Source: an uncultured Bacilli bacterium (lineage in GTDB: Bacteria > Bacillota_I > Bacilli_A > RF39 > UBA660). Taken from it: DNA of 64,000 nucleotides. Shown one piece after another: positions 1 through 64,000 of this stretch (the stretch's first letter is position 1; each line of letters begins with the position of its first letter). Made by a program: the position numbers and the translations under genes. Where the stretch lies: contig CANQCR010000005.1 of the NCBI GenBank assembly GCA_947589735.1, forward strand, positions 1-64,000, written 5' to 3'. The notes beneath the pieces are model-generated. The model was given only the letters and a program-made list of their open reading frames with translations, made no database searches and was not told where the DNA came from.

Positions 1-540
1 AAATTTGCTAAGTTAAAAGAACTTGCTAAAAATACCATTGGTTACCATAATGATAATTCTGATTTACTAATTTCTACTTATGTTTCTCTTATTAACAACT
101 TTAATGATAAAATTGATCCAATTGATAAACAAATTTCAACAATTATCAAAGAACTAAATCCTAGAATGCTATCCATTCCTGGATTAGGTGAATTATCTGC
201 TGCTTCTATTTTATCTGAATATGGAGATATTTCTAATTTCTCTAGTCCAAATAAAATGTTAGCTTTTGCCGGCCTTGAACCTAGTATTATTGAATCTGGT
301 ACATTACAATCTAACGGCAAGATGGTTAAACATGGTTCTGGTCATCTTAGATATTCTATTATGAATACTGCAATGTCCATTTTAAGATATTCACCAACTT
401 TTTATGACTACTACCTTAAGAAACGTTCTGAAGGTAAATGTCATCGCGTTGCTTTATCTCATGTTTGTAAAAAACTTATTAGAGTTATTTACTCTCTTGA
501 GAAATACAACATGGATTTTGATCCGTCTTTATTGAAATAA
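1..540 (+). mobile_element. IS110-family transposase, C-terminal part (5' truncated by window edge)
   Basis: Frame 1 is open from base 1 (KFAKLKELAKNTIGYHND...) into ORF 166..540. It contains the typical Transposase_20 region: LSIPGLGELSAASILSEYGDISNFSSPNKMLAFAGLEPSIIESGT...KHGSGHLRYSIMNTA. Confidence 0.9.
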
Positions 541-742
541 TTGATTCCTCAATTTTTCAAAATTTCACTTTTGTGAAATCTTTTTGGCGTGGGTTTCTTT
601 CCAATTTATAACTTTCTATCAAAAATCTCTTGACTTCTAATAGTTAGTCACCTTCTTTAATATCTTGTCTCGTTATTTTCTTTTTATACTTTTAAAATAA
701 CGGATATTATGTTATAATTATTAAACTAAATGAGGTGATGAA

Positions 743-2368
743 ATGAAAGCAACATTTGTTTTTGGACACAAAAAACCCGATACGGATTCCGTTTGTAGCT
801 CAATTGCGCTCGCTTATTTAAAAAATCAGATGGGTGATAACGCTATTCCAAGAGTTATTGGTGAAATTAATAATGAAACAAAGTTTGTACTCGATTATTT
901 CAATGTTCCGGAACCTCATTATTTAAATGATGTTCGCTTACAAATAAAAGATTTAAACTATGGTAAAGGATTATATTGTAACGAAAATGTTTCTTTATAT
1001 TACATTATTGAATATTTAAAAGAAAATCATTTAAGTTCCATTCCGATTGTTGATGATCATCGTAAATATTTAGGTTTAGTTTCAATGAAAAATATTGCCA
1101 ATAGCCTAATCAGTTGGGATTATGATGTCCTAGATACTTCTTATGACAATATTATCAACACTTTAAATGGTGAAAGTATCCTTAAGTTTGATGATGAAAT
1201 AACTGATGGTTCTATTTTAGTAGCTTCATATCGCAGCACTACTTTTATCAAGAGTGTCGACATTGATGCGCATTCGGTTTTAATTGTTGGCGATAGACAT
1301 TCTATTATTGAGTTTGCTGTTAATAAAGGTGCAAAGTTAATCATTATTACCGGTAATAATCTTATTAAAGAAGAACACATTGAAATTGCAAGACGTAATC
1401 ACGTTAATATCATTAGAACGCCCCTTCGGACATTTAATGTCGTTAAAGTAATTGGTATGTGTAATTACGCTAAAACCTTACTTGAAAAAGAAAATGTATC
1501 TTATTTTAGCGAACTTGATTATGTTAGAGATTTTATTGATGAACATAATCGGTTACGCCATAAAGTATATCCTATTGTTAATCGTCATAATGATTGCCTT
1601 GGCGTTATTCAGCCATCCGATGTTAATAATAAAGTTCGAAAGAAAGTGTTCCTAGTTGATCATAATGAAAAAGAACAAAGTGTTGATGGCCTCGATGATG
1701 CAGAGATTGTTGGCATTGTTGATCATCATAAATTAGGAACCATCGGTACTTCACAACCAATTAACTTTCGAACGATGACGGTCGGTTGTACATCAACTAT
1801 TATTGCGCATTTATATAAGGAAAATCATATTGAAATACCAAAACACATCGCTGGGTTAATGTTATCAGCCATTGTCTCTGATACCTTATTATTTAAGTCG
1901 CCAACCACGAGTGATGAAGACATTAACACGGCTTACCGGTTAGCTAAAATAGCTAATATTGATATTCAAGAATACGCCTTAAAAATGTTTAAAGCCGGTT
2001 CTTCAATTAAAGGTAAAACAATGCAAGAAATATTATTTGCCGACTTTAAAGATTATAACGAGGGTGATTATAAACTTGGTATCGCACAAATTAATACCCT
2101 TAATATTGATGAAATTAAAGCTAGAGAAGATGAACTTATCGATGTTATTGAAAAAGAAGCTAGGTTACAAGACTTTGATATTTTAGCTTTCTTTATCACA
2201 GATATTATCAATGAAGCATCTTATTTATACTACTCTTTAAAAAGTAAAAATATCTTAGAAAAAGCTTTTCTTATTGATGAATTACATCAAGGTTATTATC
2301 TTGCTAATATTGTTTCCCGTAAGAAACAAATCTTACCTAATATTTTAAATATTATTGATGAAAAATAA
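743..2368 (+). CDS. ppaC: CBS-domain manganese-dependent inorganic pyrophosphatase (family II, DHH/DHHA2, with CBS-DRTGG-CBS insert)
   Basis: N-terminal FGHKKPDTDSVCSSIALAYL, central VGIVDHHKLG, CBS-like HLSSIPIVDDHRKYLGLVSMKNI, C-terminal DHHA2-like region. RBS GAGGTGATG before ATG. Confidence 0.87.
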   Translation: MKATFVFGHKKPDTDSVCSSIALAYLKNQMGDNAIPRVIGEINNETKFVLDYFNVPEPHYLNDVRLQIKDLNYGKGLYCNENVSLYYIIEYLKENHLSSIPIVDDHRKYLGLVSMKNIANSLISWDYDVLDTSYDNIINTLNGESILKFDDEITDGSILVASYRSTTFIKSVDIDAHSVLIVGDRHSIIEFAVNKGAKLIIITGNNLIKEEHIEIARRNHVNIIRTPLRTFNVVKVIGMCNYAKTLLEKENVSYFSELDYVRDFIDEHNRLRHKVYPIVNRHNDCLGVIQPSDVNNKVRKKVFLVDHNEKEQSVDGLDDAEIVGIVDHHKLGTIGTSQPINFRTMTVGCTSTIIAHLYKENHIEIPKHIAGLMLSAIVSDTLLFKSPTTSDEDINTAYRLAKIANIDIQEYALKMFKAGSSIKGKTMQEILFADFKDYNEGDYKLGIAQINTLNIDEIKAREDELIDVIEKEARLQDFDILAFFITDIINEASYLYYSLKSKNILEKAFLIDELHQGYYLANIVSRKKQILPNILNIIDEK

Positions 2369-2400
2369 AAGATATTCAAATAAGCTGAATATCTTTTTTT
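2367..2400. terminator. Bidirectional Rho-independent terminator between convergent ppaC and mfd
   Basis: AAAAGATATTC-aaataagct-GAATATCTTTT followed by T-run; A-run on the other side. Confidence 0.85.
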
Positions 2401-5400
2401 ATTTTTTAAGAGAAGCTTTGATTATTGCTAATAGGTCTAGTAAATAATAAATATAGTGTTTATCAAGATTAATTGTATCTAAGGTAATAATAAGTTCCTT
2501 GTTTTTCATACCAAACCTAAATTTGCGTGTTAAACTACATACTTCCATAAACAATTTATCACCATCAATGTTATCAGATATCAAAACAGGTAGCGTAATG
2601 GCAATAAAGTTTTTCGTTTGATTAACTTTTTTGATACCTAAATCAGAAGCTAGATGTTCAAATAATTCTTCATGCATATAAATAATAACATCTTCACTTA
2701 AAGTGCCAAAGCGATCTTCTAATTCTTCTTTAACCTTTTGAAGCCTTTCTTTAGAATCAATTTGATTAATCTTTTGATGAATTTCAATTTTAAGGTCCGT
2801 GGCATCAACATAAGCATCATCAATACTTGTTGCTACTTCAACTAGAGGTTGTGTTTCATTTACCTCTTCTTCTTGATGAGGAATACCTTTTAGTTTATCA
2901 ACCTCTTCATTTAACATTTTAAGGAATAATTCTACACCGACAGTATCGATAAAGCCTGCTTGTTCACTACCTAAAATGTCTCCTGCACCTCTTATAGATA
3001 AATCACGCATAGCAATGGCAAAACCACTACCTAATTCCGTAAACTCTTTTATGACATTTAATCTTTTTGTTGCCACATCAGTTAAAGAACGGCCTTTTTT
3101 ATACATTAAATAGCAATAAGCGATTTTATCACTACGACCTACCCGGCCTCTTATTTGGTATAACTGTGATAATCCAAAACGATCAGCATCCATAATAATT
3201 AAGGTGTTAACGCTTGGTATATCAATACCTGTTTCAATAATGGTCGTACAAAGTAAGATGTCATATTCGCCATTTTGAAATTGCATCATAACATCTTCTA
3301 GGTCATTTTTATTCATCTGTCCATGCGCACAGACAATCTTAGTTTCAGGAACTAAAGCACTTATCTCCCTTGCTTTCGATTCCATATCTTCAATATGATT
3401 ATAAAGAATAAAAACTTGTCCCTTACGCGATAATTCCTTATAAATCGCATCCTTTATAACTTGTTTATTTTCTTCTAAAACATAAGTTTGAACAGGGTAA
3501 CGATTGTTTGGTGGTGTTTCAATTAAAGATAAACTACGCACTCCCGCAATCGACATTTGTAAGGTTCTAGGAATTGGGGTTGCACTTAAAGTTAAAACAT
3601 CAATATTGGCTTTATATTGTTTAATTTTTTCTTTATGTTTAACGCCAAAACGTTGTTCTTCATCAATGATAAGTAATCCTAAAGATTTAAACTTAACATC
3701 ATCACTTAATAAACGATGCGTTCCAATTAATAAATCAATTTTACCTTCACTTAAACGTTTAATAATATCTTTTTGTCTTTTAGGAGAAATAAAGCGATTA
3801 ATAACCTCAATTTCAACATCAAAGCCCTTAAAACGTTCAATAGCGTTATTATAGTGTTGCGTTGATAAAATGGTTGTAGGACATAAGAAAGCAACTTGTT
3901 TACCTGATAAAATAGCTTTGAAGATAGCTCTAAACGCCACTTCGGTCTTACCATAACCAACATCGCCGCATAAAAGACGGTCCATTGGGGTACTTTTTTC
4001 CATATCATGTTTTACTTCTTCAATTACTCTTAATTGATCTGGCGTTTCATCATAGATGAAGTTCTTTTCAAATTCCAGCTGAACATCATCATCTTTTAAG
4101 AAAGCAAACCCTTTGGTACTTTCTCTTAAGGCGTATAGTTTTAGTAAATCACCAGCAATGTTTTCGATTTTAGCGCGAACCCGCATCTTCGTTTTTTGCC
4201 ATTCCGTACCCCCTAATTTATTTAGTTTAGGAATAGCGCCATCGCTAGCAGAATATTTTGTTATTAATTCTAGTCTTTCAACGGGAATATAAAGCCGGTC
4301 TCCACCCTTATATTCTAATTGTAAATAGTCTTTTTTAAGGCCATTTTTCGTTAAGGTTTTAATCCCACAATAAATACCAATACCATGGACATTATGGACA
4401 ATATAATCGCCTATTTCTAATTTATTGATATCTCTTACTTTTGTACCAATCTTAAAATTAGTTTTATATACAGCATTAACACTTTTCTTATTAAATAATT
4501 CTTTCTCACTGACAACGACATATTTACCGATAATGTAGCCGGATGTAATATTTTTAATAATGACATTTATTTTATTATCGACAATGGCATCTTCATTAGT
4601 AAAAATAACCTCATCATCATCTAAATCATTCAATAATTTATTAACTTTATAACGACTAGATAAACAGATTATAACTGTATCATTATTTTTTAAATATGTC
4701 TTTAAACGAGCTTTAATATCATTACTAGTACCCGTAAAATTATCTAACTCTGATACTTTATAAGTATAACTATCTTCTTTAGATACTCCATTATCAAACG
4801 TCATTAAATAATAAATATTGGGATATTTTATGAGCTCTAATTCACTCATATAACGGGTATTTTTAGGTAATTCATTAGAAATGGTATATTCCATCATTTC
4901 ATTTGTTAAAAGCTCATATGAGGCTAGAATAGAGGTATAATCATTGATATATATATCCCCACCATCAATATAATCAGCAATGGTAACAGGGTCTAGATAT
5001 TTAACAATATCCCGGTGAGGAAGATCTTCACTAATAGCTTCATCTATAACAAACTCAGTATTAGGAACAATTGTTACTTCATCTAACTTTTTAATTGTTA
5101 ACTGGGTATCAACATTAAACTCTCTAATACTGTCGATGGTATCGCCCCAATATTCAATCCGCACGGGATTATTACAATTTAATGGAAAAACATCTATAAC
5201 AAAACCCCGAGCAGCCATTTCTCCAGTTTTATTAACAATATTTTCTTTTGTATAACCTAAATTATATAGTTTTTGAACTAGTTTTTCTTGATCATAATCA
5301 TTATTAACCTTTAAATTGATAATACTATCAAAATAATTCTTTTTAGGTGGAAGGAAACGTAAAAAGCCCATTAAATTAGTTACAATAATTTTTTTAGATT

Positions 5401-5686
5401 CTTGTAATTGATTTAAAGTTTCCAAACGAGTAATTTTAAGTTCTGGTGAGATAGCTAAAGCTTCACTAGTTAAAAAATCATCCATTGGAAATAATAAGAT
5501 ATCTTCCGTATAATTAGCTAGAATTTGATAGAAATGATTAGCTTCATATAAGGAGTTAGTAAGGAAAATAACGGATTTTGAAGACACGCAAAAACGATTA
5601 AAAACATAAAGAGCTTTTAATTCATCAGTTAAACCAATAATGGTATGAGCTTCATTATCTTTTAATAAATCCTTAAAAAATGACAT
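2399..5686 (-). CDS. mfd: Transcription-repair coupling factor
   Basis: 1095 aa; IGDYIVHNVHGIGIYCGI, LLCGDVGYGKTEVAFRAIFKA, DEEQRFGV, LSATPIPRTLQMS, YQIRGRVGRS. Confidence 0.97.
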   Translation of the reverse strand: MSFFKDLLKDNEAHTIIGLTDELKALYVFNRFCVSSKSVIFLTNSLYEANHFYQILANYTEDILLFPMDDFLTSEALAISPELKITRLETLNQLQESKKIIVTNLMGFLRFLPPKKNYFDSIINLKVNNDYDQEKLVQKLYNLGYTKENIVNKTGEMAARGFVIDVFPLNCNNPVRIEYWGDTIDSIREFNVDTQLTIKKLDEVTIVPNTEFVIDEAISEDLPHRDIVKYLDPVTIADYIDGGDIYINDYTSILASYELLTNEMMEYTISNELPKNTRYMSELELIKYPNIYYLMTFDNGVSKEDSYTYKVSELDNFTGTSNDIKARLKTYLKNNDTVIICLSSRYKVNKLLNDLDDDEVIFTNEDAIVDNKINVIIKNITSGYIIGKYVVVSEKELFNKKSVNAVYKTNFKIGTKVRDINKLEIGDYIVHNVHGIGIYCGIKTLTKNGLKKDYLQLEYKGGDRLYIPVERLELITKYSASDGAIPKLNKLGGTEWQKTKMRVRAKIENIAGDLLKLYALRESTKGFAFLKDDDVQLEFEKNFIYDETPDQLRVIEEVKHDMEKSTPMDRLLCGDVGYGKTEVAFRAIFKAILSGKQVAFLCPTTILSTQHYNNAIERFKGFDVEIEVINRFISPKRQKDIIKRLSEGKIDLLIGTHRLLSDDVKFKSLGLLIIDEEQRFGVKHKEKIKQYKANIDVLTLSATPIPRTLQMSIAGVRSLSLIETPPNNRYPVQTYVLEENKQVIKDAIYKELSRKGQVFILYNHIEDMESKAREISALVPETKIVCAHGQMNKNDLEDVMMQFQNGEYDILLCTTIIETGIDIPSVNTLIIMDADRFGLSQLYQIRGRVGRSDKIAYCYLMYKKGRSLTDVATKRLNVIKEFTELGSGFAIAMRDLSIRGAGDILGSEQAGFIDTVGVELFLKMLNEEVDKLKGIPHQEEEVNETQPLVEVATSIDDAYVDATDLKIEIHQKINQIDSKERLQKVKEELEDRFGTLSEDVIIYMHEELFEHLASDLGIKKVNQTKNFIAITLPVLISDNIDGDKLFMEVCSLTRKFRFGMKNKELIITLDTINLDKHYIYYLLDLLAIIKASLKK

Positions 5687-5715
5687 TGAATCCTCCTTAA
5701 AAAGCTATTATGGCA

Positions 5716-6276
5716 TCATTTTTTATTATATTTGTTCATTAAATTATCGAAAGTTAAAGTTTGATAATCTTTAAAGATAGGAACAACCTGGTCAAGCACG
5801 GTATCAAGTTTAGCTTGTTCCTCTAAACTAAATTTACCCAAAACATAGTCCTTGGTGTCAAGACCTTTATCATTAGATATACCGATTTTCATTCTTTTAT
5901 AGTTATTGGTATTTAGATTTAAAGCAATATTTTTAAGACCATTATGTCCACCAGTCCCACCTTGATAACGAAGGCGAAAAGTACCGATTGGAGTATCAAG
6001 ATCATCATGAATAATAAAGATATCATTGATATCAATCTTAAAAAAATTGACAAAATCTCGGATAACCTCACCAGATAAATTCATATATTTACCTGGTTTT
6101 AAAAGGATATATTTCTCTCCCTCATAGATAGCTTCAGCATAGCTGCCACTAAACTTTGTCTTATTAAATGTTACACCTAAATAGTTAGCTATTTTATCAA
6201 GAGCCATAAAGCCAACATTATGACGGGTATGTTCATATTCTTTTCCGGGATTACCCAATCCTACTATTAATCTCAT
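5716..6276 (-). CDS. pth: Peptidyl-tRNA hydrolase
   Basis: MRLIVGLGNPGKEYEHTRHNVGFMALD...GKYMNLSGE...HDDLDTPIG...GGTGGHNGLKNI. Confidence 0.97.
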   Translation of the reverse strand: MRLIVGLGNPGKEYEHTRHNVGFMALDKIANYLGVTFNKTKFSGSYAEAIYEGEKYILLKPGKYMNLSGEVIRDFVNFFKIDINDIFIIHDDLDTPIGTFRLRYQGGTGGHNGLKNIALNLNTNNYKRMKIGISNDKGLDTKDYVLGKFSLEEQAKLDTVLDQVVPIFKDYQTLTFDNLMNKYNKK

Positions 6277-6281
6277 TATTA

Positions 6282-7127
6282 TCACTTTCCTTGATATTTA
6301 ATATATTCATCATATACTTCACTTTTTTTAAGATGCCGTTCTTTAGCAACTAATTTAATTGCATCTTTGCTATTATAGCCTTCATCTAAATATAAATTAA
6401 TGTGATCAATTAAAGACATCGTAAAAGTTTTAACCTCACTATTACCTTCTAAAACCACAACTAATTCCCCTTTAAAGGTGTAATTTGCTTTAATAATTTC
6501 TTCAATTGTTCCACGATAAACTTCTTCGTATTTTTTAGTTATTTCCCGGGAAATAGCTATTTTTCGATGTGGTCCAAAAACTTCCATAAAGTCCTTTAAT
6601 GTATCGTTGATACGATGGGGAGCTTCATAAAAAATAAGGGTTGCTTTTTCATCTTTTAAAGCTTCTAACTCCTTAAGACGAAGAGATGCCTTACTATTTA
6701 AGAAGCCATAAAACATAAAAGGTTTAGGATTAAGACCCGACATAATTAAAGCAGGAATTAAGGCATTAGCGCCTGGTAAGCCAACGACATTGTATCCTTC
6801 TTCTATAGCAAAACGAGCTAATTCGAATCCGGGATCACTTATAACAGGCGTTCCCCGGTCACTTACAAGACCGACATTAAGGCCATCACGTAAGTATTCT
6901 AATAATTTATCTTTATTAGTTACTTCGTTATGATCGTGATTAGATATCATTTTTTTAGAAATATCTAAATACTTTAAAAGTTTACCTGTTTCTCTTGTAT
7001 CTTCACAAAATAAAACATCAACTTCTTTTAATGTTTGAACACTCCGATAAGTCAAATCATCCATATTGCCAATCGGGGTGGGAATTAAATATAGTGTTGG
7101 TGTTTTATCATAACTTTTTTGCGACAT
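6282..7127 (-). CDS. rsmI: 16S rRNA (cytidine(1402)-2'-O)-methyltransferase
   Basis: LYLIPTPIGNMDDLTYRSVQTLKEVDVLFCEDTR...VSDRGTPVISDPG...LPGANALIPALIMSG. Confidence 0.96.
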   Translation of the reverse strand: MSQKSYDKTPTLYLIPTPIGNMDDLTYRSVQTLKEVDVLFCEDTRETGKLLKYLDISKKMISNHDHNEVTNKDKLLEYLRDGLNVGLVSDRGTPVISDPGFELARFAIEEGYNVVGLPGANALIPALIMSGLNPKPFMFYGFLNSKASLRLKELEALKDEKATLIFYEAPHRINDTLKDFMEVFGPHRKIAISREITKKYEEVYRGTIEEIIKANYTFKGELVVVLEGNSEVKTFTMSLIDHINLYLDEGYNSKDAIKLVAKERHLKKSEVYDEYIKYQGK

Positions 7128-7136
7128 TTAATCACC

Positions 7137-7862
7137 TCAATTATTTTCAAACATTTTTTTAATTTCATCGGTATATTCACCATTAGCTGTATGAGAATAT
7201 AATGGTGGATATATTTTAAGATCAGCCCGACCATTTTTACGTCCTTCAATCAAAAGAATATTAGCTTCAGAATCAGGATGTGGATAAACAAGGCGCATCC
7301 TTTTAGGTTCAATATTATTTTTCCGCATTAAAGTAATTATATCAATCAATCGATTAGGGCGATGAACTAGCGCAAGTGTGCCATTATTTGTAAGTAAATA
7401 TTTAGCAATCGTCATAATTTGTTCTAAAGTTAAAGCTTTTTCATGACGCGCTAAAGTCTTATAATCATTATCATTAACATTAGAGTCTTTTTGATACTTA
7501 AAAAAGGGCGGATTACACGTAATAAGATCAAAACTACAACTATCATACTTGCGGTAGACTTCATTAATATCGCCATTAATAAGCGTAATTTGCTTATCTA
7601 AATGATTCATTTTAACACTTTCACACCCTAAATCAAAAACATCTTTTTGAATTTCAACCCCGACGATATCAGCTTTTGTTTTTGTAGATAAAATAAGGGG
7701 TATCGGCGCATTACCACAACCGATATCCATTACCTTTTTAGTATCTTTAGTTAAACTTACAAAATTAGGAAGCAAGACTGAATCCAAAGAAAAATTAAAC
7801 ATATCTGTATCCTGAACGATATATAAGTCTTTATATCCTAATAAATAATTAGTTACTTTCAT
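7137..7862 (-). CDS. trmN6: tRNA1(Val) (adenine(37)-N6)-methyltransferase-like (YabB family)
   Basis: MDIGCGNAPIPLILSTKT SAM motif and LITCNPPFFK N6-methylase motif. Internal Met (7862) has RBS AAAGGACG. Confidence 0.85.
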   Translation of the reverse strand: MKVTNYLLGYKDLYIVQDTDMFNFSLDSVLLPNFVSLTKDTKKVMDIGCGNAPIPLILSTKTKADIVGVEIQKDVFDLGCESVKMNHLDKQITLINGDINEVYRKYDSCSFDLITCNPPFFKYQKDSNVNDNDYKTLARHEKALTLEQIMTIAKYLLTNNGTLALVHRPNRLIDIITLMRKNNIEPKRMRLVYPHPDSEANILLIEGRKNGRADLKIYPPLYSHTANGEYTDEIKKMFENN

Positions 7863-8646
7863 CTTCGTCCTTTTTAAACTCAACAATGCCTACATCAGGA
7901 ATATTTACTTTATAGGTTCTGGCTAAGACATCAACACTAATAACTTTGCCCTCACCTTTTTCGGTCTTAATTTTTTTATTCATTTGAGGCATACCTTTAC
8001 CACATTCTTTATAACATTCATTTTCATATTTTAAACAACATAATAAACGACCACAAATACCATTAATTTTCGATGGATTTAAAGCAATATTCTGGGTTTT
8101 AGCCATATTGATAGATATAGAATCAAAATCGTTCATAAACTTAGAACAGCATAATGGACAGCCACATTGACCATAGCCACCTGTCTCTTTAGCGCGATCC
8201 CTTACGCCAATTTGTCTTAATTCAATTCTTGTCTTATAAATATTAGCTAAATCTTTAGCTAAAGAACGAAAATCAATACGGTTATCGGCCATAAAACGGA
8301 AGAATAATTGACTCCGATTATGGGTAAATGATGCATCAATAATATACATATTTAAATTGTACTTTGAAGCTAATTCCCGAGCTTTAATAAGCGCCTTTCT
8401 AGCATCTTCAACATTCTTTTTATTTTTCTTTACGTCATCAGCCGTTGCCAGTCTTAAAATAGGATTTAATGGTGCGACTAAAGTATCTTCGCTAATTTCC
8501 CGAAGTTCCACCGCTACTGTTCCAAATTGTAAGCCTCGTTCGGTTTCAACAATGACATTATCACCTATTTTTAGACTTAAATCATTAGGTGAGAAATTAT
8601 ATACTTTACCTTTGTTTTTAAAGGTAATTCCTACTACTTTAAGCAT
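7849..8646 (-). CDS. ricT: PSP1-domain regulatory protein RicT/YaaT
   Basis: PSP1 core GQCGCPLCCSKF...GRLLCCLKYENECY; position between holB and yabB as in Bacillus. Internal Met with GAGGTG RBS preferred. Confidence 0.92.
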   Translation of the reverse strand: MLKVVGITFKNKGKVYNFSPNDLSLKIGDNVIVETERGLQFGTVAVELREISEDTLVAPLNPILRLATADDVKKNKKNVEDARKALIKARELASKYNLNMYIIDASFTHNRSQLFFRFMADNRIDFRSLAKDLANIYKTRIELRQIGVRDRAKETGGYGQCGCPLCCSKFMNDFDSISINMAKTQNIALNPSKINGICGRLLCCLKYENECYKECGKGMPQMNKKIKTEKGEGKVISVDVLARTYKVNIPDVGIVEFKKDEDESN

Positions 8647-8647
8647 T

Positions 8648-9598
8648 TTACACCTCACTTAGTAGAATAACTAATTTATCCATTAATAGATTAGCATTCA
8701 AATTATATTTTATATTTGTTTTTAAACTAGTTAAGATTTTTATCTTATTAGAAACTTTAACAACATCATTAAGTTTGGTAACTTCGTTAATTTGCGTTAG
8801 ATAGTCATCAAAATATTCTAAAGGCATGTCCAACAATTTATTTAAAACATCTTTATAATACAATACAAATAGTTCAAAAGCAACTGCTAACTTTTTACGA
8901 TCATTAAATGTTTCTAAAAAGCCTTTCGTCCGATAAACTAAAGCATCTTCTTTTCTTTTTTCTAAAAAAGATACATAACTTGTAACATCTTCAAGATATT
9001 TTAAACCGACATCACCAGTAAAGTTAGTATATGATTCGCTATCACTATATAGATAATTGCCAATTTTTTCAATCGTTGAACCATTTTTTATAACATTCTT
9101 TTTAAAGGATAAAATTTGGCAGCGTGAGACAATTGTATCTAATAGTTGATACATATTATCCGTAAGTAAAATAGCAATAATTCCTTCTGGTGGCTCTTCT
9201 AGAAACTTAAGAAGCGAATTAGCTGCTGATGCATTAAGTTTCTCGGCTTCCGATATAATATATATTCTTTTATTACCAGTTAAAGATTTATTGTTAAACT
9301 CTCGTTGTAATTCTTCTAATTGTTCTTTTTTAATCCATTCACCAATGGGTTTTATTAGTTTTATCTCTAAGGAATTGTTCGTTTCAATCTTATGACATTC
9401 TAGGCAATCATTACAGTTTTCATTGTTAGTATAATTATGAGGACACAACAAAAACTTAGCAAAAGCTAAGGCCATATCTAATCCTTTCGCATATCCATTT
9501 AATTCAAATAGATAGGCGTGGGAATATTTATCTTTGTTTATCGCATTTTTTAAAACACGATAAACAATCGGTTGTTCTTCTTTAAAATCATCCAACAT
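8648..9598 (-). CDS. holB: DNA polymerase III subunit delta'
   Basis: AAA+ clamp-loader features (KLNASAANSLLKFLEEPPEG, IVSRCQILSF, zinc-knuckle CPHNYTNNENCNDCLEC) and position. Confidence 0.9.
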   Translation of the reverse strand: MLDDFKEEQPIVYRVLKNAINKDKYSHAYLFELNGYAKGLDMALAFAKFLLCPHNYTNNENCNDCLECHKIETNNSLEIKLIKPIGEWIKKEQLEELQREFNNKSLTGNKRIYIISEAEKLNASAANSLLKFLEEPPEGIIAILLTDNMYQLLDTIVSRCQILSFKKNVIKNGSTIEKIGNYLYSDSESYTNFTGDVGLKYLEDVTSYVSFLEKRKEDALVYRTKGFLETFNDRKKLAVAFELFVLYYKDVLNKLLDMPLEYFDDYLTQINEVTKLNDVVKVSNKIKILTSLKTNIKYNLNANLLMDKLVILLSEV

Positions 9599-9625
9599 AT
9601 TACACCTACTATATCAAACATATGT

Positions 9626-9811
9626 TCAAAAACCAAACATCAGTAGCATTATTAAACTAAGTAATCCTGGTACGCCAAAGATACTAACATAACCAATTGT
9701 TAAAAAGTTAAGAGGTATCAAAAGATTAAGAGGCGAAGATAAAACATTATAACCATATATAAAAAGGGTCGCTACAAGTAGTCTTTTTATAATTTTAAAC
9801 ACTTTAGACAT
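9626..9811 (-). CDS. BofA-like pro-sigmaK-processing inhibitor family small membrane protein
   Basis: 61 aa, hydrophobic; PLNLLIPLNFLTIGYVSIFGVPGLLSLIML resembles the BofA tail; adjacent to recR as in B. subtilis. Confidence 0.7.
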   Translation of the reverse strand: MSKVFKIIKRLLVATLFIYGYNVLSSPLNLLIPLNFLTIGYVSIFGVPGLLSLIMLLMFGF

Positions 9812-9854
9812 ATCATCACCACTATAATAATATGTCTAAAGCGTTTATTAAGAA

Positions 9855-10463
9855 CTAGTTATCATCAATAACTTGCTTACGATTTTCTAAAGCTAATTCA
9901 AGGGTTAAGGAATCAACATAGTCGATTTCTGTACCAAGTGGAACCCCATGCGCTATTTTAGATACTAAAACATCGGTATCACGTAATATTTTTGATATGT
10001 ATAGTGACGTTGTCTCCCCTTCAATGCTTGGTTTAACAGCGAGAATAACTTCTTTTATCTTTTCTTTTTTTATGCGATCAATTAATTTATCTAAATTGAT
10101 ATCTTCAGGATTAATACCATCTAATGGTGAGATTAAACCAGAAATGACGTGATAATAACCATTATATGTGCCAATTTTTTCAAATAAGGCAATACTTTTA
10201 GGATCTTCAACAACACATAATAAACTAGCATCCCGATTCTTGTCTTTGCATATTTCGCATAGATCATCTTCAGCTAAATTATTACACCTTGAGCACCTTT
10301 TAACTTTCGTTTTTGTATCACTAATGGACTTAGAGAATTGTTTTATAACGTCTTCATCTAAATCAAGGGTAGCTAAGGCATAGCGTTCAGCTGTTTTCTC
10401 ACCAATGCCAGGTAATTTTTTAAAGCATTCAATTAAGTTTTGAATAGTGTGAGGATAATGCAT
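9855..10463 (-). CDS. recR: Recombination protein RecR
   Basis: LPGIGEKTAERYAL, CSRCNNLAEDDLCEIC zinc finger, Toprim VVEDPKSIALFEK. Confidence 0.97.
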   Translation of the reverse strand: MHYPHTIQNLIECFKKLPGIGEKTAERYALATLDLDEDVIKQFSKSISDTKTKVKRCSRCNNLAEDDLCEICKDKNRDASLLCVVEDPKSIALFEKIGTYNGYYHVISGLISPLDGINPEDINLDKLIDRIKKEKIKEVILAVKPSIEGETTSLYISKILRDTDVLVSKIAHGVPLGTEIDYVDSLTLELALENRKQVIDDN

Positions 10464-10768
10464 TAAAATAAACCTGGAATGTTTGGCATACCTTTTGTAA
10501 AGGCACCCATTGTTTCTTCTGTTTCTTTATCAATTTGTTTGATGGCATCAGTTAAAGCTACTACTATCATATCTTCTAACATTTCAATATCGTCTTTTTC
10601 TAATTTTTCAGCATCAATTTTGACACTTTTAACATCTTTTTTTCCATTCATTACAACTGTTACTAATGAGCTTTTACCCGTAAACTCCTTATTATTAAGT
10701 TCTTCTTGAGCAGCTGTCATATCACGTTGTAATTTTTGGACTTGTTTCATCATTGCTTGCATATTCAT
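10463..10768 (-). CDS. YbaB/EbfC nucleoid-associated protein
   Basis: MNMQAMMKQVQKLQRDMTAAQEEL...GLF; between dnaX and recR. Confidence 0.94.
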   Translation of the reverse strand: MNMQAMMKQVQKLQRDMTAAQEELNNKEFTGKSSLVTVVMNGKKDVKSVKIDAEKLEKDDIEMLEDMIVVALTDAIKQIDKETEETMGAFTKGMPNIPGLF

Positions 10769-10783
10769 ATATATTCCTTCTTT

Positions 10784-12505
10784 CTAATTTTCATATTCGA
10801 TAATGTCATCAAACATTTCGGCTATTTCATTTTTCTCTTCAGGTGCTTCCGTACTATTTTCTTTAAAAATATCATCTAAAGAAATTGTTTCTTCTTCATA
10901 AACATATTTTTCTTTATGTTTATTATAATCATCTTTAATAAAGTTCCAATCATTTAAATCAATAGCAATTGGATAATAAGTTTCATAGAAGCATTGTTCA
11001 AATAACTCTTGAATTTCAATTAAATTATTATTAAATGTTTCAGCCATTAATTCTGTTTTATACATAAACATCAAATAGTTATCACTGACAGCCTTTAATT
11101 CGCCATCTTTGATTAAAGAAACGAGTTGACTAAAGTCTGGCATTGATAGAAAATCATTTAATTCTTCTAATTTAGCAGTAACACGTTTACGTTCCGTTTG
11201 CGAAAACTTACATAAAGCATTGTTAATTCTAATTTTCTTTAAAGTGGCCAATTTTTCATTATCTTGTGTTTCTTCTTTAGGCACTTTTTCTTCTTTTTCA
11301 CTTGTTTTGTTTGGCTTTTCTTCTTGTTCAACTACTTTTCTATCGCTTGACTCTTCATCTTCAGTTGGTTGCTCTTTTGTTTCCACTTTCGGTTCAACTA
11401 CAGCTTGTTCAAGTGATTTTGTTTGTTCCGTAACTTGTTTATTAGTACCTAACATTTTGATAAGTTCAATTTCTAATAATAATTTATTATCACTAGTATT
11501 GCGCATATCATTTATCAAAGAAGATAAGGCCTTGATGTAATTATAAATGTCATCTTCAACATTTAATGTCTTTATTTGTTGGTAAAGATTAGTTTCGCGT
11601 GAAACTAAAGATGGAGCGTGTAAATAAATTAAGCCATCTTTAAGTGTACTAATCAATTCTTGAACAATTTTAATCATGTTTTTACCATTCTGATCATAAT
11701 TTTCTAATTGTTCTAAAATACCAACTAAATCTTTATTTAACATTTTAAGAATAAAGTTATCTGTTTCTTCTTTTAATAAAGTACCATTAATATCATGAAT
11801 GTCTTTAATTTGAATTTTTTTATCACTATAAGCTAAAGTTTGATCTAATAAACTTATAGAATCACGCATTCCTCCATCAGATAATTTAGCTATTTCTTCT
11901 AAAGCATCATCATCGATGTTTATTTTTTCTTTTTTAACAATAAATTTAAGTCTTTCAACAATTTTATCAACACTGATTCTTTGATAATCAAAACGTTGAC
12001 AACGCGATAAAATCGTCATGGGTATTTTTTGAGGTTCGGTTGTAGCAAATATAAAGATGACATGGCTTGGGGGTTCTTCTAATGTTTTTAATAAAGCATT
12101 AAAAGCCGCACCCGATAACATATGAACTTCATCAATAATATAAATCTTATATTTACTATTGGCAGGTACTAAAGTGATTTTATTACGTATTTCTCTAATT
12201 TCATCAACGCCATTGTTAGAGGCAGCATCGATTTCAATAATATCAATATTTTGATTGGTATTAGCTTGTTCACATGAAACACATTTTTCACAAGGTTCAA
12301 GATCTTTTAAATTATGGCAATTTAAAATTTTAGCAAATATTTTGGCAATACTTGTCTTTCCTGTACCTCTGGGGCCACAAAACAGATAAGCGTGACTTAC
12401 CATATCATTTTTAATGGAGTTTTGTAAGGTTTTAACAATAACATCTTGACCGACAACATCATTAAATGTTTTTGGCCGATATTTTCGATATAAAGCTTGA
12501 TACAT
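10784..12505 (-). CDS. dnaX: DNA polymerase III subunits gamma/tau
   Basis: MYQALYRKYRPKTFNDVVGQD, AYLFCGPRGTGKTS, IDEVHMLSGAAFNALLKTLEEPP. Confidence 0.97.
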   Translation of the reverse strand: MYQALYRKYRPKTFNDVVGQDVIVKTLQNSIKNDMVSHAYLFCGPRGTGKTSIAKIFAKILNCHNLKDLEPCEKCVSCEQANTNQNIDIIEIDAASNNGVDEIREIRNKITLVPANSKYKIYIIDEVHMLSGAAFNALLKTLEEPPSHVIFIFATTEPQKIPMTILSRCQRFDYQRISVDKIVERLKFIVKKEKINIDDDALEEIAKLSDGGMRDSISLLDQTLAYSDKKIQIKDIHDINGTLLKEETDNFILKMLNKDLVGILEQLENYDQNGKNMIKIVQELISTLKDGLIYLHAPSLVSRETNLYQQIKTLNVEDDIYNYIKALSSLINDMRNTSDNKLLLEIELIKMLGTNKQVTEQTKSLEQAVVEPKVETKEQPTEDEESSDRKVVEQEEKPNKTSEKEEKVPKEETQDNEKLATLKKIRINNALCKFSQTERKRVTAKLEELNDFLSMPDFSQLVSLIKDGELKAVSDNYLMFMYKTELMAETFNNNLIEIQELFEQCFYETYYPIAIDLNDWNFIKDDYNKHKEKYVYEEETISLDDIFKENSTEAPEEKNEIAEMFDDIIEYEN

Positions 12506-12561
12506 TTCATCACCTTCTGCCTACTTATATTATACACTTTTATAGGTTAAAAAAAAAGAGA

Positions 12562-13014
12562 CTACCTCTTATCTGCAAAGATTTTTTTAAGGATTTTCAT
12601 CATCTCTTTTTCAAGATTTTCATCATCTATTTTAATAGCTGTTACGTGATGATTATGTTTAGGATTAGAGAGAATATTTTCAATACTATTAACGCCACCA
12701 AACTTAGCATTATCGATAAGATAATAGACATTTTTTAAACGAGCTTGAATTAAAGCTCCAGCACACATAATACAAGGTTCCATTGTAACATACATATCAC
12801 AATCATTAAGGCGCCAATCATTTAAATAAGAACTAGCTTCTTCAATAGCAATAATTTCTGCATGTTTTGTCGCACATTTTGCTTGTTCTTTTAAGTTATG
12901 AGCTTTTGCAATAACCTTATTATTTTTAACGATAACAGCACCAATTGGTATTTCACCTTCTTGATGAGCTAATATAGCTTCATCCATCGCTATTTTTAAA
13001 TATTCTTGATTCAT
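12562..13014 (-). CDS. tadA: tRNA-specific adenosine deaminase
   Basis: HAEIIAIEEA...VTMEPCIMCAGALIQARLKNVYY zinc deaminase motifs. Confidence 0.95.
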   Translation of the reverse strand: MNQEYLKIAMDEAILAHQEGEIPIGAVIVKNNKVIAKAHNLKEQAKCATKHAEIIAIEEASSYLNDWRLNDCDMYVTMEPCIMCAGALIQARLKNVYYLIDNAKFGGVNSIENILSNPKHNHHVTAIKIDDENLEKEMMKILKKIFADKR

Positions 13015-13025
13015 CCTATCACCAA

Positions 13026-13041
13026 CGTTTCACGTGAAACA
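13026..13041. promoter_or_regulatory. parS-like centromere site
   Basis: Minus-strand reading TGTTTCACGTGAAACG contains the 14-bp palindrome GTTTCACGTGAAAC; 15/16 match to TGTTTCACGTGAAACA. Confidence 0.85.
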
Positions 13042-13047
13042 AAAAAA

Positions 13048-13125
13048 AGAGGTGCACACAATTAGGAACTCTTAAGGCTGCTGTTTTCCAACTCTGACCT
13101 GGTTCAAGTATAAATGTTGCACCAA
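13048..13125 (-). ncRNA. ffs: Small bacterial signal recognition particle RNA (4.5S-like)
   Basis: Minus strand GGTGCAACATT...GAACCAGGTCAGAGTTGGAAAACAGCAGCCTTAAG...AATTGTGTGCACC. GGAA tetraloop, AGCAGCC and CAGGTCAG domain IV elements, closing stem, then T-run. Position between gyrA and tadA/dnaX. Confidence 0.92.
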
Positions 13126-13176
13126 TTAAAGTTTATCTTATTTGTATTTAAAAAACAAGTCTTTTTTATATAAAAT

Positions 13177-13220
13177 TAAAAAAGTAAGTAAACTTTGTGT
13201 CTACTTACTTTTGTTATTAT
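13177..13220 (-). terminator. Rho-independent terminator of gyrA
   Basis: Minus strand AAGTAAGTAG-acacaaagtt-TACTTACTTTTTT. Confidence 0.8.
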
Positions 13221-15775
13221 TCTTCTTCACTAGAAGTTTCATCAGGTGTTTCATTTAACTCTTCAGTATTCTCTTCTGTTTCTTCTTCAGGATCTAATAC
13301 GGTAATAGTACTTACCTTTTGTTCATCTTTTAAGTTAATTAACTTAACACCTTGAGCAACGCGACCAATTGTTGAAATTTGTGTTAGTGAAAGACGAATA
13401 ATCATACCACTATCGGTAATAAGAATTAAATCTTCACTGCCATCAACAATCTTGAAGGAAACGATATTACCATTCTTTTCAGTAACATTAAGAGCTTTTA
13501 CACCTTTACTACCACGATGGGTCATTCGATATTGATCTATTTTAGTCTTTTTACCATAACCTTTTTCAGTTACAACTAAAACTTCATCTTTATCACTAGC
13601 AAACTCCATACCAACAGCATAGCCATCGCCAACATCAATACCCCGAACACCGGCAGCTGTTCGACCCATTATTCTAATTTCTTTCTCATTAAAACGAATA
13701 ATACGACCATTTGATGAAGCAATTAAGATTTCGGCATTACCTTCTGTTATTTTAGCTGAAATTAATTCATCGTTTTCTTTTAAGGTAATAGCTATCTTAC
13801 CATTAGTACGAATGTTTTCAAACTCACTAATATTAGTACGTTTAATAATACCTTTCTTCGTACATAAAACGACATAAGCTGGAACATCTTTTGGTGTAGC
13901 TTTTAACATTACATTAACACGTTCGTCTTTTTCTAATGGAAGTAAATTAATAATTGGTAAACCTTTAGATTGACGACTATAAAGTGGTACTTCATAACCT
14001 TTCATACGATATACTTTACCTTTATTAGTAAAGAATAAAATGTAATCATGGGTGGTCATATAAAGAATATTTTGAACGAAATCTTCTTCATTCGTAGCCA
14101 TTCCTTTAATACCTACCCCACCCCGTTTTTGGGCTTTATAAGTATCACTTTCAACACGTTTAATATAGCCTTTTTCGGTTAAGGTAACAACTAATTCTTC
14201 CGTTGGAATAAGTGATTCATCATCGATATAATCAATTGCTGTCATATCGATTGATGTTCTTCTTTCATCAGCATATTTATTCTTGATTTCAAGTAATTCT
14301 TGTTTAATTATTTCAAGAACTTTTTGTTCACTAGCTAAAATACTATTTAATTCATCAATTAATTTAATTAAATTAGCTAATTCTTCTTCAATCTTACTAC
14401 GTTCTAGACCTGTTAAACGTCGTAATTTAAGTTCAAGAATACTATCAGCTTGAATTTCAGTTAAATCAAAATTACTGATTAACGCTTCTTTAGCAATTTG
14501 ATCCGTTTCAGAATCACGAATAATTTTGATTACAGCATCAATATTATCAAGAGCTATTTTATAACCTTCTAGAATATGAACTCTTGCTTGTGATTTTTTA
14601 AGATCAAAACGGGTTCTTCTAATAATAACTTCTTTTTGATGGTCAATATATTTAGAAATAATACTTGTTAATGGTAAGGTCTTTGGAGTACCATTATCTA
14701 GCATTAAGAAGATAATACCATAATTTACTTGGAAAGAAGTATGTTTATATAAGTTATTTAAAATAACTTGAGCATTGGCATCTTTCTTTAAAGTAATGGT
14801 AATTTTAACACCATCTTTTAAATCAGTATGATAATCTGATATACCATCAATAATTTTGTTGTGAACAAGTTCAGCAACTTTATCTTTTAAATCTTGAGTA
14901 TTGACGCCATATGGAACTTCACTAATAACAATTTGTGTATGGTTAGCATGTTCTTCAATGGTTGCCCGGCTTCTTATTGTAATACTACCGCGTCCGGTTT
15001 CATAGGCTCTTCTTATACCTGAATTACCTAGGATGACACCACCAGTTGGAAAATCAGGACCTTTAATATATTGCATTAATCCAGCGGTATCAATATCGGG
15101 ATTATCAATATAAGCAACACAACCATCAATGACTTCACCTAAATTATGAGGTGGTATATTAGTGGCCATACCAACAGCAATACCCATTGATCCATTAACT
15201 AAAACGTTTGGAAAACGGCTAGGTAAAACCTTAGGTTCTTTACTTGTAACATCAAAGTTATCATCCATATCAACTGTATCTTTATTGATATCTCTTAATA
15301 ATTCAAGGGATATTTTAGATAATCTGGCTTCCGTGTAACGATAAGCAGCAGCGCCATCACCTTCGATATTACCAAAATTTCCGTGACCATCAACTAACAT
15401 ATAACGTTGACTGAAATCTTGAGCTAATCTTACCATTGCTTCATAGATACTAGAATCGCCATGAGGATGATAATGACCCATAACATAACCAACGGTTGTA
15501 GCTGATTTTTTATGAGGTTTATCAGGAGTATTACCCTCTTCGTACATTGACCATAAAATACGACGATGAACAGGCTTTAAACCATCTCTTAAGTCTGGAA
15601 TGGCACGAGATGTAATAACACTCATTGAATAGTCAAGGAAAGAATCTTTTACTTCATCAACAATATTATTTTCAGCTAAAGAATCACGTTCGTGAAAAGT
15701 ATCTTGAAAATCATTATTATCACTAGTGTTTTGAATTGTTTCTTGATTTTGTTCTTCAATATTATTTTCTTCCAC
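13217..15775 (-). CDS. gyrA: DNA gyrase subunit A
   Basis: [39 protein letters not shown], GyrA C-terminal repeats. Confidence 0.98.
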
Positions 15776-15787
15776 TTAACTCACCTC

Positions 15788-17707
15788 CTAAATATCTAGG
15801 TTTTTAACCTTAATAGCATTTTCTTCAATAAACTTACGGCGTGGTTCAACCTCATCACCCATAAGTTTCTCAAATATAGCATCAGCAGCGACACAATCAT
15901 CAACTGTTATTCTTCTTAAAACACGTTTATTAATATCCATAGTTGTCTCATTTAACTCTTCAGCGTCCATCTCACCTAAACCTTTCATTCGAGCAATTTC
16001 AGCACGAGCTCGAACGTTTTCCGGTAAAGTTGCTAAATAGTCATCTTTTTCTTTCTCATCTAGGACATATTTTCGCGTTTTTCCGTGCATAATACGGAAT
16101 AATGGTGGTTGGGCAGCATAGACATGCCCCTTCTCCACAATTGGTCTAAAAAAGCGATAAAATAAGGTTAAAAGAAGAACTCTGATGTGTGATCCATCGA
16201 CATCGGCATCGGTCATGATGATAATTTTGTCATATCTTAATTTATCAAGATTAAACTCTTCACCAATACCAGTACCAAAGGCCGTAATAATCGTTCTAAT
16301 TTCTTCATTACCTAAAGCCCGATCAAGACGATTCTTTTCAACATTAAGAATTTTACCACGCAAAGGTAAAATAGCTTGTGTCATCGAATCACGACCCTTT
16401 TTCGCACTACCACCGGCTGAATCTCCCTCGACAATAAAGATTTCTGATACTTTTGGATCTTTACTCTTACAATCAGACAATTTACCAAAGAAGTTCGTAA
16501 CAGCTAAATCACTTTTACGCGTAATTTCTCTAGCCTTACGAGCAGCATTACGAGCCCGACATGCTAAAATAGATTTTTCAATAATAGCTCTAGCATCTTC
16601 AGGATTTTCTAGTAAGAATTTTTCAAATCCCTCACTAAAGACATTATCAGCTAATTTACGTACTTCTGAGTTACCTAAACGTCCCTTTGTTTGACCTTCA
16701 AATTGGGGATTTGGATGCTTACAAGAAATGATCATTGTAAGACCTTCTTTAACATCATCACCCGTTAAAGATTCATCTTTTTCTTTTAAAATACCAGATT
16801 TTCTAGCATAATTATTAATAACTCTCGTTAAAGCTCTTTTAACACCCTCTTCGTGCGTACCACCATCGTGCGTATTAATATTATTAACGAAAGAATAGAT
16901 ATTTTCATTGTAGCCAGTATTATATTGCATAGCTACTTCAAACATAACATCATCTTCCATACCTTCAAGATGAATAATACTCTCATGAACTGGTGTCTTA
17001 CCTTGATTGATAAAGCGAACGTATTCTGAGATACCACCTTCGTACATAAAGGTCTCACCGGTTGTATCTTCATCATCACGGTCATCTCTTAAAGTAATTT
17101 TTAGGCCACGATTTAAGAAAGCTAGTTCTCTTGTTCTAACTTTTAAGGTATTATAATCATAAATATCGGTATCAAAAATATCAGGATCTGGTTTAAAAGT
17201 AACAACGGTTCCGGTTCGATTTTCTTCACACTCACCGATGACCTTTAAAGGCTCTTTCGTGTGTCCACCATCTTCAAAACGAACATAATAAATTTTACCA
17301 TTTTTATAGACACGAACTTCAACCCATTTCGATAAGGCATTAACAACTGATGCACCTACACCATGTAAGCCACCAGATACTTTGTATCCGCCACCACCGA
17401 ATTTACCACCGGCGTGTAAGACGGTATAAACAGTTTCAACAGTGGATATTTTGGTCTTAGGGTGAATATCAACTGGAATACCTCTTCCGTCATCACGAAC
17501 GGTAATAGAATTATCCTTATTAATAATAATTTCAATATTGTTACAAAAGCCGGCTAAAGACTCATCAATAGCGTTATCAACAATCTCCCATACAAGATGG
17601 TGTAAGCCCTTAACATCCGTGGTACCAATATACATACCTGGTCTTTTTCTTACAGCCTCTAAGCCCTCTAATACTTGAATATCCGAAGCATCATAATGTT
17701 CATTCAT
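15788..17707 (-). CDS. gyrB: DNA gyrase subunit B
   Basis: [75 protein letters not shown]. Confidence 0.98.
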
Positions 17708-18830
17708 TTTCTTTCACCTCTTTGATTTTAATTAACTTACCATCAAGAACCTGAAATAATTTAGCTTTTTTAATTAATTTTTCATCTAAATTATTAAGAT
17801 CTGTCGTAGTAATAATGGTTTGAATATTTTTACTTATATATTTTAGTAAGTTATTTTTTTTATCATCTGATAATTCACTAAAAACATCATCTAAAAGTAA
17901 GATAGGTGTACTTTCTTTATACTTTTTAAATATTTCAATTTCTGATAGTTTAAGACATAATATTGCTAAGCGTTGTTGACCTTGAGATCCATAAGCTTTT
18001 AAATTACTCTCACCAAGTAAAAACTCAAAATCATCTTTATGGGGACCAAAGTTTGTTGAACACATCTTAATATCATAATTTAAATGATCTTGATAAAACT
18101 TTCGTAAATAATTTTTAGCTTTATCATCATCTTTTAAATCAATATTTAAACTTGGTACATAATGAAGATTAAAGCCATCTAGACCCATAATATCCTGATA
18201 GATTTTCTCACAATAAGCATTAACTTTTTCAATATATTTAAAGCGCATTTTCATTAGGATAATTGCTTTATCTATTAAATAATTAGTAAGTATTTCAAAG
18301 TAATTCATATCTATATTTTGATTAATATTAGCTTTTTTTAAATACTCATTACGCATTTTAAGAAGCTTATTATAATCATTTAAAATAATAAAATAATTAC
18401 TATATAATTGTGATAATTCAAGATTGAAATACTTTCTTCGCCCTTGCGGAGATCCTTTTAGTAATTCTAAATCATCAGGATAAAAAATAATAATATTCAT
18501 ATTAGAGATATAATCGCTAACTTTCTTGATGTAACTGTTATCTATCTTTAATATTTTATTATTATTTTCAATCGTTACGCTTAGATCAATATCTAAACTA
18601 CCTTTATTGATACTTCCATTTATAATAGCCCTTTTTTCATCATTTCTAATTAAACTATTATCGATGAAAGAACGATGTGATTTAGTAATACCTAAAACAT
18701 ATATGCTTTCTAAGAGATTAGTCTTACCTTGAGCGTTATCGCCATAGATAATATTTATGCCCTTGTAAAAACGGGTTCGTAAATGTTTATAATTTCTAAA
18801 ATTAATGAGCTCTATTTTTTTTAAAATCAT
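17700..18830 (-). CDS. recF: DNA replication/repair protein RecF
   Basis: [67 protein letters not shown]. Confidence 0.97.
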
Positions 18831-18924
18831 CTTATACCTCGTTTTTTTGACTTAAAATTGTCTATTTTTAATAATTAGTAAAATCTAATACTCCTATACA
18901 CACATAATATTATATCATAAAATA

Positions 18925-18960
18925 AGCCTTAAAAAAAGAAAAAAGCTAATTTTTAGCCTT
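18925..18960 (-). terminator. Rho-independent terminator overlapping the comK stop
   Basis: Minus strand AAGGCTAA-aaa-TTAGCTTTTTTC. Confidence 0.7.
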
Positions 18961-19401
18961 TTTCTTATCATTTAATTTGGATTTTAACATTGTCGCACGA
19001 TAATATTGATTATCTAAAGAATATAAGGATATATCAAATGTTATTTTTTGATCATTTATGAATGTTACATCACACCCTAATTGATTTTTATGATAACTTT
19101 TTATGTTATTCAAAGCTAGCCAACAATTATTTTGATTGCGAATGGATGCGGTCGGAAAAAAGATTAAGTCCCTACTCTCTTCAATAATAATCGGACATTT
19201 TGATTTAATACCCGTTAAGTATTTCGTCCCCTCACATCTTCCTTCATAAGAACTACCATAAGATTTACAATTCTTATCTATTATTTTCTTACTACTTTTA
19301 GAAACTAGATATTCTTCCTCCTTTTCATATACTCTAGATATATTATCGCCTTCTGGAACAATCGCAATCGTATCGATATTAATCTCATAATCATCGATCA
19401 T
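18946..19401 (-). CDS. comK: ComK-family competence transcription factor homolog
   Basis: YEINIDTIAIVPEGDNISRVYEKEEEYLVSKSSKKIIDKNCKSYGSSYEGRCEGTKYLTGIKSKCPIIIEESRDLIFFPTASIRNQNNCWLALNNIKSYH...SLDNQYYRATMLKSK follows B. subtilis ComK (YEVNGATIAVLPEE...RSCRFFGSSYAGRKAGT...KPPIMVDPSNQIFLFPTLS...CGWIS...SFENQVYRTAWLRTK). Internal Met at 19401 has RBS AAGGGGGA. Confidence 0.87.
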   Translation of the reverse strand: MIDDYEINIDTIAIVPEGDNISRVYEKEEEYLVSKSSKKIIDKNCKSYGSSYEGRCEGTKYLTGIKSKCPIIIEESRDLIFFPTASIRNQNNCWLALNNIKSYHKNQLGCDVTFINDQKITFDISLYSLDNQYYRATMLKSKLNDKKKAKN

Positions 19402-19502
19402 AATAATCCCCCTTCTAGTTCCGAAGAACACGTCTCTTATACACCTTTTTATTGTCAAAAATTATCAAAATATGTCATAATTCTACAAAAATCGACAATA
19501 AT

Positions 19503-19533
19503 TAAAAAAAGAACATAAATTAATATGTTCTTA
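19503..19533 (-). terminator. Rho-independent terminator of dnaN
   Basis: Minus strand AAGAACATA-ttaatt-TATGTTCTTTTTTT. Confidence 0.8.
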
Positions 19534-20641
19534 TTGGTAAAATTAATTGAATTAAATTACTTTCATCCGCATCATTAATAATAATTGGTTTTATCTCGCC
19601 ATTAAACTTTAAATCAATATTTTCACTATCAAAAACTCTTATAGCGTCCATCATATATTTAGCTGAAAAAGCAATTTTAATATTATTTTTAACTTTATCT
19701 AATAGTTCAACTTTCTCTTCAACATTACCAATTTCAGGAATATTTGATGAAAGAATTAAGAAATTATCTTTTGTCTCTAATTTGATAATATTCTTTTCTT
19801 CTTCATTAGTAAGAAGTGAAGCGCGGTCAATGGCCGTATAAAACTTATCTAAGTTTACTTTAACAGTTAGTGTGAACTCTTCAGGAATTAATTTAGAAGT
19901 ATCAGGATAAGTACCATTAATTAATCTTGTCATTAACGTTATGGTATTAAACTTAAAGACAACTTTATTAGCAAAAATATGTAGTTCTAAAGATTCATCA
20001 TCATTTGTTAACAATTTAATAACTTCCATTAAATTACGAGCCGGAATAATAATATCCGTGTCTTCAATATCTAATTTATCCATCGCAAGTTCTTTTGAAG
20101 CTAAACGATATGAATCAGTAGCCGTAAAAATTAACTTTTTATCTCTTATTTTTAAATTAATACCCGTTAAAACAGGTCGTGATTCTTGGGTTGAAGTAGC
20201 AAAAATCGTTTGATTAATCGTCTTTTTAAATAATCCTTGATTTAAAATAACAGGTTTTTGACTAAACTCTAAATCAAGATTAGGAAATTCACTAACATTA
20301 TTACAATTTAATTTAAATGATGATGTTGGTGTCGTAATTAGTATTTGAGCATCAATAACTTCTTCAATATTAATTACTTCATTACCTAATTTTCTTACAA
20401 TATCATATATATATTTACCAGCAACAACAATTTCACCTAATTCATCAATGCTGTCGATATCACTAGCATCAATAAATGTTTTAATAGCTATTTCATTATC
20501 CGTACTTAATAAATATAATCCTTCTTTTTTAAGATCAAACTTAATACAGTTTAAAATAGGTATAAGGTTTTTACTTGATATTCCTTTAATAACATAATTT
20601 AAATGTTCCATTAATATTTTTTGTTGAATCTTTATTTTCAT
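19520..20641 (-). CDS. dnaN: DNA polymerase III subunit beta (sliding clamp)
   Basis: MKIKIQQKILMEHLNYVIKGISSKNLIPILNCIKFDL...; ends IQLILPIRTY. Confidence 0.97.
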   Translation of the reverse strand: MKIKIQQKILMEHLNYVIKGISSKNLIPILNCIKFDLKKEGLYLLSTDNEIAIKTFIDASDIDSIDELGEIVVAGKYIYDIVRKLGNEVINIEEVIDAQILITTPTSSFKLNCNNVSEFPNLDLEFSQKPVILNQGLFKKTINQTIFATSTQESRPVLTGINLKIRDKKLIFTATDSYRLASKELAMDKLDIEDTDIIIPARNLMEVIKLLTNDDESLELHIFANKVVFKFNTITLMTRLINGTYPDTSKLIPEEFTLTVKVNLDKFYTAIDRASLLTNEEEKNIIKLETKDNFLILSSNIPEIGNVEEKVELLDKVKNNIKIAFSAKYMMDAIRVFDSENIDLKFNGEIKPIIINDADESNLIQLILPIRTY

Positions 20642-20721
20642 AATTCCTCCATTTATTATTATTTATATATTATCTTTATTATTAATGTGTATTGTGTTGA
20701 TAATTTCACTTTTTTGTTTAA

Positions 20722-20759
20722 AAATAATAGTAAAATATATGTGCATAAAATGTGCATTA
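20722..20759 (-). promoter_or_regulatory. oriC: Putative basal origin unwinding element: two DnaA boxes plus DnaA-trio-like tract
   Basis: Minus strand TAATGCACA-tt-TTATGCACA-tatatttta-CTATTATTT in the dnaA-dnaN gap. Confidence 0.7.
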
Positions 20760-20780
20760 TTTTAAAGTTATTAACATCCC

Positions 20781-22127
20781 CTATTTTATTCGATTAATTA
20801 TTTTCTGAATCTCATTGTTTAAAGCTTCATCTTTTAAGATTTCATTTTTAATTTTATTAACAGCGTGCATAACGGTTGTATGGTTTTTACCACCAAACTC
20901 AATCCCTATTTTAGTTAAGTTTTCTTCTAGATAAACTCTACATATATACATCGCAATCATTCTTGGAATGGCAATCTCACTTGTTTTTTTCTTACTTTTT
21001 AAGTCTTCGGGACTAATTTTATAATTGTCACTTACTAATTGAATAACTTGATCAATTTTGTTTTTAGCAACAACTCTGACACTAAAGTGATCTTGCAAAG
21101 CTTCAACAGCTAAATCTAGGGTTATGTCTTCCCCACCCATACAAGCGGAATAAGCATATACTCTAACAATAGCTCCTTCAAGTGTTCTAATGTCACCTGC
21201 ACAATTACTAGCAATATACTCTTTAACGTCTTCAGGAAAATCATTACTAATCCCCTGTTGTTCTAGTTTTTTATTTAAGATATTCATCCTTAGTTCAAAT
21301 TCTGGTGGTAAAATATCAACTTGAAGGCCCCCTTTAAAGCGGGTTTTTAAACGCTCTTCTAACTTTTTAATATCTTCGGGAGAACGATCAGATGAGATAA
21401 TTATCTGTTTTCTATTATTATATAGTTCATTAAAGGTGTTAAAAAACTCTTGTTGAGCAAATACGGATGTGACAATATTTTGAATATCATCAATAATTAA
21501 AACATCGACATCGCGGTATTTATCTTTAAACTCTCTTACTGCTTCTTTGTTATCACCATTATTATTTTTTCTGCACATTTCGACGAATTCATCGACAAAC
21601 TTATCACATGGAATATATAACACGCGTTTATTACTGTTTTGAACAATATAGTTACCAATAGCGTGCATCAAATGTGTTTTACCTAGTCCACTTGATCCAT
21701 AAATAAAGAATGGATTATACATATTACCTGGTTGTTCAGCAACAGCTAACGCACTAACAGCAGCAAACTTATTACTATTACCAACAATAAAAGTATCAAA
21801 GTTATAGTCAGGATTTAAACCAGATTTAAATTTTTCATTAACCCCTATTTCATTCGTATCAATGACGATATTTGATGTTAATTCATCTTCTGTACAAAAC
21901 TCGAATTTAAAATTGGTTCCCGTTAACTCTGTGAAGTTTTCTTCAATTAAATCAATGTAGTGATCAGCAAGTTGTTTTTTATGTACAATGGTTGGAACAG
22001 ATATTTTAGCTAAATTATTATCCAAAGATATCAATTTAGCTTCTTTAAACCAAGTTTCATATGAGATATCATTCATTTGTCCTTTTATTTTTTCTAAAAA
22101 GGAGTTCCAAATACTTTCTAAGTCCAT
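20781..22127 (-). CDS. dnaA: Chromosomal replication initiator DnaA
   Basis: NPFFIYGSSGLGKTHLMHAIGNYI, VLIIDDIQ, GKNHTTVMHAVNKI. Confidence 0.98.
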   Translation of the reverse strand: MDLESIWNSFLEKIKGQMNDISYETWFKEAKLISLDNNLAKISVPTIVHKKQLADHYIDLIEENFTELTGTNFKFEFCTEDELTSNIVIDTNEIGVNEKFKSGLNPDYNFDTFIVGNSNKFAAVSALAVAEQPGNMYNPFFIYGSSGLGKTHLMHAIGNYIVQNSNKRVLYIPCDKFVDEFVEMCRKNNNGDNKEAVREFKDKYRDVDVLIIDDIQNIVTSVFAQQEFFNTFNELYNNRKQIIISSDRSPEDIKKLEERLKTRFKGGLQVDILPPEFELRMNILNKKLEQQGISNDFPEDVKEYIASNCAGDIRTLEGAIVRVYAYSACMGGEDITLDLAVEALQDHFSVRVVAKNKIDQVIQLVSDNYKISPEDLKSKKKTSEIAIPRMIAMYICRVYLEENLTKIGIEFGGKNHTTVMHAVNKIKNEILKDEALNNEIQKIINRIK

Positions 22128-22231
22128 ACCTCACCTACTTTTCCACGTTTAATCTACCTATATTCTACACTATTTAACTTCAAAATTAAAGCAAAAGTGG
22201 ACAAATAATTATAAAAAAAGTTATTAACAAT

Positions 22232-22403
22232 TTATGCACATTAGTTAGGTTTTATTATATAACATATTTTTTAGTTATGCACAAAAATGTTCATATGTAA
22301 TTCACACTTAAAAACTAATGTGTTTAAATTATGCACATTTAATGTTTATAACTTATAAAAGTATTATAAAATAAGCTTTTATAGTTAAAAAGAAAGTGCA
22401 TAA
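22232..22403. promoter_or_regulatory. oriC: DnaA-box cluster upstream of dnaA (oriC part)
   Basis: TTATGCACA at 22232-22240, 22275-22283 and 22329-22337; AGTGCATAA (one mismatch, opposite strand) at 22395-22403; AT-rich, at the divergent dnaA/rpmH strand switch. Confidence 0.87.
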
Positions 22404-22454
22404 CTATGTTTTTTTATAATTGACACTTTTAATTCGTCTTTTCTTAAAAAAGGT

Positions 22455-22483
22455 TTGACAAAAGGTAAAAAAACATATATAAT
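22455..22483 (+). promoter_or_regulatory. Consensus SigA-type promoter of rpmH
   Basis: TTGACA (22455-22460), 17-bp spacer, TATAAT (22478-22483). Confidence 0.9.
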
Positions 22484-22523
22484 CATAAAGCAAGCAGGAA
22501 ACGAATATATTGGAGGTGTTAAA

Positions 22524-22646
22524 ATGAAAAGAACTTATCAACCTAATAATCATAGAAAAAGTAAAAAAATGGGATTTATGGCTCGTATGAAAACTGATGT
22601 TATTAAAAATAGAAGAAAAAAAGGACGCAAAGTTTTATCTCATTAA
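22524..22646 (+). CDS. rpmH: 50S ribosomal protein L34
   Basis: [50 protein letters not shown]. The TTG start at 22455 in the ORF track is the -35 box, not a start codon. Confidence 0.95.
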
Positions 22647-22650
22647 TTTA

Positions 22651-22675
22651 CCACTGAATCGTCAGTGGCTTTTTT
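22651..22675 (+). terminator. Terminator/attenuator between rpmH and rnpA
   Basis: CCACTGA-atcg-TCAGTGG-C-TTTTTT. Confidence 0.85.
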
Positions 22676-22684
22676 GTATAAGGA

Positions 22685-23044
22685 ATGATTTTTATGAAGA
22701 AAAAAAATATTGTCAAAGAATCTTTTACCTTTAATCGCATTATTAAAGATAATGTGCCATATAAATATAAGGATTACATTATATATATAGAAAGGGTAGA
22801 TCAAGAAGATTATAAGTTTGGTTTGTCCGTCGGTAAAAAAGTTGGAAATGCGGTTACACGTAATCGAATTAAGCGCCAGCTTAGATCTATCATTGATAAA
22901 AAAGACTATCAAAATAACTTCAATTGTATTATAATAGTAGGCAGAGGTGTCTTAATGCGTACTTTTAAAGATATGGAAGATAATCTTTTTAAAGCTTTTG
23001 ATTCCTTAAATATATATAAGGAGGAATATAATGAAGAAAAATAA
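22685..23044 (+). CDS. rnpA: Ribonuclease P protein component
   Basis: FGLSVGKKVGNAVTRNRIKRQLRSII. Confidence 0.96.
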   Translation: MIFMKKKNIVKESFTFNRIIKDNVPYKYKDYIIYIERVDQEDYKFGLSVGKKVGNAVTRNRIKRQLRSIIDKKDYQNNFNCIIIVGRGVLMRTFKDMEDNLFKAFDSLNIYKEEYNEEK

Positions 23045-24035
23045 TAGGGGAAAAATTGTTATCCTATTAGTAATGCTATTTCTCTTAACAGGTTGTACGA
23101 AAAACCTAACTGGTGCGGATGGTAAACCCGTTCAAAATAAAGAAACTGGTCAAGTTTTACCATCAAATATTATGTGTGCGCCAACTGATGAAGATAATTT
23201 AGAGTTATACCATCAAACGAGAAAAGATTTAGAAACTAAGTATGAAAAACAACTAGAAGATGGCGATATTAGTAAAAAAGAATATCAAAAGAAAATTGAT
23301 AGTCTCGTAGATGTTGATAAATTAGTTTCATGTGATAAGTTTACCGTTACAACTGGTGGTTATGAGGGACTATGGAATACTATTTTTGTTAAACCTTTAA
23401 CTTGGATTATTATCAAAATAGGGCAGTTAGTTAAAAATTATGGTTTAGCTATTATTGTTACAACACTATTAATTCGTGGTATTATGTACCCATTAACTTT
23501 AAAGACAGCTAAACAATCAGAAAACTTAAAGAAGGCTAATCCGGAATTACAAAAACTAGAAAAAAAATATGCTAATCGCAAAGATGAACAAGCTATGATG
23601 CAAAAGAGTACTGAGATGATGCAAATTTATAAAAAGTATAACATCAACCCATTATCTGGTTGTATCTTCGGTATTATTCAAATACCATTATTCTTTGCAT
23701 TCTATGAATCATTATATAGATTACCAGTTTTATTTGAAGATACATTCTTAAGTTTATCAATGTCGACAGCGCCTTTAAAAGCAATGGAAGCAGGACACTT
23801 TATATATCTAGTATTACCAGTTCTTGTTTTCTTATCAACGTATTTTTCATTTAAATTAAATAGTGGCGCTAGTATGAATGCTGAACAAGCTAAACAAATG
23901 AAATATATGATGATATTTATGAATGTAATGATTGTTGTTATGTCATTCACGATGTCAACGGCTATCATTATTTACTGGATTACCAACAGTACATTTACCA
24001 TTATTCAAAATTTAATCGTTAAAAGGAGTAAGTAA
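23031..24035 (+). CDS. yidC: Membrane protein insertase YidC/OxaI (lipoprotein signal)
   Basis: LLTGCTK lipobox; GLAIIVTTLLIRGIMYPLTLKTAKQSE; IPLFFAFYESLYRLP. Confidence 0.96.
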   Translation: MKKNNRGKIVILLVMLFLLTGCTKNLTGADGKPVQNKETGQVLPSNIMCAPTDEDNLELYHQTRKDLETKYEKQLEDGDISKKEYQKKIDSLVDVDKLVSCDKFTVTTGGYEGLWNTIFVKPLTWIIIKIGQLVKNYGLAIIVTTLLIRGIMYPLTLKTAKQSENLKKANPELQKLEKKYANRKDEQAMMQKSTEMMQIYKKYNINPLSGCIFGIIQIPLFFAFYESLYRLPVLFEDTFLSLSMSTAPLKAMEAGHFIYLVLPVLVFLSTYFSFKLNSGASMNAEQAKQMKYMMIFMNVMIVVMSFTMSTAIIIYWITNSTFTIIQNLIVKRSK

Positions 24036-24036
24036 G

Positions 24037-24633
24037 ATGATTAAAGTATATAAATATGAAGGAAAAGATGAAGAGGAATGTTTGACTAGTTGTATCGAAG
24101 AACTTGATACTTATGCTTGTGATTTATTTGTTGTTAATCATGAAGAAGAGGATAAGTTTTGGATTGAAGTTGTCAAAAAAGAAGATATTACGGCTTTTAT
24201 AAAGGAATATTTAAAAGAAGTTTTAACGAAGATGAATGTTGAAATTAATCTTGAAGTAAGAGAAGATGAAAATATCTTTAGTGTCACTATGGTATCTAAC
24301 AATAATCCTGTTTTAATTGGTAAGGAAGGTAAAAACTTAAATGCCTTACAATTTCTATTAAGACAAGCTTTAACTAATCAAACCGGATTAGATATTAAAG
24401 TTAATCTTGATGCTTCAAATTATCGCGCTAAAAGAGTTAAAAACTTTGAATATCAAATTAAAAATATTGTTAGAGAAGTTCAAAAGACTAAAACTGATAC
24501 TAAGTTAGATCCAATGAACTCATATCAAAGACGAATTGTTCACTCCCTTTTAAGTAACTTTAGTAATGTTACAACGGAAAGTGTAGGGGAAGAACCAAAT
24601 CGTTGTGTCGTTATTAAATATATAGGAGACTAA
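24037..24633 (+). CDS. jag: Jag/KhpB RNA-binding protein (KH-R3H)
   Basis: LIGKEGKNLNALQFLLRQ KH motif; QRRIVHSLLS R3H; position after yidC. Confidence 0.94.
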   Translation: MIKVYKYEGKDEEECLTSCIEELDTYACDLFVVNHEEEDKFWIEVVKKEDITAFIKEYLKEVLTKMNVEINLEVREDENIFSVTMVSNNNPVLIGKEGKNLNALQFLLRQALTNQTGLDIKVNLDASNYRAKRVKNFEYQIKNIVREVQKTKTDTKLDPMNSYQRRIVHSLLSNFSNVTTESVGEEPNRCVVIKYIGD

Positions 24634-24654
24634 TTAAAAGTTAGTCTCTTTTTT
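24626..24654 (+). terminator. Rho-independent terminator after jag
   Basis: GAGACTAA-ttaaaag-TTAGTCTCTTTTTT. Confidence 0.87.
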
Positions 24655-24772
24655 CTTGCAATTTTTTATAATTAATAATAAAATATGCAGATATGTACGA
24701 AGGTATTTAATTTTATTTTATGCAAAAATTTGAATTTAAAAAAATGATAAAAATATATAAGGAGAAATAGTT

Positions 24773-25654
24773 ATGAACTATTTAAGTAGACAAAACTTAC
24801 CTAATATTGTTAGGACATTTCAAAAGACTAAAAAGTTACCATCTGATTTAGTATCATATCAAAAAGTATTAACGATTGCGTGTAGTCATACAAATTATTC
24901 TATTACTATGAATGAAGTTATATTAGCGCTTGCTTTTGCTTTAAAGGATGATAAAGTGATAGAAAAATATTTTGTTACCTATGCAGAAATATTTCATAAT
25001 GATTATTTCACGATTGAAAATGAAAGATTACAAGGTTCCCGAAAAGAAAATTTTGATATAAATAATCCCTTACTTTTAAAAATTTTAAGTTATATAAAAA
25101 AAAGATTTATAGAAGATTATCCCTTTTTTGGTGATGGGTATTTAGTTTACTTTATTAATATGATTCATACTTTATCGACTGATTTTAGTGATTCTTTAAA
25201 AAAAAGCTTAATGCCATATCGATCAGAAGCTCCAAACGCTGGAGTTATTAATAGTAGTATGAAATATTTAATAATGATGATTTTAGACGGTAAATTAACT
25301 AAAAAGGATATAATGAATCTTAAAAATATTAATTTTGAAATAGGACTGTTATTAGAAAATAATTTTTTACTTCTTCGTTCATTAGGTCCTAAAGAAAAAC
25401 GAGTAACATCGACGCGTCTTCGTAATCTCGTTGTTGAATTTGCTAGTTATTTATTAGAATATCTATTATTAGAACAAGATATTAGTAAATATTATACCTT
25501 TCCTAGTTTGTTAGAAATAGCGACTAAAGAGCCAAAAGATTTATTTTTTAAAAAATTTGATGATATAACAGTTTCAAATCGTAATGCTTTTTTTGATACA
25601 TATATATCATCATTACAATTTGAAAAAAGTAAGAAATATGTTTATTCTAATTAA
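24773..25654 (+). CDS. Uncharacterised protein, tandem paralog A1
   Basis: Open 293-aa ORF; shares MNYLS..LP, ALA.A, LSTDFS and LL..YLLLE features with the next ORF. Confidence 0.75.
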   Translation: MNYLSRQNLPNIVRTFQKTKKLPSDLVSYQKVLTIACSHTNYSITMNEVILALAFALKDDKVIEKYFVTYAEIFHNDYFTIENERLQGSRKENFDINNPLLLKILSYIKKRFIEDYPFFGDGYLVYFINMIHTLSTDFSDSLKKSLMPYRSEAPNAGVINSSMKYLIMMILDGKLTKKDIMNLKNINFEIGLLLENNFLLLRSLGPKEKRVTSTRLRNLVVEFASYLLEYLLLEQDISKYYTFPSLLEIATKEPKDLFFKKFDDITVSNRNAFFDTYISSLQFEKSKKYVYSN

Positions 25655-25722
25655 TAAAAAATAATATTAATTAAATATTGTTATTTTGTGTTATAATATC
25701 TTATATGTACAGGAGGTTTTAT

Positions 25723-26670
25723 ATGAATTATTTAAGTAAAAAATATTTACCGGAGACATTTCTTAATTTTAAACTTTTTAATCTTTTACCGGTTAAATTA
25801 GAAAAATATCGTGGGGTTTTAGAAATTACTTTTGATCATACCCAATATACGCCTAGTATGCGTTCTGTTGTTTTAGCGCTTGCTCTAGCTAATCATGATA
25901 ATGCTGTTTTACGTGATTATTTTGAAAGGGAATATTATAATTTTATTGATGATAAAGGGTTACCATCAAAAGATGTATATCAAAATGTAACTGAGTATTA
26001 TCATCAAATATATGATACAAGAATGGAACATTTTGACTTTGATGCCCCATTATTTAAGCAAATCCTTTGTTATGCGAAAATACCTTTTTCGGAATGGAAA
26101 GAACATTTTAACAATAGCTATATGGAAACATTTAAAGACATAATTATTGTTTTATCAACTGATTTTTCTAAGTTAGATCAAAACACCAATCTTTCTCGTG
26201 CTTTAATGGAAAATCGTGCTGTCGATGAAACAATTAACTCACTTCTTTTTATGATTGCTAATAGTCATCTTAGTAAAGAAGATGTTGCTGAAATTAGTAG
26301 GATTAATCCTTGGATAGGAAAATTATTAATGTCTAATATTGATGTTCTTTTAAGCTTTAAAAATCTTGATAATAAAGGTAAGGCTCATTTTACGCCTCTT
26401 CATATGAAGATGAACTTTGCAGGATACTTACTATCTTATTTACTTTTAAATGTTTCAGAAGAAGAATATGGTATTTTTGAAGATGTTATGTTAAAAGAAT
26501 TACCAGCTAAAAAAGATCAAGATGCTTTTTTAAGTTCTTTCTTACACTTATATTCTAGTGTAGATAAGAAAAATGCTATTATAAAAGAAATGGTTGATAA
26601 ATATCGTAAATCTAATTTAACGACTGAAAAAGATAAACAATATGTTTTTGATACCAAACCAAACGATTAA
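25723..26670 (+). CDS. Uncharacterised protein, tandem paralog A2
   Basis: Internal Met (MNYLSKKYLPETF) with RBS AGGAGG; paralogous to the 24773 ORF. Confidence 0.77.
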   Translation: MNYLSKKYLPETFLNFKLFNLLPVKLEKYRGVLEITFDHTQYTPSMRSVVLALALANHDNAVLRDYFEREYYNFIDDKGLPSKDVYQNVTEYYHQIYDTRMEHFDFDAPLFKQILCYAKIPFSEWKEHFNNSYMETFKDIIIVLSTDFSKLDQNTNLSRALMENRAVDETINSLLFMIANSHLSKEDVAEISRINPWIGKLLMSNIDVLLSFKNLDNKGKAHFTPLHMKMNFAGYLLSYLLLNVSEEEYGIFEDVMLKELPAKKDQDAFLSSFLHLYSSVDKKNAIIKEMVDKYRKSNLTTEKDKQYVFDTKPND

Positions 26671-26680
26671 AGGTGATGTA

Positions 26681-27292
26681 ATGAAATCGCAAGATTTAGC
26701 TTTTCTATATAAAATTAATGATTTACAAAAAACAAAAAGGTATGGTCATTATCCCGCTTTTTGGGAAAGTACATCAGAACATACTTTTAAAGTAGTTTTG
26801 ATAGCCGATTATTTTTATCATAAATTAAATCTTAATCTTGATTACCAAAAATGTATTGAACTTGCTTTATACCATGATTTTGGTGAGATGAATATGGAAG
26901 AGGATATTGATATTGCGGAGGCTACAAAAGCGGATAATAAAAAGAGAAAAGATGAGATAGAATCAGCAACAATTGCTAATCTTTCAAAGCTCTATAACCG
27001 CTTGATAGCTAATTATTTTGAAGAATATGAATTAGGTGAAAGTAGGGAAGCTAAGTTTATTAAAGCTTGTGATAAAATTGATGGTTTGATTCATCCCCTT
27101 ACGGTGGATGCTGAAATTATGAATCATGAAATATATGCGACATTTGCTGATAAAGCGTTCATTAATTTTCCAGAGTTAATGCCATTTTATCGTGAGATTA
27201 AAGAAACTATGCATCAACGTTTCGATGAACTAGGTTTTGTTTGGAAAGATGAATATGATGCGGTTTTTAAAGAAAAAAAGGGAGAGATATAA
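26681..27292 (+). CDS. HD-domain hydrolase (YfbR-like 5'-deoxynucleotidase family)
   Basis: RYGHYPAFWESTSEHTFKVVLIADYF...ALYHDFGEMNMEED...KACDKIDGL. Confidence 0.82.
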   Translation: MKSQDLAFLYKINDLQKTKRYGHYPAFWESTSEHTFKVVLIADYFYHKLNLNLDYQKCIELALYHDFGEMNMEEDIDIAEATKADNKKRKDEIESATIANLSKLYNRLIANYFEEYELGESREAKFIKACDKIDGLIHPLTVDAEIMNHEIYATFADKAFINFPELMPFYREIKETMHQRFDELGFVWKDEYDAVFKEKKGEI

Positions 27293-28266
27293 TGGAGTTT
27301 ATTGAAACAATTAAAGATAGGGTTAAAGGTACTAATAAAAGAATTGTTTTACCAGAGACAATGGATGAACGTGTTTTAAAAGCCGCGCGTAAAGCTACTG
27401 ATGAAAGCTTGGCTAAAATTATTTTAATTGGTAAACCAAAAATATCAATAGATCTTACCAATATTGATATTATTGATCCTAATGAAGATTCTTTAACGGA
27501 TAAATTAGCTGAAGCATTATACGAGTTACGAAAAGAAAAAGGTATGACGCTTGAAGAAGCTCATAACTTATTAATAACTGATTATATGTATTATGCATGT
27601 ATGCTAGTTAAATGTGGTTATGCCGATGGCGTTGTAAGTGGTGCTTGCCATTCAACAGCTAATACTTTAAGGCCAGCTCTTCAAATAATTAAAACAAAAC
27701 CGGATACTAAACTTGTATCGGCTTTCTTTTTGGTTTGTGTACCGGATTGTACTTATGGTTATAATGGTGTTTTTATTTTCGCCGATGCTGGTTTAGTTCA
27801 AAATCCTAGTCAAGAAGAACTTGCCTATATTGCGGGTATGAGTGCGCAAACCTTTAATCTTTTAACAAATCAAGAACCAATGGTGGCGATGCTTTCCCAT
27901 TCAACTAAAGGTAGTGCTAGTCATCCTGATGTTGATAAAGTGGTCGAAGCAGTAAAAATAGCGCAAAACCTTTATCCACAATATCAAATAGATGGTGAGC
28001 TTCAACTAGATGCGGCGATTGTTCCAGAAGTTGCTCGAATAAAAGCTCCTGATAGTCATATTGCTGGTAAAGCTAATGTTTTAGTTTTTCCTGACTTAGA
28101 TTCCGGCAATATCGGTTATAAATTAGTTGAACGTTTAGCTAAAGCTAAAGCTTATGGTCCAATTACCCAGGGTATAGCGCGTCCAATTAATGATTTATCA
28201 AGAGGATGTTCCGTTGATGATATTGTTGGGGTAATTGCTATAACAGCTCTTCAAGTTCAAAAGTAG
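27292..28266 (+). CDS. pta: Phosphate acetyltransferase
   Basis: KRIVLPETMDERVLKAA...GYADGVVSGACHSTANTLRPALQIIKT...DSGNIGYKLVERLAKAKAYGPITQGIARPINDLSRGCS. Confidence 0.95.
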   Translation: MEFIETIKDRVKGTNKRIVLPETMDERVLKAARKATDESLAKIILIGKPKISIDLTNIDIIDPNEDSLTDKLAEALYELRKEKGMTLEEAHNLLITDYMYYACMLVKCGYADGVVSGACHSTANTLRPALQIIKTKPDTKLVSAFFLVCVPDCTYGYNGVFIFADAGLVQNPSQEELAYIAGMSAQTFNLLTNQEPMVAMLSHSTKGSASHPDVDKVVEAVKIAQNLYPQYQIDGELQLDAAIVPEVARIKAPDSHIAGKANVLVFPDLDSGNIGYKLVERLAKAKAYGPITQGIARPINDLSRGCSVDDIVGVIAITALQVQK

Positions 28267-28273
28267 GTGAGGT

Positions 28274-29629
28274 ATGGAAGATACAATTGCAGCTATTGCT
28301 ACATCTTTAGGTGTCGGCGCTATTTCGATTATCAGAGTAAGTGGTAATGACGCTATTAAAATTGTTAATAATTTATTTAAAGGTAAAGATTTAACAAAAG
28401 TTAGTAGTCATACAATTAATTATGGTCATATTCTTGATCAAGATAAAATTGTTGATGAGGTTTTAGTATCCGTTATGCGCGCACCTAAAACGTTTACACG
28501 AGAAGATGTCGTTGAAATAAATGTTCATGGTGGGATTGCTACGACTAATAAAGTATTAGAACTATTACTTACGAATGGATGTCGTTTAGCCGAACCTGGT
28601 GAGTTTACTAAAAGAGCTTTCTTAAATGGTCGAATTGACCTTGTTGAAGCTGAAGGCGTAATGGATTTAATCAATGCTAAAACTGATAAAGCTCGGGATT
28701 TAGCTATTAATCAAGTAAGTGGTTCGGTATCTAATTTAATTAAAGAATTACGCCAAAGTTTAGTTGAAATTCTTGCTAATATCGAAGTTAATATCGATTA
28801 TCCTGAATATGAAGATATCGAAGTAATGACGATTGAAATGATTAAAGATAAGCTTAAAATGATTAAACAAAAAATTAAAGAAATATTAGATAAATCCCAA
28901 AATGGTAAAATTGTTAAAGATGGCATTAAAACCGTTATTATTGGACGACCTAATGTTGGTAAAAGTAGTATTTTAAATCGTCTTTTAGAAGAAGATAAAG
29001 CTATTGTTACTGATGTAGCGGGAACAACGAGGGATATTGTTGAAGGGCGGATAACTATTGATGGTATCGTTTTAAATATTATTGATACCGCCGGTATTCG
29101 TAAGACCGATGATTTAGTTGAAAGTATTGGTGTTAAAAAGAGTTTATCACTCATTGATGAAGCTGATTTGATTTTATTTGTTTTAAATAATAATGAATCT
29201 TTAACTAAAGAGGATGAAGAGATTCTTAAAAAGATTAAAAAGCATAATAGTATTGTTATCATCAATAAAATTGATTTAGCTAATAAAATTAACATTGACG
29301 CTATTGATAACGACAATATTGTTATGTTATCAGCCTTAAATAATGAAGGAATTAATGATTTAAAGGCGACGATTAAGAAAATGTTTAATCTAGAGCAAAT
29401 TGAACAAGAGGATTATACCTATCTTAGTAGCGCTAGAAGTATTGCTTTATTAAAACAAGCTTCAAAAGCTTTAGATAATGTTGAAGAAGGCGTTAATAAT
29501 AATATGCCAATTGATATGGTTGAGATTGATCTTAAAGATGCTTGGAACTTATTAGGTGAAATTATTGGTGCTAATTATAGTGAAGAACTAATTGATCAAT
29601 TATTTAGTCAATTTTGTTTAGGAAAATAG
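28274..29629 (+). CDS. mnmE: tRNA uridine-5-carboxymethylaminomethyl(34) synthesis GTPase MnmE
   Basis: MEDTIAAIATSLGVGAISIIRVSG; IGRPNVGKSSILNRLL; C-terminal FCLGK. Confidence 0.98.
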   Translation: MEDTIAAIATSLGVGAISIIRVSGNDAIKIVNNLFKGKDLTKVSSHTINYGHILDQDKIVDEVLVSVMRAPKTFTREDVVEINVHGGIATTNKVLELLLTNGCRLAEPGEFTKRAFLNGRIDLVEAEGVMDLINAKTDKARDLAINQVSGSVSNLIKELRQSLVEILANIEVNIDYPEYEDIEVMTIEMIKDKLKMIKQKIKEILDKSQNGKIVKDGIKTVIIGRPNVGKSSILNRLLEEDKAIVTDVAGTTRDIVEGRITIDGIVLNIIDTAGIRKTDDLVESIGVKKSLSLIDEADLILFVLNNNESLTKEDEEILKKIKKHNSIVIINKIDLANKINIDAIDNDNIVMLSALNNEGINDLKATIKKMFNLEQIEQEDYTYLSSARSIALLKQASKALDNVEEGVNNNMPIDMVEIDLKDAWNLLGEIIGANYSEELIDQLFSQFCLGK

Positions 29630-29650
29630 GGGAGTAATCCTCTTTTTTTG
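29628..29650 (+). terminator. Terminator between mnmE and mnmG
   Basis: AGGGGA-gtaa-TCCTCT-TTTTTT. Confidence 0.7.
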
Positions 29651-29719
29651 TGAAAAAATTATTGTTTAATTATCAAAAAGATAGTATACTATCAAAGGAA
29701 GTTCAAAGAGGTGAGGTCA

Positions 29720-31591
29720 ATGTACGAAATTATTGTTGTAGGTGGTGGTCACGCCGGATGTGAGGCCTCACTTGCTAGTGCTAGAAAAGGACATAAGACT
29801 TTATTAATAACGGGTAATATTAAAAATATTGCTGATATGCCATGCAACCCATCCATTGGTGGTAGTGCAAAAGGTATTGTGGTAAGAGAAATTGATGCCT
29901 TAGGTGGCGAAATGGGTAAAAATGCTGATAAAAGTCTCTTACAAATAAAAATGTTAAATAGCGCTAAAGGACCGGCTGTTCAAGCCTTGCGTGCTCAAGC
30001 AGATAAAATAACTTATCCTAAAGAAATGTTAAAAACTTTAAAAAGTACACCTAACTTAGAAATAAGAGAAGCGATGGTGGAAGATTTAATTGTCACGGAT
30101 GGTGTAATCGGTGGTGTATGTTTAGCTGATGGAGAGAAAATTACTTCTAAAGCTGTTATTCTAACGACAGGAACATATTTAAAAGCCGATATTTTAGTGG
30201 GTGATACAAGAACGCGTCAAGGTCCTCATGGTGAGAAACCAAGTAATTTTTTAAGCGATAAATTAAAAGAATATGGATTCAATGTTATTCGCCTTAAAAC
30301 TGGTACGCCACAACGAATTGATAGAAGTTCGATTGATTTTTCTAAAACAAAAGTTGAAGAAGGCGATCAGACTTATCATACTTTCAGTTTTGATATGGTG
30401 CCTCAATATGAAATTGATAAGCAAGTTCCATGTCATTTGATTTATACAACCGAAGAAACGAAAAAGATTATTTTAGATAACTTAAATAAATCAAGTATGT
30501 ATGGAGGACTATCAGATATTAAAGGTGTTGGTCCAAGATATTGCCCATCCATTGAAGATAAAATGGTTCGTTTTAAAGATAAAGAGAAGCATCAATTGTT
30601 TTTGGAACCAGAAAGTTTATATTATGATGATATCTATGTTCAAGGATTTTCAACGAGTATGCCAAAAGACATCCAAGATAAAATGGTTCATAGCTTACCA
30701 GGATTAGAACATGCTAAAATATTAAAATATGCTTATGCTATCGAATATGATGCAATTGATTCTCGTCAGTTAAAACAAAGTTTAGAGACTAAAGTTATTG
30801 AAAATCTTTATACTGCTGGTCAAATAAATGGTACAAGTGGCTATGAAGAAGCAGCTTGTCAAGGTTTAATGGCGGGTATAAATGCAAGTTTGAAACTAGA
30901 GGGTAAGGAACCACTCATTTTAAAACGAAATGAAGCATATATCGGAGTTTTGATTGATGATCTTGTAACTAAAGGCATTATTGACCCATACCGTTTATTA
31001 ACCTCTCGAGCTGAATATCGCCTATTATTACGTAGTGATAACGCTGATATGCGTTTAACGGATTATGGATATAAGATTGGTTTAATAAGTGAAGATAGAT
31101 ATGCTCGTTTTAAAGAAAAAATGGAGCAAATTAAAGAGTTAGAAGAAACATTAAAGAATAATAAAATTACTCCAACTGAAGAAACAAATAAGTATTTAGA
31201 AACTATTCCAACAACACCATTAAAAGATGGTATAACATTGTATGATTTTCTAAAACGACCAGAAATAACTTTCGAACATGTGAAACATTTTATTTCCCTA
31301 AATTATTCCGATGTTGTTTTAGAACAAATATTAATTAATACTAAGTATGAGGGTTATATTGTTAAAGCTAATAAAGAAGCTTTAAAAATGGTTGACTTAG
31401 ATAATAAAAAAATACCAGATGATATTGATTATGACAAAATTCATAACCTTGCAAGTGAAGCTAAACAAAAATTAAAACAGATAAGACCTACTTCTATTGG
31501 TCAAGCAATTCGTATTAGTGGTGTTAATCCAGCTGATATTTCCCTAATTATGGTTTATTTAAAAAAGGAGTACTTCTATGAATCAAAGTGA
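29720..31591 (+). CDS. mnmG: tRNA uridine-5-carboxymethylaminomethyl(34) synthesis enzyme MnmG
   Basis: MYEIIVVGGGHAGCEASLASARKGHKTLL; CNPSIGGSAKGIVVREIDALGG; GTSGYEEAACQGLMAGINA. Ends in TGA. Confidence 0.98.
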   Translation: MYEIIVVGGGHAGCEASLASARKGHKTLLITGNIKNIADMPCNPSIGGSAKGIVVREIDALGGEMGKNADKSLLQIKMLNSAKGPAVQALRAQADKITYPKEMLKTLKSTPNLEIREAMVEDLIVTDGVIGGVCLADGEKITSKAVILTTGTYLKADILVGDTRTRQGPHGEKPSNFLSDKLKEYGFNVIRLKTGTPQRIDRSSIDFSKTKVEEGDQTYHTFSFDMVPQYEIDKQVPCHLIYTTEETKKIILDNLNKSSMYGGLSDIKGVGPRYCPSIEDKMVRFKDKEKHQLFLEPESLYYDDIYVQGFSTSMPKDIQDKMVHSLPGLEHAKILKYAYAIEYDAIDSRQLKQSLETKVIENLYTAGQINGTSGYEEAACQGLMAGINASLKLEGKEPLILKRNEAYIGVLIDDLVTKGIIDPYRLLTSRAEYRLLLRSDNADMRLTDYGYKIGLISEDRYARFKEKMEQIKELEETLKNNKITPTEETNKYLETIPTTPLKDGITLYDFLKRPEITFEHVKHFISLNYSDVVLEQILINTKYEGYIVKANKEALKMVDLDNKKIPDDIDYDKIHNLASEAKQKLKQIRPTSIGQAIRISGVNPADISLIMVYLKKEYFYESK

Positions 31592-32279
31592 TTTTATTAA
31601 AGAAGTAGATGCATTAGGAATAAAATTAACGGATAAGCAACTAAACCAATTAAATCTTTATTATGAATTACTAGTAGAATATAATAAAAAAATGAACTTA
31701 ACCGGTATAACCATTAAAGAAGATGTTTATTTAAAACATTTCTATGATAGTTTAACAATTGTTAAGGCGATAAATCTTAATGAAGTAGATACCTTATGCG
31801 ATATTGGAAGTGGTGCTGGATTGCCGGGAATAGTTTTAAAGATTGTATTTCCCAACTTAAAAGTATTACTTATAGACTCCTTAAATAAAAGGGTTGAATT
31901 CTTAAAAATTGTTATTTCCAAACTCGGTTTAACAAATATTGAAGCCCTTCATTATCGAATTGAGGAATATGGTATTAAAAACCGGGAAATATTTGATGTC
32001 GTAACAGCAAGAGCTGTAGCTGGAACCAATATTTTGTTAGAATATGCCGCATCATTAGTTAAAAAGAATGGCTATTTTATCCCTTTAAAAGGTCATAAGG
32101 AAGATATAACATTATATGAAAAAGCTTGTCAAAAACTCGGTTTAAAGTTGGATGAAGAAATATCCTTTTTATTGCCCGTTGAAAATAGTGAGCGAACTAT
32201 TTTCAAGTTTAAAAAGGTATCATCAACGCCACAAAAGTATCCGCGGAAGAATAGTGAAATAAAAAAGCGTCCATTATAA
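31578..32279 (+). CDS. rsmG: 16S rRNA (guanine(527)-N7)-methyltransferase
   Basis: KMNLTGI; LCDIGSGAGLPGIVLKIVFP; VTARAVA. Confidence 0.97.
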   Translation: MNQSDFIKEVDALGIKLTDKQLNQLNLYYELLVEYNKKMNLTGITIKEDVYLKHFYDSLTIVKAINLNEVDTLCDIGSGAGLPGIVLKIVFPNLKVLLIDSLNKRVEFLKIVISKLGLTNIEALHYRIEEYGIKNREIFDVVTARAVAGTNILLEYAASLVKKNGYFIPLKGHKEDITLYEKACQKLGLKLDEEISFLLPVENSERTIFKFKKVSSTPQKYPRKNSEIKKRPL

Positions 32280-32294
32280 AAATGGACTTTTTTT
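32265..32294 (+). terminator. Terminator containing the rsmG stop codon in its loop
   Basis: GTCCATT-ataaa-AATGGACTTTTTTT. Confidence 0.85.
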
Positions 32295-32378
32295 ATTTAA
32301 TTTATTATTTCCCAAAAAATATTGTATTATTTCCCGAAATATATTATAATTATTGATAGAATAGAAGTGAGGTTGGAA

Positions 32379-34994
32379 ATGAACGATACGCGAAATAAAA
32401 TCGTTGAGTTAAATTTGAATGATATACTTCCTAATCGTTTTCAGCCTCGAATCCAATTTAATGAGGAAGCGATTATTGGATTATCAGATTCAATTCGCGA
32501 GCATGGTGTTTTAGAACCAATCATTGTACGACCAATTGGCGATAAATATGAAATAGTAGCAGGCGAAAGAAGATATAAAGCCTGTGTTTTAGCGAATTTA
32601 GAAACAATTCCTGCTAGAATTATTGATATGAGTGATCATGATAGTGTTGAAATAGCTTTGATTGAAAATGTTCAACGTCGTGATTTAACACCAATTGAAG
32701 AAGCTTTATCTTATAATCGTATCCTTGATATGGGTTATTTAACACAGGAACAATTAGCTCGTAAATTAGGTAAAAGTCAATCAACTATCGCTAATAAGAA
32801 ACGTCTTTTAAACTTGTGCGATGAGGTTCAATCTGCTTTAGTTGAGGAAAAAATTTCGGAAAGACATGCTAGATCTTTACTTAAACTTAGTAACGCTAAT
32901 GCTCAAAAAAGAATGTTAAATCGGATTATTGATGAACGTTTAACTGTAAGACGCTTAGATGAAGAAATTGAAAAAGAATTAGCATTAATGACGCCGGAAG
33001 AACAATTAGAAGAAGTGGCTAATGCTCTACTTAATGTAGAAGACGATGTTCAAGAAGATTCAATTATCGATATTTCAAACTTATTTGATGATGATATTAA
33101 GCCAATTGAATCTTTAGATAAACCAACAACTTCAATGTCATCTAGTCCAGCTATTTCTGAAATTAATACTAATGTTTCTAACAATATTGAAAGTGCTCCA
33201 ACACCTACATTAGAAACATCAATTAATCCAGCATCAGCACCAATGAATAGTGAAACGGAAAGTGTTCCAACACCAAGTCCACATATTGAGCCTCTACCAA
33301 GCTTAATGCCTACTATTCATCAGTTTGTAGAAACAATAGCTCCGGAATCAATGGATAATCCAATCATGACAAACGAGACAACAACATCTATTTCACCAAC
33401 CCCAGAAATGCCAGTAGTTGAACCAAGTCCAATGACGATGGCGCCAGAATTAACTAGTGAACCAATTACTAATGATGTGTCATCTCCATCAATTACTGAG
33501 GTGAATAGATTTAATAAATTTATTGCTCCAGAATACAAGAATGAAGATCCTGATAATAAACTAGATCCATTAATAGCGCCAGTAATAGAAAATCCTAATG
33601 GAACTAGTGAACCAAGTGTTGAACCTATTGCGCCACCAGATAATCTTACCCCAACAACGATGTTTTCAAACTTAATGAATAATAATCCGGTGCAAGAGAG
33701 TGAAAATGTTCCTATTAATCAAGATGATTTAAACAATTTCTTAGATCCATCTATTATTGATGGTCAAAAACAGGAAGTGCCTGAAAATATTGATATTATC
33801 GATGCTTCCGTATTTGCTAGGTTCTTAGATCCTGATTATGATATAAACAGTATAGATAATGAAGAAAAAGAGGAGGTTAAACCTATGTCATTTGCTCAAT
33901 ATTTAAATAATGATAACAGTAATGATCAAGTTCAAACGACGCCAATGACGCCATCACCAAGTGCTCCAGATATGCTAGCACCACAAGGAACCCCATCATC
34001 AATGCCAGATATGTTAGCGCCACAGAGTCAACCAAGTGCGCCAACAGGTTTTGATATGCCAAAACCAGACTTAATGGCAACGATGGATTCTAATTATAAT
34101 CCAACAGCAATGCCACAAGCACCAGCAGTACCGGACATGTTAGCACCAGCGGAAACGCAAGCTCCAGATATGCTAGCACCACAAGAAATCCCATCACCAA
34201 TGCCAGATATGTTAGCGCCACAGAGTCAACCAAGTGCGCCAACAGGTTTTGATATGCCAAAACCAGACTTAATGGCAACGATGGATTCTAATTATAATCC
34301 AACAGCAATGCCACAAGCACCAGCAGTACCGGACATGTTAGCACCAGCGGAAACGCAAGCTCCAGATATGCTAGCACCACAAGAAATCCCATCACCAATG
34401 CCAGATATGTTAGCGCCACAAAGCGCACAACAAAGTTTGAATCCAAGTATGGGCGTTGGAGGATCAACTTTAACTCCTGATACTTCTTTTGGTTTAGCGC
34501 CTGAAGTAGAAACACCAACAGAAACGCCACTTACTGAAAGTTATCAAGTACCACAAGAAACAAATCAACCTGGCTTTGTTATGGCTACAAGTGATCAACC
34601 AAATTATAATATGCCATCAACACCAGTGATGGATACAAATACAAATGCTTTATTCCAACCGCCAGCTCCAGAAGAACAAGCTCCTGTAGAAACTCCAGCT
34701 CCAGTTGTGGATTTACCACCAGCCGAGACGGAGATAACAGCTGAGCCAACTGACGAAGACATAAGCCGTTCACAAGCGGAAATTCAGCCAATTATTGTTA
34801 CTGATTATGAGAAACAATATGATCCTTTATTACCTGATAATCCAGCTAATATGGAGCCAAAAGTTGATTTACGCCAAGTTATTGATATGATAAGATCATT
34901 AAGTAATCAAATTGAAGATTTAGGCTTTAAAATTGATACCGAAGAGGTTGATTTTGATGATTCTTATAAAGTAACTTTTGTGATTGAAAAATAA
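32379..34994 (+). CDS. parB: ParB/Noc-family partition protein with very long Pro-rich linker and divergent C-terminus
   Basis: LNLNDILPNRFQPRIQFNEEAIIGLSDSIREHGVLEPIIVRPIGDKYEIVAGERRYKAC; IENVQRRDLTPIEEA; HTH LTQEQLARKLGKSQSTIANKKRLL. About 580 residues of low complexity follow. Confidence 0.93.
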   Translation: MNDTRNKIVELNLNDILPNRFQPRIQFNEEAIIGLSDSIREHGVLEPIIVRPIGDKYEIVAGERRYKACVLANLETIPARIIDMSDHDSVEIALIENVQRRDLTPIEEALSYNRILDMGYLTQEQLARKLGKSQSTIANKKRLLNLCDEVQSALVEEKISERHARSLLKLSNANAQKRMLNRIIDERLTVRRLDEEIEKELALMTPEEQLEEVANALLNVEDDVQEDSIIDISNLFDDDIKPIESLDKPTTSMSSSPAISEINTNVSNNIESAPTPTLETSINPASAPMNSETESVPTPSPHIEPLPSLMPTIHQFVETIAPESMDNPIMTNETTTSISPTPEMPVVEPSPMTMAPELTSEPITNDVSSPSITEVNRFNKFIAPEYKNEDPDNKLDPLIAPVIENPNGTSEPSVEPIAPPDNLTPTTMFSNLMNNNPVQESENVPINQDDLNNFLDPSIIDGQKQEVPENIDIIDASVFARFLDPDYDINSIDNEEKEEVKPMSFAQYLNNDNSNDQVQTTPMTPSPSAPDMLAPQGTPSSMPDMLAPQSQPSAPTGFDMPKPDLMATMDSNYNPTAMPQAPAVPDMLAPAETQAPDMLAPQEIPSPMPDMLAPQSQPSAPTGFDMPKPDLMATMDSNYNPTAMPQAPAVPDMLAPAETQAPDMLAPQEIPSPMPDMLAPQSAQQSLNPSMGVGGSTLTPDTSFGLAPEVETPTETPLTESYQVPQETNQPGFVMATSDQPNYNMPSTPVMDTNTNALFQPPAPEEQAPVETPAPVVDLPPAETEITAEPTDEDISRSQAEIQPIIVTDYEKQYDPLLPDNPANMEPKVDLRQVIDMIRSLSNQIEDLGFKIDTEEVDFDDSYKVTFVIEK
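33963..34427 (+). repeat. 198-bp (66-codon) near-perfect tandem repeat inside parB, two full units plus partial third
   Basis: GCTCCAGATATGCTAGCACCACAA recurs at 33963, 34161 and 34359 (spacing 198 bp each); encodes PDMLAPQ-rich units. Confidence 0.95.
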
Positions 34995-35049
34995 AATAAA
35001 CATTGATTTTTTGCCAAGTAGTGTTGGTAGACAATAAATATAATTATAG

Positions 35050-35073
35050 AGGATGATGAAAATCATCCTTTTA
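35050..35073 (+). terminator. Hairpin after parB, probable terminator
   Basis: GGATGAT-gaaa-ATCATCC-TTTTATAAT. Confidence 0.65.
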
Positions 35074-35266
35074 TAATGCCCTTGCCAAGAATATTTTAGA
35101 TAAAAATGACTAAGATACTCATGAACTACTAGTAGATAGATTTATATTTTAGGGTGTTCAAAATAATGTAAAAAGAACTAATGTTTATAATATTACTAAA
35201 AGAGAAAAAAATTATTGTAATATGAACATATGTTTGATATAATATGTATAGCAAAGGAGGTATCTT

Positions 35267-36121
35267 ATGAATCAAGATAAAATGCATTTAATAAATAAAA
35301 TATTTAATAATGAAACCATTAGAACTGTTTGGGATAAGGAACAAGAAAAATACTTTATAAGTATTGTCGATATAGTTGGCGTTGTTTCAGAAAGTGATAA
35401 TCCACAAACATACTGGAGGGTGCTCAAAAAGAGACTTAAAGATGAAGGAAATGAAACCGTTACAAATTGTAACGCTTTGAAACTTAGAGCTAAAGATGGT
35501 AAATATCGTTTAACTGATGTTGTTGATATTGAAGGAATGTTTAGAATCATTGAATCAATTCCTAGTAAGAATGCGGAACCAATAAAGCAATGGCTTGCAA
35601 AATTAGGCAGAGAAAGAATTGATGAAACATTTGATCCTTCGCTAGCAGCCCAAAGAGCGATAGACTTATATAGATCTAAAGGTTATGATGAAAAATGGAT
35701 TGCAAAAAGAATTAAAGGTATTCAAGATAGAAAGCAACTTACTGATGTATGGAAAGATGGAGGTATAACTGAATCAAAAGAATATGTGATTCTAACAAAT
35801 GAAATTTATAAAGAATGGTCTGGCATGACTGCAAAAGAGTATAAATCATTTAAAGGACTTAGGAAAGAATCACTCCGAGATAATATGTCTGATGTTGAAG
35901 TTGCACTTGCAGATTTAGGAGAAATAGCAACAAGAGAAATTGCTAAAAAGAAAAATCCAAAAGGTTTAAATGAAAATATTGAAGTAGCAAGACGTGGTGG
36001 CAAAATTGCTGGCAATACAAGAAAAGACTTAGAACACGAAATAGGTGAGAGTGTTGTTACTAGTAATAATGCATTAAACTACGAATATGTAGATAAAAAA
36101 GAAATTGAAATGAAAAATTAA
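35267..36121 (+). CDS. BRO-N domain protein (phage antirepressor/DinD-like)
   Basis: TIRTVWDKEQEKYFISIVDIVGVVSESDNPQTYWRVLKKRLKDEG...RLTDVVDIEGMFRIIESIPSKNAEPIKQWLAKLGRERIDE. Confidence 0.82.
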   Translation: MNQDKMHLINKIFNNETIRTVWDKEQEKYFISIVDIVGVVSESDNPQTYWRVLKKRLKDEGNETVTNCNALKLRAKDGKYRLTDVVDIEGMFRIIESIPSKNAEPIKQWLAKLGRERIDETFDPSLAAQRAIDLYRSKGYDEKWIAKRIKGIQDRKQLTDVWKDGGITESKEYVILTNEIYKEWSGMTAKEYKSFKGLRKESLRDNMSDVEVALADLGEIATREIAKKKNPKGLNENIEVARRGGKIAGNTRKDLEHEIGESVVTSNNALNYEYVDKKEIEMKN

Positions 36122-36323
36122 TTACTTTCTAGCATAATAATTTTTAAGATATAAAAGTTATTACACCTAACCATGATAACTTTAAACTAGAAATTAGTTG
36201 CATAATGATTATTGCTAGGTGGAGATAACTATTGTGTGATTTAGCGTATAAGTTAATAAAAAATAATAATGGCTATTTAAATAAAAGCACCATATTTAGT
36301 AAATTTAAGATATAATTATTTAT

Positions 36324-36389
36324 AGACATAAGTTTTGATCCTTTCAATGTTTTAAGGTAATTACATTGTATCAAACTTATGTCTTTTTT
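36324..36389. terminator. Long nested hairpin downstream of corA and the BRO-N gene
   Basis: AGACATAAGTTTTGAT...CAATG...CATTG...ATCAAACTTATGTCT followed by TTTTTT (plus strand). Confidence 0.65.
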
Positions 36390-37269
36390 ATATAATTTTC
36401 TTGTTTTTAAAAATAATCAAAAAAATACCAATTACAACTAAACAAGTAACAATAACAATAGGATAAGTGTACTCATAATTTACTTCTGGCATATATTTTA
36501 AGTTCATACCATACCAACTAGTTATAAGTGTTAATGGTAAAAATATAGATGTAATAACAGTTAAAACTTTAATTACTCTATTTTGATAATAATCTAGGTA
36601 TGATTGATATATTTCTCTTAAATGAATAGTATTTTGAATCAGATATTCTGTTTGTTTAGCTAATCTTTCCAAAATGCTTATATCATGATTTAAAAAAGGG
36701 AAACTCTTTTTATTAGCTATAATAGATATAAAACTACTTATATATTCATAATAACGTTTAAGATTTACTAATTCTCTTTTTGTATTAAAAATAACGCGAT
36801 TTAAATTTTTATATATTTCTTTTTCAAAAAGTTCTTGTTCGATATTAACGATTTTATTTTCAATATATTCTAATTTATTAAAGCTATTATCAACAATTTC
36901 TTTAATAAAAGAACTAAAATAATGATCAGTAGTATAATCACTAGTAATATTGGAAATAATTTTTTCAAATAGTTCATTTACTTTATTCTTTTCATCAATA
37001 TTTATAATAATAAATAAGTTATTTGAAAGAATAATGCCTACTTTAGAAATAATTTTCCCAATATCATTAATAGATCGTATATTAAGAAGACCAAAATAAT
37101 ATTTAGAATCTTTTTCTAAAAGGTTAAAATCACCATTACTATTAAGACATTTATTTAATAGAGCTTGGTTATTATTTAAATCTTTAATGGATATTAAACC
37201 AATATACTTTTGATGTTTGCTATATTTTTGAAATGGTATAAGACCTTTTCTTGTCAATGTACAAATCAT
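36388..37269 (-). CDS. corA: CorA-like divalent cation transporter
   Basis: C-terminal ITSIFLPLTLITSWYGMNLKYMPEVNYEYTYPIV: GMN motif with two TM segments. Confidence 0.88.
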   Translation of the reverse strand: MICTLTRKGLIPFQKYSKHQKYIGLISIKDLNNNQALLNKCLNSNGDFNLLEKDSKYYFGLLNIRSINDIGKIISKVGIILSNNLFIIINIDEKNKVNELFEKIISNITSDYTTDHYFSSFIKEIVDNSFNKLEYIENKIVNIEQELFEKEIYKNLNRVIFNTKRELVNLKRYYEYISSFISIIANKKSFPFLNHDISILERLAKQTEYLIQNTIHLREIYQSYLDYYQNRVIKVLTVITSIFLPLTLITSWYGMNLKYMPEVNYEYTYPIVIVTCLVVIGIFLIIFKNKKII

Positions 37270-37411
37270 TTGATCACCTTTTGATTATTATACCCCAAAA
37301 TAGTCTTTTTCTTCGCTTTAAGAGGCTTAAAATGATATTAATGATAAAATATACATTTAAACTATTTTTAACGATTATATGGCGTTTAAAATAGTATTTT
37401 TTAAGGCAACA

Positions 37412-37443
37412 AAAAGGGATAGAAAATTAATTCTATCCTTTAA
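37412..37443 (-). terminator. Terminator of the large secreted-protein gene
   Basis: Minus strand AAAGGATAGAA-ttaat-TTTCTATCCCTTTTTG. Confidence 0.7.
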
Positions 37444-40400
37444 TTTCTTGGACAACCAACGAAATTACCATTTTTATCTGGTTTAACATAAGCTAGGGCT
37501 CTTGATCTAGCTGTTGAGTTATGTCCTACACAGCTACCCTCTAACCTTGTTCCACCGTGATCATTTTTAAATGTATCATTAGCTAACAATGATAAGAATC
37601 TACTAGCACAATATTTATAAACATCTTGTCCTTCGATACTTGTATCAGTTGTTGCATTTAAGCCACTATAATTAACACAATAGTATCCAATATAACCAGG
37701 AAGATTACTAATATTTTCTATGTCGTTATCATTATCAAACATCCGCATTTCTGTGTATGGATCAGCAGCATTGTATGTTCCTGATGCAGATCTTGCTTGA
37801 CGATTTAATTCTCTAATATAGCGAATATTAGTTGTATTTAATTCAAGAGAATACATTGGTTCTTTTCGGTAGATGTCTTCACTTAATACATCTTCTACTT
37901 CAGAATCTGTAAGTTTAGCCCAGTTACGACCTCTTATACGGCCTGTTCCTAAAATACCAGGGAAGGCATTATCAACAACGTTTTTATTTGGCGTGATATT
38001 GGTTGAAGAGATTAAATCAATAACTCTAAAGACAACATCAATATCTCTAATATAACGTCTTCTATTATATGGATTATCTGGATCATCGTTAGGATCAGGG
38101 TCACCAGATTCAACTTTATCATCATCTTTTGGATCACAATATGCTGGAGAATCATCGGTTAAAACTAAATTACCCATTGAATCTTCTTCATATTTACAAT
38201 CGTTACCGAATAATTCATTAATAATTCTAAATGGACAACCATATTTTAATTTTGTTGAACCAAAGACTTTTTGTAGTAACATATCAAAGTGGGTTTCAGC
38301 TATAGCTCCATTATTTTCTTCTTCGTCACCAAAATCTTTAGTTGATATACCAGCTTTACCATTTATATTAGTTTTAGTACCTAAATGGTCAAATGTTAGT
38401 TTTAACAAGCCATCAAATTTTCCATCGCCGTTACCATTTTTATCTACCCAATCAGCACCATATGTACCATTTGGAGTCATAAAGGCGGTTGGAAGACCAT
38501 AACCTAACCATTTATACCAAGGAAGACCTTTAGATCCGGCTGGTTTTTTAACAATATCTTGTTTAGCTTCTGGTTCACCTGTTGACTTATTACCATACCA
38601 GTTTAATGGGTCATGGTAAACAATATTATATGTTGCATAAGTTGTTAGATCATCTGGAGTTAAATATTTGTCACAGTTAGGGTCGTTATTACCACATGTT
38701 ACCCCAACGATATCTTGAGTTTGAACAGGGTGAAGCCAATCGATACTAACATCATGATTTACATCGGAATATTGATATTCTTCTAGTGGATCAACATAGT
38801 CGATTTGTGTAGTATTACGATCGCCAACTTGGGCAGTCTCAATCCAATCATCGACGCTATAATCAACTCTAATATTACTACAGTTTGGTTTATATTGTGA
38901 GCCATCAGCGAGTAATATATTATCTTGACGAACAACACACTTCTTAGTGAATGTAATTGTACCTAAAACATTATTTTTAGTATCACGTTTTAAGCCCCAT
39001 TTGAAGATAGTACCAGCTCTAATAGCAGGATTATCACTATCATCTGTTCCTGTTCCTACTTCACCTGGAAGAGAGAACTTAACTTGTTCACTACAATATA
39101 AGTTACAAACATCGTTGCCAGAACCTACTTTTTTAGCCCAGCTTCCAACAATACCTGTTTGATTTCCATTTGCATCAAGGTTAGTATAAGCAAATCCTTT
39201 TTGCCAACATTTTATAGCCTCTTCGTTATTTTCCCCAAAAACATAGTCTTCTAAAACAATATTTTTATTTTCTGATTCACAGGTGTTATCAATATCTTCG
39301 TTAGCTGGACAATTTATGATTTCTTCACATCTTGGACCATCACGACCAACAACTGTCCACCAACGTTCTAGTAATAATAACGTATCTTGACCTGCTTTAT
39401 CTGTACCATAAAACTTACTTACTGCATTGTGTAACCAGTTGAAATACTCTTTATAGTCGGCTTGTAATGCTGCATCAGTTTCTCGATTTTTATAAGCGAT
39501 TTTGTGAACGCGGTTAACATTATCTTGAACACATTGAACAATAGGGCATCCTGTTCCGCCATTTGAGGTATATTCAGGATAGAAATATGGATTTAAACGT
39601 CGTTGTGTTTTCATATAAATAGTGTGAAATTCTGATTGCTCATAATTAGCTTCTGTTATCATTTGCTCGCCCTTAACATCATCTTTAGACCAAGCAATTA
39701 AAGCTTCTTCATAACTACCATAGCGTTCATCTTTAGAAATGGTACATCTATCACCAGGGTTTTTACCGCAGGCATCATATATTGCTCTTGCTTTTTGACC
39801 ACAAGTAATTTTAGATCCGCAGTTGAAGCCTTTGTTTTCTGTGTGGTCATATAAGAATTTTGCTTGTTCGTAAGTATAGTGTTTAACGAACCAAAGTCTT
39901 TCATCGCCCCAAGCACTGAAATCTTTTTCTAGAGAGTCATATAAATCTTTATCTCCTCGTTGTAAAGATTTTTGAAGGGCTGTTGCACATGGGTCAGGTG
40001 TGAACCAAAAGTTTAAAAGACTAATGGTATCTTTTCTTTGGTAGAATTTCTTTAAAGTAGAGCTTGCTATTGAAGATCCAATAGGCAATTTTGGAGAAAG
40101 ACTATCAGGGTCTTCACTACTCCATCTGTCATCGTCGCCGTCCCCTACAGGCCATGATTTTTCTTGAGCAGCTGTTGATAGATTAATATTCCATCCTTTT
40201 TGAGGTCCTACGGAAGCAAGTATATAGTTACAAGCTGTTGGAGGATTATATGGATCGTGAGAATAATATCCAAATTGTTCACCAACACCATTATCACACA
40301 TCCACATTACTTCTGTAACTGATCCGGCCATATATAAAGTCCTATTGTTTTGATTCCAAGTTCGTAATACTAAATCTTGTTCAAATAAGATGAAAGTATT

Positions 40401-41210
40401 TTGAACTGACCAGTATGGTAGGGCGGCTGCGTCAATTTGTTTTTTACCATCTGTTCTACCAGCAACCCAACCATAACCATAGAAAGAACGTGTGAATATA
40501 TTATTGAATACTGTATAGTTTGGTACAGGATAATTTTTACAATAACTAGAATCCTTATCTGGTTGTTGTTGACAGTTAAGATATTTAATTATCGCAAAGT
40601 TCATATTTTGTGGTTGATACCAAGAAGCTGTATCTGTGATCCATCTATCACTCCACTCTTCGTACCAATCCCAAGCACCCAAAGGAAGTCCTAAGACATC
40701 CATTTTTAAATATGGACCTTTGGTAGTTACGCCGTATAAACCATTACTTGAACTACTTCCTTTAAGATCGTTTTTACCAAGTATTTCTAGTTTAGTAGGT
40801 TTATTGTTATTTCCACCATTACCATTACCTGTTGTAAAATAGGCGGTATTACCTTCGTTTCCAAGGCCTTCATCTTTAGCACTTTTCCACCAATAATCAT
40901 ATGAAACTGATGGAAGTGTTCCACTACCAGAAACTTCGTCAAGTTTCCCATCCTTGTTACTATCTGTTTCTCTCCGGCACATTTCTCCAGTTGCGGGGTC
41001 GTAGTTACAACGTTTACCAGTTTCTTTATCTACGATGGTTATTCGAAAGCCAAGTCCAAATCCGGTACACCAACCAGTTTTACAACTATTATCCGTCTGT
41101 CCGGTACCTCCACCTCCGTGATCATCAGATGCATTTAACTGAGTCGTATTAACCAAAAACAGTAGTGCGAAACACATTGTATAAATAAGATATTTTAATT
41201 TCTTTTTCAT
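37440..41210 (-). CDS. Large secreted Cys-rich protein of unknown function
   Basis: MKKKLKYLIYTMCFALLFLVNTTQLNASDD signal peptide; about 1256 aa, about 32 Cys in the mature part, no C-terminal anchor; Asp-rich calcium-loop-like DSNKDGKLDE and DKNGNGDGKFDG. Confidence 0.8.
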   Translation of the reverse strand: MKKKLKYLIYTMCFALLFLVNTTQLNASDDHGGGGTGQTDNSCKTGWCTGFGLGFRITIVDKETGKRCNYDPATGEMCRRETDSNKDGKLDEVSGSGTLPSVSYDYWWKSAKDEGLGNEGNTAYFTTGNGNGGNNNKPTKLEILGKNDLKGSSSSNGLYGVTTKGPYLKMDVLGLPLGAWDWYEEWSDRWITDTASWYQPQNMNFAIIKYLNCQQQPDKDSSYCKNYPVPNYTVFNNIFTRSFYGYGWVAGRTDGKKQIDAAALPYWSVQNTFILFEQDLVLRTWNQNNRTLYMAGSVTEVMWMCDNGVGEQFGYYSHDPYNPPTACNYILASVGPQKGWNINLSTAAQEKSWPVGDGDDDRWSSEDPDSLSPKLPIGSSIASSTLKKFYQRKDTISLLNFWFTPDPCATALQKSLQRGDKDLYDSLEKDFSAWGDERLWFVKHYTYEQAKFLYDHTENKGFNCGSKITCGQKARAIYDACGKNPGDRCTISKDERYGSYEEALIAWSKDDVKGEQMITEANYEQSEFHTIYMKTQRRLNPYFYPEYTSNGGTGCPIVQCVQDNVNRVHKIAYKNRETDAALQADYKEYFNWLHNAVSKFYGTDKAGQDTLLLLERWWTVVGRDGPRCEEIINCPANEDIDNTCESENKNIVLEDYVFGENNEEAIKCWQKGFAYTNLDANGNQTGIVGSWAKKVGSGNDVCNLYCSEQVKFSLPGEVGTGTDDSDNPAIRAGTIFKWGLKRDTKNNVLGTITFTKKCVVRQDNILLADGSQYKPNCSNIRVDYSVDDWIETAQVGDRNTTQIDYVDPLEEYQYSDVNHDVSIDWLHPVQTQDIVGVTCGNNDPNCDKYLTPDDLTTYATYNIVYHDPLNWYGNKSTGEPEAKQDIVKKPAGSKGLPWYKWLGYGLPTAFMTPNGTYGADWVDKNGNGDGKFDGLLKLTFDHLGTKTNINGKAGISTKDFGDEEENNGAIAETHFDMLLQKVFGSTKLKYGCPFRIINELFGNDCKYEEDSMGNLVLTDDSPAYCDPKDDDKVESGDPDPNDDPDNPYNRRRYIRDIDVVFRVIDLISSTNITPNKNVVDNAFPGILGTGRIRGRNWAKLTDSEVEDVLSEDIYRKEPMYSLELNTTNIRYIRELNRQARSASGTYNAADPYTEMRMFDNDNDIENISNLPGYIGYYCVNYSGLNATTDTSIEGQDVYKYCASRFLSLLANDTFKNDHGGTRLEGSCVGHNSTARSRALAYVKPDKNGNFVGCPRN

Positions 41211-41331
41211 TTTATCACCCATCTTATATCCTCTATTATTAATTATTTATACACTACGGTATACTAATAAAATTGTATCAAAAAATAAGGGTAATGTAAA
41301 TACCATATTTGAAAGATATATTAATTTGAGT

Positions 41332-41360
41332 TTGACAATTTTAATTAATCAATATATACT
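41332..41360 (+). promoter_or_regulatory. Strong SigA-type promoter upstream of the 41389 ORF
   Basis: TTGACA (41332-41337), 17-bp spacer, TATACT (41355-41360). Confidence 0.8.
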
Positions 41361-41388
41361 AGTAAACCGTTAAAAAGAGGGGGATAAT

Positions 41389-42579
41389 ATGCCAGGATAT
41401 ATTGAAAGATTTATAGCTTATATTGATAAAGAAACCAAAAAATTACAAGAAAACATCTTAAAACAAGCTCTAATAGATGGACGACAGGAGTTAACAGCAT
41501 CGGATGATGAGGCCATCGATTACATAACCCAAATGGAAAATATCAAACGTCAGCTTTTAGCGCCAACATCTGAGTGGCCACTATTAGGAGAAGTATTCAT
41601 TCAATTTGATGAATTATCCACTATGATGAGTAAAGCTGGCTTAAAAATGCGTGATAAATTAGAAATTGTTATCCATTTATTAAGAAAAAACTTGGCAACT
41701 GAGATTGCCACAGGAGATTGTGTTGGTTTTGATGAAAGGTTAGTTTCTAGACACGAGTTTAAATATTTAACTAAAGATGAGGTATACGATATTCTTTATG
41801 ATAAAAAATATGGGAAATATATTAAAGGATACATGTCAATAGACGATAAACTTACCAAAGAAGAAGAACGAAAAGTTCAAGAATTAAAAGATGTGATTGA
41901 CTCTTATCCTGTTGATATCAAAGATGTTGCCGCAAAACACGTTTTATTAAAAGAACATCTTTTTGATAAATGGCCTCTTATTGATGAAGATGATATCGCT
42001 GTTGTTGTTTCTATTCTCTCATCTTTTGGCTTACATGAAGATATCTGTGCGTCACTAGGGTTTAGTTTAAGAAAGCAAATTACAAAAAGAGAAAAGGAAA
42101 AAGAAAGAGCTAATTTAAGCCAACCGAAGTATGTTTATAAATATCAAGAGGGGTTATCAGACCGAGAGTATAAAAGATTAAATCGAGCTTTAAGGCCATA
42201 TTTTGATTTAAATAGTATGGTTGCATCTCACCCTTTATCACTAAAAGAGCAAATTACGTGTACGAAGATACTTATGGATATGTTACTGGATGATGCGACA
42301 ATCATTGCTATTTTAAATCAAATTAATCGTCTTGGTTTAAAAGACAATCATCCAATAAAAAGATATCTTGAATTATACGATAAACTTATTTATTATCGTG
42401 GTGAGGATGGAATTGATGCTTTAATAACGGAATTAGAACAAACTTTTAAACAGTCATTTATGGCTGATAGTGAAGAGTATGAGATTATTAAATGTGTGCT
42501 TGATGATGATCTTAATAAGGCCTTAACATTAATTCCTCACACTTATGATTATGAAAGATTTAAAGCGAGGGAATTATAA
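41389..42579 (+). CDS. Uncharacterised protein, tandem paralog B1
   Basis: 396 aa; C-terminal SFMADSEEYEIIKCVLDDDLNKALTLIPHTYDYE is echoed in the next ORF; promoter and RBS present. Confidence 0.77.
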   Translation: MPGYIERFIAYIDKETKKLQENILKQALIDGRQELTASDDEAIDYITQMENIKRQLLAPTSEWPLLGEVFIQFDELSTMMSKAGLKMRDKLEIVIHLLRKNLATEIATGDCVGFDERLVSRHEFKYLTKDEVYDILYDKKYGKYIKGYMSIDDKLTKEEERKVQELKDVIDSYPVDIKDVAAKHVLLKEHLFDKWPLIDEDDIAVVVSILSSFGLHEDICASLGFSLRKQITKREKEKERANLSQPKYVYKYQEGLSDREYKRLNRALRPYFDLNSMVASHPLSLKEQITCTKILMDMLLDDATIIAILNQINRLGLKDNHPIKRYLELYDKLIYYRGEDGIDALITELEQTFKQSFMADSEEYEIIKCVLDDDLNKALTLIPHTYDYERFKAREL

Positions 42580-42580
42580 G

Positions 42581-43795
42581 ATGTCAAAGCAATCCCGGAA
42601 TTTAAAAAAATTGTGTGATAAATTAGAAGAACTGGGTAATCATTATATTGCTAAGTGTAGCCCTATTAATGGTCATAATGAACAATTAACAACCAAGGAG
42701 TTAGAAATTGCTCTTAATATGGGATCATTTTATACATGGCTTCAAAATTATGATGTGTTTAAAAAGGCTAAGATGTTATATCATCGTTTTGATCTTTTGG
42801 ATGCTTATGTTAATGCTTTTGGTTTTAGTCCTGTAGAAAAGGCTGATATCATTTTCGAAGTTATGAAAAGAAACATAGCAATAGGTATATTGAAATTTGA
42901 TGCTAAATCAGTAGATCAAAAGCGAAAATCACCATTAAATTATGAAAGATTAATGGAACAATTCCGCCGACCTTCTAAAAACTATATGCAAAGTTTTGAA
43001 CGGGTTTTTCTAGCAACCATTGAAGAATCTTTAGATAATAATTTCTTAGCATTAGGAGGAACATCAATATCTCATTTTGACAATTTAAAACAGCTTCATA
43101 ATCTTTTAAACGAACGTCTTTTTACTAATAACGATATGAACGATAAAGATGTTGGTGTTATAATGAAAGCCTTAGAGCCTTACTTTTTAGACCAAACACT
43201 TGTAGGAATTAAACTTTATCTTCAAAATAAGTTAGCTAATCAGGAAAAGATAAGGGAAGAAGACATAAAAAAAGAAGCCCTAAGACTTCATATATATCTT
43301 GAAAGAGAGACAATACAATCCAAACTAGTGCCTAGCTCTAAAGTTATGAGTAAAAAAGAGTATAATGCCTTATATCATGAATTATTAAGTTATTTTGATT
43401 TTGATAATATGCGCGCTATAAGGTATTTAAAAATGAATGAAATAATGCGTTGCCTTATTATATTAAGACAATTATCCTTTAACGATGATGTTATTAATCT
43501 TTTTTTAGCAACAATAGATACATATAATCAAAAAAGTGGCGAACATGCTATTATTCGCTATATGGATTTAAAAGAAAAACTACAGTATTATAAGGATACT
43601 CCGGAAGTAGTAGATCTTTTAAAAGAGGTAGAAGAAGCTTTTCAGCGAACTTTTATGGCCTCTTGTGATGATTATGAGTTTTTAAAACAATATCTTGATA
43701 TGGAACTTAATCTTGCCTTAGACCATCTCAAAGACAATTATTCTTATGAACATCAAAAGGTTTTAACTATTAAACCAAAAGAAAAGGACAATTAG
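42581..43795 (+). CDS. Uncharacterised protein, tandem paralog B2
   Basis: C-terminal TFMASCDDYEFLKQYLDMELNLALDHLKDNYSYE parallels B1. Internal Met MSKQSRN preferred. Confidence 0.77.
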   Translation: MSKQSRNLKKLCDKLEELGNHYIAKCSPINGHNEQLTTKELEIALNMGSFYTWLQNYDVFKKAKMLYHRFDLLDAYVNAFGFSPVEKADIIFEVMKRNIAIGILKFDAKSVDQKRKSPLNYERLMEQFRRPSKNYMQSFERVFLATIEESLDNNFLALGGTSISHFDNLKQLHNLLNERLFTNNDMNDKDVGVIMKALEPYFLDQTLVGIKLYLQNKLANQEKIREEDIKKEALRLHIYLERETIQSKLVPSSKVMSKKEYNALYHELLSYFDFDNMRAIRYLKMNEIMRCLIILRQLSFNDDVINLFLATIDTYNQKSGEHAIIRYMDLKEKLQYYKDTPEVVDLLKEVEEAFQRTFMASCDDYEFLKQYLDMELNLALDHLKDNYSYEHQKVLTIKPKEKDN

Positions 43796-43805
43796 TCCTT
43801 TTTTT
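43782..43805. terminator. Bidirectional terminator built from the overlapping 3' ends of two convergent CDSs
   Basis: AAAAGGAC-aatta-GTCCTTTTTTT spans both stop codons (43792-43795). Confidence 0.82.
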
Positions 43806-44394
43806 CAATATTATGAACTTTCGCATAGACGTCATACCAACTATAACATCTTGTAATATTTTTATTATGGCACTTTTTATTATATCCGGCATTGAAACAG
43901 ATAACTGGTATTTTTTCTGATAACTTATCAATATTTTTAGGATTATCTTCAATCATAAGATCAATCTTTTGTTTTAAACAAGTATCAAGCTTATCTTCAT
44001 TAGAAAAGAAAATATTATCATAAGCGATATGATGCTTGTCTAACCATTCTAAAGTTATTTTCTTATTTTCTTTAAATGATAGTATTTCAACACCTTCAGC
44101 AAAGAAATTACCCCGAGCTGTTACTATATATATTTCGTGTCTTTCTTTTTTTAACTTTTTAATAACTTCACTAGCGAAAGGTCGAGGCTTTATCATAATG
44201 GTGTATTTTTTAAAGTATTTTTTCCAGAAAAGTAAATCGAGTTTATCATCAACACCAAAAATATCGGCTGATTCATAGGCTTCCGGATTAATAATTTGTT
44301 TATCTAATGTTTGATAATAAAATCTACTACCATAGTCTAGTATCCATTTTTCAATATCCGTTAGTACACCATCGATATCAATTCCAATACGCAT
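43792..44394 (-). CDS. HAD-family 5'-nucleotidase (NT5C-like)
   Basis: MRIGIDIDGVLTDIEKW...IKPRPFASEVIKKLKKERHEIYIVTARG...IDLMIEDNPKNI. Confidence 0.8.
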   Translation of the reverse strand: MRIGIDIDGVLTDIEKWILDYGSRFYYQTLDKQIINPEAYESADIFGVDDKLDLLFWKKYFKKYTIMIKPRPFASEVIKKLKKERHEIYIVTARGNFFAEGVEILSFKENKKITLEWLDKHHIAYDNIFFSNEDKLDTCLKQKIDLMIEDNPKNIDKLSEKIPVICFNAGYNKKCHNKNITRCYSWYDVYAKVHNIEKKD

Positions 44395-44482
44395 TTTTAT
44401 CATCTAACTTTCTATTTTAAACGTATCATATTTTAACATTATTTTCAAGGTGTGTTATAATTTAGATGGGGGTATTGGGTGC

Positions 44483-45076
44483 ATGGATGAATATGATGGC
44501 ATAGGAAGTGTCTATTTTGAATTAGCTCTTAAAAAGAAAATACTTTTAGACGCTATAAAAGATAAAAGTGTTGATATTTTACTTGCTAAAAGAAAGATTA
44601 AAGAAATAGAAAGTGGTATGCAAGATATAAAAACGGGTGCCTTTTTTACTAAAGAACCTCTTATAAGTGATGATGTAATTGACATTAGAACACCATATCT
44701 TAGTATGGGTATATATTATATTTGTTTGCATGATCAAAAAGAAGTTATTGGCCTCATCGATTATCGTGGCTACCATAAAAGTAATTTAGGTGATGTTGGG
44801 TTATATATTAATGAAGAGTATCAACACCAAGGCTATGGTAAAAGAGCATTGACGTTATTTAGCTATTTTGCGTATAGCGGTAATATTGATGATTTTCGTA
44901 CTTATATTTATGAAGATAATTTAGCTTCTATTCATCTCGTTACATCGTTAGGCGGTAAACTTGTAAACAAAGGCGTGCACGAAGGAAAGACAATATTAAT
45001 TTTTGATATTGCTACCACGCCACAAGTTAAAGGCAAAGAAAAAAAGATTGGGGAGATTCATAGTGATAACAATTAG
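44483..45076 (+). CDS. GNAT-family N-acetyltransferase
   Basis: VGLYINEEYQHQGYGKRALTLFSYFAYSG...YEDNLASIHLVTSLGGKLV. Confidence 0.77.
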   Translation: MDEYDGIGSVYFELALKKKILLDAIKDKSVDILLAKRKIKEIESGMQDIKTGAFFTKEPLISDDVIDIRTPYLSMGIYYICLHDQKEVIGLIDYRGYHKSNLGDVGLYINEEYQHQGYGKRALTLFSYFAYSGNIDDFRTYIYEDNLASIHLVTSLGGKLVNKGVHEGKTILIFDIATTPQVKGKEKKIGEIHSDNN

Positions 45077-45491
45077 AAAATATCAAGATAATGATTATGA
45101 TGCTGTAAATGAAATATTGAAACAGGCTTTTAATGTATCAAAAGCCCACAATCAAGATGCTAATAATTTAGAGTATGTAGCTTTAAAGGATGATGATATT
45201 CTTGGATATTTTATCATCCGTACTTGTCATGACATTATTATAAATAAAGATTATGCTTATCTTGAATATGTATGTGTTAAAGAAGAATATCAAAATCAAG
45301 GTATAGCTAGTGAAATGATGCGTTATGCGATTAGTGAAGGTAAACTTATGCATCTTTCTTATTTTGAATTAACATCTAATTATACGCGTAAAAGTGCTCA
45401 CCATGTTTATGAGAAATTAGGGTTTGTTAAAAGAGATACCTATGTTTATTCTTTATCTTTGGAGGGTGATAAAAATGTATCAAATGAGTGA
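45063..45491 (+). CDS. GNAT-family N-acetyltransferase (GTG start)
   Basis: VITIRKYQDNDYDAVNEILKQAF...LEYVCVKEEYQNQGIASEMMRYAI...HHVYEKLGFVKRD; GTG at 45063 with GGGGAG RBS. Confidence 0.85.
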   Translation: MITIRKYQDNDYDAVNEILKQAFNVSKAHNQDANNLEYVALKDDDILGYFIIRTCHDIIINKDYAYLEYVCVKEEYQNQGIASEMMRYAISEGKLMHLSYFELTSNYTRKSAHHVYEKLGFVKRDTYVYSLSLEGDKNVSNE

Positions 45492-45828
45492 TGTGACTAA
45501 GGCAAGTCTTAATAATCTTTTTTCTAGAGGTATGGGGATGAGTCTAGATGCGTTTAGTGAGTTAACAATTGAAGAGCAAGAAGCTCTTTTCACTCAACAT
45601 CGTCAACATCGTGCTCCTAAAAAGACGATTAAAATGCGTATTGGTTCGGGTGAGACAGCGATGACATTAAATGTTCAAAGTGGCACAAAAGTTATGCTTA
45701 CTGGTGGGACTATTATTAGAGCTGGCGCTAACCCTGAAAGTGAGAGATTGCGAGTTAATCGTCGTATTGATAAAATACTTACTACACAGAAAGAAAAATC
45801 AAAAAGTTTACTTAAAAAGTATCATTAG
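45475..45828 (+). CDS. Uncharacterised small basic protein
   Basis: Met with RBS GGAGGGTG; 117 aa MYQMSDVTKASLNNLFSRGMG...KSLLKKYH. Confidence 0.7.
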   Translation: MYQMSDVTKASLNNLFSRGMGMSLDAFSELTIEEQEALFTQHRQHRAPKKTIKMRIGSGETAMTLNVQSGTKVMLTGGTIIRAGANPESERLRVNRRIDKILTTQKEKSKSLLKKYH

Positions 45829-45888
45829 ATGATTTTTTTGTTAAATCACCATATGAGTAATACTGCATATGATACAAAGGGTGATTTA

Positions 45889-46809
45889 ATGAACTTTGAT
45901 TATCGTTATGGAAATACATGGTATAACTATTATAATCCAGTTGGAATTAAGAGTATAGAGTATGAAATAATGGCTCCTCCGCAAGAGCAAAAGAACCAAC
46001 CTGGACTTGAATATCTTATGAATCCTCGACCAATTTTTGATAATCCTAATTATAAAGGTAGTGGCAAACTAAAAGATAAGGTTGCTATAATAACGGGTGG
46101 TGATAGTGGTTTAGGTCGAGCTGCCGCTGTCGCTTTTGCTAAAGAAGGAGCTAAAGTAGTTATTCCTTATTATAATGAGCATATTGATGCCGAAGAAACA
46201 AAAAAATATATTGAAAGTTTAGATGGTGAGTGTCTTCTTTTAAGCGGTGATATTACTGATGAATCTTTTTGTAAGAAAATAGTTGATGAAACGTTAAAAC
46301 GTTTTGGTAAAATCGATATTCTTGTTAACAATGCCGGTGTGCAATATCAACAAGATGAGTTAACGTCTATTAGTGATGAACAATTCGATTGGACAATGAA
46401 AGTTAATGTTTATGGAATGTTTTATCTAACGAAAGAAGTTTTGCCACACTTAAAAAGTGGGGCTTCCATAATTAATTTAACATCTGTTACAACCTTTTAT
46501 GGTGAACCACAACTAATTGATTATGTAACTACTAAAGGAGCTATTGTTGGTTTTACGCGTTCGTTAGCTCGTAACTTAGCTTTAAAAAATATTCGTGTTA
46601 ATGCTATAGCGCCGGGATTCTTTTGGACTCCTCTTCAACCTGCCTGTTGGGAGGAAGATAAAATACCATCACTTGGTAGTGATGCGGCTATGGCAAGGGG
46701 AGCGATGCCTTATGAATTAGCCCCTACTTTTGTCTTTTTAGCCAGTGATGATTCAAGTTATATGACAGGGCAAGTTATTCATAACAATGGTGGTCAAATA
46801 ATGGGATAA
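45889..46809 (+). CDS. SDR-family oxidoreductase
   Basis: KVAIITGGDSGLGRAAAVAFAKEGAKV; VNNAGVQYQ; YVTTKGAIVGFTRSLA; SSYMTGQVIHNNGG. Confidence 0.94.
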   Translation: MNFDYRYGNTWYNYYNPVGIKSIEYEIMAPPQEQKNQPGLEYLMNPRPIFDNPNYKGSGKLKDKVAIITGGDSGLGRAAAVAFAKEGAKVVIPYYNEHIDAEETKKYIESLDGECLLLSGDITDESFCKKIVDETLKRFGKIDILVNNAGVQYQQDELTSISDEQFDWTMKVNVYGMFYLTKEVLPHLKSGASIINLTSVTTFYGEPQLIDYVTTKGAIVGFTRSLARNLALKNIRVNAIAPGFFWTPLQPACWEEDKIPSLGSDAAMARGAMPYELAPTFVFLASDDSSYMTGQVIHNNGGQIMG

Positions 46810-46835
46810 AATACTTTTATAGAGTATTTTATTTT
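46807..46835 (+). terminator. Rho-independent terminator after the SDR gene
   Basis: AAAATACT-tttatag-AGTATTTTATTTT. Confidence 0.7.
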
Positions 46836-46893
46836 GTTGAAATAAGGTAGCATTTATAATATAATACTGAATAGTAGAGTTGAGGTAAGTAGG

Positions 46894-48087
46894 ATGAAGT
46901 TTGATTTTCGAAAAGTATTTGTTATCGTTAGTGCTATTTTTCTAAGTTTTATGGTGAGCTTTTATGGTTACCGTTTAGTTCATTTTTATCTTAAGGAAAA
47001 AGAGAAAGATACAACAACTTATACAATGATTGCGTATTTAACTAAAGAAGAAAACCTCATTAATAATAAATTAATTAAAGAGGAAAATAGATATTATTTC
47101 CCAAAAGATGCCGAGAATAATTATTTATATTTTAGTGGTTTAATGTACCGAATTCTTTATATGGATGATAAGACTATTTATGCGATTACTGATGAAGTTA
47201 TTACTAAATTAAAATACGGCATAACAAGTGATTATAATAGTTCTAATGTTAAAGTATGGTTAAATGAAGTCTTTTTAAATAATCTTAATAAAGAGTATTT
47301 AAATAGTGATGAAGTAAGACTTATAAATAAGGAGTTATATCAAAAAATTGGCGCTAAAGAAAGCCCTATTGTAGACCATGATATGTGGGTTTTAGATAAT
47401 GATGAGGGGCTTGTTTTAACTTCTACGGGTGAACTTATGAAACCAACTAATTATGAAGATTTCTTGGGTATTAAACCCTTAATTGAATTAAATGGTACTA
47501 AAAAATATATTACGGGTAAAGGTAGTATTGAAGAACCTTATTTATTTGAAGAAAGAGGCGCTAGTACTTTAAATGATTTATATGTAGGAGATTATTTGAT
47601 ATATAATGGTATGACTTTCCGCCTTATTGAAAAGAATGATGGTAGTGTTAAAGTTTTAAGCGTTGATAAATTAGATAAGCAATTAGCTTTTTCTGACAAA
47701 AGTAATGTTTATCAAACAAATAATAAAAAAGCTTTAGGTTATTATTTAAATAATACTTATCTAGATTTATTAAATAAAGATGATCTCATTTTAACTAAAT
47801 GGTATACTGGTGATTATCATTTTGATTATAAAGAAACTTTAAGTAGTAGTCTTAACGCTTATGTTGGTTTATTAAAAATTGGTGATTATTTTATTATGGA
47901 TTCTTTAAATAGTTACTTATTAACAAGAAGCGGTAATTATGTTTATACTATTAATAGCGAAGGTGGTTTATCCCTTACCTCTCCAACTAAAGTGCTTGAT
48001 ATTTATCCCGTTTTAACTTTAAAGAGTGATTTAAATGTCGGTAGTGGTTTAGGATATATGGATAATCCTTATGTAGTAGGTGAGTAA
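46894..48087 (+). CDS. Membrane-anchored protein with two DUF6273-like modules
   Basis: N-terminal TM; two modules (LMYRILY...NSSNVKVWLNEVFLNNL...IKPLIELNG..YITGKGSIEEPYLFEE and MTFRLIE...NNKKALGYYLNNTYLDLL...IYPVLTLKS...GSGLGYMDNPYVVGE). Confidence 0.72.
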   Translation: MKFDFRKVFVIVSAIFLSFMVSFYGYRLVHFYLKEKEKDTTTYTMIAYLTKEENLINNKLIKEENRYYFPKDAENNYLYFSGLMYRILYMDDKTIYAITDEVITKLKYGITSDYNSSNVKVWLNEVFLNNLNKEYLNSDEVRLINKELYQKIGAKESPIVDHDMWVLDNDEGLVLTSTGELMKPTNYEDFLGIKPLIELNGTKKYITGKGSIEEPYLFEERGASTLNDLYVGDYLIYNGMTFRLIEKNDGSVKVLSVDKLDKQLAFSDKSNVYQTNNKKALGYYLNNTYLDLLNKDDLILTKWYTGDYHFDYKETLSSSLNAYVGLLKIGDYFIMDSLNSYLLTRSGNYVYTINSEGGLSLTSPTKVLDIYPVLTLKSDLNVGSGLGYMDNPYVVGE

Positions 48088-49191
48088 ATGATTAAAAAGA
48101 AAATAAAAAAAGAAGATAATATTGATACGCCTTTAAATACTACAGAAGCTAGCGTTAAGGAAGATAAAAAAATAAAAAAGAAAATACCGCTTTGGATTGT
48201 TATTATTATGGCCATTTTAGATTTAGGGGCTATTGGGTGTTTAGTATTAGCATATGGACCTAATGAAGATTTTAAAGAGTTTCTTATCACAACCGCGATG
48301 TCAACAATGAATCATAAATATTTAGCGCGGATGATTTATGATGAAGAGACGATTAACCAAGTTTTAAGAGAAAATACGATAGTTGAAATTGATGAAGTGA
48401 CTAACCCTGATGAAATTACTATTGGTAGCTATGAAACACAAAATTATGAATCAAAATATGAAGAACAAATCTTAAAGAAAGATCCTAATAATGATGTTTA
48501 TAAAATTTTAAAGATTAAAGAAAACAATAATACTTATTATATTGCTGTTATCTATGATCCAGCCAGAATAAGTTTAGCTTTCTCATCCACTCCGGGTGTT
48601 AGAGGTGAAAAAATAAAGACTATTGCTAAAAGAAATAATGCACTGTTAGCTATTAATGCAAGCGGTTTTGAAGATCCTAAGGGTGAAGGTAATGGCGCTA
48701 ATGCTACTGGCGTTGTTATTCATAATGGCAAGGTTGTTTATAGAGGACGCCCTAATCATTGGGGTGGCGGTTTAGTTGGTTTTGATAAAAATTATAAACT
48801 TGTCTTAACGAAAAAGAGTGCAGAAGTAGCTATTAAAAATGGCATGTGGGATGCCGTTCAGTTTGGACCATTCTTAATCGTTAATGGTAAAGAGGCTTCT
48901 ATTAAAGGTAGTGGCGGGGGTGTTCACCCTAGAACGATTATTGCTCAACGTCGTGATGGTATTGTTCTTTTTATCATTATTGATGGAACCGGTGTTAAAA
49001 AAGGATATCGGGGTGGTGCTAGTTTTAAAGAAGTAATTAAGGTTTTAAAACGTTATAAAGTTTATAATGCTTCTAATCTAGATGGTGGTGCTTCTAGTAT
49101 TTTAGTTGAAAAAGATAAAATTGTTAATAATCCGGTGGGTTATTCAGCAACAGGTGAGAGATTTCACCCTAATGCTTGGATAGTAAAATAG
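48088..49191 (+). CDS. Phosphodiester glycosidase (NAGPA) family protein, membrane anchored
   Basis: LLAINASGFEDPKGEGNGANATGVVIHNGKVVYRG...HPRTIIAQRRDGIVLFIIIDG...YNASNLDGGASSILV. Confidence 0.88.
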   Translation: MIKKKIKKEDNIDTPLNTTEASVKEDKKIKKKIPLWIVIIMAILDLGAIGCLVLAYGPNEDFKEFLITTAMSTMNHKYLARMIYDEETINQVLRENTIVEIDEVTNPDEITIGSYETQNYESKYEEQILKKDPNNDVYKILKIKENNNTYYIAVIYDPARISLAFSSTPGVRGEKIKTIAKRNNALLAINASGFEDPKGEGNGANATGVVIHNGKVVYRGRPNHWGGGLVGFDKNYKLVLTKKSAEVAIKNGMWDAVQFGPFLIVNGKEASIKGSGGGVHPRTIIAQRRDGIVLFIIIDGTGVKKGYRGGASFKEVIKVLKRYKVYNASNLDGGASSILVEKDKIVNNPVGYSATGERFHPNAWIVK

Positions 49192-49298
49192 GTGCATTTA
49201 GCTTATATAATTTATATATATTTGATAATCATTTATGAAATAATACCTTTTAAAATCATAAAATTAATGGTATACTTTTATAAGAGAGGAGTGTGCAT

Positions 49299-50003
49299 AT
49301 GAGTCGTGCGGAATTAAAAAAGAACGCTAAAGCATCTTTAAAAGGAAATTATGGTCAAGCCATTTTGTTGATGCTTTTAACAATGGCTATTCCTGTTTCT
49401 ATTTCTTTAGTAGGTTGTTCAGTTATGGGACTCGATTTTTCAGCTAATGGCTTTGATGTTGTTAAGTTTGGTAGTGATTGGTTAATCCTAGAACTTATCA
49501 TTTATATAGTAACTTCAGCTATAGCTTTAGGTATGGTAAACTTTTTCTTAAAAATATCTCGTAATAAGGAAGCATCTGTTGGTGACTTGTTTAGTAAGGT
49601 AAATCTTTTCTTCCTATATATAGGAACAAGTTTTATTACCGGTATCATTATTGGTTTAGGAATGATTTTACTTGTTGTTCCTGGTGTGATTGCAACTCTT
49701 AATTATGCTTTAGTAGACTATATTTTAATTGATAATCCAGAATTAGGTATTGTTGGAAGTATAAAGAAGAGTAAAGAAATGATGAAAGGTCATCGTGTTG
49801 AATTATTTGTTTTAGTTTTAAGTTTCATTGGTTGGACTATTCTTGCTAGCCTTACTTTTGGTCTTTTACTTTTCTGGTTAATCCCTTATATGAATGTTAC
49901 AATGGCTAACTTCTATAATAAATTAAGAGGACCAGTTGAAGAAGAGGTTGAAGAGGAAAAAGAAGAAGAACCAGAAATCTTAGATGAAGATGTCGAAATA
50001 TAA
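49299..50003 (+). CDS. DUF975-family membrane protein
   Basis: MSRAELKKNAKASLKGNYGQAILLMLL N-terminus, multiple TMs, acidic C-tail. Confidence 0.85.
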   Translation: MSRAELKKNAKASLKGNYGQAILLMLLTMAIPVSISLVGCSVMGLDFSANGFDVVKFGSDWLILELIIYIVTSAIALGMVNFFLKISRNKEASVGDLFSKVNLFFLYIGTSFITGIIIGLGMILLVVPGVIATLNYALVDYILIDNPELGIVGSIKKSKEMMKGHRVELFVLVLSFIGWTILASLTFGLLLFWLIPYMNVTMANFYNKLRGPVEEEVEEEKEEEPEILDEDVEI

Positions 50004-50025
50004 GGTAATTTAATTACCTTTTTTT
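50003..50025 (+). terminator. Rho-independent terminator
   Basis: AGGTAAT-tta-ATTACCTTTTTTT. Confidence 0.8.
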
Positions 50026-50107
50026 GATGCTTAAAAAGGATTTTAACATCCTTGTTTTATATTAGAAATAGTGATAAAATAAGCACAACAATGAGAGGAG
50101 GATTAAG

Positions 50108-52057
50108 ATGTTTGAGTTAGTTTCTGAATACACGCCATCTGGTGATCAACCTAAGGCTATTGAAAAATTAGTTGAAGGTATTAAAGAAGGTAAGAAAGAT
50201 CAAGTTTTACTTGGCGCCACTGGTACTGGTAAAACATTTACGATTGCAAATGTTATTAAAGAAGTTAATAAGCCAACCTTAGTCCTTGCTCATAATAAAA
50301 CTTTAGCGGGTCAATTATATGGTGAGTTTAAAGAGTTATTTCCTCATAATCATGTTGAATATTTTGTATCTTATTATGATTATTATCAACCGGAAGCATA
50401 TGTTGCTAAAACGGATACTTATATTGAAAAAGATGCGGCTATCAATGATGAGATTGATGAGTTAAGACATTCCGCAACGGGCGCTTTACTTGATAATAAA
50501 GATGTCATTGTTATCGCTAGTGTTTCTTGCATTTATGGTATTGGTGATATTGATGATTACCGGGATAAAATGCTTGTTTTAAGATGTGGTGAGACGGTTG
50601 AAAGAGATGCGATTATTGAACGTTTAATTGAGATGCTTTATGAGCGCAATAATATGGACTTTAAACGGGGTACTTTTCGAGCTAAAGGGGATGTTTTAGA
50701 AATAATTCCTGTTAACCAGCATAGTAAAGGTGTTAGAGTTGAATTCTTTGGTGATGAGATTGACCGCATTTCTGAGTTTGATGTTGTAACGGGTGCTATC
50801 TTAACGAATAAACAGACGATATCCATCTTCCCAGCTAGTCACTTTGTGACATCAGAAGAAAAATTAAATCAAGCTTGTGATAATATTGAAAAAGAATTAG
50901 AAGAACGTTTAGAATATTTTAAAAAAGAAAATAAATTGCTTGAATATCAACGCTTGGAAGAACGGACTAAGTATGACCTTGAAATGCTAAGAGAAACAGG
51001 CTTTTGCCGGGGTGTCGAAAATTACTCTCGGCATTTAGCTTTAAGAGGTCCAGGAGAGACGCCAACGACTTTAATGGACTTTTTTGGTGATGATTTCCTT
51101 TTAGTTATCGATGAATCACATGTTACAATTCCTCAAGTACGTGGTATGTATAATGGTGATAGGGCTCGTAAAGAAGTTTTAGTTGAATATGGCTTTCGTC
51201 TTCCTAGTGCTTTGGATAATCGCCCTTTAAAGTTTGATGAGTTTGAAGCTAAAAAAGGTCAAACGATATATATATCAGCAACCCCAGGCGATTATGAACT
51301 TGCCAAGACTCACCATGAAGTTGTTGAACAGATTATTCGTCCAACCGGTTTATTAGATCCTAAAATTAGTATTCATCCAACGAAGAATCAAATTGATGAT
51401 TTATTAGAGAATATCAATGAATGTATTGAAAAGAAAGCCCGTGTTTTAATAACGACTTTAACCATTCGTATGGCCGAAGAATTAACTAATTATCTAAAGA
51501 AAGCGGATATTAAAGTAGCTTACTTACATAATGAGATTAAAACATTAGAACGAATGGAAATTATTCATGACTTAAGAACCGGTAAATATGATGTTTTAGT
51601 TGGTATTAACTTATTAAGAGAAGGATTAGATATTCCAGAAGTTGAATTAATTGCGATAATGGATGCGGATAAACAAGGTTTCTTAAGAAGTGAGCGAAGC
51701 TTAATTCAGACCATCGGTCGGGCCGCTCGTAATGCGAATGGTCATGTTATTATGTATGCTGATGAAATTAGTGAATCAATGGATTTAGCTATTAAGGAGA
51801 CGAACCGAAGAAGAGAAATCCAAGAAGCATATAATACGGAACATGGTATCACGCCTAAGACGATTATTAAAGCCATTCGGGAAGTTATATCTAATAATAA
51901 AAATGTTACTAAGAAAAAACGTGAGAAATTATCTAAACATGAAAAGATTGACTTAATGGCTCAAATTGAAGCCGAAATGCATGAAGCAGCTAAAAACTTA
52001 GACTTTGAGCGCGCTATGGAATTAAGAGATGCTCTATTTGAAATTCGTAGTGAATAG
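50108..52057 (+). CDS. uvrB: Excinuclease ABC subunit B
   Basis: [64 protein letters not shown]. Confidence 0.98.
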
Positions 52058-52090
52058 TTTAAAAATTAAGGCGAAAACAAAGTAAAAATC

Positions 52091-52120
52091 AAAGCGGTAA
52101 GAGTGAAATCTTACCGTTTT
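52091..52120 (+). terminator. Rho-independent terminator after uvrB
   Basis: CGGTAAGA-gtgaaa-TCTTACCGTTTT. Confidence 0.75.
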
Positions 52121-52171
52121 GAATATTTGAAATAGCTATAGAATAGTGTTATAATGAATCAAGGAGAAATT

Positions 52172-52606
52172 ATGAAAAAAGAAGAAATAACAACAGAAAG
52201 AAAATGGAACAAACGTGAAAGTATTAGCCGTTCTTTGGATATTTTTATTCATCTTGTTGGCTATACTTTAGTTTTAATTACAGTATCAATGATTTTTAAC
52301 GATACGGTATTCGTCAAAAACATTTATTGGGGCTTTTTAGCTGTTTTAATTATTTTTGTTTTAAATCGGACGATAAAGCCTGTTTTAACATGGTTGACAA
52401 TTCCTTTAACAGCGATGACTTTAGGATTGTTTTATCCTTTGATTAATGCTTTTATTTTAAAGTTATCCGATTGGATTTTACAATCTAATTTTAATGTTCA
52501 TGGCGTATGGATGTTAATCATTGTATCAGTTGTTATATCAATTATGAATGCTATTATGGATAACTGGATTATCGATGGCATTTTAAAAGGAGGTAAGCGC
52601 AAATGA
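52172..52606 (+). CDS. Phage-holin-4-like/YvlD-like membrane protein
   Basis: Hydrophobic; LNRTIKPVLTWLTIPLTAMTLGLFYPLINAFILKLSDWIL; upstream of lgt as yvlD is in Bacillus. Confidence 0.77.
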   Translation: MKKEEITTERKWNKRESISRSLDIFIHLVGYTLVLITVSMIFNDTVFVKNIYWGFLAVLIIFVLNRTIKPVLTWLTIPLTAMTLGLFYPLINAFILKLSDWILQSNFNVHGVWMLIIVSVVISIMNAIMDNWIIDGILKGGKRK

Positions 52607-53418
52607 GTCCTGTTGCTTTTCATATTTTTGGTTTAACAGTATATTGGTACTCATTATGCATTCTTACAGCCTTTTTTATTGGCTTTTTCCTTGTTTATTT
52701 AGAGATTAAAAGACATCCTAATATTAAAAAAGAATTTTTATATGACTATTTCTTTTATTTAGTACCAATTGTTATTGTTGGCGCTAGACTATATTATGTT
52801 ATCTTTGAGTGGAATGCATATAAGAATAATATTATGCAAGTATTTGCAATTTGGAATGGTGGCCTTGCTATTCATGGCGGGGTTATTGCGGGGTTAATAT
52901 TTACCATTTTCTATACGCGTAAGCATCATATCAATACTTTTAGATTTATGGATATAGTTGCTCCATCGCTCGTTTTAGGTCAAGCAATTGGCCGGTGGGG
53001 AAACTTCTTTAATCAAGAAGCTTTTGGACCCGTTATTTCTTTAGCTAAGTTAAAATCCTTACCCATCCCAAGGTTTGTTATTGATGGCATGAATATTGGT
53101 GGTGTGTATCATCATCCAACTTTCTTTTATGAATCAATGACTTGTCTTTTATGTTTTACTATTTTAATAATTTTATGTAAAAAATATAAAAAGCTTAAAG
53201 TTGGTACTCTAAGTGGCATTTATTTTATCATCTATGGCGTGGAACGCTTCTTTGTCGAGGGGCTTAGAACCGATAGTCTAATGTTAGGACCTATTAAAGT
53301 AGCGCAGTTAGTATCAGTTATTATGGTAATAGCGGGTATTATCTTTATCATCGTATCTTTAAAAAAAGGTGTCTTATATTTAGAACCTGAAGAAAAAGGA
53401 AGGAAGATGAAAGCATAA
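52603..53418 (+). CDS. lgt: Prolipoprotein diacylglyceryl transferase
   Basis: WNGGLAIHGGVIAGL; VLGQAIGRWGNFFNQEAFG. Confidence 0.97.
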   Translation: MSPVAFHIFGLTVYWYSLCILTAFFIGFFLVYLEIKRHPNIKKEFLYDYFFYLVPIVIVGARLYYVIFEWNAYKNNIMQVFAIWNGGLAIHGGVIAGLIFTIFYTRKHHINTFRFMDIVAPSLVLGQAIGRWGNFFNQEAFGPVISLAKLKSLPIPRFVIDGMNIGGVYHHPTFFYESMTCLLCFTILIILCKKYKKLKVGTLSGIYFIIYGVERFFVEGLRTDSLMLGPIKVAQLVSVIMVIAGIIFIIVSLKKGVLYLEPEEKGRKMKA

Positions 53419-54365
53419 TGAAAAAAGTTGTCGTTTTAGGAGGAGGAACAGGGTCTTCAACCCTACTTAGAGGCTTAAAACAGTTCCCTATTGATCTAAC
53501 GGCCATTGTATCTGTTTGTGATGATGGCGGTGGGACTGGTGTTTTAAGAGAAGAGTTTAATATCCCAGCTGTTGGCGATATCAGAAGAGTTTTAGTGGCT
53601 CTATCAGAGACGGAGCCTTTAGTTATGGACCTTTTTAATTATCGTTTTAATACGACAAGTGATTTAGAGGGTCAGACCGTTGGCAATATTTTACTTACAG
53701 CTTGCGCTAAAATAAGTGGTAACTTATCTGATGGTATTGAAGCCTTAAGTAAAGTTATGAACTTAAAAGGTAAAGTGGTTCCACTAACAGAAGATAATGT
53801 CATTTTAATGGCCGATATGAAAGATGGCAGCGTTGTTGAAGGGGAACACAATATTACTTTGTGTAAGAAAGGTGTCAAAAAAGTTTATTATAAAGAGTCA
53901 CCCACTCCAACTAAAGAAGCTATCGAAGCTTTAAAAAGTGCTGATTTAATCATTCTTAGTATGGGTAGCTTGTTTACAAGTATTATTCCTAATCTAATTT
54001 GTGATGATATCATTAAGGCTATCGATGAGAGCCAAGCCAAAGTAATGTATGCTTGCAATATGATGACGCAGCCAGGGGAAACTGATGGCTTTACAGTATC
54101 TGACCATATTAAATTATTAAATGGTTATTTAGGTAAGCATAAAATCGATGTCGTAGTTGCCAATAGTGGTGAAATTGGACCAGAGATAGCTCATAAGTAT
54201 GAAACATTAGAACAAAAAGATGCCGTTCTTTTTGATGAAGATGAAGTAAAGAAAATAGTTAAAGACATCATCAGTGATAACTTCTTTATTATCAATAATA
54301 ATTTAATTCGTCATGATGCGATGAAGTTAAGTTTGCAGATTTTCTCATACTTATTAAAGGACTAG
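53418..54365 (+). CDS. yvcK: YvcK-family gluconeogenesis factor (CofD-like)
   Basis: KVVVLGGGTGSSTLLRGLKQFPIDLTAIVSVCDDGGGTGVLREEFNIPAVGDIRRVLVALSE. Confidence 0.96.
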   Translation: MKKVVVLGGGTGSSTLLRGLKQFPIDLTAIVSVCDDGGGTGVLREEFNIPAVGDIRRVLVALSETEPLVMDLFNYRFNTTSDLEGQTVGNILLTACAKISGNLSDGIEALSKVMNLKGKVVPLTEDNVILMADMKDGSVVEGEHNITLCKKGVKKVYYKESPTPTKEAIEALKSADLIILSMGSLFTSIIPNLICDDIIKAIDESQAKVMYACNMMTQPGETDGFTVSDHIKLLNGYLGKHKIDVVVANSGEIGPEIAHKYETLEQKDAVLFDEDEVKKIVKDIISDNFFIINNNLIRHDAMKLSLQIFSYLLKD

Positions 54366-54371
54366 ATATTT

Positions 54372-55295
54372 ATGTCATTTACAAGTGATATTAAAAATGA
54401 AGTAAGTAAGTTAAACCATGAACGCACGGAAATGATTGCTGAATTATCTGTTATTTTAAGAAATAGTGCCATTATTACTGATACTATTAAAATAACTACG
54501 GAAAATGCTAGTGTCGCTAGGTATGTTTTTTCATCAATCAAAGAAATGTATGATGTTTCTCCTAAGATAACTGTAAGGCATGGTTATAACTATATGAAAA
54601 GTTATCTCTATATCTTAGAGATAACTCGGAAAGTTAAAGATATTATCAATGATTTAAGCCTTGATACGAATATTCCAAGAGATTATATTCTTGATGATGA
54701 TTTATCGAAACGAGCTTATTTAAGAGGATTATTTATAGCCTGTGGTAGTATTAATGACCCCAAAAAGTCACGTTATCATTTAGAGTTTTTTGTTGATAAC
54801 TTAGAATATGCTAAGTTTATTAGTAAGTTATTAAATGAATACTATTTAAATAGCAAAGTTTTAAAACGGGATAATAAGTATATGATCTATGTTAAAGAAG
54901 CCGAAAAAATAGGGGATTTTCTTCGAATGATGAACGCTATTAATGCGTTATTCTACTTTGAAGATATTCGTATCTATAGGGATCATAAGAATATGACGAA
55001 TCGTCTTAATAATTGTGAACAAGCCAATGTCGATAAAATTATTGAAACAGCGACGAAACAGGTAAGAGATATTGAGGTGATTGAAGCTGAAGGTGGACTA
55101 GATCTTTTAGATGAAAAAGAAAGATTAGTTGCCACTTACCGTTTAAAATACCCCGAAGCTTCGTTAGTTGAATTAAGTGAAATTATTAGTATTGAAACTG
55201 ATACGAAAATTACTAAATCAGGTTTGTATCATCGCTTTAATAAAATAAAAGCGTTAGCTGAAAGAATTAGAAATAAAAAAGAAAGAAACAAGTAA
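54372..55295 (+). CDS. whiA: DNA-binding protein WhiA
   Basis: MSFTSDIKNEVSKL...KRAYLRGLFIACGSINDPKKSRYHLEF...LSEIISIETDTKITKSGLYHRFNKI. Confidence 0.96.
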   Translation: MSFTSDIKNEVSKLNHERTEMIAELSVILRNSAIITDTIKITTENASVARYVFSSIKEMYDVSPKITVRHGYNYMKSYLYILEITRKVKDIINDLSLDTNIPRDYILDDDLSKRAYLRGLFIACGSINDPKKSRYHLEFFVDNLEYAKFISKLLNEYYLNSKVLKRDNKYMIYVKEAEKIGDFLRMMNAINALFYFEDIRIYRDHKNMTNRLNNCEQANVDKIIETATKQVRDIEVIEAEGGLDLLDEKERLVATYRLKYPEASLVELSEIISIETDTKITKSGLYHRFNKIKALAERIRNKKERNK

Positions 55296-55339
55296 CTAAT
55301 ATATCTCGCAAAAAAGTTACTTGTTTTTTTTTTTTTTTT
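55286..55339 (+). terminator. Strong terminator with 16-T tract after whiA
   Basis: AACAAGTAACT...AGTTACTTGTTTTTTTTTTTTTTTT. Confidence 0.85.
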
Positions 55340-55441
55340 GTTGATATAATGATTTAGAAAAGGATAGATAAAGATAGTAATGTCCAAATATTGAATCTAT
55401 TTTAAATATAAAAAGAATTATTAAGAAAAGTAGGAGAAGTT

Positions 55442-58400
55442 ATGAATAACATTAAGAAAATATCTTTAAAAATATTGGTGTTAACGATATGTATTTCTTT
55501 AGCTGTTATAAGCTTTGGCAATAAAAGTTTATTGACGATGATGGGATTTATCAATAATAAATCTTATAGTTCATCTAATTTTAATCGTATTTCTGATCCT
55601 AGTACGATGGATTCATATCAAAATCTTTTACTTAGTGATGCGGATGGTTCAAGATATGCTGGCCGTATTTGGTCTGATAAGTCTGTTTTTACTAATGATT
55701 TAACTTTAGATATGGCAACTGACGGATATGACGGTAAAGTCAAACTTAATACCGATTTTTTAAATGTTTTCTCAGCTTTAGGATCTAGTCAGGCTTGGAT
55801 AGGTTTACCACCAACTAAAACCGTTATTGTTATAGATAATTCTGGTTCGATGTATTCTAATAATAAAACAGATTGGTCTAAAACCCGTATGGATAAAACC
55901 GTTAGCGCTGTTAACGAATCTATTGATAAGTTAATGCGCGCTGGCGCTTTTAATGAAGTGTCTGTTGTTCTTTTTGGTAACAGTGGTAAAAATGGAGTAA
56001 AAGATGGTGATTATCATACAGCAACAACTATTGTTCCAATGGGGCATTATGAGGTAAGTGATGATGAAGAACAACCATATCATTATCTTGATGCCGGCTG
56101 GGCAGAAGCAGGGGTTACTGATTACACCCAGTTTAGTGAACCTATCAAAGATCCAAGTCATGCTAATACTGCTGGTGGCTTTGTTTTTGTTGATAAAAGG
56201 TATGTCAATGATACTTTTAAAGTTGATGAGAATATACGACTTACTGATAATGGTATAAAAAGATATGATACATATCGTAATGGAACAACGAATATTAATG
56301 CTGGTACTTATGCGGCATTTAAAGCTTTATTACAAGAGGAAACTAAAGTTAAGGTTGCGGGAATTACCTTTAATTATATTCCTTCCGTTGTTGTATTATC
56401 TGATGGTGCAGCTACCGATATGTTGGAGGGATCATGGTCTAATCCTACCCTACAAGCTATGGGCTTTACAAATGATCGAGGTAATAAAAAAGCTAGTTAT
56501 ATCAAGGCGTTTGAAGATCCACAAGGAACCTGGACATGGGATTGGAATATGTACATTGATTTAATAGAAAAAGATGGAGTTCCAACATTAGAACAAATTG
56601 GTTATGGAGATGGAACATTAACAGATGGCCATATTAAAGACTCTAACCCTGGTGCTGTAGGTGAACAAAAGTTAAAAGAGTTTGCTAATGAGGTAAGATC
56701 TTCACAAGCAGCGATTATATTAACAACAATTTTAAATGGTTCATATATGAGAGCTCAGGTAGAAAAAAAGTTTGGAGGAAATTGTAAATTTTATACAGTT
56801 TCTGTTGATATGAATAATCCAGAAGAAGTAAAACTACCTGATCCAGAAGAATGGTTTAGTGGTACAGCTAATTATACTATAAATACTAGTTCAGTACTTA
56901 TGAACCCCAACGATTATTTTAATACTGATTGGTTAAAAGAAAAGGGTTATATCAAACAAGATGCTGATGTAAACAATTTAAAAGATGATGATATTGTTTA
57001 TGAACCATATACGGTTGGTTATGAAATAATATCAGCCATTATTGATGCTATTAATGCTTATGATGAATTCAAAAATGATAGTAATTCCTATGATGATCGG
57101 GGAAAAATAAATAAATATGTCATTTACGATGAAGCAAAAGGCCTTTGGGATGATATGAAAGATGAAAGAGCTACTGTTAATGGTGTTGAATATGATGCAA
57201 CTGTTCCAATAGGACACAACCATTCTAATGCTTATTTTGTATCAGAAAGAAAAGATGTATCATTTGATAACTTAGATCCTGGTGATACAGCCAATAATCC
57301 TTACGGATTAAGTAATGCTGATTTAGAATATGACTATGTAACTAAATCTTATTATGCATCTAGTAAAGAAGAAGCAGCAGATAAGATTGCTGAAACATTT
57401 GATGCCATCGTTGAAGATATTGTTTCTAGTGCTTTCGAGCCCATTAGTGGTATTAATGATATTGGTATCGAAGATTCAATGACTTTTATGGATCCACTGG
57501 GACAATATATGGATGTCAAGAATAAGGCAATTACCGTTAGTGGTGAAACCTATGATATGGGTTTACTTCTTTTTGGAAAAATTCATGGTATTACAAAGAC
57601 AGCTGTATACGATTATAATTTTAATATTAAGCATCGTGGACCAAGTCATGATAGTGAAGATTTATCATTACCTTTTGAAATGGGTTGGTATAATAAAGAT
57701 GGCGAATTTTTAGGGACTAGCGGTAGCTGGGATAATGGTGATACTTATTACGTTGATAGTGAAACTGTTCGAAAGTACGTTCCAAATCTTTTAGAAGAGG
57801 GAAGTATGACTGATCAGCAAAAGAACACTATCTATACTTTGTATCGTTTTATAGAAGATAGTAGAAATGATGAAGTTCATAACCCTTGTTATAATGATAA
57901 AAAGGTCAAATATAAATTAAGTGATATTCGGATATGGGTCGAAGACACTGAAAATTTTGAAGATGAAAATAATGATGCAGCTATTGATTTAGGCTTTGAT
58001 CGCGCTATTTATGTCAATATTCCAGTAAGTGCCCTACCTATTGAAGTAGCAAATATTACGATAGGAACTGACGGGTTTGTCTCATCATACACAACTAATT
58101 TAGGTAATAAAACGATAACGACACCATTTAGACTTTTCTATGGTGTGGGTTTACAAGATTCTATTTTTACGGATGATGGCTTAAATGTAGATATGGCCAA
58201 AATTTCTCCTGAATATCTACAAAAAAATAAAATTGGCGATGTTGTTTATTTCTATTCTAACTATTATAGTAACACGTTATATAAAGATTATGTTACAGAC
58301 ACAAGCGCTGAAAGAACTAGAGGCGATGCTGTCTTATCTTTCTCACCAAATGAAACGAATCGCTTCTATATGTATCAAAATCCGCTACCTTTATATAGTT

Positions 58401-61400
58401 TAGGTGCTGATGATGGTGACCTTGAAACTAATGGAACATATAAAGATGTCCCACTACTTACGGATGATGAGTTTAATGTCTTTAAAGCTACTCATCAAAA
58501 AATAACTGATGCTCAAACATTAAGTCCTGATAAATGGTACTATGTTATACTTGATTATTACTTGCCAGGTAGAAAGGACCTTGTTCATGTTGCTGTATCA
58601 AGATTAGGTAAAGAATTTGGTTCCGGAATAGCTGGTGGAAGTATTGAGGCAGGAAACTACTTAGCTTGGTATGATGAAGTAAATGACACATGGGTTCAAT
58701 ATGACCAAGGAAAAGAAAAGCCTAGTGGTGATAATTGGGTAATTGCAACACGTCCTGGTGGTTTACGTGTTGGTGATATGGCTCAAAGTTTAAGACCAAA
58801 AACAACTAACCGAACAAGTACAGCTTATAATTATTATCTACCAACCATTAGTGCGACGACGGGAACGACGTCTAATGATAGTAATATTATCATTAATTCT
58901 TATCTAGGAAATAATGGTCGCCTTGAGGTTAACGATTCTTTGTTATTTATGACTAAAGAAGTAGAAACTAATGAGGTTGGTAAGCAAAAAATTGATAATA
59001 ATAAAGAGTTTAATTTTAGTGTTAAGTTAGATGACCATGAAGGCGATTTTGAAGCTTTAAAAATGTACAAAAATCCTTATAGTAATGAGTGGCAACTTCG
59101 TTTAAAAACTATAGATATTTTGACTGACAATGGAGGATTTTTACAAAACGCTAATAATGATTTAACTGTTTATCGTAAAAATAATGGCCGAAGTTATTAT
59201 GTTTATATTGGAACTAATAAAGCCAAAAGTGTCAGCGATGAAAATGTCTTTAGGCTATATCAAGCACCAGATAGTGAAGATTATGTTGAATTAACATTAT
59301 CAGGTATGACCACTTATGTTGAAAATCCTGACGAGATAAGTAGCAGTTTAAAGACTGATTTAAATAAATATAAAAAATATGACGATGAACATACCCTTGG
59401 ATCATTGGATTTCTGGGTAAAGAAAGCTTATTTAATCCCTGTTATTGAGGTTGAAAATGGTACATGGGATGGAACAACTTCTGGATATGACTCATTAGAT
59501 GAGTTTGTTATCGCTCATCTAAATCCATATTCATATGGCGCTAGTGAATTATCATCACCTTATGCAACCCAAACAGCCTTTTTAACCCAAAAAGTATATT
59601 TTGGGTATAGTGACGATAAAAAGCCAGGAGATAAGCCTGAAGGTTGGACCGATGATGATTGGAAAAATCAAGAAGTTAATGTTGCTCATATTACATTAAA
59701 GAATAATGAAGGCTTAATGTTCTCCGGATTAAATAGCGACTCGACATATGAAATCGAAGAACTTCTTACCGAGTCTGAACATCGCGAAGGATATTTCTTT
59801 GACCGCATCCATTTAGCGGAAAAAGATACGGCTACAATCGAGGGTACGAAGGTAATCGGTCAAGTTAACGATAATTACTTCGATGAAGTTGACTACATTA
59901 ATACTTTCTATGCCCCAGTTGATTTAACGATTCAAAAAAATGTTGTTGGAGCTTTAGCTGATCAAGAAAAGGAATGGACATTTGATATTTCTTTAACTCC
60001 TAATACCAATGTTACATTAGAAGATAGTTATGAAACTTTAAAGCATAAAGCAAATGGTGAAGATGAGACTGGTAGTATCTCTTTGATGAAGCAACCTAGT
60101 GGTAATTATACAGGTAGTGTTACTTTGAAGCATGGTGAAAAAATAACACTTAAAGGTATACCGCAAAATACGCAATATGAAGTTACGGAAACTTTAGCTA
60201 ATCGTGATGATTATGTAACAACGGCTGTTAATGCTAAAGGAACATTAGTAGATAATGAGACTAGTGTTACGTTTGAAAATGCTAAATATTCTAAACATGA
60301 TATTGTTTTATCAAAAGAAGTACTAGGTGCTTTAGGTGATCAAGAAAAAGAGTGGGCATTTAATATCAACTTTACGCCACAAGAGAATATTCCATTTGCT
60401 AAAAGTTATGCTTATCTTGGAAGCAAAGATGGAATGATGGAACTTACCGATAATCACGATGGAAGTTATACAGGAACTATTAGTCTAAAACATAATGAAA
60501 GTGTGACAATTAAAAATATTCCTGAAGGTACAAGTTATGAAATCGTGGAAAAAGATGCTAGCCAAGATGGTTATATAACTTTAAAAAATAATGAAACAGG
60601 ATTATTAAAAGATGAACCAAGTGTTAATGTTAAATTTACAAATATAAAATATTCCCGTCATCAATTAAAATTAGAAAAAATTGTAACTGGCGGTGCTGGC
60701 GATAAAGAAAAAGAATGGACCTTTAAAGTTACCTTTACGCCTGCGGAAGATGTTATATTTGATACGACTTATCATTATGTAGGCGGTCATGCTGCTAATG
60801 GTGTGACTGATCATGCTGATGGAGATTTACATTTAACGAAACAAGGAGATAGTTATACAGGAACTATTAAATTAAAACATGGTGAAAGTGTAACAATTGA
60901 AAACATTCCAGAAAGGACAAAATATAAAGTTGAAGAGGTAGAGGCTAACCAAGAAAAATATTATACGATGGCAACGCTTAATACCGAAGGAGAATTAACT
61001 AAAGATCTTGAAACGGTACGCTTTACTAATACGAAATTAAGTAAGCACGATATAACTATTTCTAAAAAAGTAACCGGTGCTTGGGCTGATGAAGAAAAAG
61101 AATGGACCTTTAAAATTATCTTAAAGCCTTTAGAGTATGTCATTTTAGATAAAGAATATCAATTTGATGGAACTAAGAGTGGAAAGATATCATTCACTAG
61201 TAATACAGATGGAACTTACACCGGAGAAGTATTACTAAAACATAATGATACGGTAACAATTAAAGGTTTACCAGAAGAAACAAAGTATAAAGTTGAAGAA
61301 GAAGAAGCTAATACTGATGGATATACAACTCGGGTAACAGGCGATGTTGAAGGTACTTTGACGTATGGAAAAGATAATCCTAGTATTTCCTTTAACAATA

Positions 61401-63058
61401 TCAAATTATCGGAACATAGTTTAACAATTTCTAAAGAAGTCCTTGGTAGTGATGGCGATCAAGACAAGGTTTGGAATTTTATAGTTAAGTTTACTCCTCA
61501 AGAGGGTGTTACACTATCGGATAGCTATCCAATTACGAGTGGTAATTTTGTATCTGAAATAGTGCCATCAAATGATGCATATATAAAGTTACAACATAAT
61601 AGTGATGGTACAAGTAGTGCCCATGTAACACTAAAACATGGTCAATCTTTGACAATTAATAATTTGCCACAAGGAACGCAGTATGAAGTGGTAGAAGAAG
61701 AAGCTAATACTGATGGATATGTTACTTGGACAACAGGCCAAGAAAAAGGCACACTTATTGATACTGATACATTTATGGTTAAGTACAATAATAAAAAGCC
61801 ATCAAAACATTCTTTAACAATATCTAAAGAAGTAGCCGGTGGAGCCGGAGATAAGAATAAAGAATGGACTTTTGAAATAACTTTAACACCGGATGATCAT
61901 ATAACATTATTAGATGAATATTTATATGATGGATCTAAAACAGGTCTAATTGCATTTGCAAAACAAAGTGACGGTAGTAGTGTTGGAACAATTACTTTAA
62001 AACATAATCAAACAGTTACTATTAATGGTTTGCCAGAAAAGACGACTTACCGTGTTAGAGAAAAAGAAGCTAATCAAGACGAATATATAACTCATGTAAC
62101 TGATGAAGATGGCATATTAAATGATGATGTAAAAGTATCATATAAGAATACAAAATTATCAAAACACAATATTATCATTAGTAAAGAAGTATTTGGTAAT
62201 TTAGGCAATAAAGAAAAAGAGTGGACGTTTAAAATAAAGCTTGTAGCGCCAAGTATCAAAAAATTAGATAAAAAATATGCCTATGTTTTGACAAAGAAAG
62301 TTGTTCAAGATGATATTGAAACTGAAGAAGTTGAAGAGGTTGAAGAACTTGAAGAAGGAACAATCGATGTCGTAGAAAAAGATGGTTATAATGAGGCTAC
62401 TATAAAATTAAAACATAATGAAAAAATAGAAATAAAGGATTTGCCAGAAGGTACGGAATATGAAGTAACCGAAGAAGAAGCTAATCAAGACGACTATGTA
62501 ACTATTACTACGGAAAACACTAAAGGAATCTTAAATGGTGATACTCCATTAGTTAAGTTTAGTAATAAAAATTATTCAAAGCATAGTATCAGTATTGAGA
62601 AAAAACTAGAAGGAACTAATGTTGAATCCGAAAGAGAATGGACCTTTAAAATTACTTTAAAACCAGATAAAGATGCCCCATTTAAAGAAGCATATGCATA
62701 TACCGGTCTTGATGAAGATGGCATAATTAATTTTACGCCAACAGATGATGAAGAAGCATATGAAGGAACAATTACCTTAAAAGGTGGCGATAAAATTGTT
62801 ATAGAAGATATACCTTATGATACTTTATATGAGGTAATTGAAGAAGAAGCTAATCAAGATAAATATCAAACAACTTATACCGACAACGAAGGAATAGTTA
62901 ATGATGATATTGTCGTAACTATAACAAATAAAAGAAATATTGAAATCCCATTAACTGGAGATCAAATAAAGAAGTTTATAATTATTTTTGAGATGGCTTT
63001 AATCACTCTTTTAAGTGGTATACTTCTATGTAGAAAATTTCTAAAGAGTAAGTGCTAG
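55442..63058 (+). CDS. Giant cell-wall-anchored surface protein: N-terminal VWA domain, eight Cna-B/DUF7601-like repeats, IPLTG sorting signal
   Basis: Signal peptide; MIDAS TVIVIDNSGSMYS; eight KEWTF-containing repeats; C-terminal EIPLTGDQIKKFIIIFEMALITLLSGILLCRKFLKSKC. Confidence 0.92.
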   Translation: MNNIKKISLKILVLTICISLAVISFGNKSLLTMMGFINNKSYSSSNFNRISDPSTMDSYQNLLLSDADGSRYAGRIWSDKSVFTNDLTLDMATDGYDGKVKLNTDFLNVFSALGSSQAWIGLPPTKTVIVIDNSGSMYSNNKTDWSKTRMDKTVSAVNESIDKLMRAGAFNEVSVVLFGNSGKNGVKDGDYHTATTIVPMGHYEVSDDEEQPYHYLDAGWAEAGVTDYTQFSEPIKDPSHANTAGGFVFVDKRYVNDTFKVDENIRLTDNGIKRYDTYRNGTTNINAGTYAAFKALLQEETKVKVAGITFNYIPSVVVLSDGAATDMLEGSWSNPTLQAMGFTNDRGNKKASYIKAFEDPQGTWTWDWNMYIDLIEKDGVPTLEQIGYGDGTLTDGHIKDSNPGAVGEQKLKEFANEVRSSQAAIILTTILNGSYMRAQVEKKFGGNCKFYTVSVDMNNPEEVKLPDPEEWFSGTANYTINTSSVLMNPNDYFNTDWLKEKGYIKQDADVNNLKDDDIVYEPYTVGYEIISAIIDAINAYDEFKNDSNSYDDRGKINKYVIYDEAKGLWDDMKDERATVNGVEYDATVPIGHNHSNAYFVSERKDVSFDNLDPGDTANNPYGLSNADLEYDYVTKSYYASSKEEAADKIAETFDAIVEDIVSSAFEPISGINDIGIEDSMTFMDPLGQYMDVKNKAITVSGETYDMGLLLFGKIHGITKTAVYDYNFNIKHRGPSHDSEDLSLPFEMGWYNKDGEFLGTSGSWDNGDTYYVDSETVRKYVPNLLEEGSMTDQQKNTIYTLYRFIEDSRNDEVHNPCYNDKKVKYKLSDIRIWVEDTENFEDENNDAAIDLGFDRAIYVNIPVSALPIEVANITIGTDGFVSSYTTNLGNKTITTPFRLFYGVGLQDSIFTDDGLNVDMAKISPEYLQKNKIGDVVYFYSNYYSNTLYKDYVTDTSAERTRGDAVLSFSPNETNRFYMYQNPLPLYSLGADDGDLETNGTYKDVPLLTDDEFNVFKATHQKITDAQTLSPDKWYYVILDYYLPGRKDLVHVAVSRLGKEFGSGIAGGSIEAGNYLAWYDEVNDTWVQYDQGKEKPSGDNWVIATRPGGLRVGDMAQSLRPKTTNRTSTAYNYYLPTISATTGTTSNDSNIIINSYLGNNGRLEVNDSLLFMTKEVETNEVGKQKIDNNKEFNFSVKLDDHEGDFEALKMYKNPYSNEWQLRLKTIDILTDNGGFLQNANNDLTVYRKNNGRSYYVYIGTNKAKSVSDENVFRLYQAPDSEDYVELTLSGMTTYVENPDEISSSLKTDLNKYKKYDDEHTLGSLDFWVKKAYLIPVIEVENGTWDGTTSGYDSLDEFVIAHLNPYSYGASELSSPYATQTAFLTQKVYFGYSDDKKPGDKPEGWTDDDWKNQEVNVAHITLKNNEGLMFSGLNSDSTYEIEELLTESEHREGYFFDRIHLAEKDTATIEGTKVIGQVNDNYFDEVDYINTFYAPVDLTIQKNVVGALADQEKEWTFDISLTPNTNVTLEDSYETLKHKANGEDETGSISLMKQPSGNYTGSVTLKHGEKITLKGIPQNTQYEVTETLANRDDYVTTAVNAKGTLVDNETSVTFENAKYSKHDIVLSKEVLGALGDQEKEWAFNINFTPQENIPFAKSYAYLGSKDGMMELTDNHDGSYTGTISLKHNESVTIKNIPEGTSYEIVEKDASQDGYITLKNNETGLLKDEPSVNVKFTNIKYSRHQLKLEKIVTGGAGDKEKEWTFKVTFTPAEDVIFDTTYHYVGGHAANGVTDHADGDLHLTKQGDSYTGTIKLKHGESVTIENIPERTKYKVEEVEANQEKYYTMATLNTEGELTKDLETVRFTNTKLSKHDITISKKVTGAWADEEKEWTFKIILKPLEYVILDKEYQFDGTKSGKISFTSNTDGTYTGEVLLKHNDTVTIKGLPEETKYKVEEEEANTDGYTTRVTGDVEGTLTYGKDNPSISFNNIKLSEHSLTISKEVLGSDGDQDKVWNFIVKFTPQEGVTLSDSYPITSGNFVSEIVPSNDAYIKLQHNSDGTSSAHVTLKHGQSLTINNLPQGTQYEVVEEEANTDGYVTWTTGQEKGTLIDTDTFMVKYNNKKPSKHSLTISKEVAGGAGDKNKEWTFEITLTPDDHITLLDEYLYDGSKTGLIAFAKQSDGSSVGTITLKHNQTVTINGLPEKTTYRVREKEANQDEYITHVTDEDGILNDDVKVSYKNTKLSKHNIIISKEVFGNLGNKEKEWTFKIKLVAPSIKKLDKKYAYVLTKKVVQDDIETEEVEEVEELEEGTIDVVEKDGYNEATIKLKHNEKIEIKDLPEGTEYEVTEEEANQDDYVTITTENTKGILNGDTPLVKFSNKNYSKHSISIEKKLEGTNVESEREWTFKITLKPDKDAPFKEAYAYTGLDEDGIINFTPTDDEEAYEGTITLKGGDKIVIEDIPYDTLYEVIEEEANQDKYQTTYTDNEGIVNDDIVVTITNKRNIEIPLTGDQIKKFIIIFEMALITLLSGILLCRKFLKSKC
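59921..62940 (+). repeat. Eight tandem protein-coding repeats of about 360-417 bp
   Basis: Repeat starts near 59921, 60299, 60658, 61048, 61418, 61811, 62167 and 62584, each beginning (S/Q/E)K.(V/L).G...(D/E/N)...(E/V)W.F. Confidence 0.9.
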
Positions 63059-63101
63059 ATATTAATCAAATGATTAAAATCACACTTACTTTTATCAAAT
63101 G

Positions 63102-63130
63102 AAAAGAAAACAGTTGATGTTTTCTTTTTT
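63102..63130 (+). terminator. Terminator after the giant surface protein
   Basis: AAAAGAAAACA-gttga-TGTTTTCTTTTTT. Confidence 0.8.
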
Positions 63131-63194
63131 ATGTTGGTTATGTTTGTGGAATGATAAATTTTATAGTATAATATTAAGTGATTAAGGAGGGCCT

Positions 63195-64000
63195 ATGGAA
63201 AGTTTATTTGGACGTTTAACGGAGTTAGTTAAAGACTATAACAAAATTATTATTGCTAGTCATAAGAATCCTGATCTTGATGCTTTAGGATCAAGTTTAG
63301 GATTAAGTTCTATTTTTAATGCAATGGGTAAAAAGACATATATTTTTATTGATCCAGATAGTGATGAAAATAACAATACCGTTAAGCAAGCTTTATCATT
63401 AGTTCCTAACTTTAATTATGTAAGTGAGAAGAACTATAGTAAGTTAGTTAGTGATAAAACGTTATTAGTTGTCTTAGATGTACATCAACAAGAGCGGATT
63501 GTTTGTCCTAAATTGGTTGATGAAATATCTGATAAGGTTGTTTTAGATCATCATATTAAGATGGGTAATTATATTCGGGAAACAGAGATTTTTTATATTG
63601 ATTCATCTTTATCAAGTGTTGTTGAATTAATTGCCTTTTATAGTAAAAATATGAGTATTCCCATTAGTCCAGTAGTAGCGTCTATTATGCTTGCTGGTAT
63701 GGAAATTGATACAAATGGTTTTAATGTTAAAATAACGGAGAAAACTTTTGAAGCCGCCGCTTATCTCATCTCTTTAGGAGCAGACCCCATTGTTAAACAA
63801 AACCTTTTGAAAGAGAGTAAAGATGAGTTTTTAAGAAAAGCTGATTATATTAAGAGTAGTTATATCTATGATAAAGATATGGCTATCTGTCTTCTTTATG
63901 CGACATCCACAACCCCAGAAGAGTTAGCTGAAATAAGTGAAGAATTACTTAATTTTGATGGCGTTAAAGCTAGTTTCACTATTGGCCAATTAGGTAAAAA
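63195..64000 (+). CDS. DHH-family phosphoesterase, GdpP (c-di-AMP phosphodiesterase)-type catalytic module, 3' truncated by window edge
   Basis: MESLFGRLTELVKDYNKIIIASHKNPDLDALGSSLGL...LLVVLDVHQQERI...KVVLDHHIKMG...SSVVELIAFY...MLAGMEIDTNGF; RBS AAGGAGG. Confidence 0.85.
   Translation, partial: MESLFGRLTELVKDYNKIIIASHKNPDLDALGSSLGLSSIFNAMGKKTYIFIDPDSDENNNTVKQALSLVPNFNYVSEKNYSKLVSDKTLLVVLDVHQQERIVCPKLVDEISDKVVLDHHIKMGNYIRETEIFYIDSSLSSVVELIAFYSKNMSIPISPVVASIMLAGMEIDTNGFNVKITEKTFEAAAYLISLGADPIVKQNLLKESKDEFLRKADYIKSSYIYDKDMAICLLYATSTTPEELAEISEELLNFDGVKASFTIGQLGK

Follow-up and report, generated by a model that had tools for sequence, protein, structure and literature searches.

A long-linker, family-wide variant of the Noc clade in uncultured Bacilli, with candidate binding sites near the origin

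The window analysed here is a 64,000-nucleotide stretch (positions 1 to 64,000 of contig CANQCR010000005.1) from an uncultured Bacilli bacterium. Directly behind mnmE-mnmG-rsmG, which is the noc position, it carries a very long open reading frame related to parB and noc. The main features of the locus are as follows.

20781 to 22127, minus strand: dnaA, which marks the origin region
28274 to 32279, plus strand: mnmE-mnmG-rsmG, the genes 5′ of noc
32379 to 34994, plus strand: noc-like gene, with a GAGG ribosome site directly 5′ of the ATG at 32379
32379 to 32954, plus strand: CTPase N-terminal domain and NBS-type DNA-binding domain (GKSQSTIANKKRLLN...ERHAR, giving Q/K/N/R at 173/179/184/201)
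32955 to 34847, plus strand: disordered acidic linker of ~630 aa (residues 193 to 823)
34848 to 34991, plus strand: Noc-type C-terminal domain, predicted helix-strand-strand

The frame at 32379 to 34994 encodes 871 aa, just as the initial annotation had described, and has no internal stop; an alternative, longer TTG start at 32322 falls within the putative promoter/operator. The encoded protein consists, in order, of ParB_N (residues 7 to 99, E 1e-30), HTH_ParB (residues 102 to 199, E 3e-30), the ~630-aa linker and a folded C-terminus of ~48 aa. Both domains and the CTPase motifs GERRYKAC and ENVQRRDLTPIEEA are present, and the ParB-type CTPase clamp core recognized earlier is thus borne out. 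Elsewhere in the window, a Bro-N domain protein, probably of mobile-element origin, lies directly downstream of noc (35267 to 36121), and positions 37440 to 41222 encode a predicted secreted protein of 1260 aa with no Pfam match. Two adjoining ORFs of ~300 aa near the origin (24773 to 26670) look mutually related (MNYLS near the start) and have no Pfam match either, and a fragment of an IS110-type transposase (Transposase_20) occupies 166 to 540.

Several lines of evidence place the giant protein with Noc rather than with ParB. The gene lies directly downstream of rsmG in 67 of the 76 relatives in which this could be checked. Its best PDB matches are the Noc structures 7ng0 and 7nfu, the matching solved chains being of 146 to 255 aa and covering the front domains only. 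Its specificity residues are Q173, K179, N184 and R201 (numbering as in PMC7383237), three of which match the Q-K-K-R set of Noc. Since NBS is read by the Q and the R, and one Lys at either 179 or 184 is enough (PMC7383237), the set is of the Noc type despite Asn184. Q173, K179 and R201 are near-invariant among relatives with a readable motif. In a quick tree of 98 core domains, ParB and Noc were split with a support of 100, and the giants formed one group within the Noc side (SH-aLRT 93). Neither ParB-type specificity residues nor a ParB-type C-terminal domain was found in the giant protein. The NCBIfam model for Noc (TIGR04285) gave the giant 261.5 bits, below the curated cut-off of 315. It separates Noc from ParB poorly here, because the ordinary ParB of the same genome scores 234.5 bits.

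The C-terminus had been described as non-canonical. Its tail sequence was given correctly and does differ from that of ParB, but the domain is not odd, being an ordinary Noc C-terminal domain. In the profile comparison, it matched the C-termini of outgroup (short) Nocs at 96.8% (E 2e-10) and those of ParBs at 9%, where the ParB set included two stray Noc sequences that could only have raised the ParB score. Folded alone, the C-terminal 64-aa stretch reached a mean pLDDT of 86, with 92 to 96 across the domain. A fold search of this domain against the PDB returned nothing better than chance, and when its profile was run against PDB sequences, no C-terminal domain of a ParB or a Noc came up. The place of the gene, the specificity residues, the tree and the C-terminal domain together make a firm sequence-based case that the giant protein belongs to the Noc clade by descent. 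We treat it as a variant within this clade rather than a standard Noc, since the N-terminal helix and dispersed sites were both looked for and neither was found. Thus, annotation of a ParB by length and tail sequence alone can mislead.

The unusual length is a property of the whole family. All 12 genomes of the genus of the window carry one giant (542 to 956 aa) and one ParB of ~294 aa, so that the survey of related genomes proposed earlier returned two distinct size classes. A ParB/Noc match was obtained in 116 of 117 genera surveyed in the family, with nearly all listed giants at 340 to 730 aa, and nearly every genome of the family has one giant (about 340 to 960 aa) beside a normal ParB. 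Most Noc open frames from other Bacilli families in a class-wide sample are of 253 to 306 aa, and one genome (G174) is a clearly giant exception.

The giant chain begins ~6 residues ahead of ParB_N and thus lacks the N-terminal membrane helix; no comparable amphipathic helix was found in the window protein or in the relatives compared. Many outgroup Nocs begin with short hydrophobic tags of the MNIF, MNLF or MGLFDFLG type. In Bacillus subtilis Noc, F5, R7, F8 and F9 of the N-terminal amphipathic helix are each required for membrane binding (PMC4331003).

The linker is long and disordered, as the initial annotation held, although it measures ~630 aa and not 580. It contains 16% Pro, 9% Glu and 8 to 9% each of Ser, Thr and Asp, has a net charge of -91, and shows a pLDDT of ~30 over most of its length in the full-length AlphaFold2 model. 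Across the family, linker length ranges from 81 to 690 aa and the sequences are mostly unalignable. Nonetheless, the linker is not featureless, for it contains conserved motifs as well as a tandem repeat.

33069 to 33086, plus strand: DISNLF, similar to a family motif D-[hydrophobic]-[DNS]-x-L-[LFM]
33507 to 33536, plus strand: membrane-tag-like motif 1, RFNKFIAPEY (F-x-K-F-I)
33726 to 33752, plus strand: motif 2, DLNNFLDPS (predicted short helix, residues 448 to 455)
33807 to 33842, plus strand: motif 3, SVFARFLDPDYD (F-x-R-F-L; predicted short helix, residues 476 to 483)
33885 to 33905, plus strand: motif 4, MSFAQYL (predicted short helix, residues 506 to 512)
33963 to 34420, plus strand: tandem repeat with a 198-bp unit, 2.3 copies at 98% (PDMLAPQ... 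units)
34800 to 34835, plus strand: conserved motif TDYEKQYDPLLP, directly 5′ of the C-terminal domain

The spacing F-x-[KR]-F-[FLI] is that of F5-x-R7-F8-F9 in the B. subtilis Noc helix. The window protein holds two exact copies (33507 and 33807) and two looser ones (33726 and 33885), and three of these four tag-like motifs (2 to 4) are predicted by AlphaFold2 as short helices amid disorder. Among seven proteins of the clade of the window, the exact pattern occurred 13 times against 0.05 expected from shuffles. Outside this clade the tag-like motif is looser, with [KR]FF[ND] in 33 of 81 proteins. NPGF[VM]DVD, TDYxKQYDP, P[TS]TPI and [KR]FF[ND] were likewise well above shuffles among relatives, and the enrichment of linker motifs over local shuffles was 10 to 200-fold. 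A ranking of the window protein by hydrophobic moment did not single out the linker motifs.

Two candidate operator sites of the form TATTTCCC, 22 bp apart, precede noc, and one of them fills the 17-bp spacer of a promoter that was read by eye and was not reported by the promoter scanner.

32306 to 32319, plus strand: TATTTCCCAAAAAA, the second half-site of the operator, 22 bp 5′ of the first
32322 to 32350, plus strand: putative promoter, weak TTGTAT-17 bp-TATAAT, with the NBS-like site TATTTCCCGAAATA as its spacer

Such upstream sites occur in about half of the relatives fetched, usually paired, and a pair at 20 to 23 bp is kept in ~24 of them. This arrangement suggests autorepression of noc. 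A loose search with TATTTCCCGAAATA gave counts below control, the operator excepted. Extra TATTTCCC/GGGAAATA half-sites lie within mnmG and rsmG, upstream of noc (31240 to 31990); close relatives share two of these positions (about -450 and -590), and for the reversed control no position is shared.

Perfect NBS palindromes are few in this family and, where placed, mostly near the origin. The window holds a perfect NBS and a parS.

6541 to 6554, no strand assigned: perfect NBS ATTTCCCGGGAAAT, within rsmI (Ile-Ser-Arg-Glu codons)
13026 to 13041, no strand assigned: parS CGTTTCACGTGAAACA, between tadA and gyrA, where relatives hold a composite parS/NBS

An NBS within rsmI was present in three of four congeners examined; the copy in the window uses the uncommon codons TCC and CGG, each accounting for ~7% of the codons of its amino acid. 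A second perfect NBS of this genome is on contig C16, which is unplaced on the map. The perfect palindrome ATTTCCCGGGAAAT was found in 98 of 117 genera, as compared with 0 of 117 for a reversed-pattern control. At least one (G105) of the 19 genera without it has ATTTCCTGGGAAAT instead. Five genomes with long contigs (G047, G059, G049, G041 and G024) have one NBS each, ~15 to 26 kb from noc on the upstream (oriC) side; G002 has two, one at the same ~15 to 26 kb and the other at 71 kb. In G105, scanned over 764 kb of its 1.04-Mb contig, the only four sites with up to two mismatches to the consensus are at 56.8, 60.7, 64.2 and 77.3 kb, within a span of 21 kb at oriC, and dnaA lies at ~74 kb, where the GC skew flips. 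A search for dispersed NBS with two mismatches gave 5 sites in the genome of the window against 5 in the control, and 49 against 40 in the genus. The counts in the genome of the window equal those of the control and so give no hint of several dozen dispersed sites. Clustering of candidate NBS near the origin is strongly indicated for the family, and it may hold for the window's own genome as well.

Many relatives combine the two palindromes. An exact-match search for parS and NBS separated by 4 to 34 bp (parS first) hit 57 of 291 genomes, representing 45 of 150 genera, and its reversed control gave 0; all 30 composite loci examined adjoin gyrA, tadA or dnaX. The genome of the window has no composite, its parS and NBS being 6.5 kb apart. 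Between gyrA and tadA, some relatives carry tandem arrays with units of about 79, 66 or 125 bp. NBS and parS alternate there in G033 (L180:16641-17648; ~79-bp units, at least 12) and in G015 (L189:934-1107; 66-bp units), and G121 has parS-NBS pairs at the same place (L181:7358-9163). Some of these arrays reach contig ends, so the sizes seen may fall short. Outside the family, a class-wide Bacilli sample of ~341 genomes gave one composite. That match, with a 34-bp gap, lies in family f19 (G506:C33:33317-33378) and may have arisen by chance or independently. As sequence features, the composite sites of the family are firmly established. Our search of the non-subscription literature found no report of a long-linker Noc or of composite parS/NBS sites.

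Taken together, we consider it likely that the giant protein is a Noc-clade CTPase clamp, distinct from the chromosomal ParB, with origin-proximal sites. Giant clamps would load with CTP at NBS palindromes beside parS near the origin, and would then slide and gather on origin DNA. The protein would probably repress its own promoter through the NBS-like operator sites. The arm between the DNA-binding and the C-terminal dimerization domains would stand in for the lost N-terminal helix, and the arms of many clamps would jointly tether the origin region to the membrane or to a membrane-located partner, thereby possibly keeping division away from it. For the membrane step through the linker arm, we put the chance a little short of even. 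More tentatively, Noc may here have given up chromosome-wide occlusion and become a second centromere clamp, in which internal copies of the tag would let a few sites anchor like the ~70 of B. subtilis.

The same origin-bound Noc clamp could use its linker motifs to dock a protein partner (e.g., FtsZ, SMC, DnaA or a divisome protein) rather than the membrane, a reading that we regard as a serious possibility, if somewhat under an even chance. The linker motifs lie in acidic surroundings (net charge -91), whereas the known membrane helix has basic flanks, and they may for this reason bind protein. Besides, TDYxKQYDPVLP, NPGFVDVDKI and PTTPI are kept at the sequence level beyond the needs of a simple amphipathic helix, and in Staphylococcus aureus the role of Noc extends past membrane tethering to the control of replication initiation (PMC5540599). 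In contrast, the motif spacing is that of the known membrane helix, and precisely this helix is missing from the N-terminus family-wide.

It is improbable that the giant works like a short Noc and that its linker is a low-complexity expansion of little or no selective effect. The variable length, the mostly unalignable sequence and a fresh 198-bp tandem duplication making up part of the linker would all fit such drift. Yet the elongated form is present in nearly every gene-bearing genome examined, the motifs far exceed local shuffles, and a normal Noc would fail without its N-terminal helix, which is required in B. subtilis (PMC4331003).

The initial annotation had taken the giant for the ParB of the chromosome, whose long linker could alter the partition complex, and had named a second, normal ParB as what would speak against it. 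The ParB-type CTPase core is in keeping with this view, but a normal parA-parB pair lies on the same contig at 79.8 kb, 47 kb from the giant gene, and its ParB has 294 aa. The second ParB is present in all genus genomes, with ParA adjoining in the genome of the window. The ParA-contact box LG[KR]GL occurs in 21 of 23 normal ParBs and in none of 81 giants, and the giant gene has neither this box nor an adjoining parA. Together with the Noc residues, the C-terminal domain and the tree position, these observations overturn the assignment and leave it with a very small probability; the altered partition complex falls with it, since the giant is not the ParB of that complex. Least credible of all is an assembly artefact or frame error, which the 98%-identical 198-bp repeats in a draft genome of 26 contigs might have suggested and which is ruled out by equally long open frames in independently assembled relatives, one of them (L060/L059) with 956 aa and a repeat of the same type; the copy number of the 198-bp repeat may still be off by one unit.

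These findings suggest that a single loading region close to the origin can serve both members of a ParB/Noc pair, in which case the two paralogous CTPase clamps would use different palindromes side by side. In this family one could study, in a natural setting, competition or cooperation between adjacent clamps and the need of Noc for numerous dispersed sites, as well as the way in which a disordered arm might take over membrane targeting from an N-terminal helix.

The giants resemble the Nocs of B. subtilis, Geobacillus and S. aureus in their position behind rsmG, CTPase core, C-terminal domain and palindrome ATTTCCCGGGAAAT, and in three of the four NBS-type recognition residues. Unlike those proteins, they lack the N-terminal amphipathic helix, have a linker of 81 to 690 aa in place of a short one, and have few perfect NBS, mostly within ~25 kb of noc/oriC. 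In comparison, the roughly 70 sites of B. subtilis cover most of the chromosome (PMC4331003), and of the 41 loci of S. aureus only one lies outside the origin-proximal half (PMC5540599). With the chromosomal ParB (Spo0J)-parS system, they share a paralogous clamp and candidate sites that lie beside or interleaved with parS; they differ from it in DNA specificity, in the C-terminal domain and in lacking the ParA-contact box, the ParB of these genomes being the separate 294-aa protein. The closest likeness in size is the elongated Noc of G174 (L154; 681 aa), from another Bacilli family, which was lengthened independently and has three perfect NBS near noc. In contrast to the giants, it keeps an N-terminal helix (MALFNRKDK), and its C-terminal domain sits where a normal Noc has it, with an acidic tail of ~400 aa behind it that ends in DGFWNLFK (G174:C1:112000-120000).
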